64,000 bases of DNA from contig NZ_JAQKGU010000007.1 in NCBI RefSeq assembly GCF_028532725.1, positions 1 through 64,000 of the forward strand, given 5' to 3'. How positions within the stretch are numbered: the first letter of the stretch is position 1; each line of letters begins with the position of its first letter. Of the stretch, positions 1 to 64,000 are shown piece after piece. The notes under the pieces are model-generated. The model was not told where the DNA came from and made no database searches. It worked only from the letters and a program-made list of their open reading frames with translations. This stretch comes from Desulfovibrio sp. Fe33. GTDB lineage: Bacteria > Desulfobacterota > Desulfovibrionia > Desulfovibrionales > Desulfovibrionaceae. A program made the position numbers and the translations under genes.

Positions 1-24
1 CCGGGGGCCTGATCAGGCCCCCGG
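1..24. terminator. Perfect 24-bp palindrome, probable terminator of a gene outside the window
   Basis: The first 24 bases form a perfect GC-rich palindrome centred on TGATCA, able to fold into a long hairpin. There is no clear T-tract on either side. It is probably the transcription terminator of a gene lying left of the window. The window edge cuts off the context, so its direction cannot be decided. Confidence 0.4.
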
Positions 25-44
25 AGCCGAAACAGAAACGGTAA

Positions 45-90
45 AAGTGTTACCTATGTTCCCGGGCAGAAGTGTTACCCATGTTCCTGG
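45..90. repeat. Two tandem copies of a 21-bp sequence, insertion-sequence-end-like
   Basis: Two near-identical 21-mers occur at 45-65 and 70-90 with a 25-bp period and 19 of 21 bases shared. Both carry the core GTGTTACCYATGTTCC. Similar tandem motifs are found at the termini of some DDE transposons of the IS481/IS21 kind, so this may be the scar or end of an element. No transposase is visible in the window, so the identity is a guess. Confidence 0.35.
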
Positions 91-96
91 TTGCAC

Positions 97-145
97 AAAC
101 CCTTTTCAAAGGGTTTCCTTCCCCTTCCCCCGGCCGCCGGAGGCA
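97..145. repeat. Hairpin followed by a GGCCGCCGGAGGCA tag
   Basis: A palindrome (AAACCCTTT-TC-AAAGGGTTT, 97-116) is followed after a C-rich stretch by GGCCGCCGGAGGCA at 132-145. The same arrangement, a long T/A-centred hairpin followed by the identical 14-base tag, occurs at 44396-44443. It lies just downstream of the stop codon of the minus-strand YhcH-family gene and may act as its terminator. Confidence 0.45.
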
Positions 146-150
146 CCGCG

Positions 151-594
151 TCAGACGCGGACTTTCATGATGATCTTGTGTATCTCGCCATCGGAGATCA
201 TGGGCATGTGGGCGTCTTCGGGGAAGTAGACGGCGATCATGCCGGGCAGAACTTCAGCCCAGTGGGTGGGCGCGTCCGAGTAGAAGGCCACATCGCTGCG
301 AGGATCTGACGCCTCTACCGAAGGGCCGAGATCGCGTCTCGCCTTCCAGCCGATGTTGTCCGTGCCGCTGATGACGTAGGCGAGGTCGATGTAATGGTCG
401 TGGGTCTCGATGAGCGCGTCCTCGGCCTTGCGTCCCGGCCCTTTGGCCACCACCGCATACAGGCCGTCCTCAAGGTCGATCCGGCCCGTGGGCAGGTCGG
501 CGAGGTCCGGCCTGCGCAGAAAGGCGAAGGCGGCGGGAAAGCGGGGATTCAGGGCCGCGTAGAGGTCGGCAGCATTGAGATCGTCCAGGATCAT
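151..594 (-). CDS. YhcH/YjgK/YiaL (DUF386) family protein
   Basis: This 147-residue protein matches the YhcH/YjgK/YiaL family of small cupin-like beta-barrel proteins in length and pattern. Key stretches are the central HDHYIDLAYVISG and the C-terminal PEDAHMPMI metal-binding-type histidines. Some family members act on sugars, for example sialic acid anomers, but most are uncharacterised. Its ATG overlaps the lpdA stop codon in an ATGA junction, so it is the last gene of the glycine cleavage operon. A sugar-related family in that position is unexpected, and I cannot assign its substrate. Confidence 0.8.
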   Translation of the reverse strand: MILDDLNAADLYAALNPRFPAAFAFLRRPDLADLPTGRIDLEDGLYAVVAKGPGRKAEDALIETHDHYIDLAYVISGTDNIGWKARRDLGPSVEASDPRSDVAFYSDAPTHWAEVLPGMIAVYFPEDAHMPMISDGEIHKIIMKVRV

Positions 595-1955
595 TGCACT
601 TGTTTCCTTTCGGCCTTGAGGGCCATGAGCAGGGCTTCGTCCAGGGACGGATGCGGGAAGATGACCGAATGGATGTCGTCCAGGGTCCAGCCCTGGTGTA
701 CGATCATGGCCGCCGGAGTGACGAGCCGGGACACGTCGTGGCCTACGGCGGTGACGCCGACGACTTTTCCGCCGGACCAGATTATTTTGACGAACCCCTG
801 GGTGGCCGCGTGGGCCTGGGCCATGGGATTGGCCGCGAGCTGGGCCACGGAGACTTCGGTGGTCTCGAAATCCGCCAGGAATGCCTCATTTTCCATGAGT
901 CCCACGCGCATGGCTTCGGGCGAGCCGTACAGCACGCTTGGCACCGGGCCGACCACGTAGGGGGCTTCGATTTTGCCCGCCGCATGGAGGGCCACATAGT
1001 GGGCCTGATGCGATGCCGCATGGGCCAACTGGATGTGGCCGTTGGCGTCGCCGATGGCATAGATGTCCGGCGCGGCCAGGAGATGCTCGTCCACCTGAAT
1101 CTGGTTGAAGAGCAGCTCGACGCCCGCTTCCTCCAGGCCGATTCCCTTGGTCACGGGGCCGCGCCCGACGGCCACCAGGGCCTTGTCGGCAACGATATGT
1201 TCGCCCGAGTTCAGGGTGAGCAGGGCCCGGCCGTCGCGGGTGACGACTCCGGCCACGCGTTCGTTCAGCCTGATGTCCCATTTCCAGCGTTTGAATACGC
1301 CGGCCAGGGCCTGGGAAACTTCGGGGTCCTCCAGTGGGGCCACGCGGTCCATGGCGTCCACGACGGTGACTTTGCAGCCGAAGCGGTGGGCCACCTGGGC
1401 CATTTCCAGGCCGATGAATCCCGCGCCGACCACAATAAGCGATTCGGGCATGGATTCCAGGGAAAGGAACATGTCGGAGTCGAGGACGCAGTCGCCGTCT
1501 GGTTCCAGGCCGGGGAAGAAGATGGGCCTGGACCCGGTGGCGACCACCAATTTTTTGTAGGCGAGGGTCTTCTCGCCGTCGGCGGAGGCCACGGCCACCT
1601 GGTGGTCTCCCGCCAGGCGGCCGGTGCCTTCGACCAACTCCACGCCGAGTTTCTTGAGCTGCATTCCCATGGCCTTGCGCGTGCCTGCCAGATGCTTCTG
1701 CACCCGGCTTTGCAGGGCCGCGAAGTTGACGGTCACCTCGCCCGAGGCGACCTTCATGCGAGCTTGGTTGTGCAGCTCCTCGACGGCGGAGGTGGCCCCG
1801 AGCCAGAGCTTGGTCGGAATGCACCCGCGATTGAGGCAGGTGCCGCCGAGGAAGTCCTTTTCGATCAGGGCCACGGACAGGCCGAGGCCGGCGGCTTCAA
1901 CGGCTGCGTCGAATCCGCCGGGACCGGCCCCTATTACTATGAGATCATAAGTCAT
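591..1955 (-). CDS. lpdA: Dihydrolipoyl dehydrogenase (glycine cleavage L protein)
   Basis: This 454-residue FAD protein reoxidises dihydrolipoamide on the H protein with NAD+. It has the N-terminal dinucleotide motif GAGPGG (residues 9-14), the redox-active pair C40/C45 in GGTCLNRGC, a central NAD-binding motif GAGFIG near residue 178, and the C-terminal H435/E440 pair (HPSLDE) of the dimer-interface active site. Length and order are typical of E3 enzymes. The start overlaps the gcvPB stop by 11 bases. Its place in the operon suggests a dedicated L protein, but it could also serve other lipoyl complexes. Confidence 0.95.
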   Translation of the reverse strand: MTYDLIVIGAGPGGFDAAVEAAGLGLSVALIEKDFLGGTCLNRGCIPTKLWLGATSAVEELHNQARMKVASGEVTVNFAALQSRVQKHLAGTRKAMGMQLKKLGVELVEGTGRLAGDHQVAVASADGEKTLAYKKLVVATGSRPIFFPGLEPDGDCVLDSDMFLSLESMPESLIVVGAGFIGLEMAQVAHRFGCKVTVVDAMDRVAPLEDPEVSQALAGVFKRWKWDIRLNERVAGVVTRDGRALLTLNSGEHIVADKALVAVGRGPVTKGIGLEEAGVELLFNQIQVDEHLLAAPDIYAIGDANGHIQLAHAASHQAHYVALHAAGKIEAPYVVGPVPSVLYGSPEAMRVGLMENEAFLADFETTEVSVAQLAANPMAQAHAATQGFVKIIWSGGKVVGVTAVGHDVSRLVTPAAMIVHQGWTLDDIHSVIFPHPSLDEALLMALKAERKQVQ

Positions 1956-3387
1956 CAGTCAGTTCCATGGACCGGGCGGCCTTGGTCTCGTCCAGTCTGG
2001 TCACGGGCAGGTTCACCGGGGCCGAAGTCAGTGCCTCGGGGTTGGAATCCACCATTTCCGCCAGCTCGATGAGATCATCGCAGAACTTGTCGAGCGTTTC
2101 CTTGTTCTCGGTCTCGGTCGGCTCGATCATGATCGCCTCGGGGACGATGAGCGGGAAGTAGATGGTGGGCGCGTGGTAGCCCTTGTCCAGCAGGCCTTTG
2201 GCGAAGTCCAGGGCATGGACTCCCTTGTGCGCCTGGGGGGATGCGGAGATCACGAACTCGTGCATGCAAGTGCGGTTGTAGGGGACCTCGAAGTGGCTCG
2301 AAAGCCGTTTGCGCATGTAGTTGGCGGCCAGGACCGCGTTTTCGCTGGCCCGGGTCAGGCCCGCGCCGCCAAGGCGCAGCACATAGGCGTAGGCCTTCAG
2401 GTACACGCCGAAGTTGCCGTAGAAGGGGGCCACGTAGCCGATGGACTTGGGGAAGTCGTAGTCCAGGAAGAACTGGCCGTCCTCGCGTTTGCGGACCCTG
2501 GAGATGGGCAGGTAGTCCACCAGCCGTTCGGACACGCCGACGGGACCGGAACCGGGGCCGCCGCCGCCATGGGGGGTGGCCAGGGTCTTGTGGACGTTCC
2601 AGTGGACGATGTCGAAGCCGACGTCGCCGACGCGCATCTTGCCCATGATGGCGTTGAGGTTCGCGCCGTCGTAGTAGAGCAGGGCGTCGACCTTGCGCAA
2701 CATGCGCACGACTTCGGGCAGGTTCTTTTCGAACAGGCCCAGCGTGTTCGGGCAGGTCATCATCATGCCCGCCACTTCGTCGTCCAGGACCTTTTCCAGG
2801 GCGGCGGGATCAACGATGCCGTCCTTGGATTCCACGGAGACGATCTCGAAGCCCGCGATGGCGGCGGATGCCGGGTTGGTGCCGTGGGCCGAGTCGGGCA
2901 CGATGACCTTGGTCTTCTTGTTGCCCTTGTCGCGGTGGTAGGCGGCCATGAGCATGACGCCGGTCAACTCGCCGTGGGCTCCAGCCATGGGGTGCATGGT
3001 GTAAGCGGCCATGCCGGTGATTTCGCACAGCAGCCGTTCGATTTCGTACATCACCTCAAGCGCGCCCTGGCACAGTCCGCCCGCGCCGCGCAACTGGGGC
3101 ATGACCGGATGCAGCCGGGTGAAGCCGGGAAGGGCTGCGGCGACTTCGGTGAATTTGGGGTTGTACTTCATGGTGCACGACCCCAGGGGATAGAAGTTGC
3201 TGTCCACGCTGTAGTTGAGCTGGGACAGCTTGGTGAAGTGGCGGACGACGTCGAGCTCGGAAACGGAGGGTAGGCCGATGTCGCCGTCGCGCAGCAGGTC
3301 CTTGGGAATGTAGGCTTCTTCCGCCATGCCTTCGCAGGGCCAGCAGCCTTCGCGTCCGGCTACGGATTGTTCAAAGATGGTCTTCAT
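1945..3387 (-). CDS. gcvPB: Glycine dehydrogenase (decarboxylating) subunit 2, P protein
   Basis: The pyridoxal-phosphate half of the split P protein decarboxylates glycine and passes the aminomethyl group to lipoyl-H protein. The 480-residue length fits the bacterial/archaeal two-subunit form. The PLP lysine is K267 in NVHKTLATPH, followed by a glycine-rich GGGGPGSGP loop. Upstream are PLGSCTMKYNPK and the SAHGTNPASA motif. Its ATG overlaps the gcvPA stop by four bases (ATGA), so the two subunits are translationally coupled. Confidence 0.96.
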   Translation of the reverse strand: MKTIFEQSVAGREGCWPCEGMAEEAYIPKDLLRDGDIGLPSVSELDVVRHFTKLSQLNYSVDSNFYPLGSCTMKYNPKFTEVAAALPGFTRLHPVMPQLRGAGGLCQGALEVMYEIERLLCEITGMAAYTMHPMAGAHGELTGVMLMAAYHRDKGNKKTKVIVPDSAHGTNPASAAIAGFEIVSVESKDGIVDPAALEKVLDDEVAGMMMTCPNTLGLFEKNLPEVVRMLRKVDALLYYDGANLNAIMGKMRVGDVGFDIVHWNVHKTLATPHGGGGPGSGPVGVSERLVDYLPISRVRKREDGQFFLDYDFPKSIGYVAPFYGNFGVYLKAYAYVLRLGGAGLTRASENAVLAANYMRKRLSSHFEVPYNRTCMHEFVISASPQAHKGVHALDFAKGLLDKGYHAPTIYFPLIVPEAIMIEPTETENKETLDKFCDDLIELAEMVDSNPEALTSAPVNLPVTRLDETKAARSMELTDDL

Positions 3388-4718
3388 TTCAGCGCACCTC
3401 GCAGCATCTCGGCGAAAATGCCGATCTGTTCTTCGCTGGTCTTTTCCGTGCAGGCCACCAGCAGGCCGTTTTCCAGTCCCTCGAAGTACCGGCCCAGCGG
3501 GAAGCCCGGGATGTAGCCGCGCTCGGCCAGCTTGTCGATGGCTTCGAAAGCGTTGACGGGCAGGGTCACGGCGAATTCATTGCCGAAGGTTCCCTTGGTG
3601 AGCATCTCAACGCCGGGGATGGCGGTCAGGCGCTCCGCGCAGATGTGGGCGCGCTCCATGGAAACCCTGGCCGCCCGCTTGAGGCCCATCTCGCCCAGGG
3701 CGCACATGTGGACCAGTGCGCGCAGGGCGCACAGGGACTGGTTGGAGCAGATGTTGGATGTGGCCCTCTGGCGGCGGATGTGCTGCTCGCGGGCCTGGAG
3801 GGTGAGCACGTAGCCGGTGCGGCCTTCGGTGTCGGTGGTCCGGCCGACGATGCGGCCGGGCAGTTGGCGGACCATTTCCTTGGTGCAGGTCATGATGCCC
3901 AGGTAGGGGCCGCCGAAGGAGAGAGGCATACCCAGGGACTGGCCTTCGGCCACGGCGATGTCTGCGCCCATTTCGCCCGGCGTCTTGAGCAGGGTTTGGA
4001 GCACCGGGTATACGGACATGATGGAAACGGCCTTGACCGCCTTGGCCGCCGCGAACAGCTCGGTGAGGTCGTTGATGGAGCCGAAGAAGTTCGGGTTCTG
4101 CACCAGCACGGCGGCGGTGGAGTCGTCGAGGGCGTTTTTGAGGCCCGCGAGGTCAGTCTGTCCGTCCTTGTGCGGGACGGTGACGAGATCCACATCCAGG
4201 TTGGTGGTGTAGGAACCGAGCATGACGCGGTAGATGGGATTGAGCCCTTCGGAGACCACGATCTTGCGACGCCTGGTCTTGCGCACGGCCATCATTGTGG
4301 CTTCATACAGGGCGGTGCCGCCGTCGTAGACCGAGGCGTTGGCGCATTCCATGCCCAGGAGCCTGGTCACGGCGGTCTGGTATTCGAAGATCGCCTGCAG
4401 GGTGCCCTGGGACGCCTCGGGCTGGTAGGGCGTGTAGGCCGTGTAGAATTCGCCGCGCATGGTCAGCGCGTCGACGGCGGCCGGAATGTAGTGATCGTAA
4501 AAGCCCGCGCCAAGGAAGCTGACGCTGTCGGTGGCGTTTTTCGCGGCCAGGGCTTCGAGCTTGGAGAGGACCTCCATTTCGCTCAGCCCTTCGGGGATGT
4601 CGAAACTCTTCGGACGCATGTCGGCGGAAATCTCGGCAAAGAGATCATCCACGGAGTTCACGCCGATGGTGGCGAGCATCTCGCGCACTTCGTCTTCGGT
4701 ATGCGGTACAAACGGCAT
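3384..4718 (-). CDS. gcvPA: Glycine dehydrogenase (decarboxylating) subunit 1, P protein
   Basis: This 444-residue N-terminal-type half of the split P protein lacks the PLP lysine and pairs with gcvPB. Recognisable family stretches include FLGAGFYDHYIPA, YTPYQPEASQGTLQ and the SNICSNQSLCAL block near the C-terminal third. It begins 75 bases after gcvH, and a terminator-like hairpin sits in that gap, so its expression may be lower than that of gcvH. Confidence 0.96.
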   Translation of the reverse strand: MPFVPHTEDEVREMLATIGVNSVDDLFAEISADMRPKSFDIPEGLSEMEVLSKLEALAAKNATDSVSFLGAGFYDHYIPAAVDALTMRGEFYTAYTPYQPEASQGTLQAIFEYQTAVTRLLGMECANASVYDGGTALYEATMMAVRKTRRRKIVVSEGLNPIYRVMLGSYTTNLDVDLVTVPHKDGQTDLAGLKNALDDSTAAVLVQNPNFFGSINDLTELFAAAKAVKAVSIMSVYPVLQTLLKTPGEMGADIAVAEGQSLGMPLSFGGPYLGIMTCTKEMVRQLPGRIVGRTTDTEGRTGYVLTLQAREQHIRRQRATSNICSNQSLCALRALVHMCALGEMGLKRAARVSMERAHICAERLTAIPGVEMLTKGTFGNEFAVTLPVNAFEAIDKLAERGYIPGFPLGRYFEGLENGLLVACTEKTSEEQIGIFAEMLRGALK

Positions 4719-4744
4719 GATGAAACCTGCTGTTTTTATGATGA

Positions 4745-4783
4745 GAAAAAAAGAAAAGGGCCGAGACGCGCGCCCCGGCCCGG
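4745..4783 (-). terminator. Terminator-like hairpin between gcvH and gcvPA
   Basis: Read on the minus strand, GGGCCG pairs with CGGCCC across a 12-base loop. It is followed by TTTTCTTTTTTT, the layout of a rho-independent terminator. It lies inside the operon just after gcvH, so it may act as a partial terminator giving excess H protein. Confidence 0.6.
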
Positions 4784-4793
4784 CAGCTCGAAA

Positions 4794-5174
4794 CTAGTGC
4801 GCCTCGGATTCGACCACGGCGGCGTAGCCTTCGGCGTTCAGCAGCCCCTCGGGAGCGCCCTTGATCCGGAACTTGAGCATCCAGCCCGCGCCGTAGGGCT
4901 CTTCGTTGACCTTTTCCGGCGCGTCCTCAAGCTCGGTGTTGACCTCGATGACCTCGCCGCTCACCGGGGCGTATATCTCGCTCGCGGCCTTGACGGACTC
5001 GACGGAGCCCATTTCCGCGCCCGCCTCGAAGGTGTCGCCCACCTCGGGCAGTTCCACGAAGGTCAGGTCGCCCAGTTGCTCCTGAGCGAACTGGGTGATG
5101 CCGACGGTGGCGACGTCATCTTCGATCATGACCCATTCGTGGGTTTTCGCGTACAACAAATCTTCAGGGATCAT
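4794..5174 (-). CDS. gcvH: Glycine cleavage system H protein
   Basis: The 126-residue lipoyl carrier shuttles the aminomethyl group between P and T proteins. The lipoylation lysine is K62 in ESVKAASE, flanked by the standard [12 protein letters not shown] and [11 protein letters not shown] strands. The ATG is preceded by AAGGAG six bases upstream. It is the first gene of the operon. No T-protein or lipoate ligase gene is nearby, so those functions must be encoded elsewhere. Confidence 0.97.
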
Positions 5175-5486
5175 ATTTTTCTCCTTGCTTCGAAAAGGGG
5201 TTTATCGATTCTATGATCGGTAGTCTTTAGCATGGGATGAAGGTGTTGGAAATAGTAAAAATAATGACACTTTCAAAGTCGTTAGCGTATTTTTACGATG
5301 AGTCCGCCATAGCGCCAAAAAGCTGACGAACAGGCCTTGGGGCCAGAGAGAATAGCTCCATATTTTCAAAGGATTGTCGAGAGGGTTGTACTCGATTAAA
5401 TCATACATGTTTTTCAGTCTAGGTGTAAAAAGTATTACGATCAATGTTGACCATGGCACGAATCGGGAGTAGTCTGGCTTTCGCGT
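5175..5486. other. AT-richer intergenic region between divergent gcvH and methyltransferase genes
   Basis: This 312-base region lies between divergent genes and is noticeably lower in GC than its surroundings. It must hold the promoter of the gcv operon, and probably one for the methyltransferase gene. I see no convincing -35/-10 pair or riboswitch by eye. An 82-codon open frame on the minus strand (5211-5459) has no ribosome-binding site or recognisable motif and was not accepted as a gene. Confidence 0.5.
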
Positions 5487-6182
5487 ATGAGCGATACATC
5501 TTCAATCAACTTTTCGGCTGAGTCCTACGCCGCTCCCGATCCGGGTTCCCGCGTGGAGGTGGAAGTGGGCGGCCGCGTCTGGCTGCTCGACCGCGCCGCC
5601 GACATGGAGGCGTTGTGGAACGCCATGGACGACGGCGATCTGGACGAGGACGAACGGCTTCCGTACTGGGCCGAGGTCTGGCCCGCCAGCGTGCTGCTCG
5701 GGCGGCATATTCTGCGCAATGCGGAGAGGCTGCGCGGCCGTTCCTGTCTCGACCTCGGCTGCGGGCTCGGCCTGACGGGCATGATAGCGGCGTCGGCGGG
5801 CGCGCGGGTGGCGGCCTTCGATTACGAATGGCCCGCCGTGCGTTTCGCCCGGCACAACGGCGAACTCAACAACGTTCCCCAGCCCCTGTGGCTGCTCATG
5901 GATTGGCGGCAGCCTGCGTTCAAGCCCCGCGTCTTCGATTTTATCTGGGGCGGGGACGTGCTGTATGAAAAACGTTTTTTTGATCCCCTGATCCGTTTGT
6001 TCCGCCACGCTCTTGCGCCCGGCGGACGCATCTGGATCGGCGAGCCGGTTCGCACCGTTTCCAGGCCCGTATGGGACCGGTTGCGCGCCGAAGGGTTCGC
6101 GGCCGAGAAATTGACCGTGGAAAAGGTCGCCCTGTGCGGCCAGAACGCCACGGTAAACCTGTGGGAAATCACCATTCCCTGA
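5487..6182 (+). CDS. Class I SAM-dependent methyltransferase (METTL/ETFB-lysine type)
   Basis: This 231-residue methyltransferase has the SAM-binding motif I DLGCGLG (residues 89-95), an acidic motif II in AAFDYEW, and GGDVLYE (155-161). The DxxY-type motif characterises the Methyltransf_16 family of protein-lysine methyltransferases, such as those acting on ETF-beta. The preceding [10 protein letters not shown] is also typical. The substrate cannot be read from the sequence; a protein side chain is likely. It ends 14 bases before nikR, so the two are probably cotranscribed. A small-molecule substrate is the main alternative. Confidence 0.8.
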
Positions 6183-6196
6183 TATTGGAGGACACT

Positions 6197-6616
6197 ATGG
6201 GCAAGACCATTCGATTCGGCGTGTCTCTGGATTCCGATTTGCTTGAAAAGTTCGATCAGCATTGCGCGGAACGCAGCTATCAGACCCGTTCCGAGGCTAT
6301 CCGCGACCTTATCCGCAACACTCTGGTGCAGCGTGAATGGGAGCAGGCCGAGGGCGATCTGGCCGGAACCCTGACCCTGGTCTACGACCACCACAAATCC
6401 GGGCTGTCGCAACGGCTGACCGAGATTCAGCACGAGGCGCATCACGTCATCCAGTCCTCGCTGCACGTCCACCTCGACCATTACAATTGCCTTGAGGTCA
6501 TCATCCTCAAGGGCGACGCCGAGGTCATCAAGGATCTCGGGCAGAAGCTCATATCCACCAAGGGCGTCAAGCACGGCAACCTCGCCTTGACAACCACGGG
6601 CAAAGATTTGATTTAA
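6197..6616 (+). CDS. nikR: Nickel-responsive regulator NikR
   Basis: This 139-residue protein has an N-terminal ribbon-helix-helix DNA-binding domain ([18 protein letters not shown]) and a C-terminal ACT-like nickel-binding domain. The square-planar site appears as H79 and H90-V-H92-L-D-H-Y-N-C98, the spacing known in NikR. It should repress nickel uptake when nickel is abundant, which matters in organisms rich in NiFe hydrogenases. The ATG at 6197 follows TTGGAGGAC. No nickel transporter gene is adjacent in this window. Confidence 0.95.
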
Positions 6617-6781
6617 GGACCCTTCGGCGCGGGAAAGGGATGGGCCTCCTGAAAGCAGCAGGGCTCATTCCCGCCTTCGCCTCTCCGCCTCGGCGAACGC
6701 TGCGGCCTTGTTCCGCAGTTCTGGGAGAGCGGGGGAGCACGTCTTTTTCAGTGCAAGGATCGCGAAGGAAGGAATAGATTG
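6617..6781. other. 165-base leader/intergenic region before folE2
   Basis: The region contains a small hairpin (CTGCGG-N7-CCGCAG, 6700-6718) with no T-tract, and a strong GAAGGAAGG ribosome-binding site at its right end. I do not recognise a riboswitch or a clear promoter. Confidence 0.35.
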
Positions 6782-7552
6782 ATGGAAGATGTACAGAAGA
6801 GTAAGGCGACTATCGCCATGCCCATCGACAGGGTGGGCGTCAAGGGGTTGCGGCTGCCGATCATAGTCCGGGACCGCGAGTCCGGGATTCAGCATACCGT
6901 GGCCCAGGTTTCCATGTCGGTTGACCTGCCCGCCGAGTTCAAGGGCACGCACATGAGCCGTTTCGTGGAAGCTCTGGAATATTGGGAAGGGACCCTCGAC
7001 TACAATTCCTTCCGGACGCTCCTCGACGACATCGTGGATCGTCTCCAGGCTCGCAGCGCCCACTTGCGCTTCGTTTTTCCCTATTTTTTGCGTCGCCGGT
7101 CGCCTGTCTCCAAGGCGGGGGGGCTCATGGACTACACCTGCCGGGTGGACGGCAATCTCAAGGAAGGCAAGCTGACCTTCACCCTGGGCGCGGACGTGCC
7201 GGTCATGACCGTCTGTCCCTGTTCCAAGGCAATCTCCGACGAAGGCGCGCACTCCCAGCGGGCCGAGGTGCGTATCCGCACCCGTTTCGACGGCTTCCTC
7301 TGGCTGGAGGACCTCATCGAGATCGGCGAGCGGGCGGGCTCCTGCCAGGTGTTTTCCCTGCTCAAGCGCGAGGATGAGAAGTACGTCACCGAGACCGCCT
7401 TCGCCAACCCGACCTTTGTTGAGGACGTGGTCCGCGAGGCGGCCAAGGGACTCGACGAACATCCCCGCGTCCACTGGTACAAGGTCGAGGTGGAGAGCTT
7501 CGAGTCCATCCACAACCACTCGGCCTTCGCAGTGATCGAGAGCGGGGATTAG
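6782..7552 (+). CDS. folE2: GTP cyclohydrolase FolE2 (type IB)
   Basis: This enzyme converts GTP to dihydroneopterin triphosphate, the first step of folate (and queuosine) synthesis. The type IB enzyme can use metals other than zinc. The protein has 256 residues, and the active-site cysteine lies in VCPCSK (C145), followed by DEGAHSQR. The ATG at 6782 is preferred over the in-frame TTG directly before it because GAAGGAAGG sits at a normal distance upstream. It stands alone, not with other folate genes. Confidence 0.95.
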
Positions 7553-7649
7553 CGCGGGCGGAGGGAACTCCCGTCCCGGTTTGCGTCCCACGCCCCGGTC
7601 GCGTATACAGGTATTTGGCTGCTTCCCGATTCGAAGGGAGTAATTCTTC

Positions 7650-7976
7650 ATGTCCGACGCCAACATCTCGGCCCTGTCCGCTCTGTCCACCGTGCAGGAG
7701 GTCTCGGCCAACAACATCGCCAATGTGAACACCGACGGCTTCAGGGCTTCGGCGGTTTCCCTGGAGTCCGGGCCGGAAGGGCGGGGCGTCGAGGTGGCGT
7801 CCATCACCGAATCCTCCGTGCCCGGCGTTGTCGTTGACGGCGTGGAGACCTCCAATACCGACCTCGGCCGTGAGATGACGGACATGATGGTCACCGGACA
7901 CGCCTTTTCCGCGAATACCGCTTTCATCCGCGCCCAGGAGGAGATGACCGGCCATCTCCTGAACATGATCGCCTGA
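7650..7976 (+). CDS. Miniature FlgC-like flagellar rod protein
   Basis: This 108-residue protein carries both terminal signatures of flagellar axial proteins: ALSTVQEVSANNIANVNTDGF at the N terminus and LGREMTDMM...FIRAQEEMTGHLLNMI at the C terminus. The middle is only about 40 residues. Canonical FlgB/FlgC are about 130-150 residues and sit with fliE; this gene is isolated, 19 kb from the flg cluster. It could be a rod paralogue, a reduced FlgC or a decayed copy. Translation signals look normal (GAAGGGAG before ATG). Confidence 0.75.
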   Translation: MSDANISALSALSTVQEVSANNIANVNTDGFRASAVSLESGPEGRGVEVASITESSVPGVVVDGVETSNTDLGREMTDMMVTGHAFSANTAFIRAQEEMTGHLLNMIA

Positions 7977-8063
7977 CGCCGTTGGCGTCCGCTTTCCGGG
8001 CGGGCGATCAGCCGTGGCAACCGCCTTTTCCCCGCGTCGCGTCCGCTCTCCGGCGGCGGGCGC

Positions 8064-8093
8064 TTGACATCTCCTTCCATCCTGTCATATGGT
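8064..8093 (+). promoter_or_regulatory. Probable sigma-70 promoter of the COG2509 gene
   Basis: A perfect TTGACA (8064-8069) is followed after 18 bases by TATGGT (8088-8093). This is the expected housekeeping promoter layout, about 80 bases upstream of the ATG at 8175. Confidence 0.6.
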
Positions 8094-8174
8094 CTATCAT
8101 GGCCCGTCTGCGCGCCTTTCCGAATTTTTCGGGAAGACACAGAGCGGGCCATACTTGCGACAGACGAGGAGACC

Positions 8175-9569
8175 ATGACCAATACCGTGAAGACAGATTT
8201 CGACGTCATTATCGTGGGGGCCGGCCCGGCCGGGTTGTTCGCCGCCTACCACCTCAGCGAGCATTCCAACCTGGACGTTCTGCTGATCGACAAGGGCAAG
8301 CGCTCCCTGAAGCGCAACTGTCCCATCTCCGGCGATCAGGAGTGCATCAAGTGCCGCCCCTGCAACATCCTGTGCGGCGTCGGCGGGGCCGGGTTGTTTT
8401 CCGACGGCAAGCTCAACTACATTCACAAGCTCGGCAAGACCGACCTGACCCAGTTCGTCGGCATCACCGAGGCGATTCAGCTTATCGATGAGACCGAAGC
8501 CATCTTCAACAAGTTCGGCATGGACGGAAAAGTCTTCCCTACCGACATGGAGGCGGCGAAGCAGATTCGCAAACAGGCGCGCAAGGACGGCATCGACCTG
8601 CTCGTTATCAAGCAGAAGCATCTGGGCAGCGACAACCTGCCCGGCCATATCGCGGGCATGGCCGATCATATCTGCGACAAGGGTGTGGTCTTTCGCACCT
8701 CCGAGACCGTCACCGATGTGCTCGTGAGCGAGGGGCGGGTGACGGGCGTCGTTACCAGCCGGGGGGAATACGCCGCCCGGAACGTTATCCTCGCGTCCGG
8801 ACGGGTCGGAGCCGAATGGGTTGCCCATGAGGTTCGCAAGCACGGCATCCAGGTGTCCCAGCGCGGCATCGAGGTAGGCGTTCGCGTCGAGGTCCATAAT
8901 GAGATCATGCAGGACATCTGCTCGGTTATCTACGACCCGACATTCTTCGTCCGTACCAACAAGTACGACGATCAGACCCGCACTTTCTGCACCAATTACG
9001 GCGGGTACGTCGCGCTTGAAAACTATCAGGACTTCGTTTGCGTCAACGGCCATGCGCTCATGAACAAGAAGTCCGACAACACCAACTTCGCCTTCCTTTC
9101 CAAGGTAGTTCTCAACGATCCGGTGGAGGACAACCAGGCGTATGGCGAGTCCATCGGCCGTCTGGCCACCCTTATCGGAGGCGGCAAGCCCATCCTTCAG
9201 CGGTTCGGCGACCTCAGGCGCGGCCGCCGGTCCACCTGGGACCGTATCGGCAACGGCTACATCGAGCCGACACTCAGGAATGTGGTCCCCGGCGACATCG
9301 CCATGGCCCTGCCCGAGCGTATCCTGACCAACCTTATGGATGGTCTGGAGCAGCTCAACAACGTGGTGCCTGGCGTGTCCAATGACGAAACCCTGCTCTA
9401 CGCCCCGGAAATAAAGTTCTTCGCCACCCAGGTCGAGACCCGCGAGCACCTCGAGACCAGCGTGGACGGTCTGTTCGTGGCCGGAGACGGTCCCGGCGTG
9501 GCCGGCAATATTGTCGGCGCGGCCGCCACCGCCCTCATCCCCGCCAAGGAAATCATCCGCCGCTCGTGA
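8175..9569 (+). CDS. FAD-dependent dehydrogenase of the COG2509 family
   Basis: This 464-residue flavoprotein has an N-terminal dinucleotide motif GAGPAG (15-20). Next comes a cysteine cluster C57-x2-C60-x2-C63-x3-C67, then GVGGAGLFSDGKL, the hallmark of COG2509 uncharacterised FAD dehydrogenases. The C-terminal GLFVAGDGPGVAGNIVGAAATAL is the usual FAD-ribityl loop. The cysteine spacing resembles a 4Fe-4S motif, but cluster binding is unproven. Its substrate is unknown. The ATG follows GACGAGGAGACC. It is monocistronic, with its own promoter and terminator. Confidence 0.85.
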   Translation: MTNTVKTDFDVIIVGAGPAGLFAAYHLSEHSNLDVLLIDKGKRSLKRNCPISGDQECIKCRPCNILCGVGGAGLFSDGKLNYIHKLGKTDLTQFVGITEAIQLIDETEAIFNKFGMDGKVFPTDMEAAKQIRKQARKDGIDLLVIKQKHLGSDNLPGHIAGMADHICDKGVVFRTSETVTDVLVSEGRVTGVVTSRGEYAARNVILASGRVGAEWVAHEVRKHGIQVSQRGIEVGVRVEVHNEIMQDICSVIYDPTFFVRTNKYDDQTRTFCTNYGGYVALENYQDFVCVNGHALMNKKSDNTNFAFLSKVVLNDPVEDNQAYGESIGRLATLIGGGKPILQRFGDLRRGRRSTWDRIGNGYIEPTLRNVVPGDIAMALPERILTNLMDGLEQLNNVVPGVSNDETLLYAPEIKFFATQVETREHLETSVDGLFVAGDGPGVAGNIVGAAATALIPAKEIIRRS

Positions 9570-9600
9570 GCGCGAAGAGGGTGCGTCCAAACAAGCAAAA

Positions 9601-9627
9601 AAGCCCGGCTGATGTCGGGCTTTTTTT
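9601..9627 (+). terminator. Rho-independent terminator after the COG2509 gene
   Basis: AAGCCCG pairs with CGGGCTT across an 8-base loop, followed by seven Ts. Confidence 0.9.
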
Positions 9628-9642
9628 GGCCGATATATTCAT

Positions 9643-9785
9643 CCCCGCTTTCACTCAGAACGCCGCGGAGCGAAACGCCCGCGCCGAAGGCGCTTGCAAG
9701 GGATGCAAGGGTGCGAGCCCTTGCCCGCCGGAGGCGAAATCACCCGACAAATGCCGCGAAGCGGCTTTCAACTCCAGATTTTTCT
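9643..9785. repeat. Structured intergenic repeat, copy 1 (four consecutive hairpins)
   Basis: About 140 bases are closely repeated at 50048-50194, with roughly nine of ten bases identical in the core. The core contains four short perfect hairpins in a row: GCGCC-GAA-GGCGC, GCAAGGG-N6-CCCTTGC, CGCC-GGA-GGCG and GCCGC-GAA-GCGGC. No gene is evident. It looks like a dispersed structured repeat or an RNA element. The neighbouring 9786-9960 holds no gene that I recognise. Confidence 0.75.
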
Positions 9786-9974
9786 CTTCAAGAATTTTGC
9801 GAGTTGGTCTTCGCCTCAATCCGTTGGCGTCCTCTCCGGAAAGTAGGGGAGGCCCCGGTTTGAGCGTTTGCGGGTCTTCAGCGAGGCTAAACAACCGCTT
9901 GCGGGGGCTGTAAAAAGGTTGTGTGGCAGGGCGGCGAATTTTCGGAATATCTTTGTATGAAATGGTTATAGTCG

Positions 9975-10000
9975 TTGACATGCTGTCAGTAAATTGACAG
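9975..10000 (+). promoter_or_regulatory. Operator-like cluster of TGACA half-sites upstream of the sigma-54 activator gene
   Basis: Three TGACA half-sites in alternating orientation occur here: TGACA-N3-TGTCA overlapping CTGTCA-N6-TGACAG, the latter a perfect inverted repeat at 9983-10000. TTGACA at 9975 and 9994 could serve as -35 elements, with TATATT at 10009. This is probably the promoter and operator region of the gene at 10077. Confidence 0.5.
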
Positions 10001-10076
10001 AGAAGATGTATATTAATGATATGGCTGCGGGGCGGGGGTCCCGCGGGCCGTGCATCCATGTGAATCCGGAGGAGAA

Positions 10077-11093
<1,017 letters not shown>

Positions 11094-11129
11094 CCTGCGG
11101 AGTAGTGCAAGAGTTGCCCGTTTTGCGGG

Positions 11130-11145
11130 TAGCACGACAATTGCA
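11130..11145 (+). promoter_or_regulatory. Sigma-54-like promoter directly before the TPR gene
   Basis: TAGCACG-ACAA-TTGCA matches the -24/-12 consensus TGGCACG-N4-TTGCA except for one base of the -24 GG. Transcription would begin near 11156, only about two bases before the GTG at 11158. The gene upstream encodes a sigma-54 activator. Confidence 0.55.
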
Positions 11146-11157
11146 TAACTGCTTGCC

Positions 11158-14100
11158 GTGACAGTCGAAAGTGTCAAAAGAATAGCCTGGCCCCTGACGG
11201 CCGCCCTTGTCTTGGGGTTGATCTTGGCCGATCCCGCCCAAGCCTTGAGGGTGGTCTTTTCTTCTCAGGGCAATACGGATAAGCTGACTTTTTCTTTTGA
11301 TTCCGATGTGTTGCCGAAATTGTCCGTGGCGAGGACCGGCAAGACGGCATTGCAAGTGCTGTTGCCGGAAGGTATTTGGGGCCGTGAGAACCGGCCTGAT
11401 GTCGGTGATATTGCGGGCGGGCTGGTCAAATCCGTCGCCACCTCTGACAATGGGGTGGAAATTGCCCTTACCACCGACGCCTTCGGGTATATTCGCGTTC
11501 CCGGTCAAGGAACGTCCGAGTTCGTTCTTCAGCTTTATTCCGATCCGATCGGTGCGCGTTGGCGATCGCCCGATACGCCTCCGGCCCCGGCCCGGCAGCC
11601 CGTCCGGCCCGCTCAGGCTGCGCAGCCCACACCTGCGGCGCCGGTCGAGCCCAAGGCTCCTTCGGCGGCCGAGGTGGCCGAGACCCTGTCGGCGGTTCGG
11701 CCCGATCAGCCTGTCCCTGACAAAGCCGAGGCCGACCTGCCTCCCGAGGATTCCGCCCCCGAGCGCAAACCGTTCTTCGCCGTTCCCTATTCCGTGCGGA
11801 ATGAGGTCCAGGCCCCGGAGGCCCCGGCTTCCGCCGCAACGGGGGAGACCGTGACGGGCGATTATCCGGCGGCCAGCGAGTTGCGCTTCAAGGCCGTGAA
11901 CAAGTCCGCGGAGGAAGTGAAATTCGCGGAGTTGGCCGGTGACGCTGAAAAGCGTTTTCCGGTTTCCGCCCCTGCCGAATCGGCGGTTGAAGCCCCGTCC
12001 GCGCCGGTTCCTTCCGCGCAGGATGCCCCGGCCGCCAACGAGGTGGTCGGCAGCGTGAGCCAGCCCCCCGCCGCAGAGGCCGATCAGGACGGAACACGGG
12101 GCGCGGTCGCTCCGCCTCCGACTGCTCCCGTGGCGGAGAAAACGTCCGAGACGCGGACGACTCCGGTCCCCGAAGCGGCTCCGGTTGCCGTGGAGCCTGT
12201 CCAACCGGCGGAGCCCGGCGGTCCTGGAACGGATGCCTCGGCCGAAGGCGTGAAGCCCGTTGGAGCCGAGGGAGAGCCGCAGAATGAACCGTCGCCCGAG
12301 GAGCAGGAAAAGGCCCGCATCCAGGCCATTCGCGATCAGCTCTATGAGGCCCAGTCCCTGATGTTCAACGGTGGGCTGAGTGAGGCCCTGCCGCTTTACG
12401 AGGACATCCTCAAACAGGCCAAGCTGCCCGAAGACGTGCGCGACGAAAGCCTTTACGCCGTCGCCGACATCAAGAAACAGATCAACTCGGGCGATCTGGC
12501 GAACAAGTTCGACGAGGTGGCCCAGGCCTACATTGAGGCCATGAACGCGAACCTGCGTTCCGACCGTGTGCCGCGCGCTCTGCTGAACCTCGGCCTGCTC
12601 AATTTGCAGGTGGGCAACTTCCCCGAGGCCCGCGCCTATTTCAAGATTCTTGAGGACAAATATCCGGACAACGACAACATTCCGTCCATCAGCTACTACT
12701 GGGGCGAGTACTGGTACCGAAAGGGCGATTACCAAAAGGCCGCCGATCAGTTCCAGCATCTCATCCAGACCTATCCCGAGCACCAGCTCGCCAAGCAGGC
12801 CGCCTATTATCTGGCCGATTCCCTGAGCCGGACGGGCTACCTGGACCAGGCTTTCCAGATCGTGGACTACATCGACAAGCGTTGGCCCGACTATTACATG
12901 GAGAACATGGACTTCCTGCGGCTGGCGGGCGGCGTGGAGACGCAGCTCAAGAAGTGGGAGCAGGCCAAGAATCACTATTTCACCTTCTACAACCTCAATC
13001 CCGACGCCGACGGCGCTGACGTTGTCCTGGCCCGCATCGGAGACATTTACCTGCGCATGAACGACAAGGACGCGGCCAAGCAGGTGTACGAAAAAGCGGT
13101 CAAGGATTACCCGGACAAGGAGGGCGGCCTCATTTCCAAGATGCGGCTTGCCGAGGAGGGCATTTATGACGATCCGGCCATGCATGAGATGGTGGATGTC
13201 TTCAACCGGCCCTACAATCTCAATCCGAAGCGGGTCTACTCCGAGATCGTCAGCCAACACCCGGCAAGTCCGCTTGCGCCCATAGCTCAGCTCAAGCTGG
13301 CCATGTGGTATGCCTTCAACAAGAACTATCCGGAAGCTCTGTCGGCGGCCCAGGATCTCGTCGAGAAGTATCCAGACAGTCCGCTGGTGGACAAGGCCAG
13401 GATTCTGGGCGACTCGGTCTTCGTCCTCGCAGTGCCCGGAATGCTCGCCGAGGAACGTTACGGCCGTATCGTTCGCTACTGGGAAACTTACGATTTCATC
13501 GGCAAGAAGGATTCCAAGGTCGACGAAAACACCAAGCTCGCCATCGCCACCAGTTATTGGAAGGTCGGCCAGCCTGAGAAGGCGCTTGAGCTGCTCAAGC
13601 CGTATCTCGTGGAGAAGCAGCTTGAGGGCGTTTCCGATCAGGCTCTCGGTCTGGCCGTGAACATTTACCTCGATCAGCTCGCCTGGCAGGATATTTCGGA
13701 CCTCGTGTCCATGGCTTCCAAGCACTGGAAGCTCAAGCCCGAACAGCAGCGCCAGCTTGAATACGCGCGGGCCATGTCCCTCCAGAATCTCGGTGACGGC
13801 AAGCGCGCCGTGACCCTGTGGGCCGAGCTGGCCAAGGACGCCGCCGTGGACCCGGCCTTCCGCGCCTACGCCATGTACTACATGGCCAAGGACGCCATGG
13901 AGCGGCAGGATTTGCGCAGGGTCTTCGTCTATTCCCAGGAGGCCCTGGCTCTGCTGTTGCAGAGCGATGGCGACCCCGAGAAGGTCAAGGATGCGGTGCT
14001 CATGTCCATTTACGCCACCGAGCGGTCCGGACGGTACGAAGAGGCCCTCAAGTGGGCCAGGGAGTATGACAAGTACATCTCTGTGGACAATCCCGAGTGG

Positions 14101-14286
14101 GCCTCCACCCGGTTCAAGTTGGCCCGCATCTACCGCAAGGCCGGTGCTATCGACGAATGGAAGCAGTTGCTTCAGGATATCATAGAGAAGAAGCCCGATT
14201 CTCTTCAGGCCCAACTCGCCAAGGCCGCTCTCGACACCCACAATCTCGAACGGCAGGCCAGCCAGTACGCTCCCAATCCGGGGTAG
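11158..14286 (+). CDS. Large exported tetratricopeptide-repeat protein with AMIN-like N-terminus
   Basis: This 1042-residue protein has a signal peptide (about 1-29, ending DPAQA) and a beta-rich AMIN-like segment (about 30-115). A long Pro/Ala/Glu-rich linker follows (about 130-380), then TPR-type helical repeats to the C terminus. The GTG start is the first possible one, because an in-frame TAA lies at 11146. There is no ribosome-binding site, and the sigma-54-like promoter would give an almost leaderless mRNA. It probably acts as an envelope or periplasmic scaffold. Function is unknown; the adjacent regulator suggests conditional expression. Confidence 0.8.
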   Translation: MTVESVKRIAWPLTAALVLGLILADPAQALRVVFSSQGNTDKLTFSFDSDVLPKLSVARTGKTALQVLLPEGIWGRENRPDVGDIAGGLVKSVATSDNGVEIALTTDAFGYIRVPGQGTSEFVLQLYSDPIGARWRSPDTPPAPARQPVRPAQAAQPTPAAPVEPKAPSAAEVAETLSAVRPDQPVPDKAEADLPPEDSAPERKPFFAVPYSVRNEVQAPEAPASAATGETVTGDYPAASELRFKAVNKSAEEVKFAELAGDAEKRFPVSAPAESAVEAPSAPVPSAQDAPAANEVVGSVSQPPAAEADQDGTRGAVAPPPTAPVAEKTSETRTTPVPEAAPVAVEPVQPAEPGGPGTDASAEGVKPVGAEGEPQNEPSPEEQEKARIQAIRDQLYEAQSLMFNGGLSEALPLYEDILKQAKLPEDVRDESLYAVADIKKQINSGDLANKFDEVAQAYIEAMNANLRSDRVPRALLNLGLLNLQVGNFPEARAYFKILEDKYPDNDNIPSISYYWGEYWYRKGDYQKAADQFQHLIQTYPEHQLAKQAAYYLADSLSRTGYLDQAFQIVDYIDKRWPDYYMENMDFLRLAGGVETQLKKWEQAKNHYFTFYNLNPDADGADVVLARIGDIYLRMNDKDAAKQVYEKAVKDYPDKEGGLISKMRLAEEGIYDDPAMHEMVDVFNRPYNLNPKRVYSEIVSQHPASPLAPIAQLKLAMWYAFNKNYPEALSAAQDLVEKYPDSPLVDKARILGDSVFVLAVPGMLAEERYGRIVRYWETYDFIGKKDSKVDENTKLAIATSYWKVGQPEKALELLKPYLVEKQLEGVSDQALGLAVNIYLDQLAWQDISDLVSMASKHWKLKPEQQRQLEYARAMSLQNLGDGKRAVTLWAELAKDAAVDPAFRAYAMYYMAKDAMERQDLRRVFVYSQEALALLLQSDGDPEKVKDAVLMSIYATERSGRYEEALKWAREYDKYISVDNPEWASTRFKLARIYRKAGAIDEWKQLLQDIIEKKPDSLQAQLAKAALDTHNLERQASQYAPNPG

Positions 14287-14415
14287 CCCGCGACGCCGTT
14301 CTTCTTCCTTTTTTCTTGTTTCGGTCGGTTTTTTTGCCGTTCGGGTATGGTTGGAGCCTGATCTGTGCTATGCAACACGCGTGAGTGGTGAAACAACTGT
14401 TTGTTGAGGTGGAGC

Positions 14416-15225
14416 ATGGACAGACATCCCATTGTTGCCGGACGGTTTTACGAAGCGCGGCCTGAAGAGCTGTACGCCACGGTTGACGAGTATCTCGGAT
14501 TGGCCGAGGGCAAACGGCAGGAGCGCACCTTGCTCGCCATGGTGCCTCATGCCGGATATGTCTATTCGGGCGCGGTCTGCGGCAAGACACTGGGCTCGGC
14601 CAATCTCGCGCCCACAGTTCTGTTGCTTGGTCCGAATCATACGGGGCGGGGTGAGCGTTTCGCCCTGTGGCCTGACGGCGGTTGGGCGTTCCCCGGCGGA
14701 TTTCTTCCCGTGGATACGGCCCTTGCCGGGGCGTTGGTCGATGCCGACAAGGACATCCGGCCGGACACCTCGGCGCACATCGGGGAGCATTCCCTGGAAG
14801 TGATTCTGCCGTTCCTCTACCGCCTCAATCCGGACGCGGCCATCGTGCCCATCTGCATCTCCGCGCCCGCCCTGGATTCTCTGGAGCGGGTGGGGCGCGC
14901 CATCGGCCGGGCCCTTGCCGCCTTCCCGACCCCCGTGTCCATCGTGGTCAGTTCCGATATGAGTCATTACATTTCCCACGAGAATGCCCACAAGATGGAC
15001 GGCATGGCGCTGGAACCGGTGATGACCCTTGATCCCGCCGTGCTCTACGATACCGTGCGCTCACGGCATATTTCCATGTGCGGAGTGCTGCCCATGACCG
15101 TGGGCTTGTATGCTGCGCTCGAACTGGGCGCGACCCATGCCGATCTGGAGGCGTACGCCACCTCGGGCGAGGTGTCCGGCGACTTCGAGCAGGTCGTGGG
15201 CTATGCGGGGGTGCTGGTCAGTTGA
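14416..15225 (+). CDS. amrB: AmmeMemoRadiSam system protein B (Memo family)
   Basis: This 269-residue Memo-like protein is related to class III extradiol dioxygenases. Typical stretches are MVPHAGYVYSGAVCGKTL, LGPNHTG, EHSLEVILPFLY and SSDMSHYISH, which carry the conserved histidines of the putative metal site. In many bacteria it is encoded with an AMMECR1-domain protein and a radical-SAM protein, which are absent here. The biochemical role of the system is unknown. The ATG at 14416 follows GAGGTGGAG. Confidence 0.9.
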   Translation: MDRHPIVAGRFYEARPEELYATVDEYLGLAEGKRQERTLLAMVPHAGYVYSGAVCGKTLGSANLAPTVLLLGPNHTGRGERFALWPDGGWAFPGGFLPVDTALAGALVDADKDIRPDTSAHIGEHSLEVILPFLYRLNPDAAIVPICISAPALDSLERVGRAIGRALAAFPTPVSIVVSSDMSHYISHENAHKMDGMALEPVMTLDPAVLYDTVRSRHISMCGVLPMTVGLYAALELGATHADLEAYATSGEVSGDFEQVVGYAGVLVS

Positions 15226-15308
15226 CCGCAAGCCGCATGATGGCCGCCCGTCCGGGGTTCATGCGGTGAACCCGGATATCTGCCGGAGGGAGTGTCGTAT
15301 GGGGTAGG

Positions 15309-15355
15309 CTGCGTGCGGAACGGGAGAGCAATCTCCCGGTTCGGGCGCAGTTTTT
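15309..15355 (+). terminator. Terminator after the Memo-family gene
   Basis: A long stem (CTGCG..., GGGAGA-GCAA-TCTCCC, ...CGCAG) with small internal mismatches is followed by TTTTT. It lies 84 bases after the stop codon. Confidence 0.8.
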
Positions 15356-15406
15356 GTGTTAAATGGGGCGGGGTAGAGCCCGGCGACCTGCCGGGGATCA
15401 GACGTG

Positions 15407-15610
15407 TCAGGAACCCCGTTTGAAGCCGACGGAGGCTTCCCCGTCGCGGACGATGACGGGAATGCGGCGCAGACCGCCTGAGAGTTTGAGCATTTCTTCC
15501 AGGTTGGCTTCGGATGCAAGAATATCCACGAATCGCGCCTGGGGGTGCGCGGCGAGCGCCCGCTTGGTGTGCGGGCAGGTGGACTTGCCGTATATGATTA
15601 TCTCGCTCAT
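15407..15610 (-). CDS. UXX-star (seleno)protein family thioredoxin-like protein
   Basis: This 67-residue glutaredoxin-like mini-protein begins MSEIIIYGKSTCPHT. The redox motif is C12-P-H-T15, where some relatives carry selenocysteine at the cysteine position. RRIPVIV provides the cis-proline region. The ATG at 15610 follows CAAGGAAGAACA and a good promoter. It is monocistronic, separated from upstream pnp by a strong terminator. Its redox partner is unknown. Confidence 0.8.
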   Translation of the reverse strand: MSEIIIYGKSTCPHTKRALAAHPQARFVDILASEANLEEMLKLSGGLRRIPVIVRDGEASVGFKRGS

Positions 15611-15632
15611 TGTTCTTCCTTGCTTTTTTTCA

Positions 15633-15661
15633 AGAATACCACCAGGACCAGACAGTCTCAA
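15633..15661 (-). promoter_or_regulatory. Sigma-70 promoter of the UXX-star gene
   Basis: On the minus strand TTGAGA is followed after exactly 17 bases by TATTCT, about 25 bases upstream of the start codon. Confidence 0.6.
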
Positions 15662-15715
15662 CCCTCTGTAGCGCGGTGGGAAGCCTGGAAAGCGTCTTGC
15701 GGTTTTCCGCAATCG

Positions 15716-15753
15716 GAAAAGAAAAGCCCTGTCCGGACGAATCCGGACAGGGC
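15716..15753 (-). terminator. Rho-independent terminator of pnp
   Basis: Perfect 12-bp arms (GCCCTGTCCGGA / TCCGGACAGGGC) with a 4-base loop are followed on the minus strand by TTTTCTTTT. This ends the rpsO-pnp operon. Confidence 0.95.
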
Positions 15754-15778
15754 GTTCTATCATTGTTGACGGCCGAGC

Positions 15779-18016
15779 CTAACGGCGGCGTCCGCCGCGG
15801 TCACCGCGATCTCCGCGATCTCTGCGGTCACCACGGTCGCTGCGGCCGCCCTTGTCGCCGGCGCGCGGGGCGGGGCGCTTGAAGTCGTCCAGGTTGACTT
15901 CCTGTCCGGCCTCTTCCATGAGCCATGCCTTGCGGGACAGGCGAATGCGTCCGCCGGGCTCCAGGGCGATGCACTTGACCATGACTTCCTGGCCGAGCTG
16001 AACAATGTCTTCCACACGTTCCACACGGTCGAAGTCGAGCTGGGAGATGTGCAGCATTCCTTCCTGGCCGGGCAGAATCTCGACGAGCGCGCCGACCTCG
16101 AGGATCTTGCGCACGACGCCCTTGTAGTTCTTGCCGGGTTCGGGCTTCTGGTCGTAGTAGAGCACCATTTCCTTGGCCTTTTCCATGGAAGCCATGGTCG
16201 GGGCGAAGATGGAGATCTTGCCGGAATCCTCGATGTCGATGTCGGCTTCGGTCTCGGCGGTGATGGCCTTGATGTTCTTGCCGCCGGGTCCGATGACGGA
16301 ACGGATCTTTTCAGGATCGATGTAGACCACGTCCATCTGCGGGGCCAGGGCGGACAGCTCGGTGCGCGGCTTTTCCAGAACCTCGGCCATGTGGTCGAGG
16401 ATGTGGGTGCGGGCTTCCTTGGCCTGGTACAGGGCCTTCTTAAGGACTTCCTGCGGGATGCCGCCGATCTTGATGTCCATCTGGATGGCGGTGATGCCGT
16501 CACGGGTGCCTGCGACCTTGAAGTCCATGTCGCCCAGGGCGTCCTCGTCGCCGAGGATGTCGGTCAGGACGAAGTACTGGTCGCCTTCCTTGCACAAGCC
16601 CATGGCGATACCGGCCACGGGATCGGAAATGGGCACGCCCGCATCCATGAGGGACAGGGTTGCGCCGCACACGGAAGCCATGGAGGAGGAGCCGTTGGAC
16701 TCCATGATCTCGGAGACCACGCGGATGGTGAACGGGAATTCCTCGGTGCTGGGCAGCACCGGAGTCAGCGCGCGTTCGGCCAGGGCTCCGTGGCCCACTT
16801 CGCGGCGGGAGGTGCCGCGCAACATGCGGGCTTCACCGACGCAGTAGGGCGGGAAATTGTAATGCAGCATGAACCGTTTGGTGGCATCGCCGAGCAGGGA
16901 GTCGTAGCGCTGCTCGTCACGGGTGGAACCCAGGGTGGCGACGGCCAGGGAGCAGGTCTCGCCGCGGCGGAACAGGACCGAGCCGTGGGTCTGCTGGAGG
17001 ACGCCCACTTCGATGGACAGCGGACGGACAGTGGTGGTGTCGCGGCCGTCGATGCGCAGGCCTTCCTTGACGATGCGTTCGCGGACGATCTTCTTGGTCA
17101 TGTCACCGACGATGTTCTCCACTTCGGCCAGCTTGGCGGGCTCCTCGGGGAACTTTTCGGCAACGGCCTCCTTGGCCTTCTTCTTGGCGGCGTCCTTGGC
17201 GGCGTAGCGGACCATCTTTTCGGGGGTGGTCAGGGCCTTCTTGAGGTCATCGGTGATGATCTCGCCGAGGAACTCGGCCACTTCCTCGTCGCGTTCGGGG
17301 GCGGTCACTTCGATCTTGGGCACGCCGACCTTGTCGCGGAGCTCGTCCTGGATGTCGAAGAGCGGGCGGACCTGCTCGTGACCCCAAGCCAGGGCGTCGG
17401 CCACCATGTCTTCGGAGACGAAATTGCCGCCGCCTTCAACCATGACCATGGCCTCGCGGGTTGCGGCGAAGATCAGGTTCAGGGAGGAACGCTCCTCAAT
17501 ACCCTTGTAGGTCGGGTAGAGGACGAATTCGCCGTCCACGTAGCCGACGCGGGCGCCGACGATCGGGCCGTTGAAAGGCATCTTGGAAATATGGCAGGCG
17601 GCGGAAGCGCCGGTCAGGGCCAGGACGTCCGGATTGACGTGCTTGTCGGCGGACAGGACGGTGGCGATAATCTGCACTTCGTCCGAGAAGCCCTTGGCGA
17701 ACAGGGGACGGATGGGGCGGTCGATGAGCCGGGAGACCAGGGTCTCATGCTCGGAGGGACGGCCTTCGCGGCGGAAGTAGTTGCCCGGCACGCGGCCTGC
17801 GGCGTAGGCCATTTCCTGATAGTTGCAGGTCAGGGGGAAGAAGCCCCGGTCTTCGGCCAGGGGCTGGGTCACGGCAGTGACCAGAACAGTGGTGTTACCG
17901 GAAGAAATGGTCACCGCGCCGGAGGCCTGGCGAGCATATTTCCCGGTTTCAATGGTGATGTCGAGATCGCCGACCGTTGCGGTAACGCTGGTCGAGTCGA
18001 AAGGAATCATCGTCAT
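15779..18016 (-). CDS. pnp: Polyribonucleotide nucleotidyltransferase (PNPase)
   Basis: This 745-residue 3'-5' phosphorolytic exonuclease has two RNase PH-like domains, the second containing GETCSLAVATLGS and SNGSSSMASVCGATLSLMDAGVP. These are followed by a KH domain (GPGGKNIK) and an S1 domain (GQEGMLHISQLD). An unusual Arg/Gly/Asp-rich tail of about 30 residues (repeated GDRGDRG) ends the protein and may aid RNA or protein contacts. It is part of the RNA degradation machinery and lies directly downstream of rpsO, as in many bacteria. Confidence 0.97.
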   Translation of the reverse strand: MTMIPFDSTSVTATVGDLDITIETGKYARQASGAVTISSGNTTVLVTAVTQPLAEDRGFFPLTCNYQEMAYAAGRVPGNYFRREGRPSEHETLVSRLIDRPIRPLFAKGFSDEVQIIATVLSADKHVNPDVLALTGASAACHISKMPFNGPIVGARVGYVDGEFVLYPTYKGIEERSSLNLIFAATREAMVMVEGGGNFVSEDMVADALAWGHEQVRPLFDIQDELRDKVGVPKIEVTAPERDEEVAEFLGEIITDDLKKALTTPEKMVRYAAKDAAKKKAKEAVAEKFPEEPAKLAEVENIVGDMTKKIVRERIVKEGLRIDGRDTTTVRPLSIEVGVLQQTHGSVLFRRGETCSLAVATLGSTRDEQRYDSLLGDATKRFMLHYNFPPYCVGEARMLRGTSRREVGHGALAERALTPVLPSTEEFPFTIRVVSEIMESNGSSSMASVCGATLSLMDAGVPISDPVAGIAMGLCKEGDQYFVLTDILGDEDALGDMDFKVAGTRDGITAIQMDIKIGGIPQEVLKKALYQAKEARTHILDHMAEVLEKPRTELSALAPQMDVVYIDPEKIRSVIGPGGKNIKAITAETEADIDIEDSGKISIFAPTMASMEKAKEMVLYYDQKPEPGKNYKGVVRKILEVGALVEILPGQEGMLHISQLDFDRVERVEDIVQLGQEVMVKCIALEPGGRIRLSRKAWLMEEAGQEVNLDDFKRPAPRAGDKGGRSDRGDRRDRGDRGDRGGRRR

Positions 18017-18227
18017 GGAGATTCTCCTGCCTTATGAATCTAAGGCAATAAAGGTGGATCACTTTCTGCGATAATCCCTCGTGTGGGGTTAGCCGGCTTG
18101 GGGAGGAGCTTTTGGGCCATGGGAACCTCGGGTTCCCAAAAACGCCTTCCGCAGCCAACTAATCTGTGTGTGGGGATTCTTGCGGTGCCGTGGAAAGACG
18201 GCTCCGACGCAGAAAGTGACGTACGAG

Positions 18228-18251
18228 CGGGGGAGGTGTTACCCTCCCCCG
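18228..18251 (-). terminator. Intercistronic hairpin between rpsO and pnp
   Basis: CGGGGGAGG pairs with CCTCCCCCG across a 6-base loop, 21 bases after the rpsO stop. No T-run follows, so it may be an RNA-processing or stability hairpin, as known between rpsO and pnp in enterobacteria. A second smaller hairpin (GGGAACC/GGTTCCC) lies near 18120-18138. Confidence 0.5.
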
Positions 18252-18271
18252 AACATCAATTCTTCAAAGAA

Positions 18272-18541
18272 CTACTTGCGCAGACCGAGGCGGCCGATGA
18301 GGTCGCGGTAGCGCTGAATGTCCTTGTTCTGCAAGTACTTGAGCAGCTTCCTGCGCTGTCCGACGAGCTTCAGCAGGCCGGTGCGGGAGTGGTGATCCTT
18401 GGTGTGGGTCTTGAAGTGGTCGGCCAGGTAGCTGATGCGCGCGGTCAGCAGCGCGACCTGGACTTCCGGGGACCCGGTGTCGCCTTCGCAGGTCTTGTAC
18501 TCGTCAATAATCTTCTGTTTTTCTTCAGCAGTCATCACCAC
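18272..18541 (-). CDS. rpsO: 30S ribosomal protein S15
   Basis: This 89-residue S15 binds 16S rRNA in the platform. Signature stretches are [37 protein letters not shown] and the C-terminal [12 protein letters not shown]. Three consecutive starts (GTG-GTG-ATG) are possible. The first, at 18541, has the best spacing (8 bases) from GGAGG; the ATG at 18535 is the alternative. It sits between truB and pnp. Confidence 0.97.
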
Positions 18542-18607
18542 AGCGATATCCTCCTAAGTTGGATGTTGCTTTTAACGTTGTGCCGGACGCAGAGGTCCCG
18601 TTGCGAA

Positions 18608-19549
18608 TCAGTCCTGGGTCCAGAGTCCCCGGAGAATGGCCCATCTGGGCTTGTCGTCCTGGAGTTTTGCCTCCACCAATGCCAGGGGGGATCCGTCGGG
18701 ACCAAGCAGCATGGCTTGATCGCCGAGTACGCCCGCCAACATGGCGCCGGGTTGGTCGGCCACCGGCAGCCAGGACCCGTTCATGACGAGTCCGGCCAGC
18801 GGTTCGGTCAACCGATACCTCGGCCAGTGGGGCAGGGTGTCCGCCAGCGGAATCACCCGTTCCGGAAAAAGTTCCGGATGTTCCAGGACGTCCTCCAGGT
18901 CAAAGGCCTGATCGAGCCTGAAAGGCTCGCTGGCTTCCCTGACCAGGCTGGTCAGCGCCGCGCCGCACCCCATTCGTGTCCCCAAGCTGTGGACCAGGGA
19001 TCGTATGTAGGTGCCCGCGGAACAGCTGACCCTGAATGCCGCTTCGGGCGGATTCACGTCCAGCGCTTCCACATGAGAAATCACGATGGGCTTCGTCTTG
19101 ACCGGTGTTTCCAGGCCTTCGCGGGCCAGGGCGTACAACGGCTTCCCCTCGTGTTTGGCAGCCGAATAGGCAGGAACCTCCTGCTCTGTCAACTCTTTCC
19201 AATACAAAATTTCACGTTCGACATCTGCCGGAGCGGCTTCGACTGGGCTTTCTTTGAGTATTTCGCCTTGGATATCAAGCGTATCAGTAGTTATTCCGAG
19301 TCGAAACGTTCCGGAATAGGTTTTGGTCCCGCCGGACAGGTACGGAGCAAGTTTGGTCGCCTGCCCGAGGAGGACCAGGAGCACTCCCTCGGCCAGGGGG
19401 TCAAGGGTGCCGCCGTGGCCTATCTTGAACTGTTTCAGGCGGTGTTTGATGTCGTTCAGGCAGTCGGCCGAAGTGGGGCCGGACGGCTTGTTCAGGATGA
19501 GCAGGCCGTCAAGCTGGAACGGGCTGCGTTTCTTGGATCGGCGTCCCAT
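18608..19549 (-). CDS. truB: tRNA pseudouridine synthase B
   Basis: This 313-residue enzyme forms pseudouridine 55 in the T-loop of tRNAs. The catalytic aspartate is D50 in GGTLDPLAEGVLL, and LILNKPSGPTS is the N-terminal hallmark. SAGTYIRSL appears in the middle. The start directly abuts the nrnA stop. Confidence 0.96.
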   Translation of the reverse strand: MGRRSKKRSPFQLDGLLILNKPSGPTSADCLNDIKHRLKQFKIGHGGTLDPLAEGVLLVLLGQATKLAPYLSGGTKTYSGTFRLGITTDTLDIQGEILKESPVEAAPADVEREILYWKELTEQEVPAYSAAKHEGKPLYALAREGLETPVKTKPIVISHVEALDVNPPEAAFRVSCSAGTYIRSLVHSLGTRMGCGAALTSLVREASEPFRLDQAFDLEDVLEHPELFPERVIPLADTLPHWPRYRLTEPLAGLVMNGSWLPVADQPGAMLAGVLGDQAMLLGPDGSPLALVEAKLQDDKPRWAILRGLWTQD

Positions 19550-20518
19550 CTATGCAAGCTCCAGTTGTTCGGCCACGGCCTGGACGAGCCGTTCCCGGGC
19601 TTCGGCCAGGGGGGCCTGGATGGAGCCGCCCGCCGCGTTCTTGTGTCCGCCGCCGCCGAACCGGGCGGCCACCTGCTGGACGTTGTCGTCACCGTAGGAG
19701 CGAAGGCTGAACTTGTAAAGGTCCGGCCCTTCCTCGCGCAGGATGGCGGCCACGCGCACGGTCTTGAGACGGCGCAGGAAGTTGATCAGATTCTCGGTGT
19801 CCGCGTTGGTGGTCCCCGTGCGCTCGAACATATTCTTCGTGATGACGGTCGCGCAGATCTGCTTGTCCCGGAAGAGTTCCATTGCGCTCATGGCCTCGGT
19901 CCACAGTTTCATGCGGTTCTCGGACCATTGCTTGGTGATGCGCTCGTTCATCAGGGCGATGTCGAGCCCGGAGCGGAGCATTTGCGCGGCCAGTTCCAGC
20001 GATTCGGGGGTGGTGTTGCCGTAGGTGAAGAAACCGGTGTCCGTGGCCACCGCTAGGTACACGCATTCGGCCAGAGGGCCGGTGAGCGGCACATCAAGAG
20101 CCTCCGCGAGCAGGGCGATCATGTTGCCCACGGAAGGCTGGGTGGCGTCCACCCAGTTGGCTGCGCCGAACTCGTCGTTGCCCAGGTGGTGGTCGATGTT
20201 GATAAAATCGGTTTCGTCCGAACGGGCGGTCAGGGCTTCCCCCATGCGCTCACGGCTGCCGCAGTCCAGGACGAAGGTCCAGGCGGGCAGGGTGTCGGGC
20301 AGTTCGCGTTCGATGGGCGTCGGGGCGTCTACAAAGGCGTAGCGCGAAGGCAGGCCGGACGGATTGTAGAGTCCGACCCGCTTGCCCAGGGAGGCGAGGA
20401 GGTGCCCCAGGGCGCAGATCGAGCCGATGGCGTCGCCATCGGGGCTATAGTGCGAGGCGACCAGAAACTCGTCGTGGCCTTTGATTATCTCGCTAATCCT
20501 TCGGATGGGACTTTCCAT
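19550..20518 (-). CDS. nrnA: Bifunctional oligoribonuclease / PAP phosphatase NrnA (DHH family)
   Basis: This 322-residue DHH-DHHA1 phosphoesterase degrades nano-RNAs and, in homologues, dephosphorylates 3'-phosphoadenosine 5'-phosphate. Motifs are SPDGDAIGS, the DHH in INIDHHLGN and the C-terminal RFGGGGHKNAAG substrate loop. The start MESPIRR at 20518 is preferred over an ATG at 20542, which has no ribosome-binding site. Either way it overlaps the 3' end of rbfA. PAP removal would suit an organism with intense sulfate activation. Confidence 0.93.
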   Translation of the reverse strand: MESPIRRISEIIKGHDEFLVASHYSPDGDAIGSICALGHLLASLGKRVGLYNPSGLPSRYAFVDAPTPIERELPDTLPAWTFVLDCGSRERMGEALTARSDETDFINIDHHLGNDEFGAANWVDATQPSVGNMIALLAEALDVPLTGPLAECVYLAVATDTGFFTYGNTTPESLELAAQMLRSGLDIALMNERITKQWSENRMKLWTEAMSAMELFRDKQICATVITKNMFERTGTTNADTENLINFLRRLKTVRVAAILREEGPDLYKFSLRSYGDDNVQQVAARFGGGGHKNAAGGSIQAPLAEARERLVQAVAEQLELA

Positions 20519-20840
20519 AGACCACGTCCTCAAGGAATTCATCGAACTGGAAGCGAAGTTCCGGGGTGTATTGCAGTTTAAGGATGCGTCCGAGCCTGGA
20601 ACGGAGAAAGCCGGTGGCCTTTTCCAGACCTGCCTGGACTTCCCGGCGGTGCTCGTCGTCGCCCGAAACGGTGTAGAATATTTCGGCGATGCGCAGGTTG
20701 GAGTTCATGCGTACGCCGGACAGGGTGACGAACTGCAGGCGCGGGTCCGCCGCCTCCTCCACGAGAAGGGTGCCGATTTCGCGCATGATTTGATCGCCCA
20801 TGCGCACGGCTCGTCTCGAACCGGATGCTTTCATTGCCAT
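20493..20840 (-). CDS. rbfA: Ribosome-binding factor A
   Basis: This 115-residue KH-like protein assists 16S rRNA 5'-end maturation and 30S assembly. The family pattern RRAVRMGDQIMREIGTLL at the N terminus and the later VTLSGVRMNSNLRIAEIFYTV are clear. It lies between DUF503 and nrnA, the usual place in the nusA-infB operon. Confidence 0.95.
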   Translation of the reverse strand: MAMKASGSRRAVRMGDQIMREIGTLLVEEAADPRLQFVTLSGVRMNSNLRIAEIFYTVSGDDEHRREVQAGLEKATGFLRSRLGRILKLQYTPELRFQFDEFLEDVVYGKSHPKD

Positions 20841-20845
20841 GTCCT

Positions 20846-21139
20846 CTATTCGGTATCCGAAAAGATTTCCGTGTTGCAGCGTGTCAGTTCCACGGGGGAG
20901 ATCGCCTCCACCATGGCCAGGGCCTTGGACAGGGTGCTTTCCACCCGCTCCGTGGCGTTGGCTGTGGTGACCACGCCCAGAACCAGCTTGTCATGTACGT
21001 CGAGTGCGTCGATCTCGGCAACGGAAACGTTGAACTTGTTCCGCAGCTTTTGTTTCAGGCTCAGGGAAACCTTGCGTTTGTCCTTGAGGGATCGGTTGCC
21101 GTGCAGCCTGAATTCGAGAGAGAGGACGCCGATAATCAT
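20846..21139 (-). CDS. DUF503 (YlxP-like) family protein
   Basis: This 97-residue small ferredoxin-fold-like protein of the DUF503/YlxP family starts MIIGVLSLEFRLHGNRSLKDKR. It is commonly encoded between infB and rbfA and implicated in ribosome maturation, but its biochemical role is not settled. A terminator-like hairpin separates it from infB. Confidence 0.9.
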   Translation of the reverse strand: MIIGVLSLEFRLHGNRSLKDKRKVSLSLKQKLRNKFNVSVAEIDALDVHDKLVLGVVTTANATERVESTLSKALAMVEAISPVELTRCNTEIFSDTE

Positions 21140-21152
21140 GCCGGTTCCTGTT

Positions 21153-21195
21153 GAAAAAAGAATGCGGGCGGCCCATTTGCCAATGAGCCGCCCGC
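21153..21195 (-). terminator. Terminator-like hairpin between infB and DUF503 gene
   Basis: On the minus strand GCGGGCGGC pairs with GCCGCCCGC across a 14-base loop and is followed by ATTCTTTTTTC. Being inside the operon, it probably reduces but does not stop transcription into rbfA-truB-pnp. Confidence 0.6.
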
Positions 21196-21213
21196 GTCAT
21201 TGGGTTCTCTATG

Positions 21214-24174
21214 CTAGTCGATGGTACGGGCGACTTCCTTCGTATCGAAGGCTTCAATGGTGTCGCCGACCTTCACGTCGTTGAACTTTTCCAGACCGAT
21301 GCCGCATTCGTAGCCCTTAGCCACTTCGCGCACATCGTCCTTTTCACGGCGCAGGGATGCAACCTGGCCGGTGTAGATGACCACGCCGTCGCGCAACAGT
21401 CGGGCCTTGCAGCCGCGAGTGATCTTGCCGTCGGCGACCATGCAGCCCGCGATCATGCCGACCTTGGGCACGCTGAAGGTGGCCCGCACTTCGGCCTGTC
21501 CCAGGTACACCTCTTCGATGTCCGGGGCGAGCATTCCGCTCATGGCGTCCTTCACTTCCTGCACCAGCTTGTAGATGATGTCGTAGAAGCGGATTTCCAC
21601 GCCTTCCTGCTCGGCGATCTGCTTGACCTTGAGGTTCGGGCGGACGTTGAAGCCGATGATGATGGCTTCGGACGCACCCGCAAGCAGAATGTCGGACTCG
21701 GTGATGGCGCCTGCGCCGCCATGGACGACGCTGATCTTGACCTCGTCCGTGGACAGTTTGTTCAGGGCCTCGGTCACGGCCTCCAGAGAGCCCTGCACGT
21801 CGGCCTTGAGCACCAGGTTCAGGGTCTGGGCCTCGTCGTTGGGCTTGGACGCCAGGAAGGATTCCAGAGTGACCTTGGTCTTGGCGGACAGAATCTTCTC
21901 GCGCTGTTTCATGGCGCGGCTCTGAGCGATGCGGCGGGCGACCTTTTCGTCGTCCACCACGAACAGCTCGTCACCGGCCTCGGGCAGACCGTCAAAGCCT
22001 TGGATTTCCACGGGCATTGCCGGTCCTGCGGATTTGATCTTCTTGCCCTGGTCATTGAACATGGCCCGGACTTTGCCGAAATGGATACCGGACACGAAGC
22101 TGTCGCCCTGGTTGATGGTGCCTTCGCTGATGAGCATGGTGCCCACAGGACCGCGGCCCTTGTCCAGGCGCGCCTCGACGATGTGTCCGCGGGCGTGCTT
22201 GTCCGGGTTGGCCTTAAGCTCCATGACCTCGGCCTGGAGCAGGACCATTTCGAGCAGTTCGTCGATGCCTTCCTTTTTCTTGGCGGAAACATGGGCGAAG
22301 ATGGTGTCGCCGCCCCATTCCTCGGGAGAAAGGCCAAGTTCGGCCAATTCGCGTTTGACGTTGTCCGGGTTGGCTCCTTCCTTGTCCATCTTGTTCACGG
22401 CCACCACGATGGGTACGCCGGCCGCTCTGGAGTGGGAAATGGCCTCGCGGGTCTGGTCCATGACGCCGTCGTCGGCGGCGACAACCAGGATGACGATGTC
22501 GGTCACCTGGGCGCCGCGCATACGCATGGTGGTAAACGCCTCGTGACCGGGGGTGTCGAGGAAGACGATCTCGCCGCGGTTAGTCTGGACGTGGTACGCA
22601 CCGATGTGCTGGGTGATGCCGCCCGCTTCGCCGTCGGTGACGTTGGACATGCGGATGGCGTCGAGCAGGGAGGTCTTGCCGTGGTCGACGTGGCCCATGA
22701 TGGTCACGACCGGCGGACGCGGCTTGAGATCCTCGTCCTTGTCGCCCTCGGTGGGGATGAGGAATTCCTGCTCGTCAAAGGACACGTTCTCCACTTCATA
22801 GCCGAACTCGCCGGCCAGCAGGGAAGCGGTGTCCAAATCCAGAGACTGGTTGATGGTGGCCATGACGCCGAGACCGAAGAGGGCCTTTATCAGGTCCTGG
22901 GCCTTGATGCCCATCTGGTGGGCCATGTCGGCAAGACGGATGGCCTCGTCGAACTTGATCTTGCGTTTGGCTGCCTTCATCGGTTGCGCCTGGGACTGAT
23001 CGTGATGCATGAGGGGCTGCTGTCCGCGGCGGCCCTTCTTTCTGCGACCCTTGCGTCCCTGGGGGAAATTGTCGCTGTAAAGCTTGTTGGTGTGATCCTG
23101 TCCGCCGTCGTTGGCGAATTCCACCACACGGCGGTCCTTCTTGCCTTTTTTCTTCTTGCTGCGTCCGTCGGCCATGCTGGGATCCGGAACGGGATCGGTG
23201 CCATTCTGCGCGGGACGCGCACCGGGACGAGCGGGCCTCGCACCGGGACGGCCGGCGGGACGGCCTGCGCCGCGTTCGGAACCGCGATCGGAGCCGCGAT
23301 CGGCGGGACGCCGTTCGGACTGGGCCTCTTTGGCTGCCTCGCGGGCCTGAACTTCGGCCTCGGTGGGCATGGAAATAATCCGGACCTTGGGGGCCTCGGG
23401 CTCCTTCCTCTTCTTTTTCTTCTTCCTGGGCTCGGTCTTTTCCGCCTTCTCTTCCCGTTCGGGAGCGGCGGCAGGTGCGGCTTCCGCCTTTACCTCGGTC
23501 TTTTCCTCGGGAACAGCGGGTTCGGAAACGATTTTCGCCTCGGGCGCGGATTCGGAAACGGCTTCGAGTACGGGTGCGGTTTCAGGCTTGACTTCAGGTT
23601 CGGGCTTGGCTTCGGCAGGGGCGGGTTCGGGAGCGGCCTCTGCTGCCACGGCTTTAGCGGCCGGGGCCTGCACGACCTCGGCTGCTTCCTTCTCGGGGGC
23701 CTGTTTCGGCTCTTCGACGGCAGGCTTGATGATTTTGACCTGGGGAACCGATTTACGCGGGGCCGCCTTGGGAGCAGACTCCTCGACGGTCTTTTCGGCT
23801 TCCTTCTCGGGAGCCTTCACGGTTTCCTTCTTGACGGGCGCGGCCTCAACGGATTCGGGCGCGCCGGTCTCCTGGGCGGAGTCTTCGCTTTCGTCGACCG
23901 ACTCCTCGGCCACGTGCGCGGCTTCTTCCCTGGCGGATTTGGATTTCTTGCGCCTGCGTCGGATGATGACGCCGGATTCGCCCACTCGGCGCACCTCTTT
24001 TCTACCGGTGCCGCCTTTCTTCAATTCCGCCTTGAGGCGGTCCACATCTTCGTCTTCCACGACAGTCTTCTGGCTTTTCGCCTGGACGCCGATCTCACGA
24101 AGCTGCTGAATGATCTCCTTGTTGCTGAGATTGAGCTCAGCAGCCAAGTCTTCTACCCGAACCTTTGCCGTCAT
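21214..24174 (-). CDS. infB: Translation initiation factor IF-2
   Basis: This 986-residue IF-2 has an N-terminal helical IF2_N domain ([18 protein letters not shown]), a long low-complexity Ala/Glu/Lys/Pro linker, and a basic [15 protein letters not shown] patch. The GTPase domain starts with GHVDHGKTS near residue 492, with DTPGHEAF and NKMDK following. Domains II-IV end the protein. It delivers initiator tRNA to the 30S subunit. The long linker is typical of the genus group. Confidence 0.97.
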
Positions 24175-24178
24175 CTAA

Positions 24179-24415
24179 TCACCTCGCACGTTTCTTCATC
24201 AGGCCCGCCATGATCTTCGGGAATCGTTCCCTGCATCGGGCCTGGCCGCATACGTAATATCCACGCCCCGGCCAGATCATGGCCGGGTCCGGAACCGGAC
24301 CCGCGTCAGGTCCGTCCGTTTCTCCAGGGCGCACGAACCGCAAAAGCTCCCGTTTTGGGAACCGTTCGCGGCAAACGACGCACATGCGTTCAGGTTCACG
24401 CCCTTGTTCGCTCAT
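24179..24415 (-). CDS. ylxR: YlxR (DUF448) family RNA-binding protein
   Basis: This 78-residue YlxR-family protein contains RMCVVCRERFPKRELLRFVR and PGRGYYVC, the defining family features. It is located between nusA and infB, as in most bacteria. It probably binds RNA; homologues have been linked to regulating RNase P or transcription, but the role is not certain. Confidence 0.93.
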   Translation of the reverse strand: MSEQGREPERMCVVCRERFPKRELLRFVRPGETDGPDAGPVPDPAMIWPGRGYYVCGQARCRERFPKIMAGLMKKRAR

Positions 24416-24435
24416 GCGTCGCTTCCGTCCGGAGT

Positions 24436-25809
24436 TTACTTGTTCTCCTCGCCGTCGGCGGGAGTCCCGGTTTCCTCTTCGGCGTCATCGCCGTCCTCTT
24501 CCGCTTCGACGGTCTCTTCAGCCTCGGACATCTCCGCGGCAGGGGCCTCGTCGCTCCGGGGGGCGTTCTGCTCGATCTCCAAATCCGGCGCAAGCATGTT
24601 GATGGCCAGGCGGATATCCGCAATCTTGCCTTCGGTCATGCCCTTGATGGCCAGGAGTTCTTCGTCGTTGGCCCGCACGATGGAGTCGATGGATTCGAAG
24701 CCCGCGGCGAAGAAGTTCTCCATGGGAACTTCGGCCACGCTGGCGATCTGGTCCATGCCCTTGCGTGCGGCATTGAGCTCGCCGTACCGGGATTCGGTGA
24801 AAATGTCTATTTTCCAGCCAAGGAGCTTGGCGGCCAGCTTGACGTTCTGTCCCTTGCGGCCGATGGCCAGGGTGAGCTGATCGTCGGGGCAGACCACTTC
24901 CAATGCTTCCTCCTCCTCGTCCACGGTAATCCGGGAGATCACGGCGGGGGAGAGGGCGTGCTGGGCGTACATGGCGATGTCCGGAGACCAGACCACGATG
25001 TCGATGCGTTCACCCTTGAGTTCCTGCACCACGTTCTGGATGCGGGAGCCGCGGATGCCGACGCAGGCGCCGACCGGGTCCACATCACGATCGCGGGACA
25101 TGACGGCGACCTTGGCGCGCAGGCCCGCGTCGCGGGCGACGCCCATGATCTTGACCGTGCCGTCGGCCACTTCGGGCACTTCACGCTTGAAGAGCTCGAC
25201 CATGTAGTCGGGATGCGAGCGGGAGACGACGACCTGCGGGCCGCGCGACTCCTTCAATACATCAACGATATATGCCTGCACCCGGTCGCCGCGCTTGTAG
25301 CGCTCCCTGGGGATCTGCTCGTCCTTGGGCAGCAGGGCCTCGGTCCTGCCGAGGTTGATGATCCAGCCGGTGCGGTCGCGGCGCTGAATGATGCCGCTCG
25401 CGATTTCGGACACGCGGTCCTTGTATTCTTCGTAAATGATTTCCTGCTCGGCGTCGCGCATCCGCTGGATGATGACCTGCTTGGCGCTCTGGGCGGCAAT
25501 GCGGCCGAGTTCCTCGATCTTGAGCGGGAAGCCCATTTCGTCGTCCAACTGGGCGTTGGGATCGTGGGCCACGGCGTCTTCGAGAGAAATTTCGCTGACG
25601 GGGTCATGCACCTCGTCCACGACAACCTTGAATTCGAAGACCTCGATCTCGCCGATTTCTTCGTTGAAGGCCACTTCGATGTCCATGGTCTCGCCGTATT
25701 TGCGGGCCACGGCGGATCGGACTGCCTCCTCAAGGGTGTCGATCAACAGGTCGCGGTCGATGCCCCTGTCCTTGCTGATCTGGTCGATGGCTCTTTTCAG
25801 CTCCGACAT
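24436..25809 (-). CDS. nusA: Transcription termination/antitermination protein NusA
   Basis: This 457-residue NusA has an N-terminal RNA-polymerase-binding domain, an S1 domain (GWIINLGRTEALLP region), two KH domains (GACVGIRGSRIQNVVQEL and LAIGRKGQNVKLAAKL), and a C-terminal helix-hairpin region (ANDEELLAIKGMTEGKI). An acidic tail of about 40 residues rich in Glu/Asp closes it. It modulates pausing, termination and antitermination. It follows rimP by 52 bases. Confidence 0.97.
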   Translation of the reverse strand: MSELKRAIDQISKDRGIDRDLLIDTLEEAVRSAVARKYGETMDIEVAFNEEIGEIEVFEFKVVVDEVHDPVSEISLEDAVAHDPNAQLDDEMGFPLKIEELGRIAAQSAKQVIIQRMRDAEQEIIYEEYKDRVSEIASGIIQRRDRTGWIINLGRTEALLPKDEQIPRERYKRGDRVQAYIVDVLKESRGPQVVVSRSHPDYMVELFKREVPEVADGTVKIMGVARDAGLRAKVAVMSRDRDVDPVGACVGIRGSRIQNVVQELKGERIDIVVWSPDIAMYAQHALSPAVISRITVDEEEEALEVVCPDDQLTLAIGRKGQNVKLAAKLLGWKIDIFTESRYGELNAARKGMDQIASVAEVPMENFFAAGFESIDSIVRANDEELLAIKGMTEGKIADIRLAINMLAPDLEIEQNAPRSDEAPAAEMSEAEETVEAEEDGDDAEEETGTPADGEENK

Positions 25810-25861
25810 GATAAACCTCCGCTTGTGCCGGTTGGGCCTCTCCCCCCGGCAGTGATATCAA

Positions 25862-26320
25862 CTAAAATTCGTGGACCAAGGTGATTTTTTTGATGGCGGT
25901 CCAATCGAAGCCGACGGTTTCGTCGTCGACCTTGACGGTGACGGTTTCGCCTTCGACCCCGGTCAGCTCGCCCTTGTACTTGCGGCGGCCGTCCATCGGC
26001 TCATGGAGCAGAATGTCGACATTGCGGCCTTCGTAGCCGGTCAGCTGATCCGGATTGAAGAAGGGACGCTCCAGCCCGGGGGAGGAGACTTCAAGAACGA
26101 AGGCGCCGGGGATGACGTCTTCGACCTCAAGCATGAGTCCCACCTGACGGCTGACTTCGGCGCACTGGTCGATGTTCACGCCGCCCGGAGCGTCGATGTA
26201 TATGCGGACGACGCGCTTCTTGCCTGAAGAAGGGGAGGTCAGGCCCCAGAAGACGTAGCCGAGGTTCTCAACCTCGGGCCGGATCATCTCCGACAACATT
26301 TCCTCAAAAGTCTGGCGCAT
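25862..26320 (-). CDS. rimP: Ribosome maturation factor RimP
   Basis: This 152-residue factor assists 30S subunit maturation. Typical features are the N-terminal helix ending VENLGYVFWGL, RIYIDAPGGVNIDQCAEVSRQVG and VSSPGLERPF. It is the first protein gene of the nusA-infB operon and is preceded by a tRNA gene and its terminator. Confidence 0.95.
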   Translation of the reverse strand: MRQTFEEMLSEMIRPEVENLGYVFWGLTSPSSGKKRVVRIYIDAPGGVNIDQCAEVSRQVGLMLEVEDVIPGAFVLEVSSPGLERPFFNPDQLTGYEGRNVDILLHEPMDGRRKYKGELTGVEGETVTVKVDDETVGFDWTAIKKITLVHEF

Positions 26321-26362
26321 CGTTTCAATTCTCCCGCCGAACCGGCGTTCCAGTCCGGCAAA

Positions 26363-26391
26363 TAAAAAAAAGGTGAGCCCGAGCTCACCTA
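26363..26391 (-). terminator. Terminator between tRNA-Gly and rimP
   Basis: On the minus strand AGGTGAGC pairs with GCTCACCT across a short loop, followed by a run of Ts. Read-through would carry transcription from the tRNA promoter into rimP. Confidence 0.85.
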
Positions 26392-26435
26392 CGCGAACCC
26401 CGCAGGGTCCTTTTATTGAACTCTGCGAAAGGCTT

Positions 26436-26511
26436 TGGAGCGGGTGACGGGGGTCGAACCCGCGACACCAAGCTTGGGAAGCTTGTACTCTACCAACTGA
26501 GCTACACCCGC
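26436..26511 (-). tRNA. tRNA-Gly (anticodon CCC), CCA encoded
   Basis: The minus strand folds as a complete 76-base cloverleaf. The acceptor is GCGGGTG/CACCCGC, the D-arm GCTC...GAGT, the anticodon stem CAAGC/GCTTG with loop TTCCCAA (anticodon CCC), and the T-arm GCGGG-TTCGACC-CCCGT. The discriminator is T and CCA is encoded. Confidence 0.95.
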
Positions 26512-26526
26512 TCGGAAACGAAGCTA

Positions 26527-26553
26527 TTTATACATATGCACAGGGGTTGTCAA
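26527..26553 (-). promoter_or_regulatory. Promoter of tRNA-Gly
   Basis: On the minus strand TTGACA is followed after 15 bases by TATAAA, ending about 16 bases before the tRNA 5' end. Spacing is slightly short; TAAATA would give 17. Confidence 0.6.
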
Positions 26554-26606
26554 CAATCTTGATGCAGAATCTCGCCGGGCCGGAAAAAAACGTCCCCCTC
26601 CGGCAT

Positions 26607-26622
26607 TGGCATACATAGTGCA
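26607..26622 (+). promoter_or_regulatory. Sigma-54 promoter of the flagellar rod/ring operon
   Basis: TGGCATA-CATA-GTGCA carries the invariant GG and GC at the correct 10-base separation. It lies 28 bases upstream of the flgF start, leaving room for the AGGAGG ribosome-binding site. Sigma-54 control of rod and hook genes is well known in polarly flagellated bacteria. Confidence 0.7.
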
Positions 26623-26650
26623 AAACTTCCGCCGAACAGGAGGAACGCCC

Positions 26651-27427
26651 ATGCGGGACAGTACCCAAAGCGCCATTTTCGGGGCTTTATCCAATGAATT
26701 GAGGATGTCGTCCATCGCCAATAATTTGGCGAACGTGAACACCTCTGCTTTCAAGAAGGACAAGTTGGCCTTCCATGACACCTTTGTCCGTTTCGCCCAT
26801 GACTATCTCGTGGATTCGAAGACCTCCATCCGGGGGAAGGACATGTTCCCCGAAGGACACATCATGGCCAAGGCCCGCCTGTCGGCCCAGCAGCCCGATT
26901 TTCAGCAGGGCAGCCTTGAGCGCACCGGCAACCAGCTTGACTTCGCGCTGTCCGGTCCGGGGTTCTTTTCCGTTCAGGGCGACGAAGGGATGCTCTACAC
27001 CAGAGCCGGAAATTTCGTGACCGATTCCAACGGGATGCTTCGCACTGTGGACGGCGATCCCGTCCTGGTCGGCGGCGGTCCGTTGATTATTCCCCAGGGG
27101 GGACGCATCGAGGCGGACGGCAACGGCAACGTGCTCGTCAACGGCCAGCCCGCCGGCTCTTTCGATCTCGTCGATTTCGAAGACCCTACAGCACTTGAGC
27201 GGGCGGGGTCCAACTATTTCACGGATCCCGGCGGCGCGGGGCAGATTCCGCCCGAGGAGCTCGCCATGGCTCAGGGATTCATAGAGAAGTCCAATGTTGA
27301 GGTCGTTACCGAGATGGTCTCCATGATCGAAACGCAGCGGGCTTTCACCATGTACACGAAGATGATCCAGGCCGACAGCGAGCTGGACACCAAACTGATC
27401 ACCCAGGTGGGCCGTCCCACCGTCTAG
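26651..27427 (+). CDS. flgF: Flagellar basal-body rod protein FlgF
   Basis: This 258-residue proximal rod protein has the N-terminal rod motif SSIANNLANVNTSAFKKDK, the central GNQLDFALSGPGFFSVQ and the C-terminal EVVTEMVSMIETQRAFTMYTKMIQ. These are diagnostic of the FlgF/FlgG group; gene order distinguishes it from FlgG. The ATG at 26651 follows AGGAGG, after a sigma-54 promoter. It begins a long operon of at least eight flagellar genes. Confidence 0.94.
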   Translation: MRDSTQSAIFGALSNELRMSSIANNLANVNTSAFKKDKLAFHDTFVRFAHDYLVDSKTSIRGKDMFPEGHIMAKARLSAQQPDFQQGSLERTGNQLDFALSGPGFFSVQGDEGMLYTRAGNFVTDSNGMLRTVDGDPVLVGGGPLIIPQGGRIEADGNGNVLVNGQPAGSFDLVDFEDPTALERAGSNYFTDPGGAGQIPPEELAMAQGFIEKSNVEVVTEMVSMIETQRAFTMYTKMIQADSELDTKLITQVGRPTV

Positions 27428-27443
27428 CTAGGAGGATTGCACC

Positions 27444-28226
27444 ATGATGCGTTCCCTGTGGACCTCTGCGACAGGCATGATCGCCATGCAGACGCAGATC
27501 GACACTCTTTCGAACAACCTGGCCAACGTCTCCACCACGGGCTTCAAGAAGAGCCGTGCGGAGTTCGAAGACCTCATGTACCAGACGTTGCAGATCGCGG
27601 GCAGCCAGAATGCCGACGGCACGCGGACTCCGGTGGGGATGCAGATCGGCATGGGCGTGCGCCCCGTGTCCGTGCACAAATTCTTCACCCAGGGCGATTT
27701 CCAGAACACCGGCAACCCCCTGGACATGGCCATCGAAGGCGAGGGTTTTTTCCAGGTCATGATGAACGGCGAGGAAGTCTACACCCGCGACGGCTCCTTC
27801 GAGCTGGACGATGAAGGCCGCCTTGTCACAGCGGGAGGCCATGCCCTGCAACCGGAATTCACCGTGCCGCCCGAAACCGCCAGCGTGTCCATTTCCGAGA
27901 CCGGCACCATATCGGCCCTGGACAAGGACGGCAGCGTGCTGGCCCAGGCGGATATCGACGTCTACCGCTTCCAGAACCCGGCCGGACTCATCGCCACTGG
28001 ACGGAATTTCTACCGCGAGAGTGAAGCCTCGGGCGCGGCTGTGGCCGGGACTCCGGGCGACGAAAACTTTGGGACCATCGCCCAAGGCTTTTTGGAAGGG
28101 TCCAACGTGGAGATGGTGGACGAGATGGTCGGCCTGATCGTGGGACAGCGCGCCTTTGAAATCAACTCCAAGGCCATCACCACCTCTGACGGCATGTTGC
28201 AGACGGCCATCAACATTAAGCGATAG
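27444..28226 (+). CDS. flgG: Flagellar basal-body rod protein FlgG (distal rod)
   Basis: This 260-residue distal rod protein begins MMRSLWTSATGMIAMQTQIDTLSNNLANVSTTGFKKSR and has GNPLDMAIEGEGFFQV. It ends EMVDEMVGLIVGQRAFEINSKAITTSDGML. Length equals the usual FlgG. It follows flgF by 16 bases with TAGGAGG ahead of the ATG. It is exported by the flagellar type III system. Confidence 0.97.
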   Translation: MMRSLWTSATGMIAMQTQIDTLSNNLANVSTTGFKKSRAEFEDLMYQTLQIAGSQNADGTRTPVGMQIGMGVRPVSVHKFFTQGDFQNTGNPLDMAIEGEGFFQVMMNGEEVYTRDGSFELDDEGRLVTAGGHALQPEFTVPPETASVSISETGTISALDKDGSVLAQADIDVYRFQNPAGLIATGRNFYRESEASGAAVAGTPGDENFGTIAQGFLEGSNVEMVDEMVGLIVGQRAFEINSKAITTSDGMLQTAINIKR

Positions 28227-28268
28227 CGGCCGATCGGGGAGATCGCGCCGCAAGGCAGGTTCGTATTT

Positions 28269-29267
28269 ATGTGGAAGAAGCGGAGTCGTAGCGCCGGGGG
28301 AGTTCGGTATGTCCTGGCGGCGTGCCTGGCCGTCGTACTGCTGGCCGCGTCGGTTCCGGCCGGATCGGCCGAAGGCGACCGGTGGAAGGGGCTGGTCAGA
28401 AGCGTGGCCTGCGTCAAGGGACCGGATGTCCTTTTGGGCGAGATAGCGGACCCGGTGGACAGCGAGGCGCAACGCCAGTGGCCGACCCTGTCGACCGTCA
28501 AACTCTGGAAGGCCTCGGACCGACTCGGCCATGTCGTCACCGTGCCCAGGGACAAGCTCAGGCAGATTCTCGAATATTACATGGGGGAAAAGGCGGGCAA
28601 CCTGGCCCTGCCGAGCCAACTGACCGTGCAGACCGGCGGCCGTGCTGTGGATTCCGCGGAACTGTCGTCCCGGATCGTCGCCTTTTTGACGCCCAAGGCC
28701 AAGGGGCTTGGCGGCGAGGTGCAGTTCAGCAATCTTCAGATGCCGAACCACATTTTTTTCCCGAATGACTACGACCGGCTCGTCATCGACATGAAGGATG
28801 ATCTCAAACCCGGCCGCAACGACATCATGCTGTGCGGAGTGACTCCGGACGGCAAGGTGGTTTCCCGCCGGTCGGCCGTGATCTTCGCCGACGTGTGGAA
28901 GGCCGTTCCCGTCGCCGCCCGGCCCTTGAACCGGAACGAGCGGGTGACCTCCAACAACGTTTCCTTCCGCCGCATGAACCTGGCCTACAACCGCGACGTC
29001 TGGGACGGCACCGGCGGACCGTGGCGCATGGCCCGGACCCTGGGGCGCGGACAGGTCTTCACCCGGTCCCACCTGGAGCCGGTTCCGCTCATCGAGCGGG
29101 GCGAGATGGTCAATCTGGTCTACAACGGCCGGGGCATACGTTTGTCCATCAAGGCCGAGGCCATGGGCGAGGCGGGCGCGGGCCAGCAGGTTGAGGTCCG
29201 CAATACGCAGAGCAACAAGATCATTCTGGCTACGGTGGTCGATAGTGAAACCGTGGTCGTCAGGTAG
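28269..29267 (+). CDS. flgA: Flagellar P-ring assembly chaperone FlgA
   Basis: This 332-residue protein has an N-terminal membrane/signal segment (VLAACLAVVLLAASVPAGSA). The C-terminal SAF-type domain includes ARPLNRNERVTSNNVSFRRMNL, ARTLGRGQVFTRSHL and GRGIRLSIKAEAMGEAGAGQ. It is a periplasmic chaperone for FlgI P-ring assembly. It is longer than the roughly 220-residue enterobacterial FlgA because of an extended N-terminal domain, common in this lineage. Confidence 0.93.
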   Translation: MWKKRSRSAGGVRYVLAACLAVVLLAASVPAGSAEGDRWKGLVRSVACVKGPDVLLGEIADPVDSEAQRQWPTLSTVKLWKASDRLGHVVTVPRDKLRQILEYYMGEKAGNLALPSQLTVQTGGRAVDSAELSSRIVAFLTPKAKGLGGEVQFSNLQMPNHIFFPNDYDRLVIDMKDDLKPGRNDIMLCGVTPDGKVVSRRSAVIFADVWKAVPVAARPLNRNERVTSNNVSFRRMNLAYNRDVWDGTGGPWRMARTLGRGQVFTRSHLEPVPLIERGEMVNLVYNGRGIRLSIKAEAMGEAGAGQQVEVRNTQSNKIILATVVDSETVVVR

Positions 29268-29282
29268 ACAAGGAGCAACGTC

Positions 29283-29978
29283 ATGAGACGCTATTTCATT
29301 ATGGTAATGGCCTCCATCCTGCTGGCCGCGGGCTGCGCGCCCAAATATCAGGACGAGCCCATGCCCGTGCTCACGCCGCCCGCCTACGAGGAGCAGAATC
29401 CGGCCTCCAATCCGGGGTCGCTGTACGACTCCAACAGATCGGAATTCCTGTATGACGACAACCGCGCCAGCCGCGTGGGCGACATTGTCCTGGTTCAGGT
29501 CGAGGAATCGGCTTCCACCAAGATCAAGTCCGAAACCAAGGCTGATAAGTCCAACGACATCAACACGTCGGTCACGGCCATGCCTTCCACCGGCCTCATC
29601 GGGGGCATCCCCCTGGCCGATACCCTGGGGGCCAGGGCGGGAGTCGGAATCAAGGCCAACCAGTCCTCCGAATTCGAAGGCAACGGCGAGACCAAGCAGG
29701 AATCCGAGTTCGAGGCCACCGTGGCTACGCGCATCGTGCGCAGACTGCCCGGCAATATCCTACAGGTCGAGGGCGCCCGCCGCATCCGGGTCAACAACGA
29801 GACCCAGTTCCTGGTGGTGCGCGGCCTGATCCGTCAGCGCGACATCTCTTCGGGAAATACGGTCCCGTCCACCAGCCTGGCCGAGGCCCAGATCGAGATA
29901 TACGGGCAGGGCGTACTGGCGGATAAGCAGCGTCCCGGTTGGCTGTCGCGTATTCTGGACAACATTTTTCCCTTCTAG
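29283..29978 (+). CDS. flgH: Flagellar L-ring lipoprotein FlgH
   Basis: This 231-residue outer-membrane lipoprotein forms the L ring. The signal peptide ends in the lipobox LAAGC. Typical features are SLYDSNRSEFLYDDNRASRVGDIVLVQVEE, the central NGETKQESEFEATVATRIVRRLPGN and VRGLIRQRDISSGN. It is 15 bases downstream of flgA. Confidence 0.95.
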   Translation: MRRYFIMVMASILLAAGCAPKYQDEPMPVLTPPAYEEQNPASNPGSLYDSNRSEFLYDDNRASRVGDIVLVQVEESASTKIKSETKADKSNDINTSVTAMPSTGLIGGIPLADTLGARAGVGIKANQSSEFEGNGETKQESEFEATVATRIVRRLPGNILQVEGARRIRVNNETQFLVVRGLIRQRDISSGNTVPSTSLAEAQIEIYGQGVLADKQRPGWLSRILDNIFPF

Positions 29979-30024
29979 CCCGACGGCTGGATAACGCATT
30001 GAAGAGGTTTGAGGAGTGAACGTC

Positions 30025-31182
30025 ATGACCCTGAATGAACGCACCAACCCCGTGGACTGCCGCGAAGCGACCAGGACGCTTGTCCTGGCGGCTTTGTTCG
30101 TCCTGCTCGTCCTGTACCTGGCGGCCGTGCTCGCCCCGGTCGAGGCCCGGGCGGCCCGGCTCAAGGATATAGCATCCTTCAGCGGGGTCCGGACCAACGA
30201 GTTGGTGGGCTACGGCCTGGTGGTCGGTCTCGCCGGAACCGGCGACGGCACTTCCAGCACGTTCACCATGCGATCCATGTCCAACATGCTGGAAAAAATG
30301 GGCGTGGAGACCAATCCCGACGACCTCAAGCCCAAGAACGTGGCCGCGGTCATGGTTACGGCCAAGATGCCCGTTTCGGCCAAGCCCGGCTCGAATCTCG
30401 ACGTCACGGTGTCCTCCCTGGGCGACGCCAAGTCCCTGCTCGGCGGGGTCCTGCTCGTTACCCCTCTCAAGGGGCTGGACGGGCGGGTCTATGCCGTGGG
30501 GCAGGGGTCTCTGACCATCGGCGGTTTCACCGTGGGCGGCGAGGCGGCTGACGCGCAGAAGAATATACCCACCGTGGGTCGCATTCCCAACGGAGCCGTG
30601 GTGGAGCGCGGAGTGCCGTTCCAGTTCAATAACCAGGACCACATGACCGTGAACCTGGATGTGCGCGATTTCGGGACCACCATGCAGGTGGTCAACAAGA
30701 TCAACGCCAGCATGGGCGGCCAGTTCGCGCGGGCCAAGGATATTTCGACCATTGATCTGGAATTGCCGGACAGGTTCCGGGGCAACATGGTCCCGCTTAT
30801 GGCTTCCCTGGAGAACCTGGATATTTCTCCCGACGGCAAGGCCAAGGTCGTGGTGGATGAGAAAACCGGCACCGTGGTCCTGGGGCAGGATGTACGCTTG
30901 AGCCGCGTGGCCGTCGCGCACGGCAACCTTCAGATCGTGGTTTCCGAGACGGAGCAGGTCAGCCAGCCCGGTCCTTTTTCCGATGGCGAGACCGTGGTCA
31001 CTCCGCAGACCGACATCCAGGTTCTGGAGCAGAACAACCAGCTCATGCTCATGGAGGGCGCAACTCTTCAGGAGCTGGTGGACGGCCTGAATTCCATCGG
31101 TGCCACTCCGCGCGACCTCATTTCAATCATTCGCACTCTCAAGGCGGCAGGCTCCCTGCATGCCGAAGTGGAGGTGATCTAG
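30025..31182 (+). CDS. flgI: Flagellar P-ring protein FlgI
   Basis: This 385-residue periplasmic P-ring protein has a signal peptide ending VEARA and the conserved [30 protein letters not shown]. Further matches are VMVTAKMP and a C-terminal [37 protein letters not shown]. The ATG at 30025 is chosen because GAGGAG lies eight bases upstream; the GTG at 30016 overlaps that site. FlgI, FlgH and FlgA together build the P and L rings. Confidence 0.96.
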
Positions 31183-31183
31183 C

Positions 31184-31921
31184 ATGATAGACAGCACCAT
31201 GGACCCCAGGCTGGCCGCGAGCGTGGCCGACGCCAAGGACTTGGACCGGTTCAAATCCGAAATGGAGGGGCTTCGGAAGAATTTGTCCGGCGGCGAGCCG
31301 GACAAGGCGGCCAAGCTCAAGAAGGCGTGCCAGAATTTTGAAGCGGTTTTCATCGGCAAGCTCTGGGAGCAGATGAAGCAGTCCGTGCCCAAGGAAGGAT
31401 ACCTGCATTCCAAGCAGGAGGACTCCTACATGTCCATGTTCAACCGGGATTTCTCGGAGAAGATGGCCGAGGCGGGCGGCATCGGGCTGGCGGACATGAT
31501 TTTCGATCAGCTCAGCCGCAAGCTCAAGGAGGCCAGCCATGACACCTTGTCCGGCGGGGTGGATGTCGCTCCGGTCAAGGCCGGGCCCATTCCTCTCGAG
31601 CGGTCCGGGAGCGCCATCGCCCTGAATCGCGCCAAAGGCATGACCCTGGAGGATTGGGGCGGCAGCGCGGAGGTCGTAAACTCCAAGGGAACGGTTTCAG
31701 CCGCCGCCACGGGAAAAGCGGAAGAGTCCGCACCCGCCGGGCGAGTCCTGAGCGATGTGGAGGTCAAGGCCCGTCTGGAGGAGTTGGCCCGTAGGCTTGA
31801 GGCCCGGCGCACCGACGCGGACGTTGTGGGCGGAAGGGTGAGCGGACGGCGGATCGGTTATGAAACCGAGGCTGCCGACGGGGAAGCGGGAATTGGCCGG
31901 AAACTTGCAGAAATAGGGTGA
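31184..31921 (+). CDS. flgJ: Rod-binding protein, FlgJ N-terminal type without muramidase domain
   Basis: This 245-residue protein contains the FlgJ rod-cap domain: ACQNFEAVFIGKLWEQMKQSVPKEG...SYMSMFNRDFSEKMAEAGGIGLADMIFDQL. No glucosaminidase domain follows; the remaining 120 residues are low-complexity and Ala/Arg-rich. A separate lytic enzyme must open the cell wall for the rod. The start codon lies one base after the flgI stop. Confidence 0.88.
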   Translation: MIDSTMDPRLAASVADAKDLDRFKSEMEGLRKNLSGGEPDKAAKLKKACQNFEAVFIGKLWEQMKQSVPKEGYLHSKQEDSYMSMFNRDFSEKMAEAGGIGLADMIFDQLSRKLKEASHDTLSGGVDVAPVKAGPIPLERSGSAIALNRAKGMTLEDWGGSAEVVNSKGTVSAAATGKAEESAPAGRVLSDVEVKARLEELARRLEARRTDADVVGGRVSGRRIGYETEAADGEAGIGRKLAEIG

Positions 31922-31999
31922 GGTTCTGGGAGTGCCAATTGGGACTAGGTTAAGATTTGTTTAGAAAATACAGAAGATTAAGAGTGTCGAGGTAGCAGT

Positions 32000-32479
32000 A
32001 TGATCCGTCTGATAGAGGAAAATTTGGTCCGGCAGAACAAGGCCATGCTGCTCATGCTCCTTCTGTTGGAGGAAGAATTTTCCCGCCTCACCCAGCTCAA
32101 GCCCCAGTCCGTTTCCCAGGTGGAGTTGTCCATTCAGGAACTCATGCGCCAGATCGTGGCCGAACGCAGCTCTCTTCGCCGCATGGTGATCGCGCTTGAG
32201 CCGTCGGCCAAGCGGGTCAGGGATCTCTTCCCCGGCCTGGAGCGCGAGCAGGCCGATTCCCTTCGCGAATTGCTGGGACGTCTCGACGCGGCGGAGCAGA
32301 AGTGCGGCGTGCAGGCGGCCAAGAATCAGCAGATGGCCATGGCCCTGTTCGATCAGAGCAAAGGCCTGCTCAATTTCATGCACAATCAGATCAAGCCCAA
32401 GTCCACCACGGCATACGGCCGGTCCGGCCGGTTCGCCAAGGGCATCAATGACGCGCGTCTGTTGAGCGGGAGGCTGTAA
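32000..32479 (+). CDS. flgN: Flagellar export chaperone FlgN
   Basis: This 159-residue, almost entirely helical protein lies directly before flgK, with the FlgN pattern MIRLIEENLVRQNKAMLLMLLLLEEEFSRL. It should bind the C-terminal parts of FlgK and FlgL and deliver them to the export gate. Its stop codon overlaps the flgK ATG (TAATG). The identification rests on position and helical pattern. Confidence 0.8.
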   Translation: MIRLIEENLVRQNKAMLLMLLLLEEEFSRLTQLKPQSVSQVELSIQELMRQIVAERSSLRRMVIALEPSAKRVRDLFPGLEREQADSLRELLGRLDAAEQKCGVQAAKNQQMAMALFDQSKGLLNFMHNQIKPKSTTAYGRSGRFAKGINDARLLSGRL

Positions 32480-34614
32480 TGTCCTTCGGCGCCAATTCCA
32501 TTCTCGATATGGGCCGGTGGGCCCTGTTCGCCTCGCAGGTCCAGTTGCAGGTCACGGGCGAGAACATTTCGAACGTGAATACCGAAGGGTATTCGCGTCG
32601 TTCGGTGCTCCTTCGTGAGGGAAATTACATCGACTATTCCCCGGGCCAGCTCGGCACGGGCGTGGTCGCTCAGGAGGTTGTCCGGCATTTCGACGAGATG
32701 GTCGAGTCCATGTACCTGGGGCAGTCTTCCCTGAGCAACATGTGGGGCAACCTCTGGGAGCAGCTCAAGGGCGTGGAGAATCTGCTCAACGAGTCGAGCG
32801 GCACCGGGGTGAGCGACGCCTTGTCCCAATATTTCAATTCGTGGAACGAAGTGGCCCAGCGGCCGGACAACTACGGCGCGCGCCAGACCGTGGTCAACGA
32901 CGCGGCGACGCTCATCACCACCCTCAAGGCGGTGGACACCAATCTTTCCTTGATGCAGGAGCGGATCAACGGCGAGGTGGCTTCGCAGGTGTCCGAGGCT
33001 AATTCGCTGATGAGCGATATCGCCGACCTGAACCGGGAAATCCAGGTCCACCATATCGAAGGCCAAAACAACGCCAACGCCCTGTTCGACGAGCGGGCGC
33101 GGAAAGTTCGCGCCCTGGCCGAGTTGGTGGACATCAGTACCATCGACAACGGCGGTGGCAATTTTACCGTCCTGACCGGTTCCGGACAGACTTTGGTGGA
33201 TGGGGAAAGCTCCTTTTCGCTGGAGTTCCGGGCTCCGGCCAAGACCGAAGACCTGCGGCCCGATTCCGGGTTCGAGGGCAACGTGTATTTCGACGGCAAC
33301 GACGACTACGAATACACCATCGAGTTCGTGGCTTCCAATGCGGGCGATCCGGTGGGGCAGGTCGGGTCCGGCGCGAACGCGGCCAAGTTCAAGGTTTCCC
33401 TGGATGGCGGCGTGACATGGCTCAAGGACGAAGCGGGCAAGGTGCGGTATTTCAATGCCCGCGAGTACGACGACCGCGTCAACATCGAAGGGCTTCAAAT
33501 TTGGTTCGGCTCCGCGGATGACGCCCAGGGTTCGCCTTCGGGTTCCTTTGTGGACGGCGACCGTTTCGTCATCAGCCCGCACCAGGGGTTGTATTGGGTG
33601 CAGAACACCTCCCACGCCGAGGAGATAACCCCGCAGCTCCATTTCAACGGCGAGTCGAATTCCCAGCGGCTCACGGGCGGCAGCATCGCCGCGCTTTTGT
33701 CCTTCCGGGACAACTACGTGGGCAAGTATCGGTCCAAGCTCGACGAATTGTCCGAATCCGTTGTCTGGGAGACCAACCGCAGGCACAGCCAGGGCGCGGG
33801 CCTACAGGCGTTCACCTCGGCCGACGGCACGTATCAGGTGGATTACGTGAACAAGGCTCTGGCCAGCGATTCCACCGGGCTGGCCTTTGGCGACCGGCTT
33901 CAGTCGGGCAGCTCCTTCATGCATATCTACAACGAGTCCACCGGGTTGCAGGTTTCCGCCGCAGCCCTGGATTTCGACGGCAGCGGGGCGACCTTCAATC
34001 CGGCCGTGCATACCCTGGAGGACGTGCGCGACGCCTTCAACAGGACCTACGCGGGAACGCTCAATGCGACCATCGTCAACAACAAGCTCCAGTTGGAAGC
34101 CGAGGAGGGCTACACCTTCTCCTTCGGCACTGACTCGGCGGGGCTGTACGCGGCGTTGGGGTTGAACACGTTCTTCAAGGGGAGCGACGCCAGTTCCATG
34201 GCCGTCAACGAAAAGATTTCCGGAGACCTGGACTATCTGGCGACGGGGCATGTGAACGGCGCGGGTGAGATGAATCCCGGCGACAACACCACTGCCTTGG
34301 CCATGTACGGGTTGCGCGAGGTCAACGTGACCATGTCCACGGCCATGGAGGGGACTACGTCGCAGACCATTCTCGATTATTACAACGGCATCGTGGGCAA
34401 CGTGGGTACGGATACCAACCGCGCCCAGTTCAACCAGAGTTTCTATCAGGCTTTGGCCAACGACCTGGATGAGCGGCAACAGCAGATTTCAGGCGTCAAC
34501 CTGGACGAAGAGATGAGCGATCTCATCAAGTACCAGGCTTCCTACACGGCGGCGGCCAAGCTCATCACCACGGCGGACGAAATGCTTCAAACAATCCTGT
34601 CGCTCAAACCGTAG
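32479..34614 (+). CDS. flgK: Flagellar hook-associated protein 1 FlgK
   Basis: This 711-residue hook-filament junction protein starts with the axial motif MGRWALFASQVQLQVTGENISNVNTEGYSR and ends SGVNLDEEMSDLIKYQASYTAAAKLITTADEMLQTIL. It is longer than the roughly 550-residue enterobacterial FlgK. The extra material includes a domain at about 260-375 with SLDGGVTW (307-314), similar to a segment in FlgL next door. Export probably uses FlgN. Confidence 0.96.
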   Translation: MSFGANSILDMGRWALFASQVQLQVTGENISNVNTEGYSRRSVLLREGNYIDYSPGQLGTGVVAQEVVRHFDEMVESMYLGQSSLSNMWGNLWEQLKGVENLLNESSGTGVSDALSQYFNSWNEVAQRPDNYGARQTVVNDAATLITTLKAVDTNLSLMQERINGEVASQVSEANSLMSDIADLNREIQVHHIEGQNNANALFDERARKVRALAELVDISTIDNGGGNFTVLTGSGQTLVDGESSFSLEFRAPAKTEDLRPDSGFEGNVYFDGNDDYEYTIEFVASNAGDPVGQVGSGANAAKFKVSLDGGVTWLKDEAGKVRYFNAREYDDRVNIEGLQIWFGSADDAQGSPSGSFVDGDRFVISPHQGLYWVQNTSHAEEITPQLHFNGESNSQRLTGGSIAALLSFRDNYVGKYRSKLDELSESVVWETNRRHSQGAGLQAFTSADGTYQVDYVNKALASDSTGLAFGDRLQSGSSFMHIYNESTGLQVSAAALDFDGSGATFNPAVHTLEDVRDAFNRTYAGTLNATIVNNKLQLEAEEGYTFSFGTDSAGLYAALGLNTFFKGSDASSMAVNEKISGDLDYLATGHVNGAGEMNPGDNTTALAMYGLREVNVTMSTAMEGTTSQTILDYYNGIVGNVGTDTNRAQFNQSFYQALANDLDERQQQISGVNLDEEMSDLIKYQASYTAAAKLITTADEMLQTILSLKP

Positions 34615-34628
34615 GCGGGGAATAGGCC

Positions 34629-36290
34629 ATGCGTGTATCACAACAAATGCTCTTCAACAGGTACGTGTACAACCTGAACTCGTCCCTGACCTCGCTTGTG
34701 GACCTCAACGTCAAGGCTCAGACGCAGAAGGCTATCAACAAGCCGAGCGACGATCCTACCGGCATGACCCGCATTCTCGATCATCGCGACACGTTGCGCT
34801 CGCTTGACCAGTATTCGGAGAATATTTCCACGGCCAAGGGGTGGCTGGGCAGCGCGGACGAAGCGCTCATGCAGGTCTCGACCATCCTGACCAGGGCCAA
34901 GGAATTGGCCACTCAGGCGGCCACCGGCACCGTGGACGATAACAACCGCGAGCAGATCAGCTACGAGATGCGCTCCCTGTTCGAGCAGTTGGTCGGCCTG
35001 GCCAACTCCGACTTTGAAGGCAATTCCATTTTCGGCGGGCACAAGACCGACGGCCCCGCCTTCAAGCAAATCATGTGGCTGACCACCAACGACGACAACT
35101 TCGGCCGCAACGCGGAGTTCACCGTCAACGGCTCCTCGAACTCCACGGTGTTGGTACAGTATTACGATACCACGGGAGCCACGCCCGTGGGTGGCGACAT
35201 GAACCTTTCGGACCCCAATCTGGGCGTGCGCTATTCCACGGATGGCGGACGCACCTGGCTGGACGGCTCCATGACGTTCAACGGCGGAGAGGGAACATTG
35301 GCTTTGCCCGAGAGCGGCACCAGCGTGACTTTTCACGGAGACGCCACCGTCAAGGTCAACGATCCTGAGGACGAGTCGACTTCCGACGGTACCTGGATGT
35401 GGATTCGGCCTTCGGCGCAATATGTCGGCGACGACGAGGACGCCCCGCCCCTGGTGGATGCCCTTGGGCCGGGAACGAACCAGATCAGGGCCGAGGCGTC
35501 GGGTTCATTCCTGGATTCCAACGTGACCGTTCGCATCGACAACCAGTCGGACGTGGCGATGAACGAGGACATCCAGTATTCATACAGTCTGGACGGCGGC
35601 ATCAACTGGGTGACCGGCAATGTGGCCCAGGCCGATTCCTCGGCCGGAGAGACCGTGCTCAGCGTGGCCAACGGCGGTATCCTGACGCTGACCTCCGACG
35701 GCTCCAACATATTGCGTCCGGGACAGCAGTTCATCATCCGCCCGCGTACCGCCGCCATTAATCTGGACGTCTCGTCGAGTGAGCAGGTCCAGGTCAACAA
35801 CGTCGGCAAGGACATTTTCGGCGGCATCTACATGGACCCGGATGCCGTGCTGGCGTCCAACGGCTCCATCCTCACTTTGGGTTCCCTGAACTCCGATCGC
35901 GTGTTCCACTCGGGGGGCGCGAACATGGCCCTGACCATTCAGGGCGATGACGAGTATTCCAAGAACCTGTTCGAGGTCATGGGCAATCTCGTCGCCTTCA
36001 CCGAGACCAACAACCAGACCGGCGTGCAGCAGTCCCTGGCCAATCTGGTGGAAGCGCAGGAACACATAATGAACGCCGTGGCCGAGGTGGGAGGAAGGGA
36101 AAACCGCCTGTCCATCAGTTCGACCATCGTGGACGGTCTCAAGCTCAACGAGCAGACGCTTCTCAGTTCCATCGAGGACGCGGACGTGACCGAGCTGATG
36201 ACCGACCTGGCCCAGCAGAAGCTCGTCTACGAGGCCGTGTTGCGTTCCACCTCGATGATAATGCAGCTCAATCTTTCTAAATTTATCTAA
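34629..36290 (+). CDS. flgL: Flagellar hook-associated protein 3 FlgL
   Basis: This 553-residue junction protein has a flagellin-like N terminus (RVSQQMLFNRYVYNLNSSLTSLVDLNVKAQTQKAINKPSDDPTG) and a matching C terminus ending MIMQLNLSKFI. FlgL in enterobacteria is about 317 residues. The extra length is a central insert of about 240 residues containing two DGGxxW motifs (203-210 and 320-327) resembling the FlgK insert. These domains probably decorate the junction surface. Confidence 0.95.
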   Translation: MRVSQQMLFNRYVYNLNSSLTSLVDLNVKAQTQKAINKPSDDPTGMTRILDHRDTLRSLDQYSENISTAKGWLGSADEALMQVSTILTRAKELATQAATGTVDDNNREQISYEMRSLFEQLVGLANSDFEGNSIFGGHKTDGPAFKQIMWLTTNDDNFGRNAEFTVNGSSNSTVLVQYYDTTGATPVGGDMNLSDPNLGVRYSTDGGRTWLDGSMTFNGGEGTLALPESGTSVTFHGDATVKVNDPEDESTSDGTWMWIRPSAQYVGDDEDAPPLVDALGPGTNQIRAEASGSFLDSNVTVRIDNQSDVAMNEDIQYSYSLDGGINWVTGNVAQADSSAGETVLSVANGGILTLTSDGSNILRPGQQFIIRPRTAAINLDVSSSEQVQVNNVGKDIFGGIYMDPDAVLASNGSILTLGSLNSDRVFHSGGANMALTIQGDDEYSKNLFEVMGNLVAFTETNNQTGVQQSLANLVEAQEHIMNAVAEVGGRENRLSISSTIVDGLKLNEQTLLSSIEDADVTELMTDLAQQKLVYEAVLRSTSMIMQLNLSKFI

Positions 36291-36316
36291 TTGATGAAGC
36301 GATGCCCTTTACTTGC

Positions 36317-36374
36317 GGATGGACCTCATGTAGTCGGCAGGACGTACTCCGAGAACGTCGGACAAGCCGAAGGA
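36317..36374 (+). promoter_or_regulatory. GGA-rich csrA leader, possible CsrA autoregulation
   Basis: Five GGA triplets occur at 36317, 36321, 36340, 36360 and 36372, in the roughly 75 bases before the csrA start. CsrA binds GGA in loops and often represses its own translation. No strong Shine-Dalgarno other than the AGGA of the last site is visible. Confidence 0.35.
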
Positions 36375-36390
36375 AACACTTGGTAACGAC

Positions 36391-36633
36391 ATGTTGATTT
36401 TAACCCGGAGACCGGGAGAAAGCCTCTATCTGGGCGACAATATCAAGCTGAAGATCCTGAGTGTTCAGGGGAAGCAGATAAAGATCGGCCTGGACGTGCC
36501 CGAAGACATGACCGTCTATCGGGAGGAGGTCTACTTGAAGATCAAGGAACAGAACCGGCAGGCGCTGGAAATCAACCAGCAGGACCTGCTCGCGGCGGCG
36601 GCGCTATGGCAAAAGAAAGAACGCAAAAAATAA
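36391..36633 (+). CDS. csrA: Carbon storage / flagellin translation regulator CsrA
   Basis: This 80-residue RNA-binding dimer starts [48 protein letters not shown], the canonical CsrA core with R6 and the R44-type residue. The C-terminal tail of about 20 residues is characteristic of FliW-controlled CsrA proteins. It overlaps fliW, its protein antagonist, by 28 bases. Confidence 0.97.
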
Positions 36634-37052
36634 TGACTCGGCTGGGCGAGCGGGTGATAAGCACCGACTCGATCCTCTACTTTCCCCGCGGTCTGGTCGG
36701 ACTTGAGGACAAGCGCGAGTTCACGCTGCTTCCCGTGAGGGAAGGGGATTCGCCGTTTCTGCTGTTGCAGTGCATCTCCGACCCGGGACTCGGATTGCTG
36801 GTGGCCGACCCCTACAGCTTTCTCGACGACTATGACGTGAAGATAGAGAACCCGGAGCGCAAGGCCCTGAAGGTGGAGAACATCCGCCAATTGGCCATCC
36901 TGGTGACGGTGACCATTCCGCAGGACAAACCGGAAGACACCACCCTCAATCTCCAGGGGCCGATTGTCATCAACACGGAGACGAGGATAGGTCTTCAGAT
37001 TCCTCAGACGGAAGCGGGCTATCCCACGCACTTCCGCCCGATCGGGTCCTGA
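36606..37052 (+). CDS. fliW: Flagellar assembly factor FliW
   Basis: This 148-residue FliW binds and inhibits CsrA until it is captured by flagellin, coupling flagellin synthesis to export. Typical stretches are [17 protein letters not shown] and [17 protein letters not shown]. The start could be the ATG at 36606 inside csrA, or the ATG at 36633 overlapping the csrA stop codon. Neither has a clear ribosome-binding site, so translational coupling with csrA is likely. Confidence 0.95.
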
Positions 37053-37076
37053 ACCCCGGGGCGAACCCCTCTGTTG

Positions 37077-37385
37077 CTAAACCAGAAGATCGAGGTCGTC
37101 GCGAATGAGATTCGCGGCGGCCTTTTTCAGGTCGGGCATATAGGTCCCGTCCTGGACCTGGCGCTTGAGCTGGTCCACCTTTTCGCGGCGGACATCCGGC
37201 GCTTCCTTCGCGGTTTGCAGGGCGGCGCCCCGCAACCGGGCCTCGGAAGAGAGAACCACGCGGTCGGCGGTTTCCTCGGACGTCTTCGCGTCCTGCCGGG
37301 CGCTGCGGACTTCCTTGGCTTCCGGCCTGTCGATCTTCTTGTTTGCGTAAGGGTTCTGGTCCCCTACAATATTTCTAATAACCAT
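37077..37385 (-). CDS. flgM: Negative regulator of flagellin synthesis FlgM (anti-sigma-28)
   Basis: This 102-residue protein has the FlgM C-terminal pattern: VVLSSEARLR..., then DVRREKVDQLKRQVQDGTYMPDLKKAAANLIRD. It holds sigma-28 inactive until the hook is complete and FlgM is exported. It is encoded opposite to the flg operon, convergent with fliW, and follows a conserved hypothetical gene by 27 bases. Confidence 0.92.
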   Translation of the reverse strand: MVIRNIVGDQNPYANKKIDRPEAKEVRSARQDAKTSEETADRVVLSSEARLRGAALQTAKEAPDVRREKVDQLKRQVQDGTYMPDLKKAAANLIRDDLDLLV

Positions 37386-37412
37386 GTTGTACCTCCCGTG
37401 GGGACGGGACTA

Positions 37413-37823
37413 TCAAAGCATGGTGCCATCCACCTTTGACAATGCTATTTCCCACAGGCTCCGCAGAACCCTGTTCCTTTCGGAACCATCGACTTCCTGC
37501 GGCCCCTGGGGCGTCTCCCTGATTATCTGAACGTCGCCTCCGTCGAGGGGGTATTCGAAGACGTACCGGCAGCCGAATTCATGTTCAAGCTGTTCCAGAA
37601 CGGCCCGGACCACCGGGGAACGATCGGAGTTGACGATCAGGTTTTCAATGACCTCATGAGCGATTCGCTGCACCAGTTCCCGGCGTTTGGCCTGCCTGGC
37701 TATATCGTCCGGGGGCTCCATACCGCCCATCGCCTGCCTGAAACGCGCTAGGCGTTTGGCGTTCGTGAGCTGCTTCCCATAGGTGCGCAGCATATTTCGA
37801 ACATTGGCGGACGATGCATTCAC
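37413..37823 (-). CDS. Conserved hypothetical protein cotranscribed with flgM
   Basis: This 136-residue protein has a mostly helical, basic N-terminal half (LRTYGKQLTNAKRLARFRQAM, HEVIENLIVNSDRSPVVRAVLEQLEHEFG) and a short beta-rich C-terminal half. I do not recognise the family. The GTG at 37823 follows AGGAAAGGG at a normal distance; an ATG ten codons later is possible. A sigma-28-type promoter upstream and flgM downstream place it in the late flagellar regulon. Confidence 0.75.
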   Translation of the reverse strand: MNASSANVRNMLRTYGKQLTNAKRLARFRQAMGGMEPPDDIARQAKRRELVQRIAHEVIENLIVNSDRSPVVRAVLEQLEHEFGCRYVFEYPLDGGDVQIIRETPQGPQEVDGSERNRVLRSLWEIALSKVDGTML

Positions 37824-37849
37824 GGTATTTTCCCTTTCCTTGAATGATA

Positions 37850-37876
37850 CGATCGTCTCCGTGAAAAAAAACTTTA
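37850..37876 (-). promoter_or_regulatory. Sigma-28 (FliA) promoter of the hypothetical gene and flgM
   Basis: On the minus strand TAAA is followed by exactly 15 bases and GACGATCG, compared with the consensus TAAA-N15-GCCGATAA. The first T-rich bases after TAAA (GTTT) also fit. It lies about 27 bases upstream of the GTG start. Confidence 0.65.
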
Positions 37877-37988
37877 GGGGGAAAGCGAAAAAAAATCCAG
37901 ACAAGCCGGTCAAGCCGGAGAGGGCGGAGCGTTGATTAAATGGAAAAAGGTTGAATGTTTTTCCAAATTTAACTAAAAAATAACCACC

Positions 37989-38840
37989 ATGAACCGTTCC
38001 ATAAGAAAAATGCTCATAGTGACCAAGCCGGGGGACGCAGCAGCCGAAGCCGTTCGTGCCGCCATGGCCGGGTTCCTTGCCGAAAGGGGGGTGGCGTTCG
38101 AGACCTGCGAGCACAGCCCGGATTCGTGCGGCGACGAAACGGACGTGACCGGTCCCTTCGACCTGGCAGTTATCCTGGGGGGCGACGGCACCTTCATCGG
38201 CGCTGCCCGCAGGCTCTTGCGCCTCAATGCTCCGCTCATGGGCGTGAACCTCGGCCGAGTGGGCTTTTTGACCCAACTCGAACGGGACCATTGGCGTCCC
38301 TGGTTGACGCGGGTTCTGCAAGAAGGCTTCAGGGCCACGCGGCGGCTGGTTCTGGACTATACGGTGTCGCGTGGCGGCGAAGTGGTTCATTCCGGGCTGG
38401 CGGTCAACGACCTGGTCGTCAGCCGGGGGGACCTGGCTCGGCTCATCCGTCTCGGCGTGGCCTACGACGGCATAGATATTTCCGCCCTGCGGGCTGACGG
38501 GCTCATCGTGTCCACGCCCTCCGGTTCCTCCGCATACGGCGCGTCGGCGGGCGGTCCCTTGGTTCATGCCGGGCTGTCGGCCTTCTGCGTGACCCCCGTC
38601 TGTCCTTTCCTGAACAGCTTCAAGCCCATGGTTTTCCCCGCTGAGGGGAAAATTTCCGTGTGCGTGGAGGATCCGGTCGGCGAGGTCAGCCTGACCGAGG
38701 ACGGCCAGTCCGTGGTCAGGCTCGGGCCGGGCGACGTGGTGACGGTGAAGAAATCCGACGCCGATCTCCTGGTGGTGGACCTGGGCCCGGTCGCGTATTT
38801 CGAGAAACTGAAGAAACATGGTTTCCTGACCGAGAGGTGA
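37989..38840 (+). CDS. nadK: NAD(+)/NADH kinase
   Basis: This 283-residue enzyme phosphorylates NAD to NADP. The family motif GGDGTF lies in LGGDGTFIGAARRL, followed by NLGRVGFL and TPSGSSAYGASAGGP. The ATG at 37989 has no good ribosome-binding site, and one at 38010 is an alternative. It starts a plus-strand operon ending with gatB. Confidence 0.95.
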   Translation: MNRSIRKMLIVTKPGDAAAEAVRAAMAGFLAERGVAFETCEHSPDSCGDETDVTGPFDLAVILGGDGTFIGAARRLLRLNAPLMGVNLGRVGFLTQLERDHWRPWLTRVLQEGFRATRRLVLDYTVSRGGEVVHSGLAVNDLVVSRGDLARLIRLGVAYDGIDISALRADGLIVSTPSGSSAYGASAGGPLVHAGLSAFCVTPVCPFLNSFKPMVFPAEGKISVCVEDPVGEVSLTEDGQSVVRLGPGDVVTVKKSDADLLVVDLGPVAYFEKLKKHGFLTER

Positions 38841-38842
38841 AC

Positions 38843-40606
38843 ATGGGTTTGGCCAAGAAGTACGATTCGGTCCTTGATATCAAATACGGACAGGACCCCG
38901 CACTGGACGCGCTGCTGCTCCATTTCATGTCGGAAAATCATCTGGAATATACCATCGACCCGCTCAAGAACGCGTCGGGCGAGCAGCTTCGCTTCATGAT
39001 CGCCCTGAGGGAGGGGGAGTTTTACGCCCCGTGTTCGGACTGGATGTTCTTCATGCTCCTGAATCAGCGGCTGCCGGATAGGCTGTTGCAGCGGTACATC
39101 GAGCAGTGGAAGCGGTTCATTCATCTTTCCCGGGATTTCTGCACGGACAGGAAGCTGGCCAGACGGTTCATCCAGCTCGCCAGACACAAGTTTCGCATGG
39201 TCTTGGCTTCGCCCATCCTCATGCCCTCGCGGTTGATGAAATGGTTCATCACCATTTTCATGACCCAGTCCGGGATCGACGATCCCTATCTGCACATCCG
39301 CAGGGGGTTGAACCGGCGGGCCGCCGAGATGGTCGGAAGCGGGGAATTCGATGAAATGGTCCACGCGAGCCCGCCTGCGGGCGATCTGAAGGGCAGGACC
39401 GACGACCTCCGTTCTCTGCTGGACAGGCTGGAGATCGAGCGGCTTATGCGTATCGCCACCTTCACGGACCACTGGAACCCTGAGATGTTTTCCCTGGACG
39501 GGCTGCGCGCTTCGGGGCTGGCCGAGGAAGTGCGTGAGGGGTCCCATCTCCTTGATCCCATGTTCGAGTACCTGGGCAAGGACGGAGAGCAGCGGCACCG
39601 CATCCTCTACCTGCCCAACAGGGCGGGCGGCATCCTGTTCGATCTCAAGGTGGTCAAGGCCCTTCTCAGGCTTGGGCATCGCGTGGTCATGGCGCTGAAG
39701 GAAGGGTTCTATTTCGACCATCCCACCTTCTGGGACCGCGATACGGACCTGGAGCTGGCCAAAGCCTTCGAAGGCGCGCATTTCGTCAGCGAGGACAAGC
39801 TGTCCAAAAACGAGCTTCTGAACATCATGGCCCGCCATCCCTTTATCGTCATATCCGATGGCACCCGCGAGAAGTTCAATCCCTATCGGATGTCGGTGAC
39901 TTTCGCCCGCGCCTGGAAGGAATGCGATCTCATTCTGGCCAAAGGCGAGGATTTGTATGACCGGCTTATCCTCAATTCCCACGAATTCACCCGCGACATC
40001 GTCAATTTCTACAGGGATGAGGAGGGCGAATTCCACGTCCACTTCCGGGCCAAGCCCGACCGGGTGCGGACCTTTTCCGAGCAGTATATAGCAGGCAAGG
40101 CCGATGAGATCATCCGTGAAATGCGTCTGGCCAGGGCGCAGGGCAAGACGGTCATGTTCTACTCCGGGATCATCGGCTCCGTGCCGGGCCAGACGCAGGC
40201 GGCCATCGAGGTCATCACCACCTTCGTCAACCACCTGCGCAACCAGCTTGACGACGCGTACATCATCAATCCCGGAGAGCACTTCGAGGAGGGCATGGAC
40301 GCCGACGACCTGATGTTCATGTGGGAGAAGGTCCAGCGTAGCGGGTACATCAATGTCTGGCGTTTCCAGACGTATTTCGATATTGAAAAGAGCTTCGAGC
40401 TGATGGGCCGCAAGGTGCCTCCGGTCTGGACCGGGAAGGACTCCACATACTCCACGGGCTGCACCAAGGAGATGCACATAGCCCTGGATGTGCAGAGGTC
40501 CCACCCTGAGTTGCAGATTATCGGACCCAACCCCGAGAAATTCTTCCGGCGGAGGGAGTACGGGGTGGGCAAGTTCTGCGACGTGGCCATCGACTCGTGC
40601 GGATAG
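38843..40606 (+). CDS. ARMT1-like (DUF89) domain protein
   Basis: This 587-residue protein has a roughly 300-residue N-terminal helical region. Its C-terminal half carries DUF89/ARMT1-like features: FIVISDGTREKFNPYRMSVTFARAWKECDLILAKGEDLYDRL, where the aspartate and asparagine would bind metal. DUF89 members are metal-dependent phosphatases or carboxyl methyltransferases acting in metabolite damage control. The substrate here is unknown. The ATG is two bases after the nadK stop, so the two are tightly coupled; repair of sugar-phosphate or nucleotide damage is a guess. Confidence 0.8.
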   Translation: MGLAKKYDSVLDIKYGQDPALDALLLHFMSENHLEYTIDPLKNASGEQLRFMIALREGEFYAPCSDWMFFMLLNQRLPDRLLQRYIEQWKRFIHLSRDFCTDRKLARRFIQLARHKFRMVLASPILMPSRLMKWFITIFMTQSGIDDPYLHIRRGLNRRAAEMVGSGEFDEMVHASPPAGDLKGRTDDLRSLLDRLEIERLMRIATFTDHWNPEMFSLDGLRASGLAEEVREGSHLLDPMFEYLGKDGEQRHRILYLPNRAGGILFDLKVVKALLRLGHRVVMALKEGFYFDHPTFWDRDTDLELAKAFEGAHFVSEDKLSKNELLNIMARHPFIVISDGTREKFNPYRMSVTFARAWKECDLILAKGEDLYDRLILNSHEFTRDIVNFYRDEEGEFHVHFRAKPDRVRTFSEQYIAGKADEIIREMRLARAQGKTVMFYSGIIGSVPGQTQAAIEVITTFVNHLRNQLDDAYIINPGEHFEEGMDADDLMFMWEKVQRSGYINVWRFQTYFDIEKSFELMGRKVPPVWTGKDSTYSTGCTKEMHIALDVQRSHPELQIIGPNPEKFFRRREYGVGKFCDVAIDSCG

Positions 40607-40630
40607 GAACGCGAAACGGCCCGGAGCCTC

Positions 40631-42076
40631 ATGCTGCAATTTTTCACCGATACCCGAAAGCCCCTTTGGAAGGCGGCGCGTCTCCTGTTGGCTGCGGCCT
40701 GCCTGGCCGCGCTCCTGTCCTGCGTGCGGTCCGGTCCGATCTTCGGCCCCCGCCCGGACGTTTCCTCAATGGAAAGGAAGGCCGAGGCCCCCGATCCGGG
40801 AGCGTCGGCGGACGCCTCCGAGGACGCGGGTGCGCCCGTTGCTGTCGGCGACGCCGATTCCAGGGCCGGGGACAGCGCCGAAGCATCTGATTTCGCGGGG
40901 ACGCCCGGACTGAGCCGCTCACGGTCTGTCGGTCGGCTGACTCTGCGGCCCGTGCGCGAGCCTCTGGCCATTCCCGCCTGCGACATGTTCTTTCCGCTGT
41001 CCAACGTCGAGGGCGCGCAGAACATGGCCCGTCTGGACATCCGCAGCCAGGGACTGGACTCATGGAAAGCCTTGGAGGACCCGGTTCAGCGCAGCCTTGA
41101 ATATGCCCTGAACATGCCTGCGGACAAGCCCGCCTTGGCGCGTCCCGGCATGTCGCTCACTTGGGGGCAGGTCGTGCGGTCGCTGGAGGAATTCCTCGAC
41201 CTGTTGCCGCTTCTGGACGCCGATCCCGACCTGTTGGCCGAGCGGTTCGTCTGGTACGGTATGCGTCAGAAGCCGCTCATGACCGGCTACTATACCCCTG
41301 AGATCGAGGCCAGCCTCACCCGGCGGCCGGGCTACGAGTTCCCCATCTACGGCGTGCCCGGCGACCTGCGCTTCGGCCCGGTGCGCGGGCGCAGCCAGTT
41401 CTATCGGGTGGAGAGGGGGCAGGTCCTGCCTTATTACCGTCGGGGCGACATGGATGTGCGCAAGGTCCTGGACGGGCGCGGACTGGAGATCGCCTGGGCC
41501 AAGGACCCCGTGGACGTCTTTTACATGCAGGTGGAGGGGTGCGGACGCCTTCGGCTCCCGGACGGGACCACCCGCAACGTGCTGTATGGCGCCAAGAACG
41601 GCCACGGCTTTCGGAGCCTGGGCCGTATCCTCCATTCCCGTGGTCTTCTGCCCGACGGGCGGTTGGCCAAGGAAGATGTGAAAAAATATTTCGCCAAGCA
41701 TCCCGAACAGATGTTTGAGCTGATGGCCGAGAATCGGAGCTACGTTTTCTTCCGTTTGGAGGATTCGCCGCCCGAAGGCACCATTGGAAAGCCGTTGACG
41801 CCGATGGTTTCACTGGCTACAGACCGAAAGCTCCTGCCGCTCGGCAGCCTTCTGGCCTTCGAGGCCGAGATTCCCGAGGCCCGGGACGGCCGCCCAACGG
41901 GCAAGCGCAAGGTCGCGGGGATCGGGCTGGCCCAGGATACCGGCACGGCCATCCAGGGGTCCCGCGTGGATTACTACATAGGCGAGGGCAACGCGGTGGC
42001 GCCCATCGCCAGCAATATCAAGACCGAGGCCACCGTTTATCTCCTTATAAGCAAAGAAGCACTTATCAATGGCTGA
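40631..42076 (+). CDS. mltA: Membrane-bound lytic murein transglycosylase A (MltA)
   Basis: This 481-residue lipoprotein (lipobox ALLSC in the first 40 residues) has an Ala/Asp-rich linker and then the MltA domain. Matches are MTGYYTPEIEASL, YGVPGDLRF, VDVFYMQVEGCGRLRLPDG and the C-terminal 3D domain VAGIGLAQDTGTAIQGSRVDYYIGEG, which contains the catalytic aspartate. It cleaves peptidoglycan glycan strands with anhydro-sugar formation. FlgJ in this genome lacks a muramidase domain, so a role in flagellar wall remodelling is possible but unproven. It overlaps the next gene by 8 bases. Confidence 0.93.
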   Translation: MLQFFTDTRKPLWKAARLLLAAACLAALLSCVRSGPIFGPRPDVSSMERKAEAPDPGASADASEDAGAPVAVGDADSRAGDSAEASDFAGTPGLSRSRSVGRLTLRPVREPLAIPACDMFFPLSNVEGAQNMARLDIRSQGLDSWKALEDPVQRSLEYALNMPADKPALARPGMSLTWGQVVRSLEEFLDLLPLLDADPDLLAERFVWYGMRQKPLMTGYYTPEIEASLTRRPGYEFPIYGVPGDLRFGPVRGRSQFYRVERGQVLPYYRRGDMDVRKVLDGRGLEIAWAKDPVDVFYMQVEGCGRLRLPDGTTRNVLYGAKNGHGFRSLGRILHSRGLLPDGRLAKEDVKKYFAKHPEQMFELMAENRSYVFFRLEDSPPEGTIGKPLTPMVSLATDRKLLPLGSLLAFEAEIPEARDGRPTGKRKVAGIGLAQDTGTAIQGSRVDYYIGEGNAVAPIASNIKTEATVYLLISKEALING

Positions 42077-42713
42077 CATCACACAAGATTCCATCAAGAA
42101 CACCATTCGGGACGCCGTGGCTCACCAGCTTCGGTCCGTTGTGGATTGGCATTTCGGCGAGCCCGTGTACGAGGGCGATCCCGCCGACGATCTGGGCGGC
42201 CTGCCGGGCCTGCGCGAGCTGGTCGCACGCCAGCACTGGTGCAATTTCCAACTCTGGCATGTCGAGGACCGCGCCCGCCGTAAGGATGTGGACGCCGGCG
42301 TCATTGCGGACTGCAAATACGCCATCGACAAGCTGAACCAGAAGCGCAACGACCTGATCGAGCGGGTGGATGGGTGTCTTGTCTCCATGATTACGCCGCT
42401 GCTGCCCGAAGACGCGCCCGAGCGCTACAATACCGAGACCGTCGGAGCGGCCATGGACAGGCTGTCCATCCAGTCGCTCAAGATATACCACATGAAGGAA
42501 CAGTGTTCGCGCAAGGACGTTGAGGCCGAACATATCCGCCAGTGCGACAGCAAGGTGGGCGTGCTGAAACGCCAGCACGCCGATCTGGAGCGGGCCGTTC
42601 TTGAGTTGATCGACGAATATTTCGCCGGGACCAAAAAGCCCAAGGTCTATTTTCAGTTCAAGATGTACAACGACCCGAAGCTGAACCCGGAACTCTACGG
42701 AAACAAGAAATAG
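42069..42713 (+). CDS. DUF4254 domain protein
   Basis: This 214-residue, mostly helical protein has the DUF4254 hallmarks NFQLWHVEDRARRKDV and, later, SLKIYHMKEQCSRKDVEAEHI. The repeated W/YH-EDxARRKDV pattern suggests an internal duplication of a helical hairpin (about residues 64-80 and 139-157). The family has no known function; relatives often lie near LPS glycosyltransferase genes. Here it is translationally coupled to mltA. Confidence 0.85.
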   Translation: MADITQDSIKNTIRDAVAHQLRSVVDWHFGEPVYEGDPADDLGGLPGLRELVARQHWCNFQLWHVEDRARRKDVDAGVIADCKYAIDKLNQKRNDLIERVDGCLVSMITPLLPEDAPERYNTETVGAAMDRLSIQSLKIYHMKEQCSRKDVEAEHIRQCDSKVGVLKRQHADLERAVLELIDEYFAGTKKPKVYFQFKMYNDPKLNPELYGNKK

Positions 42714-42722
42714 GGGAGCCCC

Positions 42723-44156
42723 ATGTCCCGGTATGAAACCGTCATCGGCCTGGAAGTCCATGCCCAGTTGAAAACCAAGAGCAAGATTTTCTGTTCCTGC
42801 TCCACCAAGTTCGGAAACGATCCCAACGAGAACGTCTGCGCGGTCTGCTCCGGTATGCCCGGCGTATTGCCCGTGCTCAACGAGAAGGTTGTCGAGTACG
42901 CGGTCAAGGCCGGTCTGGCCACCAACTGCGAGATCAATCTCAAGTCCGTGTTCGCGCGCAAGAATTATTTCTACCCCGACCTGCCCAAGGGATACCAGAT
43001 TTCCCAGTTCGAGCTGCCCATCTGCGAGCACGGCCATGTGGATATCGAGGTGGACGGCAAGAAGAAGCGTGTGGGCCTGACCCGGATTCACATGGAAGAG
43101 GACGCGGGCAAGAACATTCACTCCGCCGCCGACAACGCCAGTTTCGTTGATCTCAACCGAACCGGCGTGCCGCTCATAGAGATCGTCTCCGAGCCGGACA
43201 TGCGCTCCGCAGAGGAGGCCGTGGCCTATCTCAAGGAACTGCGCTCCGTGCTCCTTTATCTCGGCATCTGCGACGGCAACATGGAGGAGGGCAGCTTTCG
43301 CTGCGACGCCAACGTTTCCATTCGCCCCTACGGCCAGGAAGAGTTCGGCACCCGTGCGGAGTTGAAAAACCTCAACTCCTTCAAGCACATTCAGAAGGCC
43401 ATCGAGTACGAAGTGGAACGCCAGACCGATCTCGTCGAGGACGGCGAAGAGGTGGTCCAGGAGACCCGGCTGTATAACGTGGACAAGGGCACCACCCATT
43501 CCATGCGCGGCAAGGAGGAGGCTCACGACTACCGGTATTTCCCGGACCCGGATTTGGTGCCTCTGGTGCTGGATCAGGCCTGGATCGACGCGTGGCGTTC
43601 CGAATTGCCCGAGTTGCCTTCCGCCAAGCGCGAGCGGTTCATGGCCGAGTACGATCTGGCCGATTACGATGCGGCCCTGATTACCAACGACCTCGCCGTG
43701 GCCGATTACTTCGAGGCTGCGGCCAAGGCCTACCCGGGCGACGTCAAGAAAGCCGCCAACTGGGTCGTGGGTGATCTGCTGCCGTTCTGCCATGAGAATA
43801 CGGTCGAGGCCTGCGAGGTGAAGCTCACCCCGGAAAAGCTGGCCGAGCTGCTGGGTCTCGTGGATGACGGGACCATTTCGGTCAAGATCGGCAAGGATAT
43901 TTTCCGCGATCTGTGCATGTCAGGCGACGACCCGGCCGAATACGTCAAGTCCAAGGGGCTGGTCCAGATGTCCGACACCTCGGAGCTCGAAGCCATGGTG
44001 GACAAGGTCATCAGCGAGCATCCCGAAGAGGTCGAGGCCTTCAAGGGCGGCAAGACGAAACTCATGGGCTTCTTCATGGGCCAGGTCATGCGGCTCTCCA
44101 AGGGCCAGGCCAACCCCGGCGTGGTCACGCAGTTGTTCAATAAGAAACTTTCGTAA
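42723..44156 (+). CDS. gatB: Aspartyl/glutamyl-tRNA amidotransferase subunit B
   Basis: This 477-residue GatB starts [28 protein letters not shown]. It has the zinc-type cysteines (CSC...CAVC), [10 protein letters not shown] and [16 protein letters not shown], and the C-terminal YqeY-like tail domain. It activates misacylated Glu-tRNAGln or Asp-tRNAAsn for amidation. gatA and gatC are not nearby. Confidence 0.97.
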
Positions 44157-44164
44157 GGAAGACT

Positions 44165-44193
44165 GGGGGAATCCTTTTGAGAAGGGGTTCCCT
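44165..44193 (+). terminator. Hairpin after gatB
   Basis: GGGAATCCTTTT and AAGGGGTTCCC form a near-perfect stem directly downstream of the gatB stop. There is no long T-tract after it, so termination efficiency is uncertain. Confidence 0.5.
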
Positions 44194-44395
44194 CAGCCCT
44201 CTTCCTAAACTGTTCGGCGTCACGTCGCCGGGAAGTACGGAGGGGAGCGGTTTTATTTACTGGCGACGTGGGGGTGCGTTCTCCGTGCTCTTACCTTGAG
44301 GACAAAAGTGCGTTCTCCGCACCGTCCGGCGCATACGAGGAGTCGCGTTGACCCCGATACCGCCTGCGCCGCAATAAAAAGTTTTGAAGGGGAGT
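44194..44395. other. Gene-less stretch between gatB and mtnA
   Basis: This stretch contains two similar words, GTGCGTTCTCCGTGC and GTGCGTTCTCCGCAC, about 36 bases apart, and no convincing open frame. Together with the hairpin after gatB and the following palindrome it makes up the 294-base gatB-mtnA gap. The mtnA promoter must be here but is not obvious. Confidence 0.4.
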
Positions 44396-44443
44396 CCAGA
44401 GGGGAAACTTTTCCAAAAGTTTCCCCTCTGGCCGCCGGAGGCA
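44396..44443. repeat. 36-base perfect palindrome plus GGCCGCCGGAGGCA tag
   Basis: Perfect 17-bp arms with a 2-base spacer span 44396-44431, overlapping the start of the 14-base tag GGCCGCCGGAGGCA (44430-44443). The same tag follows a hairpin at 132-145. The tag ends six bases before the mtnA ATG, and its CCGGAGG could serve as the mtnA ribosome-binding site. Confidence 0.65.
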
Positions 44444-44450
44444 AACAAAA

Positions 44451-45491
44451 ATGACCGAACACATTCAGTATTCTCCCGAAAAAGACGCCTTGATCCTGCT
44501 TGACCAGCGATACCTGCCCAATCGGGAGGACTGGTTCGAGTGCAAGACCACGGACGACATCTGCTATGCTCTGGTGGTCATGGTGGTACGCGGCGCGCCC
44601 GCCATCGGCGTGACGGCGGCCTATGGCTGCTATCTGGCAGGACGCGAGGTGCAGGGAATGGACGGCGACTGGAAGGCGAACCTTTCGGCCAAGCTGGACC
44701 AAATCCACAACGCCAGGCCCACGGCGGTAAACCTGCGTTGGGCCGTGCGCGAGATGCGCCGTCTTTGGGACGAGGCGGGCGATATTTCCCTTGAAGATCT
44801 GCTCGGCGTCTGGCTTGCGCGCGCCAAGGAGATTCACGCCGGCGACATCGAAATGTGCGAGCTGATCGGCAAGTTCGGCGGCGAACTCATCGACGACGGC
44901 GACACCGTCATGACTCATTGCAATGCGGGCGCTCTGGCCACGGCCGGGTACGGCACGGCGCTGGGCGTGATTCGGGGAGCCATCGACCAGGGCAAAAAGG
45001 TCTCGGTCATCGCCAATGAGACCAGGCCGTTTTTGCAAGGCGCGCGGCTGACCGCGTATGAACTACACAAGGACGGCATCCCGGTGAAGGTGGCCTGCGA
45101 CAACGCCTGCGCGCTCCTCATGAAGCGCGGTCTGGTGGACAAGGTCGTGGTCGGCGCGGACCGGATCACGGCCAACGGCGACGCGGTGAACAAGATTGGA
45201 ACCTTTGGAGTGGCCATCATTGCGAAAAGGTTCAACATTCCGTTTTATGTCGCCGCACCGGTGTACACCATCGATATCGAGACTCCCACCGGGGACGATG
45301 TCCCCATCGAGGACCGCGATCCGCGTGAAGTGACGCATATCGGCGATCATCGCATCCCGCCGGAAGGGGTTGAGGTCTACAATCTGGCCTTTGATCCCAC
45401 ACCTAATGATCTGATAACGGGCATCGTTACAGAAAAAGGTGTTCTTTATCCGCCGTACGACGAGGCTATCCGGAAGCTGTTTGGGAAATAA
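44451..45491 (+). CDS. mtnA: S-methyl-5-thioribose-1-phosphate isomerase
   Basis: This 346-residue eIF2B-like isomerase converts 5-methylthioribose 1-phosphate to methylthioribulose 1-phosphate. Motifs are [35 protein letters not shown] with the catalytic cysteine, [17 protein letters not shown] and [10 protein letters not shown] with the catalytic aspartate. No other methionine-salvage genes are adjacent, so it may feed a partial salvage route or also act on 5-deoxyribose 1-phosphate. It has its own terminator. Confidence 0.95.
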
Positions 45492-45515
45492 TTCGTGTTG
45501 GTGAATGTAATATTG

Positions 45516-45545
45516 AAGCGGAGTCGTGTTGCGGCTCCGCTTTTT
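45516..45545 (+). terminator. Rho-independent terminator of mtnA
   Basis: AGCGGAGTC pairs imperfectly with GGCTCCGCT across a short loop, followed by TTTTT. Confidence 0.85.
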
Positions 45546-45575
45546 GGGTTTTGTTAAAGGATTTTCTTGTTCTGA

Positions 45576-45618
45576 TTGACACAATTCAATTGAGGTATCT
45601 ATATTGGTCATAGACCAA
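45576..45618 (+). promoter_or_regulatory. Promoter with overlapping palindrome upstream of the chemoreceptor gene
   Basis: TTGACA (45576-45581) and TATATT (45600-45605) are separated by 18 bases. A perfect inverted repeat TTGGTC-ATA-GACCAA overlaps the -10 and start region (45604-45618), the usual location of a repressor operator. The promoter looks like a sigma-70 rather than a sigma-28 promoter. Confidence 0.6.
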
Positions 45619-45644
45619 CATACAGATTCAAGGATGGATTTTCC

Positions 45645-47969
45645 ATGAAGATGAAAAGTGTGAATACTGCCATCGCTCTGTTGATCTCCTCCAGCATGGC
45701 GGTTGCGATACTGGAGGCTGTGCTTTGGGTCAACCACGACACCAGGCGAACCGTTTTCAATGAAGGTAAGGAATCCATGGGCAACATGGTCGCGCAGACC
45801 ATGGCCGCATTGGACAACTACATCGCCCAGACTGACGAGATGGCCCACATGCTCGCTTCGCAGCAGGTTGTTGTCGACGCCCTGGAGGGGCGGGACGCCT
45901 TGCCCGCCTCCCTGCTGTTCAAGGATCTCCTGTCCTCATCCGACAATTATTGGGCCGCCTTCGTCTTCGACAGGAATGGGCAAGTGGTCGCAGGGTACAA
46001 TGCCAAGATGCAGGACCTTGTCGGCGCGGATCGAAGTTCCCGGGAGTATGCCAAGGCCGTTCTTTCGGGCAAGGCCGACCGCTATTTGTCCAATGACATC
46101 CTCATCTCCAAGAGCGGCGGCGGGATTCTCATCTTTGCCGCGGCCGGCGCGGTCCGGGACCAAGAGGGCCGGATCGTGGGCGGAGTGGGGCTGTTCCCCA
46201 AGTGGGGGAACTTCACCTCCAAGTTCATCGACCCCTTCCGCGTGGCGGGCAGCGGGTATGCGTTCATCCTCGACCATAAGGGGCGGATAATCGCCCATGC
46301 GACGAACAAGGACCTGCATCTGGAGGATCTTTCAAAGCAGGATTTCGCGCAGACCGCGTTGGCGGTGAAAAAAGGCGAGACAAACTACCTTTGGGAAGGC
46401 CGCCGGAAGTACATGGTTTTCGACACCCTGGAAAGGACCGGCTGGACCGTGGTCATGAGCGCCTACGAGGACGATCTGGCCGCCGCGGCGCACAACCAGC
46501 GCAACAAGCTGGCGGTGGCCGGTGTGGTCCTGGGCGTGCTGCTGGTGGGCATGTTGATCTTCGCCGTGCGCAGGATCATCATTTCCCCGGTAAAGAATAT
46601 TCTCGATTTCGCGTCCAAGGTGGCCGGCGGTGACCTGCAGGCGCAGCTTGAAGGGCGATACAAGTTCGAGTTCCGATCCTTGGCGGAACAGATCGAAGCC
46701 ATGGTCCACGAACTCAAGACCAAGCTCGGCTTTTCCGAGGGAGTGTTGGCGGGAATAGCTTTGCCGTGCGCCCTGGTGGGCGGGGACCATACCGTGCTGT
46801 GGGTCAACCGACAGATGTGCGACCTGCTCAAACGCAACGATCCGCCCGAGAGTTACGCCGGGGTGAAGCCAGGTGCGTTCTTTTTCGGGGATTCCGACAA
46901 GGTGACCTTGTCCGACCGGGCTGTGGAGCAGCAGAAACAGTTGGATGACGAAGTGGAGTACGAGCGTGTCGACGGCGCGACCCTCAACGTTCGGATAATC
47001 TCCACGCCGTTTTACGATATGGACGGCCAATTGCTCGGCTCGCTGACCATCTGGTTCGATGTGACCGAGATTCGGGGCCAGCAGAAGGTCATTGAGGCGC
47101 AGAATGAGCGCATCTCCGTGGCGGCCGGGCAGGCCCGGGAGATTTCCCTGTCCCTGTCCAGTGCGGCCGAAGAGCTTTCGGCCCAGATGGAAGAGGGCAA
47201 GCGTGGGTCTGAAAACCAGCGCGCTCGGGCGGGCGAGACAGCTTCGGCCATGGAGGAAATGAACGCCTCGGTGCTTGATGTGGCCCGCAATGCGAGCCAG
47301 GCGTCCGAGGACGCGGAACAGGCCAAGACCGATGCGCAGCACGGTCAGAAGATGGTCGACCAGGTTATCGAGGCCGTGGGCGAGGTGCAGACGCGGACCG
47401 AGGAACTCAGGCTCTCCATGGAGGGACTCGGGTCCGAGGCCGAAGATATAGGCAACGTGCTCGGCGTCATCACGGACATTGCGGACCAGACCAACCTTTT
47501 GGCGCTCAATGCGGCCATTGAGGCGGCCCGGGCCGGGGACGCCGGACGGGGCTTCGCCGTGGTCGCGGACGAGGTCCGCAAGCTGGCCGAGAAGACCATG
47601 GCCGCCACCAGCGAGGTGGGTGAGGCGATCCGCCGCATTCAGGACATGACCGGGCGCAACATCGGAGCTACCCAGCAGGCGGCTCAGGCCGTCGAGCGCA
47701 GCACCGAGCTGGCCCGCGAGTCGGGTAATGTGCTGCTTGAGATTGTCGGCCGCGTGGCGACCGCCTCGGACCAGGTGCGGATCATCGCCACGGCCGCGGA
47801 GGAGCAATCCGCCACCAGCGATGAGATCAACCGGGCCACGGACGAGATCAACAATATCTCCATGGACACGTATCAGGTCATGCAGGAGGCCAATCAGGCC
47901 ATCCAGGAAGTGGCCGCCATGGCCGTCCGGCTCAACACTGTTATCGAGGATATGGCCGTCACGGATTAA
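45645..47969 (+). CDS. Methyl-accepting chemotaxis protein with Cache, HAMP and PAS domains
   Basis: This 774-residue receptor has a first membrane segment at about 8-28, then a periplasmic double-Cache-like domain ([43 protein letters not shown]) and a second membrane segment at about 286-307. A HAMP domain ([25 protein letters not shown]) and a PAS-like domain (about 365-480) follow. The signalling hairpin tip is [41 protein letters not shown]. It senses an unknown ligand and feeds the CheA pathway. It is monocistronic with its own promoter and terminator. Confidence 0.95.
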
Positions 47970-48014
47970 CCCGACCCGGCAACAATGGACTCGACATTCG
48001 ATTGAGGATAAGGT

Positions 48015-48059
48015 AACCCCGCGCTTCCCGCTCATGGGATGCGCGGGGTTTATATTTTT
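48015..48059 (+). terminator. Terminator after the chemoreceptor gene
   Basis: AACCCCGCGC pairs with GCGCGGGGTT across a long loop that itself contains CCCGCTCATGGG, followed by a T-rich tail. Confidence 0.8.
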
Positions 48060-48088
48060 ATAGAGTCTTCAACCGCCCGGAGCCGAGA

Positions 48089-49606
48089 ATGTTGCCGATC
48101 GTCGCCCTGGTGGGCCGCCCCAACGTGGGCAAATCCACCCTTTTCAACCGACTTCTCAGGAAGTCGAGATCCATCACCCACGACATGCCGGGGGTGACGC
48201 GCGATCGCATCTATGGCGAGTGCATAATGGGGGAAACCCGGTTCGACCTGATCGACACCGGCGGCATGGTCCTGGAATCCGAGGCTACTCCCGAGCTGTC
48301 CAAGGATTTCGAGGATGAGATTTTCGAGCAGGCCCGCGACGCCATCGACGAGGCTAATGCCATCGTTTTCGTGGTGGACGGCAAGGAGGGACTGACTCCT
48401 CTGGATCAGCAGGCCGCCGAGTTCGTCCGCAAATCCGGCAAGCCGGTGCTTATGCTGGTCAACAAGGTGGACGGCTTCGAATTCGAAGCCGAAATGACCG
48501 CCGAATTTCACTCCCTTGGTATCGAATTCCTGCCCGTGTCCGCTGCCCACGGCTACAATTTGTCCGACGTGCGCAACCGAGTTCGCCGCTTCGTCGAAGA
48601 CCTCGGCCTGCCCATGGACGAGGACGACGGCATGGAGAAGGGCTTGCGCCTGACCATGCTCGGCCGCCCCAATGCAGGCAAGTCCTCGCTTATCAACTCC
48701 ATCATCGGCAAGGACAGGCTCATCGTATCCGACGTGGCCGGGACAACCCGCGATTCCATCGACGTGACCTTCGAGAAGCAGGGCAAGCGGTACACCTTCG
48801 TTGACACGGCAGGGGTGCGCAAGCGGGCGAACATCCAGGATCATCTGGAGAAGATCAGCGTCATCCGCGCGCTCAAGAATTCCAAGCGGTCCGATGTGAC
48901 CATCTTGACCATCGACATCACGCTGGGCGTGGGCCGTCAGGACAAGCGGCTCATCGAGTTCCTGGCCAAGGAAAAAACACCGTTCATCGTGGTGGTCAAC
49001 AAGGCGGACCTTATTCCCCGCAACGAGACCAGCCGCGCCCTTGAAGCGTTTCGGGAAGAGCTGCGCGTGATTCCGCATGTGCCCGTGGTCATGACCAGCG
49101 CCGTGAAGGGCGTGGGCATCGGCAAATTGCTGCCCTTGGCCGAGACCTTGCGGCGGGAGTGCGAGATACGCGTCGGCACCGGCGAGCTCAACCGCATCAT
49201 GCAGGCGGTGGTGGAGAAGCTCCAGCCTCCCGTGGTCAAGCGCAAGCGGCCGAAGTTCTACTACGTCACCCAGGCGGACGAGGCCATTCCCACTTTCGTG
49301 TTCTTCTGCAACGATCATACTCTCGTCAGGACGTCCTACGTGCGCTACCTGGAGAACCAGTTCCGGAAGATGCTCGGCATCAAGTCCGCGCCCGTGAACA
49401 TCGTTTTTCGCTCCAGTCACGACAAGAAGGAGTGGGAGAAGGCCCGCGGCATCTCCGCTCTGGGCAAGCGCGGTCCGGGCCGCGAACGTATAGGCGGAGC
49501 CAAGACCCGTCGCCACGAAATCAAGTACAAGGCCCTCAAGAGCAAGCGCCGCCGCGATGAGAAAGAGGCCCGGGAGAAGGATGGGGCTGGGAAAAAAGGC
49601 AAATAG
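48089..49606 (+). CDS. der: Ribosome biogenesis GTPase Der (EngA)
   Basis: This 505-residue protein has two tandem GTPase domains. The first has GRPNVGKST, DTGGMV and NKVDG; the second has GRPNAGKSS, DTAGVRKR and NKADL. A KH-like domain follows, then a basic tail of about 60 residues. It is essential for 50S assembly. The extended Lys/Arg tail is somewhat longer than in E. coli. Confidence 0.97.
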   Translation: MLPIVALVGRPNVGKSTLFNRLLRKSRSITHDMPGVTRDRIYGECIMGETRFDLIDTGGMVLESEATPELSKDFEDEIFEQARDAIDEANAIVFVVDGKEGLTPLDQQAAEFVRKSGKPVLMLVNKVDGFEFEAEMTAEFHSLGIEFLPVSAAHGYNLSDVRNRVRRFVEDLGLPMDEDDGMEKGLRLTMLGRPNAGKSSLINSIIGKDRLIVSDVAGTTRDSIDVTFEKQGKRYTFVDTAGVRKRANIQDHLEKISVIRALKNSKRSDVTILTIDITLGVGRQDKRLIEFLAKEKTPFIVVVNKADLIPRNETSRALEAFREELRVIPHVPVVMTSAVKGVGIGKLLPLAETLRRECEIRVGTGELNRIMQAVVEKLQPPVVKRKRPKFYYVTQADEAIPTFVFFCNDHTLVRTSYVRYLENQFRKMLGIKSAPVNIVFRSSHDKKEWEKARGISALGKRGPGRERIGGAKTRRHEIKYKALKSKRRRDEKEAREKDGAGKKGK

Positions 49607-49693
49607 GGACCATCGTTATTGACAATCCCTGTGGGAAAAGTGTAGACGGACTTTCCTCAATGCGTACCGTAGGTTCATGGGCGCATGAGTAAT

Positions 49694-49787
49694 GGAGAAG
49701 TGGCCGAGTTGGCTGAAGGCGCACGCCTGCTAAGCGTGTTATGGGTGTAAAGCTCATACGAGGGTTCAAATCCCTCCTTCTCCGCCA
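49694..49787 (+). tRNA. tRNA-Ser (anticodon GCT), CCA encoded
   Basis: A 94-base class II tRNA: acceptor GGAGAAG/CTTCTCC, anticodon stem CACGC/GCGTG with loop CTGCTAA (anticodon GCT), long variable arm, T-loop GGGTTCAAATCCC, and encoded CCA. TTGACA at 49618 may be its -35 element. An integrase remnant lies immediately downstream in the opposite orientation. Confidence 0.96.
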
Positions 49788-49794
49788 GAAATCT

Positions 49795-49827
49795 AAGGGT
49801 TACGTTGAAAGACGTAACCCTTTTTTT
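49795..49827 (+). terminator. Rho-independent terminator of tRNA-Ser(GCT)
   Basis: AAGGGTTACGT pairs with ACGTAACCCTT across a 6-base loop, followed by a run of Ts. Confidence 0.9.
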
Positions 49828-49995
49828 GTTCAACGAATCGTTTTGTGCATCCTTTTGTTCTGATACAGACGGTTTTTCATCCAAAATGCTATCCAAGACG
49901 TCGTCCCAATTTCGCATGTCCGGCATGAGCGATTTGATGTAGTTGTCCGTTGTCGTTAAGCGTGCGTGCCCGAGAAGCCGTTTGGGGAACTCTGA
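49806..49995 (-). pseudogene. C-terminal remnant of a tyrosine recombinase/integrase
   Basis: The minus strand encodes LLGHARLTTTDNYIKSL, the H-xxR/L-xTTxxY signature of phage-type integrases. The nucleophilic tyrosine codon is at 49939-49941. About 45 further C-terminal residues follow (MPDMRNWDDVLDSILDEKPSVSEQ...). Everything upstream of the signature is gone, replaced by unrelated sequence and the structured repeat. The frame runs into the tRNA gene without a stop. It marks a former integration event at tRNA-Ser. Confidence 0.7.
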
Positions 49996-50047
49996 TGGTT
50001 TTTCTGAAGGGGGGTATCCGTTTCCGAATGGGATCAATATCGTTAAC

Positions 50048-50194
50048 TCCCCGCTTTCGCGGCAGAACGTCGCAGAGCGAAAAGCCCGCGCCGAAGGCGC
50101 AAACAGGGGATGCAAGGGTGCGAGCCCTTGCCCGCCGGAGGCGAAATCTCCCGACAATTGCCGCGAAGCGGCTTTCAATGCCTGATTTTTCTCA
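50048..50194. repeat. Structured intergenic repeat, copy 2 (four consecutive hairpins)
   Basis: This is the second copy of the element at 9643-9785, with the same four hairpins and the same GCCCGCCGGAGGCGAAAT block. It sits between the integrase remnant and the PilZ gene. Confidence 0.75.
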
Positions 50195-50426
50195 TCCGGG
50201 GGGTAAAAAGCTAATACCCTTCCCTAATGGGCGAATACTCATAAGCGCCGAAGTTCGCAATATTTGCCATGATTACAGTTGGTTATCTGTCTTCGTTCGG
50301 GCGCAGTGGATGAGGTTGTTCAGGACGTTCCCGGCGTCTTCGCCTTCAAATAAGTTGGAAGGTATTGAAATTGCAATGGGTCCGTCATAGAAACAACAAT
50401 CGTCAACCTCTTGAATCTCGAATGAT
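50195..50426. other. Gene-less stretch before the PilZ gene, possible decayed minus-strand frame
   Basis: A minus-strand open stretch ends with a TAA near 50272 and encodes YDGPIAISIPSNLFEGE and further plausible residues. It has no start codon in frame and is cut off by the PilZ gene region. It may be the tail of a lost gene. No promoter was recognised for the PilZ gene. Confidence 0.3.
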
Positions 50427-51419
50427 GTGAAGATGGTCCGATTCCTCGCCCAGTCCGATTATCTGCGGGAGGTGCAACGCACCTTTGGCGGTAGTGGACA
50501 TATCGACTTCATGGAATTGCTGATCCGGATGCTGTCCGTGGTCCTTCCCATGGTCGCGGTCTATGTCCTGTGGCGGTACAGGCTGCTTATCCAGCTTGTG
50601 GCGGGGCGTTGGGTAGCCCGTTTGTTCAGGAGGCGCAAGCGGCGCGCCGTGGAAAATTATCTGGTATCCAAGGGCGTGGTCATCGAGGTCTGCATGTTTT
50701 CCGGGGGCGGAGTTGGGCGCAAGCTCTGCGATGCGCGGGTGTCCAGCGTGACCGGGGGACGAATGCAACTGCAACTGCTCAACGTCAGGCCTGCATTCAG
50801 TAATCTCAAGCATCAACCAGTAATTTGCTTTGTTCGGCCTTTCGCCTATTCCGGCAAGCGGATCAACGCGTTCACCACTTTGGTGGCCCATGTGAGCAAG
50901 CGGGGTGTGGTGCTCAAGGGGTTGAGCCTGTTTACGCCGGTGCGTTACCGGTTCATTTTGCGGCGGCGGCATTCCCGCCAGCGAGTGACCCACGAGGGAG
51001 CCATTAGGGTCAAGGCTTGGAGCGCCAGGAAAGCCCGTACATTCTGGTTGTTCCGGCCGGACATGCAGACCGTCAACAACCCGGCCCGCTATGACAGCCG
51101 TACGCGTCTGGCGGTGGATAACATTTCGGCGGGCGGTTTGCGTCTGTTCATAGTCAATCCCAAAGGGGGCCTTCCGCCCCTGGATACGGGCAGCCAGCTC
51201 GTCCTGCGGGTCAGCATCTGGAATCCCAAGACGCGCAAGTATTCATTTTTTACGGCTCTGGGTATCGTTCGAAGCCGATTCTCCGGGCGTGGCGGGGCTA
51301 TTGGGCTCGGCATTCAGTTCATGGCCGAGGGCGTAAAAAAAGGCAACCGATACACATGGCGTACGGTGCACGGAGAAATACCGTCTCTGGCGCAGTTCCT
51401 GGACGGAATGGGTGGGTAG
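50427..51419 (+). CDS. PilZ-domain protein, YcgR-like c-di-GMP receptor
   Basis: This 330-residue protein has one N-terminal hydrophobic segment (about 30-50) and a basic juxtamembrane stretch (RRRKRR). A YcgR_N-like domain follows, then a C-terminal PilZ domain with RRRHSRQRV (179-187) and DNISAGG (231-237), the two c-di-GMP-binding motifs. It probably modulates flagellar or surface behaviour. The GTG at 50427 or ATG at 50433 are possible starts, neither with a good ribosome-binding site. Its stop codon directly abuts that of fur on the opposite strand. Confidence 0.8.
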   Translation: MKMVRFLAQSDYLREVQRTFGGSGHIDFMELLIRMLSVVLPMVAVYVLWRYRLLIQLVAGRWVARLFRRRKRRAVENYLVSKGVVIEVCMFSGGGVGRKLCDARVSSVTGGRMQLQLLNVRPAFSNLKHQPVICFVRPFAYSGKRINAFTTLVAHVSKRGVVLKGLSLFTPVRYRFILRRRHSRQRVTHEGAIRVKAWSARKARTFWLFRPDMQTVNNPARYDSRTRLAVDNISAGGLRLFIVNPKGGLPPLDTGSQLVLRVSIWNPKTRKYSFFTALGIVRSRFSGRGGAIGLGIQFMAEGVKKGNRYTWRTVHGEIPSLAQFLDGMGG

Positions 51420-51851
51420 CTACTTTTTGCGGCACTCCGAGCAGACGCCGTAGAGATACATCTTGTGGCGTTGCAGGGTGAAGCCGTGTTTTTCGGCGAG
51501 CTGCTCCTGGCGGTGTTCGATGATCTCGTCCACGATCTCGATGTTTTTGCCGCATCGCTCGCAAATGAGATGATCGTGGTGATCCTTGCCGTAGCTGGGT
51601 TCGTAACGGGTTACGCCGTCCGCGAAGTCCAGGGGCTCGATCAGCCCGGAGTCGCTGAGAAGCTTGAGGGTTCTGTAGACCGTTGCCTGCCCGATGGAGG
51701 CGTCCCGTTTTTTGACGAGAGCATAGAGCTCCTCCGAGGAAAGGTGGTCGTTCCTTTTGAGCAACGTATCAAGAATGATGCGTCGCTGGGGCGTCATCTT
51801 CAGGTTCTCGTTGGCCAGATACTCGGCAAAAACATCTTGCGGGGCTTTCAT
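51420..51851 (-). CDS. fur: Ferric uptake regulator family repressor (Fur)
   Basis: This 143-residue winged-helix regulator contains LKMTPQRRIILDTLL, GQATVYRTLKLLSDSGLI and the metal-binding HHDHLICERCGK. The two structural zinc CxxC pairs are CERC and CSEC. The DHHDH motif favours Fur over Zur or PerR, but PerR-type function cannot be excluded. Promoter and palindrome lie upstream. Confidence 0.92.
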   Translation of the reverse strand: MKAPQDVFAEYLANENLKMTPQRRIILDTLLKRNDHLSSEELYALVKKRDASIGQATVYRTLKLLSDSGLIEPLDFADGVTRYEPSYGKDHHDHLICERCGKNIEIVDEIIEHRQEQLAEKHGFTLQRHKMYLYGVCSECRKK

Positions 51852-51873
51852 GGGATATCCCGTCGTTTTGTTT

Positions 51874-51920
51874 GGAATTCAGTCAATTCCTTACATACGG
51901 GAAGCTTATGAAGGTGTCAA
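51874..51920 (-). promoter_or_regulatory. fur promoter with adjacent palindrome
   Basis: On the minus strand TTGACA is followed after exactly 17 bases by TATGTA. Just downstream, GGAATT-N5-AATTCC (51874-51890) is a perfect inverted repeat between promoter and gene, a possible autoregulatory operator. Confidence 0.55.
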
Positions 51921-52048
51921 ATAGGAATCAAATTGGCGGGAAATCCCCATCTCACTGTTCGATCTCCTTTTGTTTCTTGACATTCCGGAAGACGGTTTCT
52001 ACAAACGATTTCCTGCAAATCGGCGTCGCCATGCGCGACACCATACCC

Positions 52049-52140
52049 GGAGAGGTGGCAGAGTTCGGTTTAATGCGCTGGTCTTGAAAACCAGAGACGG
52101 TGTGAGCCGTCCGGGGGTTCGAATCCCTCCCTCTCCGCCA
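52049..52140 (+). tRNA. tRNA-Ser (anticodon TGA), CCA encoded
   Basis: A 92-base class II tRNA: acceptor GGAGAGG/CCTCTCC, anticodon stem CTGGT/ACCAG with loop CTTGAAA (anticodon TGA), long variable arm, T-loop GGGTTCGAATCCC, encoded CCA. It marks the left edge of an AT-rich patch. Confidence 0.96.
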
Positions 52141-52171
52141 AATTTTAAAATCACTTCTCTTAAAGTGTCAG

Positions 52172-52196
52172 GAGCCCTCGTTTAGAGGGCTTTTTG
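52172..52196 (+). terminator. Terminator of tRNA-Ser(TGA)
   Basis: AGCCCTC pairs with GAGGGCT across a 5-base loop, followed by TTTTTG. Confidence 0.9.
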
Positions 52197-52284
52197 TTTT
52201 ATTTTGATAGGTTGTGAAGTGTTTTGTCGTTGTCATCTAACACGATAGAGAAAAGGCAACTAAGAAATAAAGGTCTGACAGGAA

Positions 52285-52350
52285 ATGATGATGAAAGAAA
52301 AAACTATTTCCATTAATGACGTTATTAAGAGTGCGCTGAAAAAACGATAA
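52285..52350 (+). CDS. Possible 21-codon peptide or truncated gene start
   Basis: Three consecutive ATG codons are followed by KEKTISINDVIKSALKKR and a TAA. A weak AGG precedes it (GACAGGAA). The sequence reads like the first residues of a helical protein that stops early. It may be a real small peptide or the broken start of a lost gene in the AT-rich patch. Confidence 0.25.
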   Translation: MMMKEKTISINDVIKSALKKR

Positions 52351-52431
52351 TGGAGATGTTTGCAGGGTGTACAAATACATATTGCATTGCGGTGTGTTTT
52401 GTCGTCGCAGATATACTGCTTGATTTAATGA

Positions 52432-52635
52432 TTATCCGTCATCAAGGATAGAAATGGTACCAATGGTGTTCGTGTATGTCGTGATGGTGAATTTAGAATT
52501 GTGTATTTGCGGAACTTTATGATTGGCGTGCCTGCTTTAAATGCTATATTTTATAGAAAATCAAATGGTTGGGCTGTTTGCCATATCAACTCCAAAATTA
52601 TAAGGTTAGAGAATGTCAAATTGCGTAAAGAATGA
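52432..52635 (+). pseudogene. Start-less open frame of 67 codons overlapping the acyltransferase start
   Basis: The frame encodes NGVRVCRDGEFRIVYLRNF, VPALNAIFYRKSNGWAVCH and a short tail, with protein-like composition, then stops inside the first codons of the acyltransferase gene. There is no ATG before codon 30; a GTG at 52501 could start a 44-residue protein. It is most likely the 3' end of a truncated foreign gene. I do not recognise a family. Confidence 0.3.
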
Positions 52636-53671
52636 GAGAGAAGTAAATTTCGATATATTACGTAGTCTAGCGATCATGGCTGTTATAGCTATTCACTCAA
52701 CATACTCCGGGTGGCAATGGTATGGTGACTTGGGTGGTAGTTGGAATTATTATTTTACATTGATAATAAAGCAGTTTTATTGTTTCGCAGTTCCTTCGTT
52801 TTTCTTTATGTCGGGGTATTTCTTTTCTTCTAAAATGGGGAATGACTGGAAAAAGGAAACGGAGCACATCGTAAAGAGAATGGAGAGAATTCTGGTTCCA
52901 TATCTAGTGTGGTCAGTTATCGTTTTTTTTATTGTGAAAGGTAAAAAAAATATTGTCATTTTTTTGAATGATCTTCTTTCAGGAAAGGTTGTTGGTGCAT
53001 ACTATTATATAATTGTTCTTGCTATATTTACTTTGTTGTCCCCTTTGCTGGTTAGGCTGAAAGACAAATCGTATGGTTTGATGCTTGTCCTTCTTATTAA
53101 TACAATAAACATTGTTGTTGTCTATTTTTATCGAATCAAGCTCGGTCATAATTTCAATTGGTGGTATGCCGCTTTTCCTTTTACGACGTGGATATCATTT
53201 TACTATTTCGGTATTTTGTATAGATATGGTAAAGTGCCGCGTTTCATATTGAATATCCAGCCTAAAAAGGCGATGGCGATCGTGCTGGCAATGCTTTTTT
53301 TGTCCTTGTTCGAAGCTTTTGCTCTTGTCAGTTTGTGGGGACAATATTCTGGCGCTGCATCTTCTAGCAAGTTCTCTTCATTCCTTTATTCTTTTTCAAT
53401 CATCATTTTCTTTATTTCGATTCGCAAACTGGATTTATGGTTCCCATATATATTGAAAGTAATCAGTAGTTATTCTTTCGGAATATACTTAATCCATGAA
53501 ATAATCAGAGGTGGGTTGGTGCGTTATGTTTTTGGTGCCGCACTTGAGGATGTTCAACCTGTTTTGCAACTCTTGGTATTCTCTTCCACTTTATTTTTGA
53601 GCATTTTAGTAATTTGCATTGCTAAAGAAATGATTCCAAATCATATTTGTACAAAATACTTAGGTTTTTAA
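52613..53671 (+). CDS. Membrane acyltransferase family 3 protein
   Basis: This 352-residue, very hydrophobic protein has about ten membrane segments. The N-terminal signature FDILRSLAIMAVIAIHSTYSGW contains the catalytic-type histidine of acyltransferase family 3 (OatA/WecH/O-antigen acetylases). It probably acetylates a cell-surface polysaccharide. Base composition is far more AT-rich than its neighbours and codon use differs (many ATA, TTT, AAA), indicating recent transfer. It is isolated between a tRNA and a terminator. Confidence 0.85.
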   Translation: MSNCVKNEREVNFDILRSLAIMAVIAIHSTYSGWQWYGDLGGSWNYYFTLIIKQFYCFAVPSFFFMSGYFFSSKMGNDWKKETEHIVKRMERILVPYLVWSVIVFFIVKGKKNIVIFLNDLLSGKVVGAYYYIIVLAIFTLLSPLLVRLKDKSYGLMLVLLINTINIVVVYFYRIKLGHNFNWWYAAFPFTTWISFYYFGILYRYGKVPRFILNIQPKKAMAIVLAMLFLSLFEAFALVSLWGQYSGAASSSKFSSFLYSFSIIIFFISIRKLDLWFPYILKVISSYSFGIYLIHEIIRGGLVRYVFGAALEDVQPVLQLLVFSSTLFLSILVICIAKEMIPNHICTKYLGF

Positions 53672-53734
53672 TTTTACATTGCGCATGTTTTGTTTGCGCT
53701 TTTTTTATTCAGATCTTCTCTGTGGTTGGGGGAT

Positions 53735-53765
53735 AAAAAAAGGCGGCCGTTGAGGCCGCCTTTTT
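53735..53765. terminator. Bidirectional terminator between acyltransferase and SulP genes
   Basis: AGGCGGCC-N5-GGCCGCCT is flanked by A-tracts on the left and T-tracts on the right. It can stop transcription of the convergent genes on both strands. Confidence 0.92.
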
Positions 53766-53815
53766 CGTTTGATTGGTTTGCCCGGTTCGTGGAACCGGAG
53801 GCAGTTTAGTTGGGG

Positions 53816-55549
53816 TTAGGGGCAGGGCAGGGAGACTCTGGGTGTTTGGGGGCGAGGTTTTGTCGCCGTCGGTTGTTCGCCTTGTTCAAGTTTCTCGACG
53901 AGGCATTTGGCGCGGAACAGCGCGGACGGGTAATCCGCACAGACGTTTTCGGGGCCGACGAGAGCTTTGGTGCCCATGGCGCGGAGAACGCGGCGGACGC
54001 CTTCGTTGATGTCCGCGAGGACTACGGTCGTTCCGGTCCGATGCGCCTTGTGAATGACGTTTTCAAGCGCCTCGATGGCCGTCGCGTCGATGTGGTTGAC
54101 GTGGCTCAGTTTGATGATGAGCACCTTGGGCGGCGTGCGGGTAAATTGCATGATGTCCATGAACCGCTGGGCCATGCCGAAGAAGAACGGGCCTTCGACT
54201 TCGTAGCTTGCGATCTGGTCATGGTAGTTGGAATCGGGAAGGGTGTCGGTTTCCTTCTCCATGGGAACTTCGCATACGCTGCCTACTTCGCTCATGCGCT
54301 TCATGAACAGCAGGGCTGCGAGCACCACGCCCACCTGCACCGCGACCGTCAGGTCTACGAATACCGTCAACGAGAAGGTAATCAGCAGAACCAGTGAATC
54401 TGCCTTCGGAGCGTGCAGCAGGCGCTTGAAGCGGTGCAGTTCGCTCATGTCCCAGGCGACGAAAGTCAGGATGGCGGCCAGGCTCGCGAGCGGGATGTGG
54501 TACAACAGCTTGGAGCAGAACATCAGGAAGACCACGAGAGTGATGACGTGTATGATGCCCGATACCGGGGAATAGGCTCCCGCCCGGATGTTGGTGGCGG
54601 TACGGGCAATGGCCCCGGTGGCGGGGATGCCGCCGAACATTGCCGAGGCGATGTTGGCGAAGCCCTGGGCAACCAGTTCCATCGAGGGGTTGTGCCGCTT
54701 TCCGGTCATGCCGTCCGCCACGACCGCGCTGAGCAGGGATTCGATGCCCGCCAGCAGCGCAATGGTCAGGGCTTCCGGCAGCAGTACGCGGATGGATTCG
54801 AGGCTGAACGCGGGATACTGCAAATGGGGCATTTCCGCCGGGATGCCGCCGAAGTGGGAGCCGATGGTTTCGATGGGCAGATGCAGAACCCAGGTGGCGA
54901 GGGTGGCGAAGAAGATGCCGACGATGTGGGCGGGGAGTCTGGGGACGAACTGCCGCACCAGAATCATGATCGCGAGGGTGCCGAGACTCACTCCCAGGGC
55001 GGCGCCGCTGAAGGTCGGAAGCGCGTTGGCGCAAGCGGCGATCCTGTCGAGGAATCCGGACGGCACGGAAGCTAGGCCGAGGCCGAAGAAGTCCTTGAGC
55101 TGGGTGGTCACGATGAGCAGTGCAATGCCGGTCGTGAAGCCGGTGACGACCGGATAGGGGATGAACCGCAGGAATTTACCGAAATTGAAAATGCCCATGA
55201 GCACCAGCAGGACGCCCGCCAGCAGCATGGTCACGACCAGCCCTTCATAGCCGTGCCGGGCGATGACGCTCGCGACGATGACGACGAAGGCGCCGGTGGG
55301 GCCGCCGATCTGGAAACGCGAGCCGCCAAAGGCGGAAATGATGAAGCCCGCGACGATGGAGGTGAACAGTCCCTGTTCAGGTGTCGCTCCGGAAGCGATG
55401 GCGAAGGCCATGGCCAACGGCAGGGCCACGATGCCCACTGTTACGCCGGAACCCAAATCCCGGGCCAGATTGTTGATGGAATAGCCTTCCCGAAGGGAAG
55501 ACCACAGAGCGGGGATGAGATCCACGCTAAAGTACTTTGCAAAAGACAT
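53816..55549 (-). CDS. SulP family inorganic anion transporter
   Basis: This 577-residue permease has 10-14 membrane segments. SulP features include VALPLAMAFAIASGATPEQGLFTSIVAGFI, SRFQIGGPTGAFVVIV and GVESLLSA-type repeats. A cytoplasmic STAS domain (about 440-550: VLIIKLSHVNHIDATAIEALE) ends the protein. Sulfate is a natural candidate in a sulfate reducer, but bicarbonate or other anions are possible. The start MSFAKYF at 55549 follows GGGGACG. Confidence 0.92.
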   Translation of the reverse strand: MSFAKYFSVDLIPALWSSLREGYSINNLARDLGSGVTVGIVALPLAMAFAIASGATPEQGLFTSIVAGFIISAFGGSRFQIGGPTGAFVVIVASVIARHGYEGLVVTMLLAGVLLVLMGIFNFGKFLRFIPYPVVTGFTTGIALLIVTTQLKDFFGLGLASVPSGFLDRIAACANALPTFSGAALGVSLGTLAIMILVRQFVPRLPAHIVGIFFATLATWVLHLPIETIGSHFGGIPAEMPHLQYPAFSLESIRVLLPEALTIALLAGIESLLSAVVADGMTGKRHNPSMELVAQGFANIASAMFGGIPATGAIARTATNIRAGAYSPVSGIIHVITLVVFLMFCSKLLYHIPLASLAAILTFVAWDMSELHRFKRLLHAPKADSLVLLITFSLTVFVDLTVAVQVGVVLAALLFMKRMSEVGSVCEVPMEKETDTLPDSNYHDQIASYEVEGPFFFGMAQRFMDIMQFTRTPPKVLIIKLSHVNHIDATAIEALENVIHKAHRTGTTVVLADINEGVRRVLRAMGTKALVGPENVCADYPSALFRAKCLVEKLEQGEQPTATKPRPQTPRVSLPCP

Positions 55550-55952
55550 AAAACGTCCCCAATGGCAATGTTTCGCCGATGGGCACAGGCAGGTCCGGCC
55601 AATCCGACTCTGCGGTCGGGCCATGTCTGGAGGCTCATAAAAGGCAGGTTGAAAAAAAGCAGCCCACCCAAATAGTCAGGGTAAGTTCCGCTGTCAAGGT
55701 GAATCGTATTCCGCGAATAGTTCCCATTTAATAGGCAGTTCGCGGGCTTGTTTCTCCTTTTCCCCCATGGTGAAAAGGGAGCCGCCGCTTGTCGTGGAGG
55801 CTTCGTTTGATCGCATGGGAATCGTTTTGCTTCATGGCGGGAACGTGATGTTTGGGTGAAGTTCCGGCGGTTTTTGGGGGGCTACTTCACTCCAATGGAT
55901 ATGTATGGTAGGGAAAGTCTGCCTGGTATGTGATTCCGGCTTTGGAGTTCAT
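55550..55952. other. 403-base divergent intergenic region
   Basis: This lies between the divergent SulP gene and the exported-protein operon. It contains no convincing coding frame. Promoters for both directions must be here, but no strong -35/-10 pair or operator stood out. Confidence 0.4.
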
Positions 55953-56573
55953 ATGAGACAGTTTATCGGGATGGTTGTTATAGTCTGCGCGGTCGTGCTC
56001 CTGGGGCGGACCTCTGGAGCCGAGGAATTGGCCGATGTGGTGTGGGAGCTGGTTGAGGAGGTCGAGCGGCACCCGGAAAGTGCCGACGCGCAGAAACGGG
56101 CGGGTGGAGCGTATCTGCTTCTGGCCCGCGAAGTGGGGGAAAATCCGGCCCGTGAAGTGTTCGGGGCCATGGCGGATTTTCACCTCGACCAGGCCGTGCA
56201 GCTTGATCCAGACGATATGGAAGCGCTGGAGTGGCTGGGCGAGACGGCCGTGCTCAACATGGACCCTTCGAAGGCAGCCGCCGTGTTCGAGGAGTTGGTC
56301 CGCCGCCAGACCGATCCCGCCGAGGGGAAGAACCTGGTCCAGTTGCATACTTGCTATCAATGGCTGACCGACCCGTGGCGGGGGGTGGCGTTCTATCGTT
56401 CCCAATTGGAGCGGATGCCCGATTGGCCTCAGGTGAAGTTTCTGATGGCGTCCTTTCTGCTGGACATGGATCGGGCTGAAGCCCTCGACATCCTGTTGGA
56501 GCTGGCTTCGTCACCTGGTACTCCGGAGGGACTTCGGGCCACGGTCCGCGCCGCGCTGAAGGAGGAGTTATGA
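55953..56573 (+). CDS. Exported TPR-like protein, first gene of an uncharacterised operon
   Basis: This 206-residue protein begins with a signal peptide (MRQFIGMVVIVCAVVLLGRTSGAEE). It then has helical TPR-like repeats: ADVVWELVEEVERHPESADAQKRAGGAYLLLAREV, FHLDQAVQLDPDDMEALEWLGETAVLNMDPSKAAAVFEELV. The ATG at 55953 is preferred over an upstream ATG at 55905, because the signal peptide starts there and GGAG precedes it. Its TGA overlaps the next ATG. No known family beyond TPR; likely a periplasmic partner protein. Confidence 0.75.
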   Translation: MRQFIGMVVIVCAVVLLGRTSGAEELADVVWELVEEVERHPESADAQKRAGGAYLLLAREVGENPAREVFGAMADFHLDQAVQLDPDDMEALEWLGETAVLNMDPSKAAAVFEELVRRQTDPAEGKNLVQLHTCYQWLTDPWRGVAFYRSQLERMPDWPQVKFLMASFLLDMDRAEALDILLELASSPGTPEGLRATVRAALKEEL

Positions 56574-58936
56574 CCCTCCGTCCGTTGTTTCTTCTGCTGG
56601 CGTTTCTCGGGTTATCCCTGCCGGCCTTTGCCGCTCCACAAGATTATTTTGCCAGAAAACAGCAATTGTACACGGAGTGGGAAAAGGTCAGGCTCAATTA
56701 TCCCGACGCTTCCCAACGGGCCGCCGCTTTTAAGCGGTATATCACCGATCCACTGGAGAAAATGGACAACGATCGGATCGGCGATTTTTACAAGGTGTGC
56801 AAGGAGGCCGACATTCCGGTGGACGACCAGCTTTTCTCCGCCGGTTCTCCTCCCGGCAGCCCCAGCTTCAAGCCGGGTGGGGACCTTGATGTCATGGCGC
56901 GAGACCCCCAGGCGTACTACCGCTTTAAGAAGGCCGCCCGGCAGTACGGCTTGAAGGTTGCGACCAACGGCAACTCCATCACGATCGAATCCCATGAAGT
57001 GACGATGCATCTGCCGGATTCGAAATACAGCAACCCCACCAGCGCGGCCAATCGGATGAAGGCCATGGCGAGCGACATGGAAGCCGCCGAAGGATACGCC
57101 CTGGGGTCGGGAACAACCATTCCCCATGGCAAAGGGGCGGTGCGTCTCGAGCGGGGCATCATGAATACGCCGATTGTCGCTATCGGGGATTTCTACAAAA
57201 AAGGGCACGAGGCCGACCATTTCCTTAAAGGACCTTACAATCGGCAGAAGGTCATTGAATCCCTCAATTTCGGCAACAAGGCGGCCTATAAGGCGAGCGG
57301 CGCGTTGAAAAGCGCGGGCATCAATCCCGGGATGTCCATTCACCGCATGAATCTCGCCGAGCTGGACGAGTTGCTCGGCAACCGGACCGGGCAGGAAGCC
57401 ATTGATTTTGCGCGTCAGTACAATCGCAGGACCTTCCAGCAACTGGGAGAGATGCGTGAACTGGCGGCGGCACAGTCGGCCAAGGATATCGCCACAGTTC
57501 GGCAGCAGATACAAGCCCTCAAAAAGGCTGGCAATTACAGGGAGGCCACGGCTCTCAGGCAGCAGCTCAATACAACGAGGGAGCAGGTCCAGCGCGTGGC
57601 GGAGCTGTCCGGCCGCAAGAGCCTGGTCAGCGAAGTCTTCAGCAATGCGGACGATGTCGGGGACGCCACAAGTGGCAAGCGCGGCGCGGAAATGCTCCGG
57701 AAGCTTTCGAAGAATCTGGAGAAAGTCACCCCAGCCCTGAAAAAGCTGGGAGCCATGCTCGTCAAGGCGGCGGTGTGGGCGGGCAGGCTCGCCCAAGTGT
57801 ATGAAGTCTCCAAGATGTATGACCGGGCCGAAGAGCGCGAGGCCGAATGGGCCAGGCGGATCGGGCGGGACCCGTCCACAGGCGGCATCGCCAAGGAATT
57901 TCTGTTCGAGGCCCTCGGGTTTCATCAGTCCAAGCTTGAGGCCGAGGAAGCCTTGCGCCGCGCGGGCAAGGACCCCAATGAAATGCTGACCTGGGACTTT
58001 ATGAAGCATTTCGTCATGAACGAGACCGACTACCTCATCAAGGCATATAATCCGCTGGTGCATCTGAGCCCGACCGAGAGGTTCTACAAATACTTGCGGG
58101 ACAACCCTGACGCGGCCAAACAATTGCTCGGCAAGCCTGTCGCGCCCAAGCCTCTGGCCGAGACGCCGTCCGATATACCCCTGATGGTGGCCGCATCCGT
58201 CAAGGGAGCTGAGGACGACGGGGAAAAGGAGGGCGAAGCTGTCCTGCCCCCGATGATCGCCGCCTCTCTCAAGAAGGATGAGGCCAAGGACGACGGGAAG
58301 CCCAAGGCGTCCGAAAGCGGCGTGGGGGATGATGCCGAACCGTCGCCAATGGTGGCCGTTTCCACGGGGAAAAAGGAACCCGAGCCCGAGGCTGAGCCCG
58401 AACCGGCGGTGAAACCGACGTCCAAGTCAGAACCTGCGGTACAGCCGGTCGGCAGCGGGTTCAATTCGGGCCGGAATTATGCGGTCAAAGCCATCGCCCT
58501 GGATCTGGAGTCCAGAATGTGCCCCTCCGGCACTTCCTCGGCGCGGTTCGAGGGGGTGGTCCAGGGCAGTGAAATGACGGTTATCGTGCGGCAGGACGGG
58601 GTTGATTACGTCATTTCCGGACAAAAGGCCCAATACCTGCTCGTGCGCAACGGATACATCAGGAATCAGAAAAATTGCGGGTACGTCACCACAGGCAAAT
58701 ACAAACAGTTCGGTCCGGGCATCACCCAAGGCGGAAACGAGGGAGCCAAGAAGTCCCACGGCGAGTGCGTGGAGCAATATTGCCCCGGTTGCGTCCAGGA
58801 CCAATTGCTCGGCGTGGGGTTCGGCCACAGCCGTCCTCAGGTGGACGAGGGCGAAGTGCGCGACACCCGTTGCGCCGATTGTCTGGAAGCCAATCGTGAT
58901 AAAATCAACGCATGTACCGATTGGGGGAATCAATGA
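56570..58936 (+). CDS. Large exported protein of unknown function with possible nucleotidyltransferase-like signature
   Basis: This 788-residue protein has a signal peptide (1-21, ending AFA). At 92-107 it reads GS...GGDLD, and ITIESHEV follows at 137-144; this layout recalls the GS-x(n)-DxD ... D/E pattern of polymerase-beta-type nucleotidyltransferases. A helical, coiled-coil-prone middle (about 285-510) follows, then a linker with three imperfect PxMVAxS repeats (537, 560, 592) and a Pro/Glu-rich stretch. The C-terminal domain has cysteine pairs (C733, C737, C740, C768, C771, C782). I do not recognise the family. Confidence 0.7.
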   Translation: MTLRPLFLLLAFLGLSLPAFAAPQDYFARKQQLYTEWEKVRLNYPDASQRAAAFKRYITDPLEKMDNDRIGDFYKVCKEADIPVDDQLFSAGSPPGSPSFKPGGDLDVMARDPQAYYRFKKAARQYGLKVATNGNSITIESHEVTMHLPDSKYSNPTSAANRMKAMASDMEAAEGYALGSGTTIPHGKGAVRLERGIMNTPIVAIGDFYKKGHEADHFLKGPYNRQKVIESLNFGNKAAYKASGALKSAGINPGMSIHRMNLAELDELLGNRTGQEAIDFARQYNRRTFQQLGEMRELAAAQSAKDIATVRQQIQALKKAGNYREATALRQQLNTTREQVQRVAELSGRKSLVSEVFSNADDVGDATSGKRGAEMLRKLSKNLEKVTPALKKLGAMLVKAAVWAGRLAQVYEVSKMYDRAEEREAEWARRIGRDPSTGGIAKEFLFEALGFHQSKLEAEEALRRAGKDPNEMLTWDFMKHFVMNETDYLIKAYNPLVHLSPTERFYKYLRDNPDAAKQLLGKPVAPKPLAETPSDIPLMVAASVKGAEDDGEKEGEAVLPPMIAASLKKDEAKDDGKPKASESGVGDDAEPSPMVAVSTGKKEPEPEAEPEPAVKPTSKSEPAVQPVGSGFNSGRNYAVKAIALDLESRMCPSGTSSARFEGVVQGSEMTVIVRQDGVDYVISGQKAQYLLVRNGYIRNQKNCGYVTTGKYKQFGPGITQGGNEGAKKSHGECVEQYCPGCVQDQLLGVGFGHSRPQVDEGEVRDTRCADCLEANRDKINACTDWGNQ

Positions 58937-59847
58937 GTGTTTTCGGGCGGGCGATACTGATTTGGGCGGCCGTGCTCCTGTCGGCTCCAGCGGTTCTTGC
59001 CGACGGGTTCGACGGCCTGGAGCCGGGGCGGTCCTGCCGGGGCGAGGTCTATCGGAAGTTGGGCGAGCCGATCAGCGTGGCCACCGGGGGGAAGATTTGT
59101 TATTTCGATCCCGCTCCGTACAAGGGGAAAACAGTCCGGGCCGTGTTTTTCGATTCCGGCATCCTGCGGGAGATCGTTCTTGAGCCCGGGGCGAGTTATT
59201 CCAGGGAACAGTACGAAAAATGGCTGGGCCTGGGAACGCCGAGCGGTCACATGGAGCGGGACGGCATCCGGACGACCCTATACGACGGGCAAGGAGTCAA
59301 GCTCGTCCACGAGAGTTTGTCGCCCGACAGCCTTGTCGCGAGCTATGTTCACTACAGTGCCGATGGTTGGGAAACGGAAAAACAGCGGGCCGCATTGGAA
59401 GACCGGTTCCATGCGGCCGTGGACAAGGGGGATTGCGCGGAAATGCGGTCCGCCTTCACCTCGGGGCAGAAGCGGTTTCCGAACGTTGCCTGGTTTTACG
59501 CCGATGAGATATCGTGGACCGTGAAATGCGACCCGGATTTTCGGCAAAAGACAAACCATCTTGTTTCATTGTCGATCAAGTCGGCGGAATTGAACCCCAC
59601 GGATGATGCGTATAGATTCCTCGCGTTTGTCCATGTCTCCATTACCAAAGATCCTGCCAAGGCGCTGGCCGCGTTTAATCATCTCGATTTGAACGAGCAC
59701 CCGGATATACACGCCTACCTGGGCGGCTGTTATATGGAATTGGGAAACAAGGCCGAAGCCAGGAAGCATTTTCAAGCCTATTTGAAGCAGTTCCCGAATG
59801 GCGAACTCGCTGCCACCTCGCGCGCCGCCTTGAAAAAATTGAAGTAA
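58933..59847 (+). CDS. Exported protein with BamE/SmpA-like N-domain and TPR C-domain
   Basis: This 304-residue protein has a signal peptide ending VLA. The N-terminal segment GLEPGRSCRGEVYRKLGEPIS...KTVRAVFFDSGILREIVL resembles the small beta-alpha SmpA/OmlA (BamE-like) domain. The C-terminal half has TPR-like helices (DPAKALAAFNHL, PDIHAYLGGCYMELGNKAEARKHFQAYLKQFPNG). The ATG overlaps the upstream TGA, so all three genes are translationally coupled. Function unknown; it probably works with the large protein before it. Confidence 0.7.
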   Translation: MSVFGRAILIWAAVLLSAPAVLADGFDGLEPGRSCRGEVYRKLGEPISVATGGKICYFDPAPYKGKTVRAVFFDSGILREIVLEPGASYSREQYEKWLGLGTPSGHMERDGIRTTLYDGQGVKLVHESLSPDSLVASYVHYSADGWETEKQRAALEDRFHAAVDKGDCAEMRSAFTSGQKRFPNVAWFYADEISWTVKCDPDFRQKTNHLVSLSIKSAELNPTDDAYRFLAFVHVSITKDPAKALAAFNHLDLNEHPDIHAYLGGCYMELGNKAEARKHFQAYLKQFPNGELAATSRAALKKLK

Positions 59848-59848
59848 A

Positions 59849-59882
59849 AGTCCGGCGGCGCGCAAGCCGGGCCGCCGGACTA
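59849..59882 (+). terminator. Hairpin ending the exported-protein operon
   Basis: GTCCGGCGGC pairs with GCCGCCGGAC. There is no U-tract, so it may be an mRNA stability hairpin or an inefficient terminator. Confidence 0.5.
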
Positions 59883-59961
59883 TCCGGGAGGAGTGTTGGA
59901 AGTCTCTTTCCGCTGCGTTCCCGGGTTGGCTGTTCGGTTCCAATCGTCCCCAATCAGGCCG

Positions 59962-60660
59962 TTAACGGGAATACCGCTCCTCTTTCCACGGATCGGCCGA
60001 GTTGCTGTATCCGCGTTTTTCCCAGTAGCCCAGTTCGTCTCGAGAGACTACCTTCAGGCCTTCCACCCATTTTGCGCTTTTGTAGAGATATCTGTCGGGA
60101 ACCACGGCCCTTACCGGTGCGCCGTTGGCCCGGGGCAGCGGTTTGCCGGAAAGGGTGTGCGCCAAGAAGACGTCGGCCTTTCGCGCATCGTCGAGCGGTA
60201 TGCTCGTGGTGTAACCGTGTGCGGCTTGGATGACGATGAACCCCTTGTCGATTTTTGGGCGAGCCCTTTCCAGAAGGGTGGAGAGAAGGACGCCGCGCCA
60301 GGATGAATCGAGCAGGGTCCAGCCGGTCACGCAGTGGATGTCGCAGGTGATGTCCGATTGCTCGAACTTCATCAATTCCTCGAAATCCACGGTGTAGGGG
60401 TGTTCTACTTCGCCATGGACGCGCAGACGGAAATCCTCGATGCGGGGCGATCCGGGTTTTCCGCCCATGTCCTCAATGAGCTCGATGGCGGTTTGGCCCG
60501 GGGGAATACGGGGCTTTCCGTCTTTTCGGACTTCTTCTGCAAGGCTTTTTTGCCTGGCCTCCGAAACCGTGGCGAACAGGCCGGGCAGTCCGATGTTGAC
60601 CACGGTTCCGGCTGCGACGGCAAGGAACAGGCGTCTGGAGAGCATATTGTCTTCTTTCAT
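59962..60660 (-). CDS. Exported molybdopterin-dependent oxidoreductase (sulfite-oxidase fold)
   Basis: This 232-residue protein has a twin-arginine signal (SRRLFL, residues 8-13) and the sulfite-oxidase/YedY-type core. C110 in CDIHCVTGW is the predicted molybdenum ligand, and [14 protein letters not shown] and [20 protein letters not shown] are further matches. It is shorter than MsrP because the N-terminal part is reduced. It may reduce oxidised sulfur compounds or methionine sulfoxide in the periplasm. The ATG follows AAGGAG. It is the last gene of a minus-strand group with dsrE and peroxiredoxin genes. Confidence 0.88.
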
Positions 60661-60721
60661 GAAGTCTCCTTGGCGGAGTTGATCATTTCAAGGACGGCGG
60701 CGAACAGAGAACTGCCCGTCC

Positions 60722-60745
60722 GCCCGGGCCGTGCGCACGGCCGGG
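60722..60745. terminator. Hairpin between the DsrE-family and molybdoenzyme genes
   Basis: A GC-rich near-palindrome (CCGGGCCGTGC / GCACGGCCGG) lies in the 182-base gap. No T-tract is visible in either direction, so it is at most an attenuator. Confidence 0.35.
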
Positions 60746-60842
60746 ACTTCGCCACTCTTGCAAATTATCAAAGAGCGATCGGAAGAACAAGGATGAACCA
60801 ATCCCGGCTGCATACGCAACGGCATTCCCATCAAGCCGGGGC

Positions 60843-61184
60843 CTAGACAGTGATGAGAGTTTCCCGGCTGCGGAGGAGTTCGGTCAACGGATAGCCCCAT
60901 AAAATCACCTCCATGCCGAGGTCCTGGAGCCTGCTTTTGACACCGAGCCTGTCGGCGCACGCCTCACATGCGCTGAATTCGACTCCTTCCTGCTGGGCTT
61001 CGCGCACCAAAGCCCGGATGTTTTCGTCCTCGGCGACCAGCTTTGCGGTCGCGCCCCAGACGATGACCCTGACCCGCTTCCACCATCCGCGCATTGCGGA
61101 CGCCTTGGCGTACATCAGAACCATCATTTCCGATGTCACCGGGTCGGCATTGGTCCACAGAATATTCAATGTGTCCTTGTCCAT
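60843..61184 (-). CDS. DsrE-family protein
   Basis: This 113-residue DsrE-like protein has LNILWTNADPVTSEMMVLMYAKAS, VRVIVWGATAKLVAED and GVEFSACEACADRLGV. The cysteines in ACEAC are candidates for persulfide carriage. DsrE-type proteins relay sulfur in cytoplasmic sulfur trafficking. It is located between a peroxiredoxin and a molybdoenzyme gene, consistent with a response to oxidised or electrophilic sulfur species. AAGGAG precedes the ATG. Confidence 0.85.
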   Translation of the reverse strand: MDKDTLNILWTNADPVTSEMMVLMYAKASAMRGWWKRVRVIVWGATAKLVAEDENIRALVREAQQEGVEFSACEACADRLGVKSRLQDLGMEVILWGYPLTELLRSRETLITV

Positions 61185-61222
61185 GGGGGTTCTCCTTGTT
61201 CCGATTGGTTCGTGGCCGCGCC

Positions 61223-61873
61223 CTAACGGCCGAGTTTGTCCAGGGCGTCCAGCACTTCCGCGGGTTCCGCGCGTACGGTGTAGTCGGCATCGGCGAACGC
61301 GTAGACGATGACTCCGTCTGAATCGACCACGAACGTGGCGGGCAGGGGCAGGGTGAACCTTCCCGGGCCGTTGTGCTTTTCAAGTTCCAGTCCGAATTTG
61401 TCGTAGATTGCGCGCAGTTCGTCGGAAAGGCTGAAGGCGATGCCTATGTCACGCGCATAGCGGGACCCGGGATCGGACAGGACTTCGAAGGCCAGGCCGT
61501 TTCTTTCGGCTGTGGAGATGGAGCTGTCGGGCATCTCGGGGGAGATGGCGGCCAGTGTCGCGCCCCGGCCTTTGATCTCGCCCAGCGCTTCCTGGTAGGC
61601 GCGCAGTTCGAGGTTGCAGTATGGGCACCAGCCTCCCCGGTAGAAGACAATGACCGCAGGGCCATTTTTAAGAATATCTTCAAGGCTGATGGGGATGCCG
61701 TTCTGGTTCGGAAGGGTGAAGGCGGGCAGTGTTTCTCCGGCTTTCGGGGCGCGATTCGCCAATCCCGATTCGATGAGCCTCTCCAGCTCGGCATCCATGA
61801 CCTTTCGGGCGTCTTCCGGAATCCTTTGCCCGCTTTGCGCCTTTATTTCCGCGAGTTGTTCCTTGAGCGACAT
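61223..61873 (-). CDS. Peroxiredoxin-like (AhpC/TSA family) protein
   Basis: This 216-residue thioredoxin-fold peroxiredoxin has PAFTLPNQNGIPISLEDIL and the redox motif FYRGGWCPYC, with the peroxidatic cysteine first in CPYC. Its helical N-terminal extension of about 45 residues is typical of this peroxiredoxin-like subfamily. It should reduce peroxides with thiols. It is the first gene of the minus-strand group, divergent from a TetR regulator. Confidence 0.92.
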   Translation of the reverse strand: MSLKEQLAEIKAQSGQRIPEDARKVMDAELERLIESGLANRAPKAGETLPAFTLPNQNGIPISLEDILKNGPAVIVFYRGGWCPYCNLELRAYQEALGEIKGRGATLAAISPEMPDSSISTAERNGLAFEVLSDPGSRYARDIGIAFSLSDELRAIYDKFGLELEKHNGPGRFTLPLPATFVVDSDGVIVYAFADADYTVRAEPAEVLDALDKLGR

Positions 61874-61921
61874 GGCGTTCTCCTGATTGTCGTGGGTTGG
61901 GTGAGATATTTACTTCTAACT

Positions 61922-61986
61922 TGAACGTTCATTAAAGTTATGGACGGACCAAAGGCTTGTCAATATCTTTTTGAATGACTATTCAA
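61922..61986. promoter_or_regulatory. Two TetR-type operator candidates between regulator and peroxiredoxin genes
   Basis: TGAACGTTCA (61922-61931) is a perfect 10-bp palindrome. TTGAAT-GACT-ATTCAA (61971-61986) is a perfect 16-bp inverted repeat. Both share TTGAA/TTCAA half-sites and lie in the divergent promoter region, the expected place for binding by the adjacent TetR protein. Confidence 0.6.
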
Positions 61987-62042
61987 GTTGCGTGGAAGGG
62001 CATTTCATGGTCACATGCCCGGCGAACGGAGGACGTATTTCA

Positions 62043-62615
62043 ATGGCTAAAGCGCAATACGACAGGGACGATATCCTCGACAGAGCGGTCGACCTCTTCT
62101 GGAGCAACGGCTTCAGCGGGTCGTCCATGCAGCAGGTCGTGGAGGCTACCGGGTTGAAACCCGGTTCCATCTATTTTTCTTTTGGCAACAAGGAAGCGCT
62201 GTTCAGGGAGGCCGTGGAGAAATACGCCCGGGACGGCATGGTCCGGATACGGGAGACCCTGGACAACGCCCCGAGCGTGGGGGAAGGGCTCTGTCGGCAT
62301 CTGGAGCGATTCATCCAGGATGCCTCCCGAGACGGCTACCGCAGTTGCTTTCTCGTCAAAACGCAATTGGAGACGGCAGGGCTGGCCGAGGGCCTTCACC
62401 AATGCGCGGCCGCAAAGTTGCGGGAAATCGAGGCGCTTTTTCAGAGTTATCTCGAAAGAGAATACGACGAGGAATTGAGCCGCGACCGCGCCGCCAGCAT
62501 CATGCTCCATATTTTCGGAATGCGTGTGTACGGGTATCGGCGAAACGCCGCGGAGCGTATGCGCAGGGCGTTGCGGGAAGGGCTGCCGTGGCTCCCGTGG
62601 CCCGACAGGCCGTGA
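62043..62615 (+). CDS. TetR/AcrR family transcriptional regulator
   Basis: This 190-residue regulator has an N-terminal helix-turn-helix (RDDILDRAVDLFWSNGFSGSSMQQVVEATGLKPGSIYFSFGNKEALF) and a ligand domain containing DGYRSCFLVKTQLETA, where a conserved cysteine occurs. The ATG at 62043 follows GGAGGACG, so upstream in-frame codons are probably untranslated. It very likely represses itself and the divergent peroxiredoxin-DsrE genes. The cysteine could make it sensitive to electrophiles or peroxide. Confidence 0.92.
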   Translation: MAKAQYDRDDILDRAVDLFWSNGFSGSSMQQVVEATGLKPGSIYFSFGNKEALFREAVEKYARDGMVRIRETLDNAPSVGEGLCRHLERFIQDASRDGYRSCFLVKTQLETAGLAEGLHQCAAAKLREIEALFQSYLEREYDEELSRDRAASIMLHIFGMRVYGYRRNAAERMRRALREGLPWLPWPDRP

Positions 62616-62701
62616 TGGCGCAGCCGCGCATTTTCAGGGACAGCCGTACTCGCCGGGGGCGGCCTCGGCGTCGCAATTGACGGGAACAGCGCGGTGAGAA
62701 T

Positions 62702-62738
62702 GAAAAAAGTCCCGCCCTCCGGCGGGGAGGGCGGGGTG
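62702..62738 (-). terminator. Terminator of the small repeat protein gene
   Basis: On the minus strand CCCGCCCTCC pairs with GGAGGGCGGG across a 5-base loop, followed by ACTTTTTTC. Confidence 0.9.
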
Positions 62739-62763
62739 CTTTCGAGGCGTTATCCCCGTTCCT

Positions 62764-63048
62764 TCAGATGGTGAAGTCGATGACCGCGCCCTTGGCGTAG
62801 GGGCCGAGGACGTCGGTTTGGAAGTTGTAGCTTTGGGCCAGGCCAGCCTTGTCCTCCGACGAGGGGCCCGGATTGATGTAGTCCAGGGTCTTGGATACGA
62901 GCGACGCCTCGGCGGTGGTCTTGTCCACCGGGGCGAAACTCGGGCCGCTGTCGTTCATGTAGTCCAGGGTCTCGGACACCACGGCCGCGCCGAACGTCTG
63001 CCGGTCGAAGGGCGAGTAGCTCCCGAGGCCGTCGATTGCCGTGGTCAT
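62764..63048 (-). CDS. Small protein with two 27-residue repeats, probable sigma-28 regulon member
   Basis: This 94-residue protein contains an internal duplication at 14-31 and 41-58, period 27, each with a D-x-x-T and VSxTLDYxN pattern. There is no signal peptide or cysteine. The ATG at 63048 is chosen because AGGAGG lies six bases upstream; an ATG at 63054 would abut that site. A sigma-28-type promoter lies upstream, suggesting a late flagellar or motility role. I cannot name a family. Confidence 0.7.
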   Translation of the reverse strand: MTTAIDGLGSYSPFDRQTFGAAVVSETLDYMNDSGPSFAPVDKTTAEASLVSKTLDYINPGPSSEDKAGLAQSYNFQTDVLGPYAKGAVIDFTI

Positions 63049-63091
63049 AAGCATCCTCCTGCCGTCTGGACGGAAATAACGCCTATCTGCT

Positions 63092-63118
63092 CCATCGGTA
63101 TTTCCCTGCACATCTTTA
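63092..63118 (-). promoter_or_regulatory. Sigma-28 (FliA) promoter of the small repeat protein
   Basis: On the minus strand TAAA is followed by exactly 15 bases and ACCGATGG, against the consensus TAAA-N15-GCCGATAA. It lies 44 bases upstream of the start codon. Confidence 0.6.
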
Positions 63119-63185
63119 GGGGAAGACCGGAAAAATATTGCCCAATGAATACAACTTTGTGTATGGTGATGATAGGAGGGGCCCC

Positions 63186-63374
63186 ATGCGCATCGAACCT
63201 GAATGGCTGATTGTCGCCGCCGTCATCAGCGGATTGGTCGGCGTGGTGCTGCACCGCTGGCAGCGGCCGCCGCTGGCGAAGCGCTACGTGTGGATCACCG
63301 TTTTCGGGACCCTGTTCGCCTTATATTACATTTTGAACGTATTGTTCGGGAGCGGCCGCACGGGCTGGCCCTGA
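63186..63374 (+). CDS. Small membrane protein, 62 residues
   Basis: This protein has two predicted membrane segments (WLIVAAVISGLVGVVL and YVWITVFGTLFALYYILNVLFG) joined by a short basic loop. The ATG at 63186 follows AGGAGG with six-base spacing; an in-frame ATG at 63138 is less likely. It is the first of three tiny membrane protein genes in tandem. No known family. Confidence 0.65.
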   Translation: MRIEPEWLIVAAVISGLVGVVLHRWQRPPLAKRYVWITVFGTLFALYYILNVLFGSGRTGWP

Positions 63375-63392
63375 GACGGATTCGGAGGAAGT

Positions 63393-63488
63393 ATGGACAG
63401 GACGTTGATGCTGGCCGCGGCCGTGGCGGCAGGCGTGGGCGTGGCCGCGGCGATCATCTGGAAGTTCAAGTCGCGCTGCCTGCCGTGA
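63393..63488 (+). CDS. Tiny membrane protein, 31 residues
   Basis: It begins MDRTLMLAAAVAAGVGVAAA, then IIWKFKSRCLP, so one membrane segment with a positively charged C-terminal end. GGAGG precedes the ATG by five bases. It lies 18 bases after the previous small gene and directly abuts the next one. Confidence 0.5.
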   Translation: MDRTLMLAAAVAAGVGVAAAIIWKFKSRCLP

Positions 63489-63557
63489 ATGCTGATGTAT
63501 GCATCCATCGGCGCAGGCGTCGCCGTATTCTTTCTTCTGCAATATGTCTTCGGCTAG
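63489..63557 (+). CDS. Tiny hydrophobic peptide, 22 residues
   Basis: It reads MLMYASIGAGVAVFF, then LLQYVFG, one membrane segment filling the peptide. The ATG follows the preceding TGA with no gap, so translation would be coupled. Its stop codon overlaps that of the convergent mazG gene. It is too short to judge by composition alone. Confidence 0.4.
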   Translation: MLMYASIGAGVAVFFLLQYVFG

Positions 63558-64000
63558 GATTCTTCCCAGTCCTTGACCTCGTCCCACAAGCCGTTCATCT
63601 CGTCGAGGCTCATGCAGGTCAGGTCGAGGCAGCGCATTTCCGCCAGCTCTTCCATCTTGGCGAACCGGGACAGGAATTTCTGGTTCGCGAAGTCGAGCGC
63701 CGCATTGGCCTTGATGCCCTTGCGCCGTCCCAGTTCCACCAGGGTGAAGAGGTAGTCGCCGAATTCCCGCTCCGAGTCTTCGGCATGGCCTGACGCCATG
63801 GCCTCCTGCCACTCGTCCCATTCCTGTCTGAGATGGTTCTCAACGTCCCGATCCGATTCCCAGGTGAACCTGTTGCGGGCGGCCTTGGAGTTGATGCGGT
63901 AGGCCTTGAGCAATGGCGGGAGGCCCGAAGGCAGGGAGTCGAAAACCCGTTTGCGGCCGGTGTCCTTGTTCTCCTCGCGTTTGGTCTTTTCCCAGTTGTC
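63554..64000 (-). CDS. mazG: Nucleoside triphosphate pyrophosphohydrolase MazG, C-terminal part
   Basis: The minus strand is open from the window edge to the stop at 63554. It encodes the C-terminal half of MazG: FDSLPSGLPPLLKAYRINSKAARNRFTWESD, EWDEWQEAM, then EREFGDYLFTLVELGRRKGI, the second MazG domain with its E..E..D metal-binding pattern. It hydrolyses NTPs to NMPs and pyrophosphate. The start lies beyond the window. Confidence 0.92.
   Translation of the reverse strand, partial: DNWEKTKREENKDTGRKRVFDSLPSGLPPLLKAYRINSKAARNRFTWESDRDVENHLRQEWDEWQEAMASGHAEDSEREFGDYLFTLVELGRRKGIKANAALDFANQKFLSRFAKMEELAEMRCLDLTCMSLDEMNGLWDEVKDWEES

Follow-up and report, generated by a model that had tools for sequence, protein, structure and literature searches.

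Three coupled genes in the 64,000-nucleotide stretch of DNA analysed here (the window) raise the question of what a set of exported proteins, the middle one of which an initial annotation had been unable to place, accomplishes together. All three lie on the plus strand, to which the coordinates below refer unless stated otherwise: gene A (55953–56573; 206 aa), with a signal sequence and TPR-like helices, gene B (56570–58936; 788 aa), predicted to be an exported multidomain protein, and gene C (58933–59847; 304 aa), likewise predicted to be exported. The ATGA stop/start overlaps at 56570–56573 (A/B) and 58933–58936 (B/C) confirmed the gene structure that had been proposed. A simple hydropathy scan, used in place of SignalP, showed that each protein starts with a hydrophobic stretch of signal type that contains A-x-A-like sites, in agreement with the signal peptides first assigned to them; in B, this sequence comprises residues 1–21 (MTLRPLFLLLAFLGLSLPAFA; 56570–56632), with a predicted cleavage site. 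Past residue 30, the best 19-residue hydropathy windows scored 1.05 for A, 1.05 for B and 0.92 for C, hence no second strong hydrophobic stretch was observed. The G+C contents of A (62.0%), B (59.2%) and C (57.4%) are near the 59.8% of the window, which ruled out a foreign composition of the trio.

B was searched against 5.77 billion proteins by scoring the 7987 candidates with the largest number of shared words, which gave 14 matches including its own entry. The 13 foreign relatives are 41–64% identical to B; 11 of them cover 96–100% of its length and the remaining two are fragments (518 and 537 aa); one relative, P0006, carries the source name Deltaproteobacteria bacterium HGW-Deltaproteobacteria-18. 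The protein search with C gave five matches, among which P0015 (98% identical) is listed as the window's own. At the genome level, B was detected in one of 60 relatives, 36 of which constitute the genus (thus 1/36 within it), and in three of the 297 genomes of the class, namely the window strain (G000), G179 and G230. It occurs in one of 16 genomes of G179's genus and one of two of G230's; the 395 phylum genomes yielded G000, with G427 added by the C-terminal domain alone. A first scan of genome contigs found no relative of B even though whole genomes carrying it exist, so that scan misses relatives. Gene A matched strongly (E < 1e-70) in exactly G000, G179 and G230 of the 297 genomes, with 12 other weak matches at approximately 1e-4, and C matched strongly in G000 and G230 of 297, with five weak matches elsewhere. 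The genome sets used for these counts overlap.

The whole trio is therefore present in two genomes of different genera (G000 and G230) and a third genome, of another family (G179), has the A-B pair; the homologs of A in G179 and G230 are 58–59% identical to it. This neighborhood comparison established that the set is conserved beyond one strain. The four-base overlap between A and B is found in all three genomes (ATGA, ATGA and GTGA), and the B/C overlap of the window is replaced by a gap of 11 bases in G230. The conservation of B in foreign relatives and the same order of genes in other genomes make the module more than a chance arrangement. The proposed complex made in fixed ratio stays a conjecture; one of the three genomes that carry A and B gave no detection of C. 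The A-B pair of G179 is flanked by an amino acid permease and by proteins of 279 and 847 aa without a clear family; by eye, the 847-aa frame (L006:11733–14276, plus strand) resembles a zinc-dependent phospholipase C or P1 nuclease, and Pfam gave only a weak PKD match (E 0.017). The trio of G230 has different neighbors, a Sel1-repeat protein and a gene resembling a glycogen-debranching enzyme by eye.

Comparison with the sister species G009 of the same genus revealed an empty site. The flanks of G009 match the window up to position 55947 on the left (89%) and from 59957 on the right (83%), and between them 166 unrelated bases take the place of 4,009 bases in the window (55948–59956). The module was cleanly gained or lost as one unit. 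The occurrence of B in 1/36 of the genus is explained more simply by gain, with loss in the relatives as the alternative. About 6 kb to the left of the trio, a short frame on the minus strand (49675–50178) contains a tyrosine-integrase-like stretch (LGHARLTTTDNYIKS; by eye) and runs into the antisense of tRNA-Ser(GCT) (49694–49787, plus strand); this frame is probably what is left of an integrase at a tRNA site. Phage cargo was rejected, as 48 pattern-matching stretches among viral contigs yielded no confirmed relative of B, and so was plasmid cargo, as plasmids held no relative of B or of P0024, a member of the long family described below. Of two weak PHROGs matches, neither with a known function, one was on B (E 0.066) and the other on P0006 (E 0.00069, against a model of 64 positions). 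A defense system was likewise rejected, PADLOC having no match for the module.

The claim that B could not be placed holds at the level of sequence families. Its single Pfam match, tRNA_bind_3 (E 0.075), falls far under the cut-off; NCBIfam gave no match, and no significant relative was found among PDB sequences (best E 0.063 with the family profile). The claim is weaker for the first 290 residues, which look like a nucleotidyltransferase, though no single test is significant. Within B, the following regions could be delineated: (i) residues 24–170 (56639–57079), a putative nucleotidyltransferase-like alpha/beta core, modeled with AlphaFold2, (ii) residues 199–310 (57164–57499), a helical bundle resembling HEPN and ANT C-terminal domains, which unrelated helical bundles match equally well, (iii) residues 311–525 (57500–58144), long helices whose core is strongly conserved (GRDPSTGGIAKEFLFEALGF), (iv) residues 526–629 (58145–58456), a low-confidence linker rich in Pro and acidic residues, (v) residues 630–722 (58457–58735), a small beta-rich domain common to the long B-like family according to hhalign, and (vi) residues 730–788 (58757–58933), a tail rich in Cys (positions 733, 738, 741, 768, 771 and 782). 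Eight Cys fall within the last 140 residues.

The Pol-beta-type nucleotidyltransferase superfamily is characterized by a GS pair followed, after about 10 residues, by DxD. A GS-x11-D[LV]D motif that fits this pattern is present in 13 of 13 B sequences, with invariance (13/13) of G92-S93 (56843–56848), of both Asp residues in the putative metal-binding D105-L106-D107 (56882–56890), and of E143 (56996–56998), a putative third carboxylate at the start of the following predicted strand. The pLDDT values of the model are 84–96 up to residue 143, 74 up to 153, and 44–61 up to about 203. None of the 13 family members matches a nucleotidyltransferase Pfam model; the hhalign comparison of the B family with 20 Polbeta domains gave E 0.034, and six of 200 shuffles were equally good. 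We call B nucleotidyltransferase-like and not a member of the superfamily, because no existing sequence model is matched significantly. Pfam scans of the module proteins and family members had no RelA_SpoT match that would indicate a RelA/SpoT synthetase domain. A metalloprotease was discarded as an identity for B: S-H-E-V-T-V-H reads as HExxxH and not HExxH, the long family has no His there, and an HExxH at residue 213 is shared by two of the 13 sequences with that part (the window's and P0002), ten others having HEARD or HEARE and one HHGRH.

Fold searches with the B domain model gave no significant match, including the best structural rows for the alpha/beta part, which belong to Cid1 (residues 42–150). 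No nucleotidyltransferase core was shown among the Foldseek rows against PDB, where dioxygenase/glyoxalase chains (9u42, E 0.32; 3r4q, E 0.77; 2wl9, E 2.1) ranked above all HEPN chains, and two dioxygenases also appeared in the VIA list. It could be argued from this ranking that B begins with a domain of a different fold, such as the glyoxalase/dioxygenase-type beta-alpha-beta-beta-beta unit, and that its GS-DLD motif is coincidental. However, these matches are themselves non-significant, extend over 55–100 alignment columns, and leave both the invariant GS-DLD-E residues and the bundle that follows unexplained; we regard this explanation as improbable.

Genes A and C matched TPR-type repeats and nothing else in Pfam and NCBIfam. 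The TPR-like helices initially assigned to both proteins are substantiated for C, in which TPR_2 (32.5 versus 27 bits), TPR_19, TPR_6 and TPR_14 all pass the Pfam cut-offs and the TPR region spans residues 201–300 (59533–59832), whereas A stays under every cut-off (nearest TPR_19, 24.3 versus 25 bits; best E 1.1e-05). The N-terminal domain of C (residues 22–145; 58996–59367) has the pattern GLxPGxS..EV...LGxP. The BamE/SmpA-like domain once ascribed to this protein is weakly supported, as PF04355 matched two of eight family members (best E 0.17) and not the window's own copy. The domain shares the PG..EV..LG.P pattern with BamE; unlike BamE, it is fused to TPR, falls under the Pfam cut-off and shows no lipobox Cys by eye in the members inspected. 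Cys 35, 56, 168 and 199 of C have the same spacing in all three close relatives (P0016–P0018). The conserved Cys of B and C fit an oxidizing compartment and may form disulfides or bind metal.

These features also lend themselves to a structural interpretation, in which B is an envelope scaffold whose alpha/beta domain is inactive or only looks like an enzyme, with long helices and with ends rich in disulfides, and A and C are its assembly chaperones. The non-significance of every fold match of B is compatible with such a role, as are the long helices of its middle part, the linker of low confidence and the Cys-rich tail, and the TPR partners with their weakly BamE-like domain suggest assembly work. 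We nevertheless consider a scaffold rather doubtful, since a dead domain would not require the putative active-site residues that are invariant in 13 of 13 sequences, and a similar set of G, DxD and E-x-T is invariant in a second, long B-like family.

This long family was recognized through G427 (MAG SL3-B22.2), in which a 1068-aa frame contains the domain at residues 630–722 of B (hhalign: 97.4% probability, E 1.4e-11, 32% identity). Six relatives of the frame besides its own entry were found among 7996 scored candidates. Directly 3' of it, with a four-base overlap if a TTG start is used, is a gene for a 490-aa C-like protein in which the C N-terminal domain is followed by PDZ and TPR. An Omnitrophota MAG (L056) encodes a 1068-aa relative, 29% identical in the best segment and matched over residues 24–877, with a 379-aa C-like protein encoded 13 bases 3' of it; the last part of this relative is different and no shared C-terminal domain was seen. 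A class D beta-lactamase-like gene (STFK motif; by eye) lies on the same contig (L056:7670–8461, plus strand). The N-terminal domain of C is kept in all linked C-like genes seen. A search with this domain found four of 297 phylum genomes (G000 and G427, and weakly G334 and G349) and, in G427's order, one of 24 (G427). The G334 match (E 1.2e-6) is a 200-aa protein with CAP_assoc_N (E 0.0003) and BamE (E 0.013) below cut-off on a contig that ends just upstream, so that a partner may lie beyond its edge, and that in G349 (E 7e-4) covers 61 of 124 positions. The exported set co-occurs elsewhere, has B-like/C-like pairs in two further lineages, and, as the initial annotation had suggested, is apparently undescribed. 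An A-like gene was not detected by tblastn beside the long B-like genes on contigs L054 (G427) and L056, but both contigs end within 0.8 kb upstream of B.

The N-terminal parts of the short and long B proteins do not align significantly (the best local alignment, which falls at the E-V-T strand, has E 0.17), and the long family matched Polbeta with E 0.073 over 15 columns. Around residues 475–535, the long proteins (L054:2030–5236, minus strand) have a Gly/Ala-rich, hydrophobic, glycine-zipper-like stretch, with best 19-residue hydropathy values of 1.5–2.0 in P0020–P0026 as opposed to 1.05 in the window's B; this stretch could interact with membranes. Their tails vary, being Cys-rich in P0025 and P0026 and consisting of short repeats (GW..GIV....MDA.T..T.GG) in the P0020–P0024 group, with a single copy in P0023.

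Such modular ends, with a C-terminal domain common to otherwise unlike proteins and a different ending in the Omnitrophota copy, as well as the patchy presence and clean presence/absence site, would suit a secreted antagonism factor: B would be an exported nucleotidyltransferase-type toxin aimed at neighbors, acting much as exported alarmone synthetases do but through another enzyme, and C and A would help to secrete or load it. Against this, polymorphic toxins as a rule bear the toxic part at their C-terminus. An immunity gene is not evident, the partners are themselves exported, inspection by eye of the ORF lists for the surroundings of the G179, G230 and window copies showed no secretion-system genes, and the negative PADLOC result points the same way. 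We judge a toxin to be unlikely.

Our preferred reading, to which we assign a probability of roughly 45%, is that the operon constitutes a small exported enzyme module. The antibiotic nucleotidyltransferases ANT(2'')-Ia, ANT-4, ANT(4')-IIb and LinB are cytoplasmic, stand-alone enzymes, and B has no significant sequence relation to them; the best structural rows for its alpha/beta part, themselves non-significant, are those of the terminal uridylyltransferase Cid1. A close parallel is MntA of the HEPN/MNT pairs, whose GSX10DXD motif and third Asp bind Mg and ATP and which moves AMP to a tyrosine of its HEPN partner (PMC7641770). B resembles MntA in its GS-x11-D[LV]D motif and in having a putative nucleotidyltransferase-like core beside a HEPN-like bundle. 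Unlike MntA, a small antitoxin with a separate HEPN toxin, B is large and exported with both parts in one chain, has TPR-type partners in place of the two-gene HEPN/MNT arrangement, lacks a Pfam match, and has no RX4HXY in the bundle (the motif occurs in two of 13 relatives at residue 49, outside it). Exported alarmone synthetases are RelA/SpoT-type enzymes with kinetics fitted to low substrate, one of which acts extracellularly (PMC12691689); a survey of polymorphic toxins (PMC3482391) describes a relationship between the RelA/SpoT domain and the pol-beta fold. B is comparable to them as a predicted exported nucleotidyltransferase-like protein, but differs in its GS-DLD motif, its lack of a RelA/SpoT Pfam match and its operon with two TPR proteins. 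In the literature searched, we found no secreted, exported, periplasmic or extracellular nucleotidyltransferase under these names, nor a description of a Desulfovibrio BamE/TPR-type module.

By analogy with MntA, B would transfer a nucleotide to a protein, an RNA or a small molecule, in the periplasm or outside the cell. Because C (BamE-like domain and TPR) and A (TPR) are TPR-type proteins, they may act as partners in the periplasm, where they would fold, hold or position B. More tentatively, we propose an undescribed class of exported nucleotidyltransferases with a HEPN-like part and a dedicated BamE-like/TPR partner, patchy in Desulfobacterota and Omnitrophota and with swappable ends, that might modify targets of the envelope or of neighboring cells with nucleotides beyond the cytoplasm. 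The module is real, conserved, rare and apparently undescribed, and a putative enzymatic core in B is plausible. Nucleotide transfer is usually viewed as cytoplasmic chemistry, because its substrates are located there. The three clearly bounded genes and the invariant candidate residues make the module easy to test, and, if our reading is true, B would join the alarmone synthetases described in 2025 (PMC12691689) as the second kind of nucleotidyltransferase-type enzyme to be exported.
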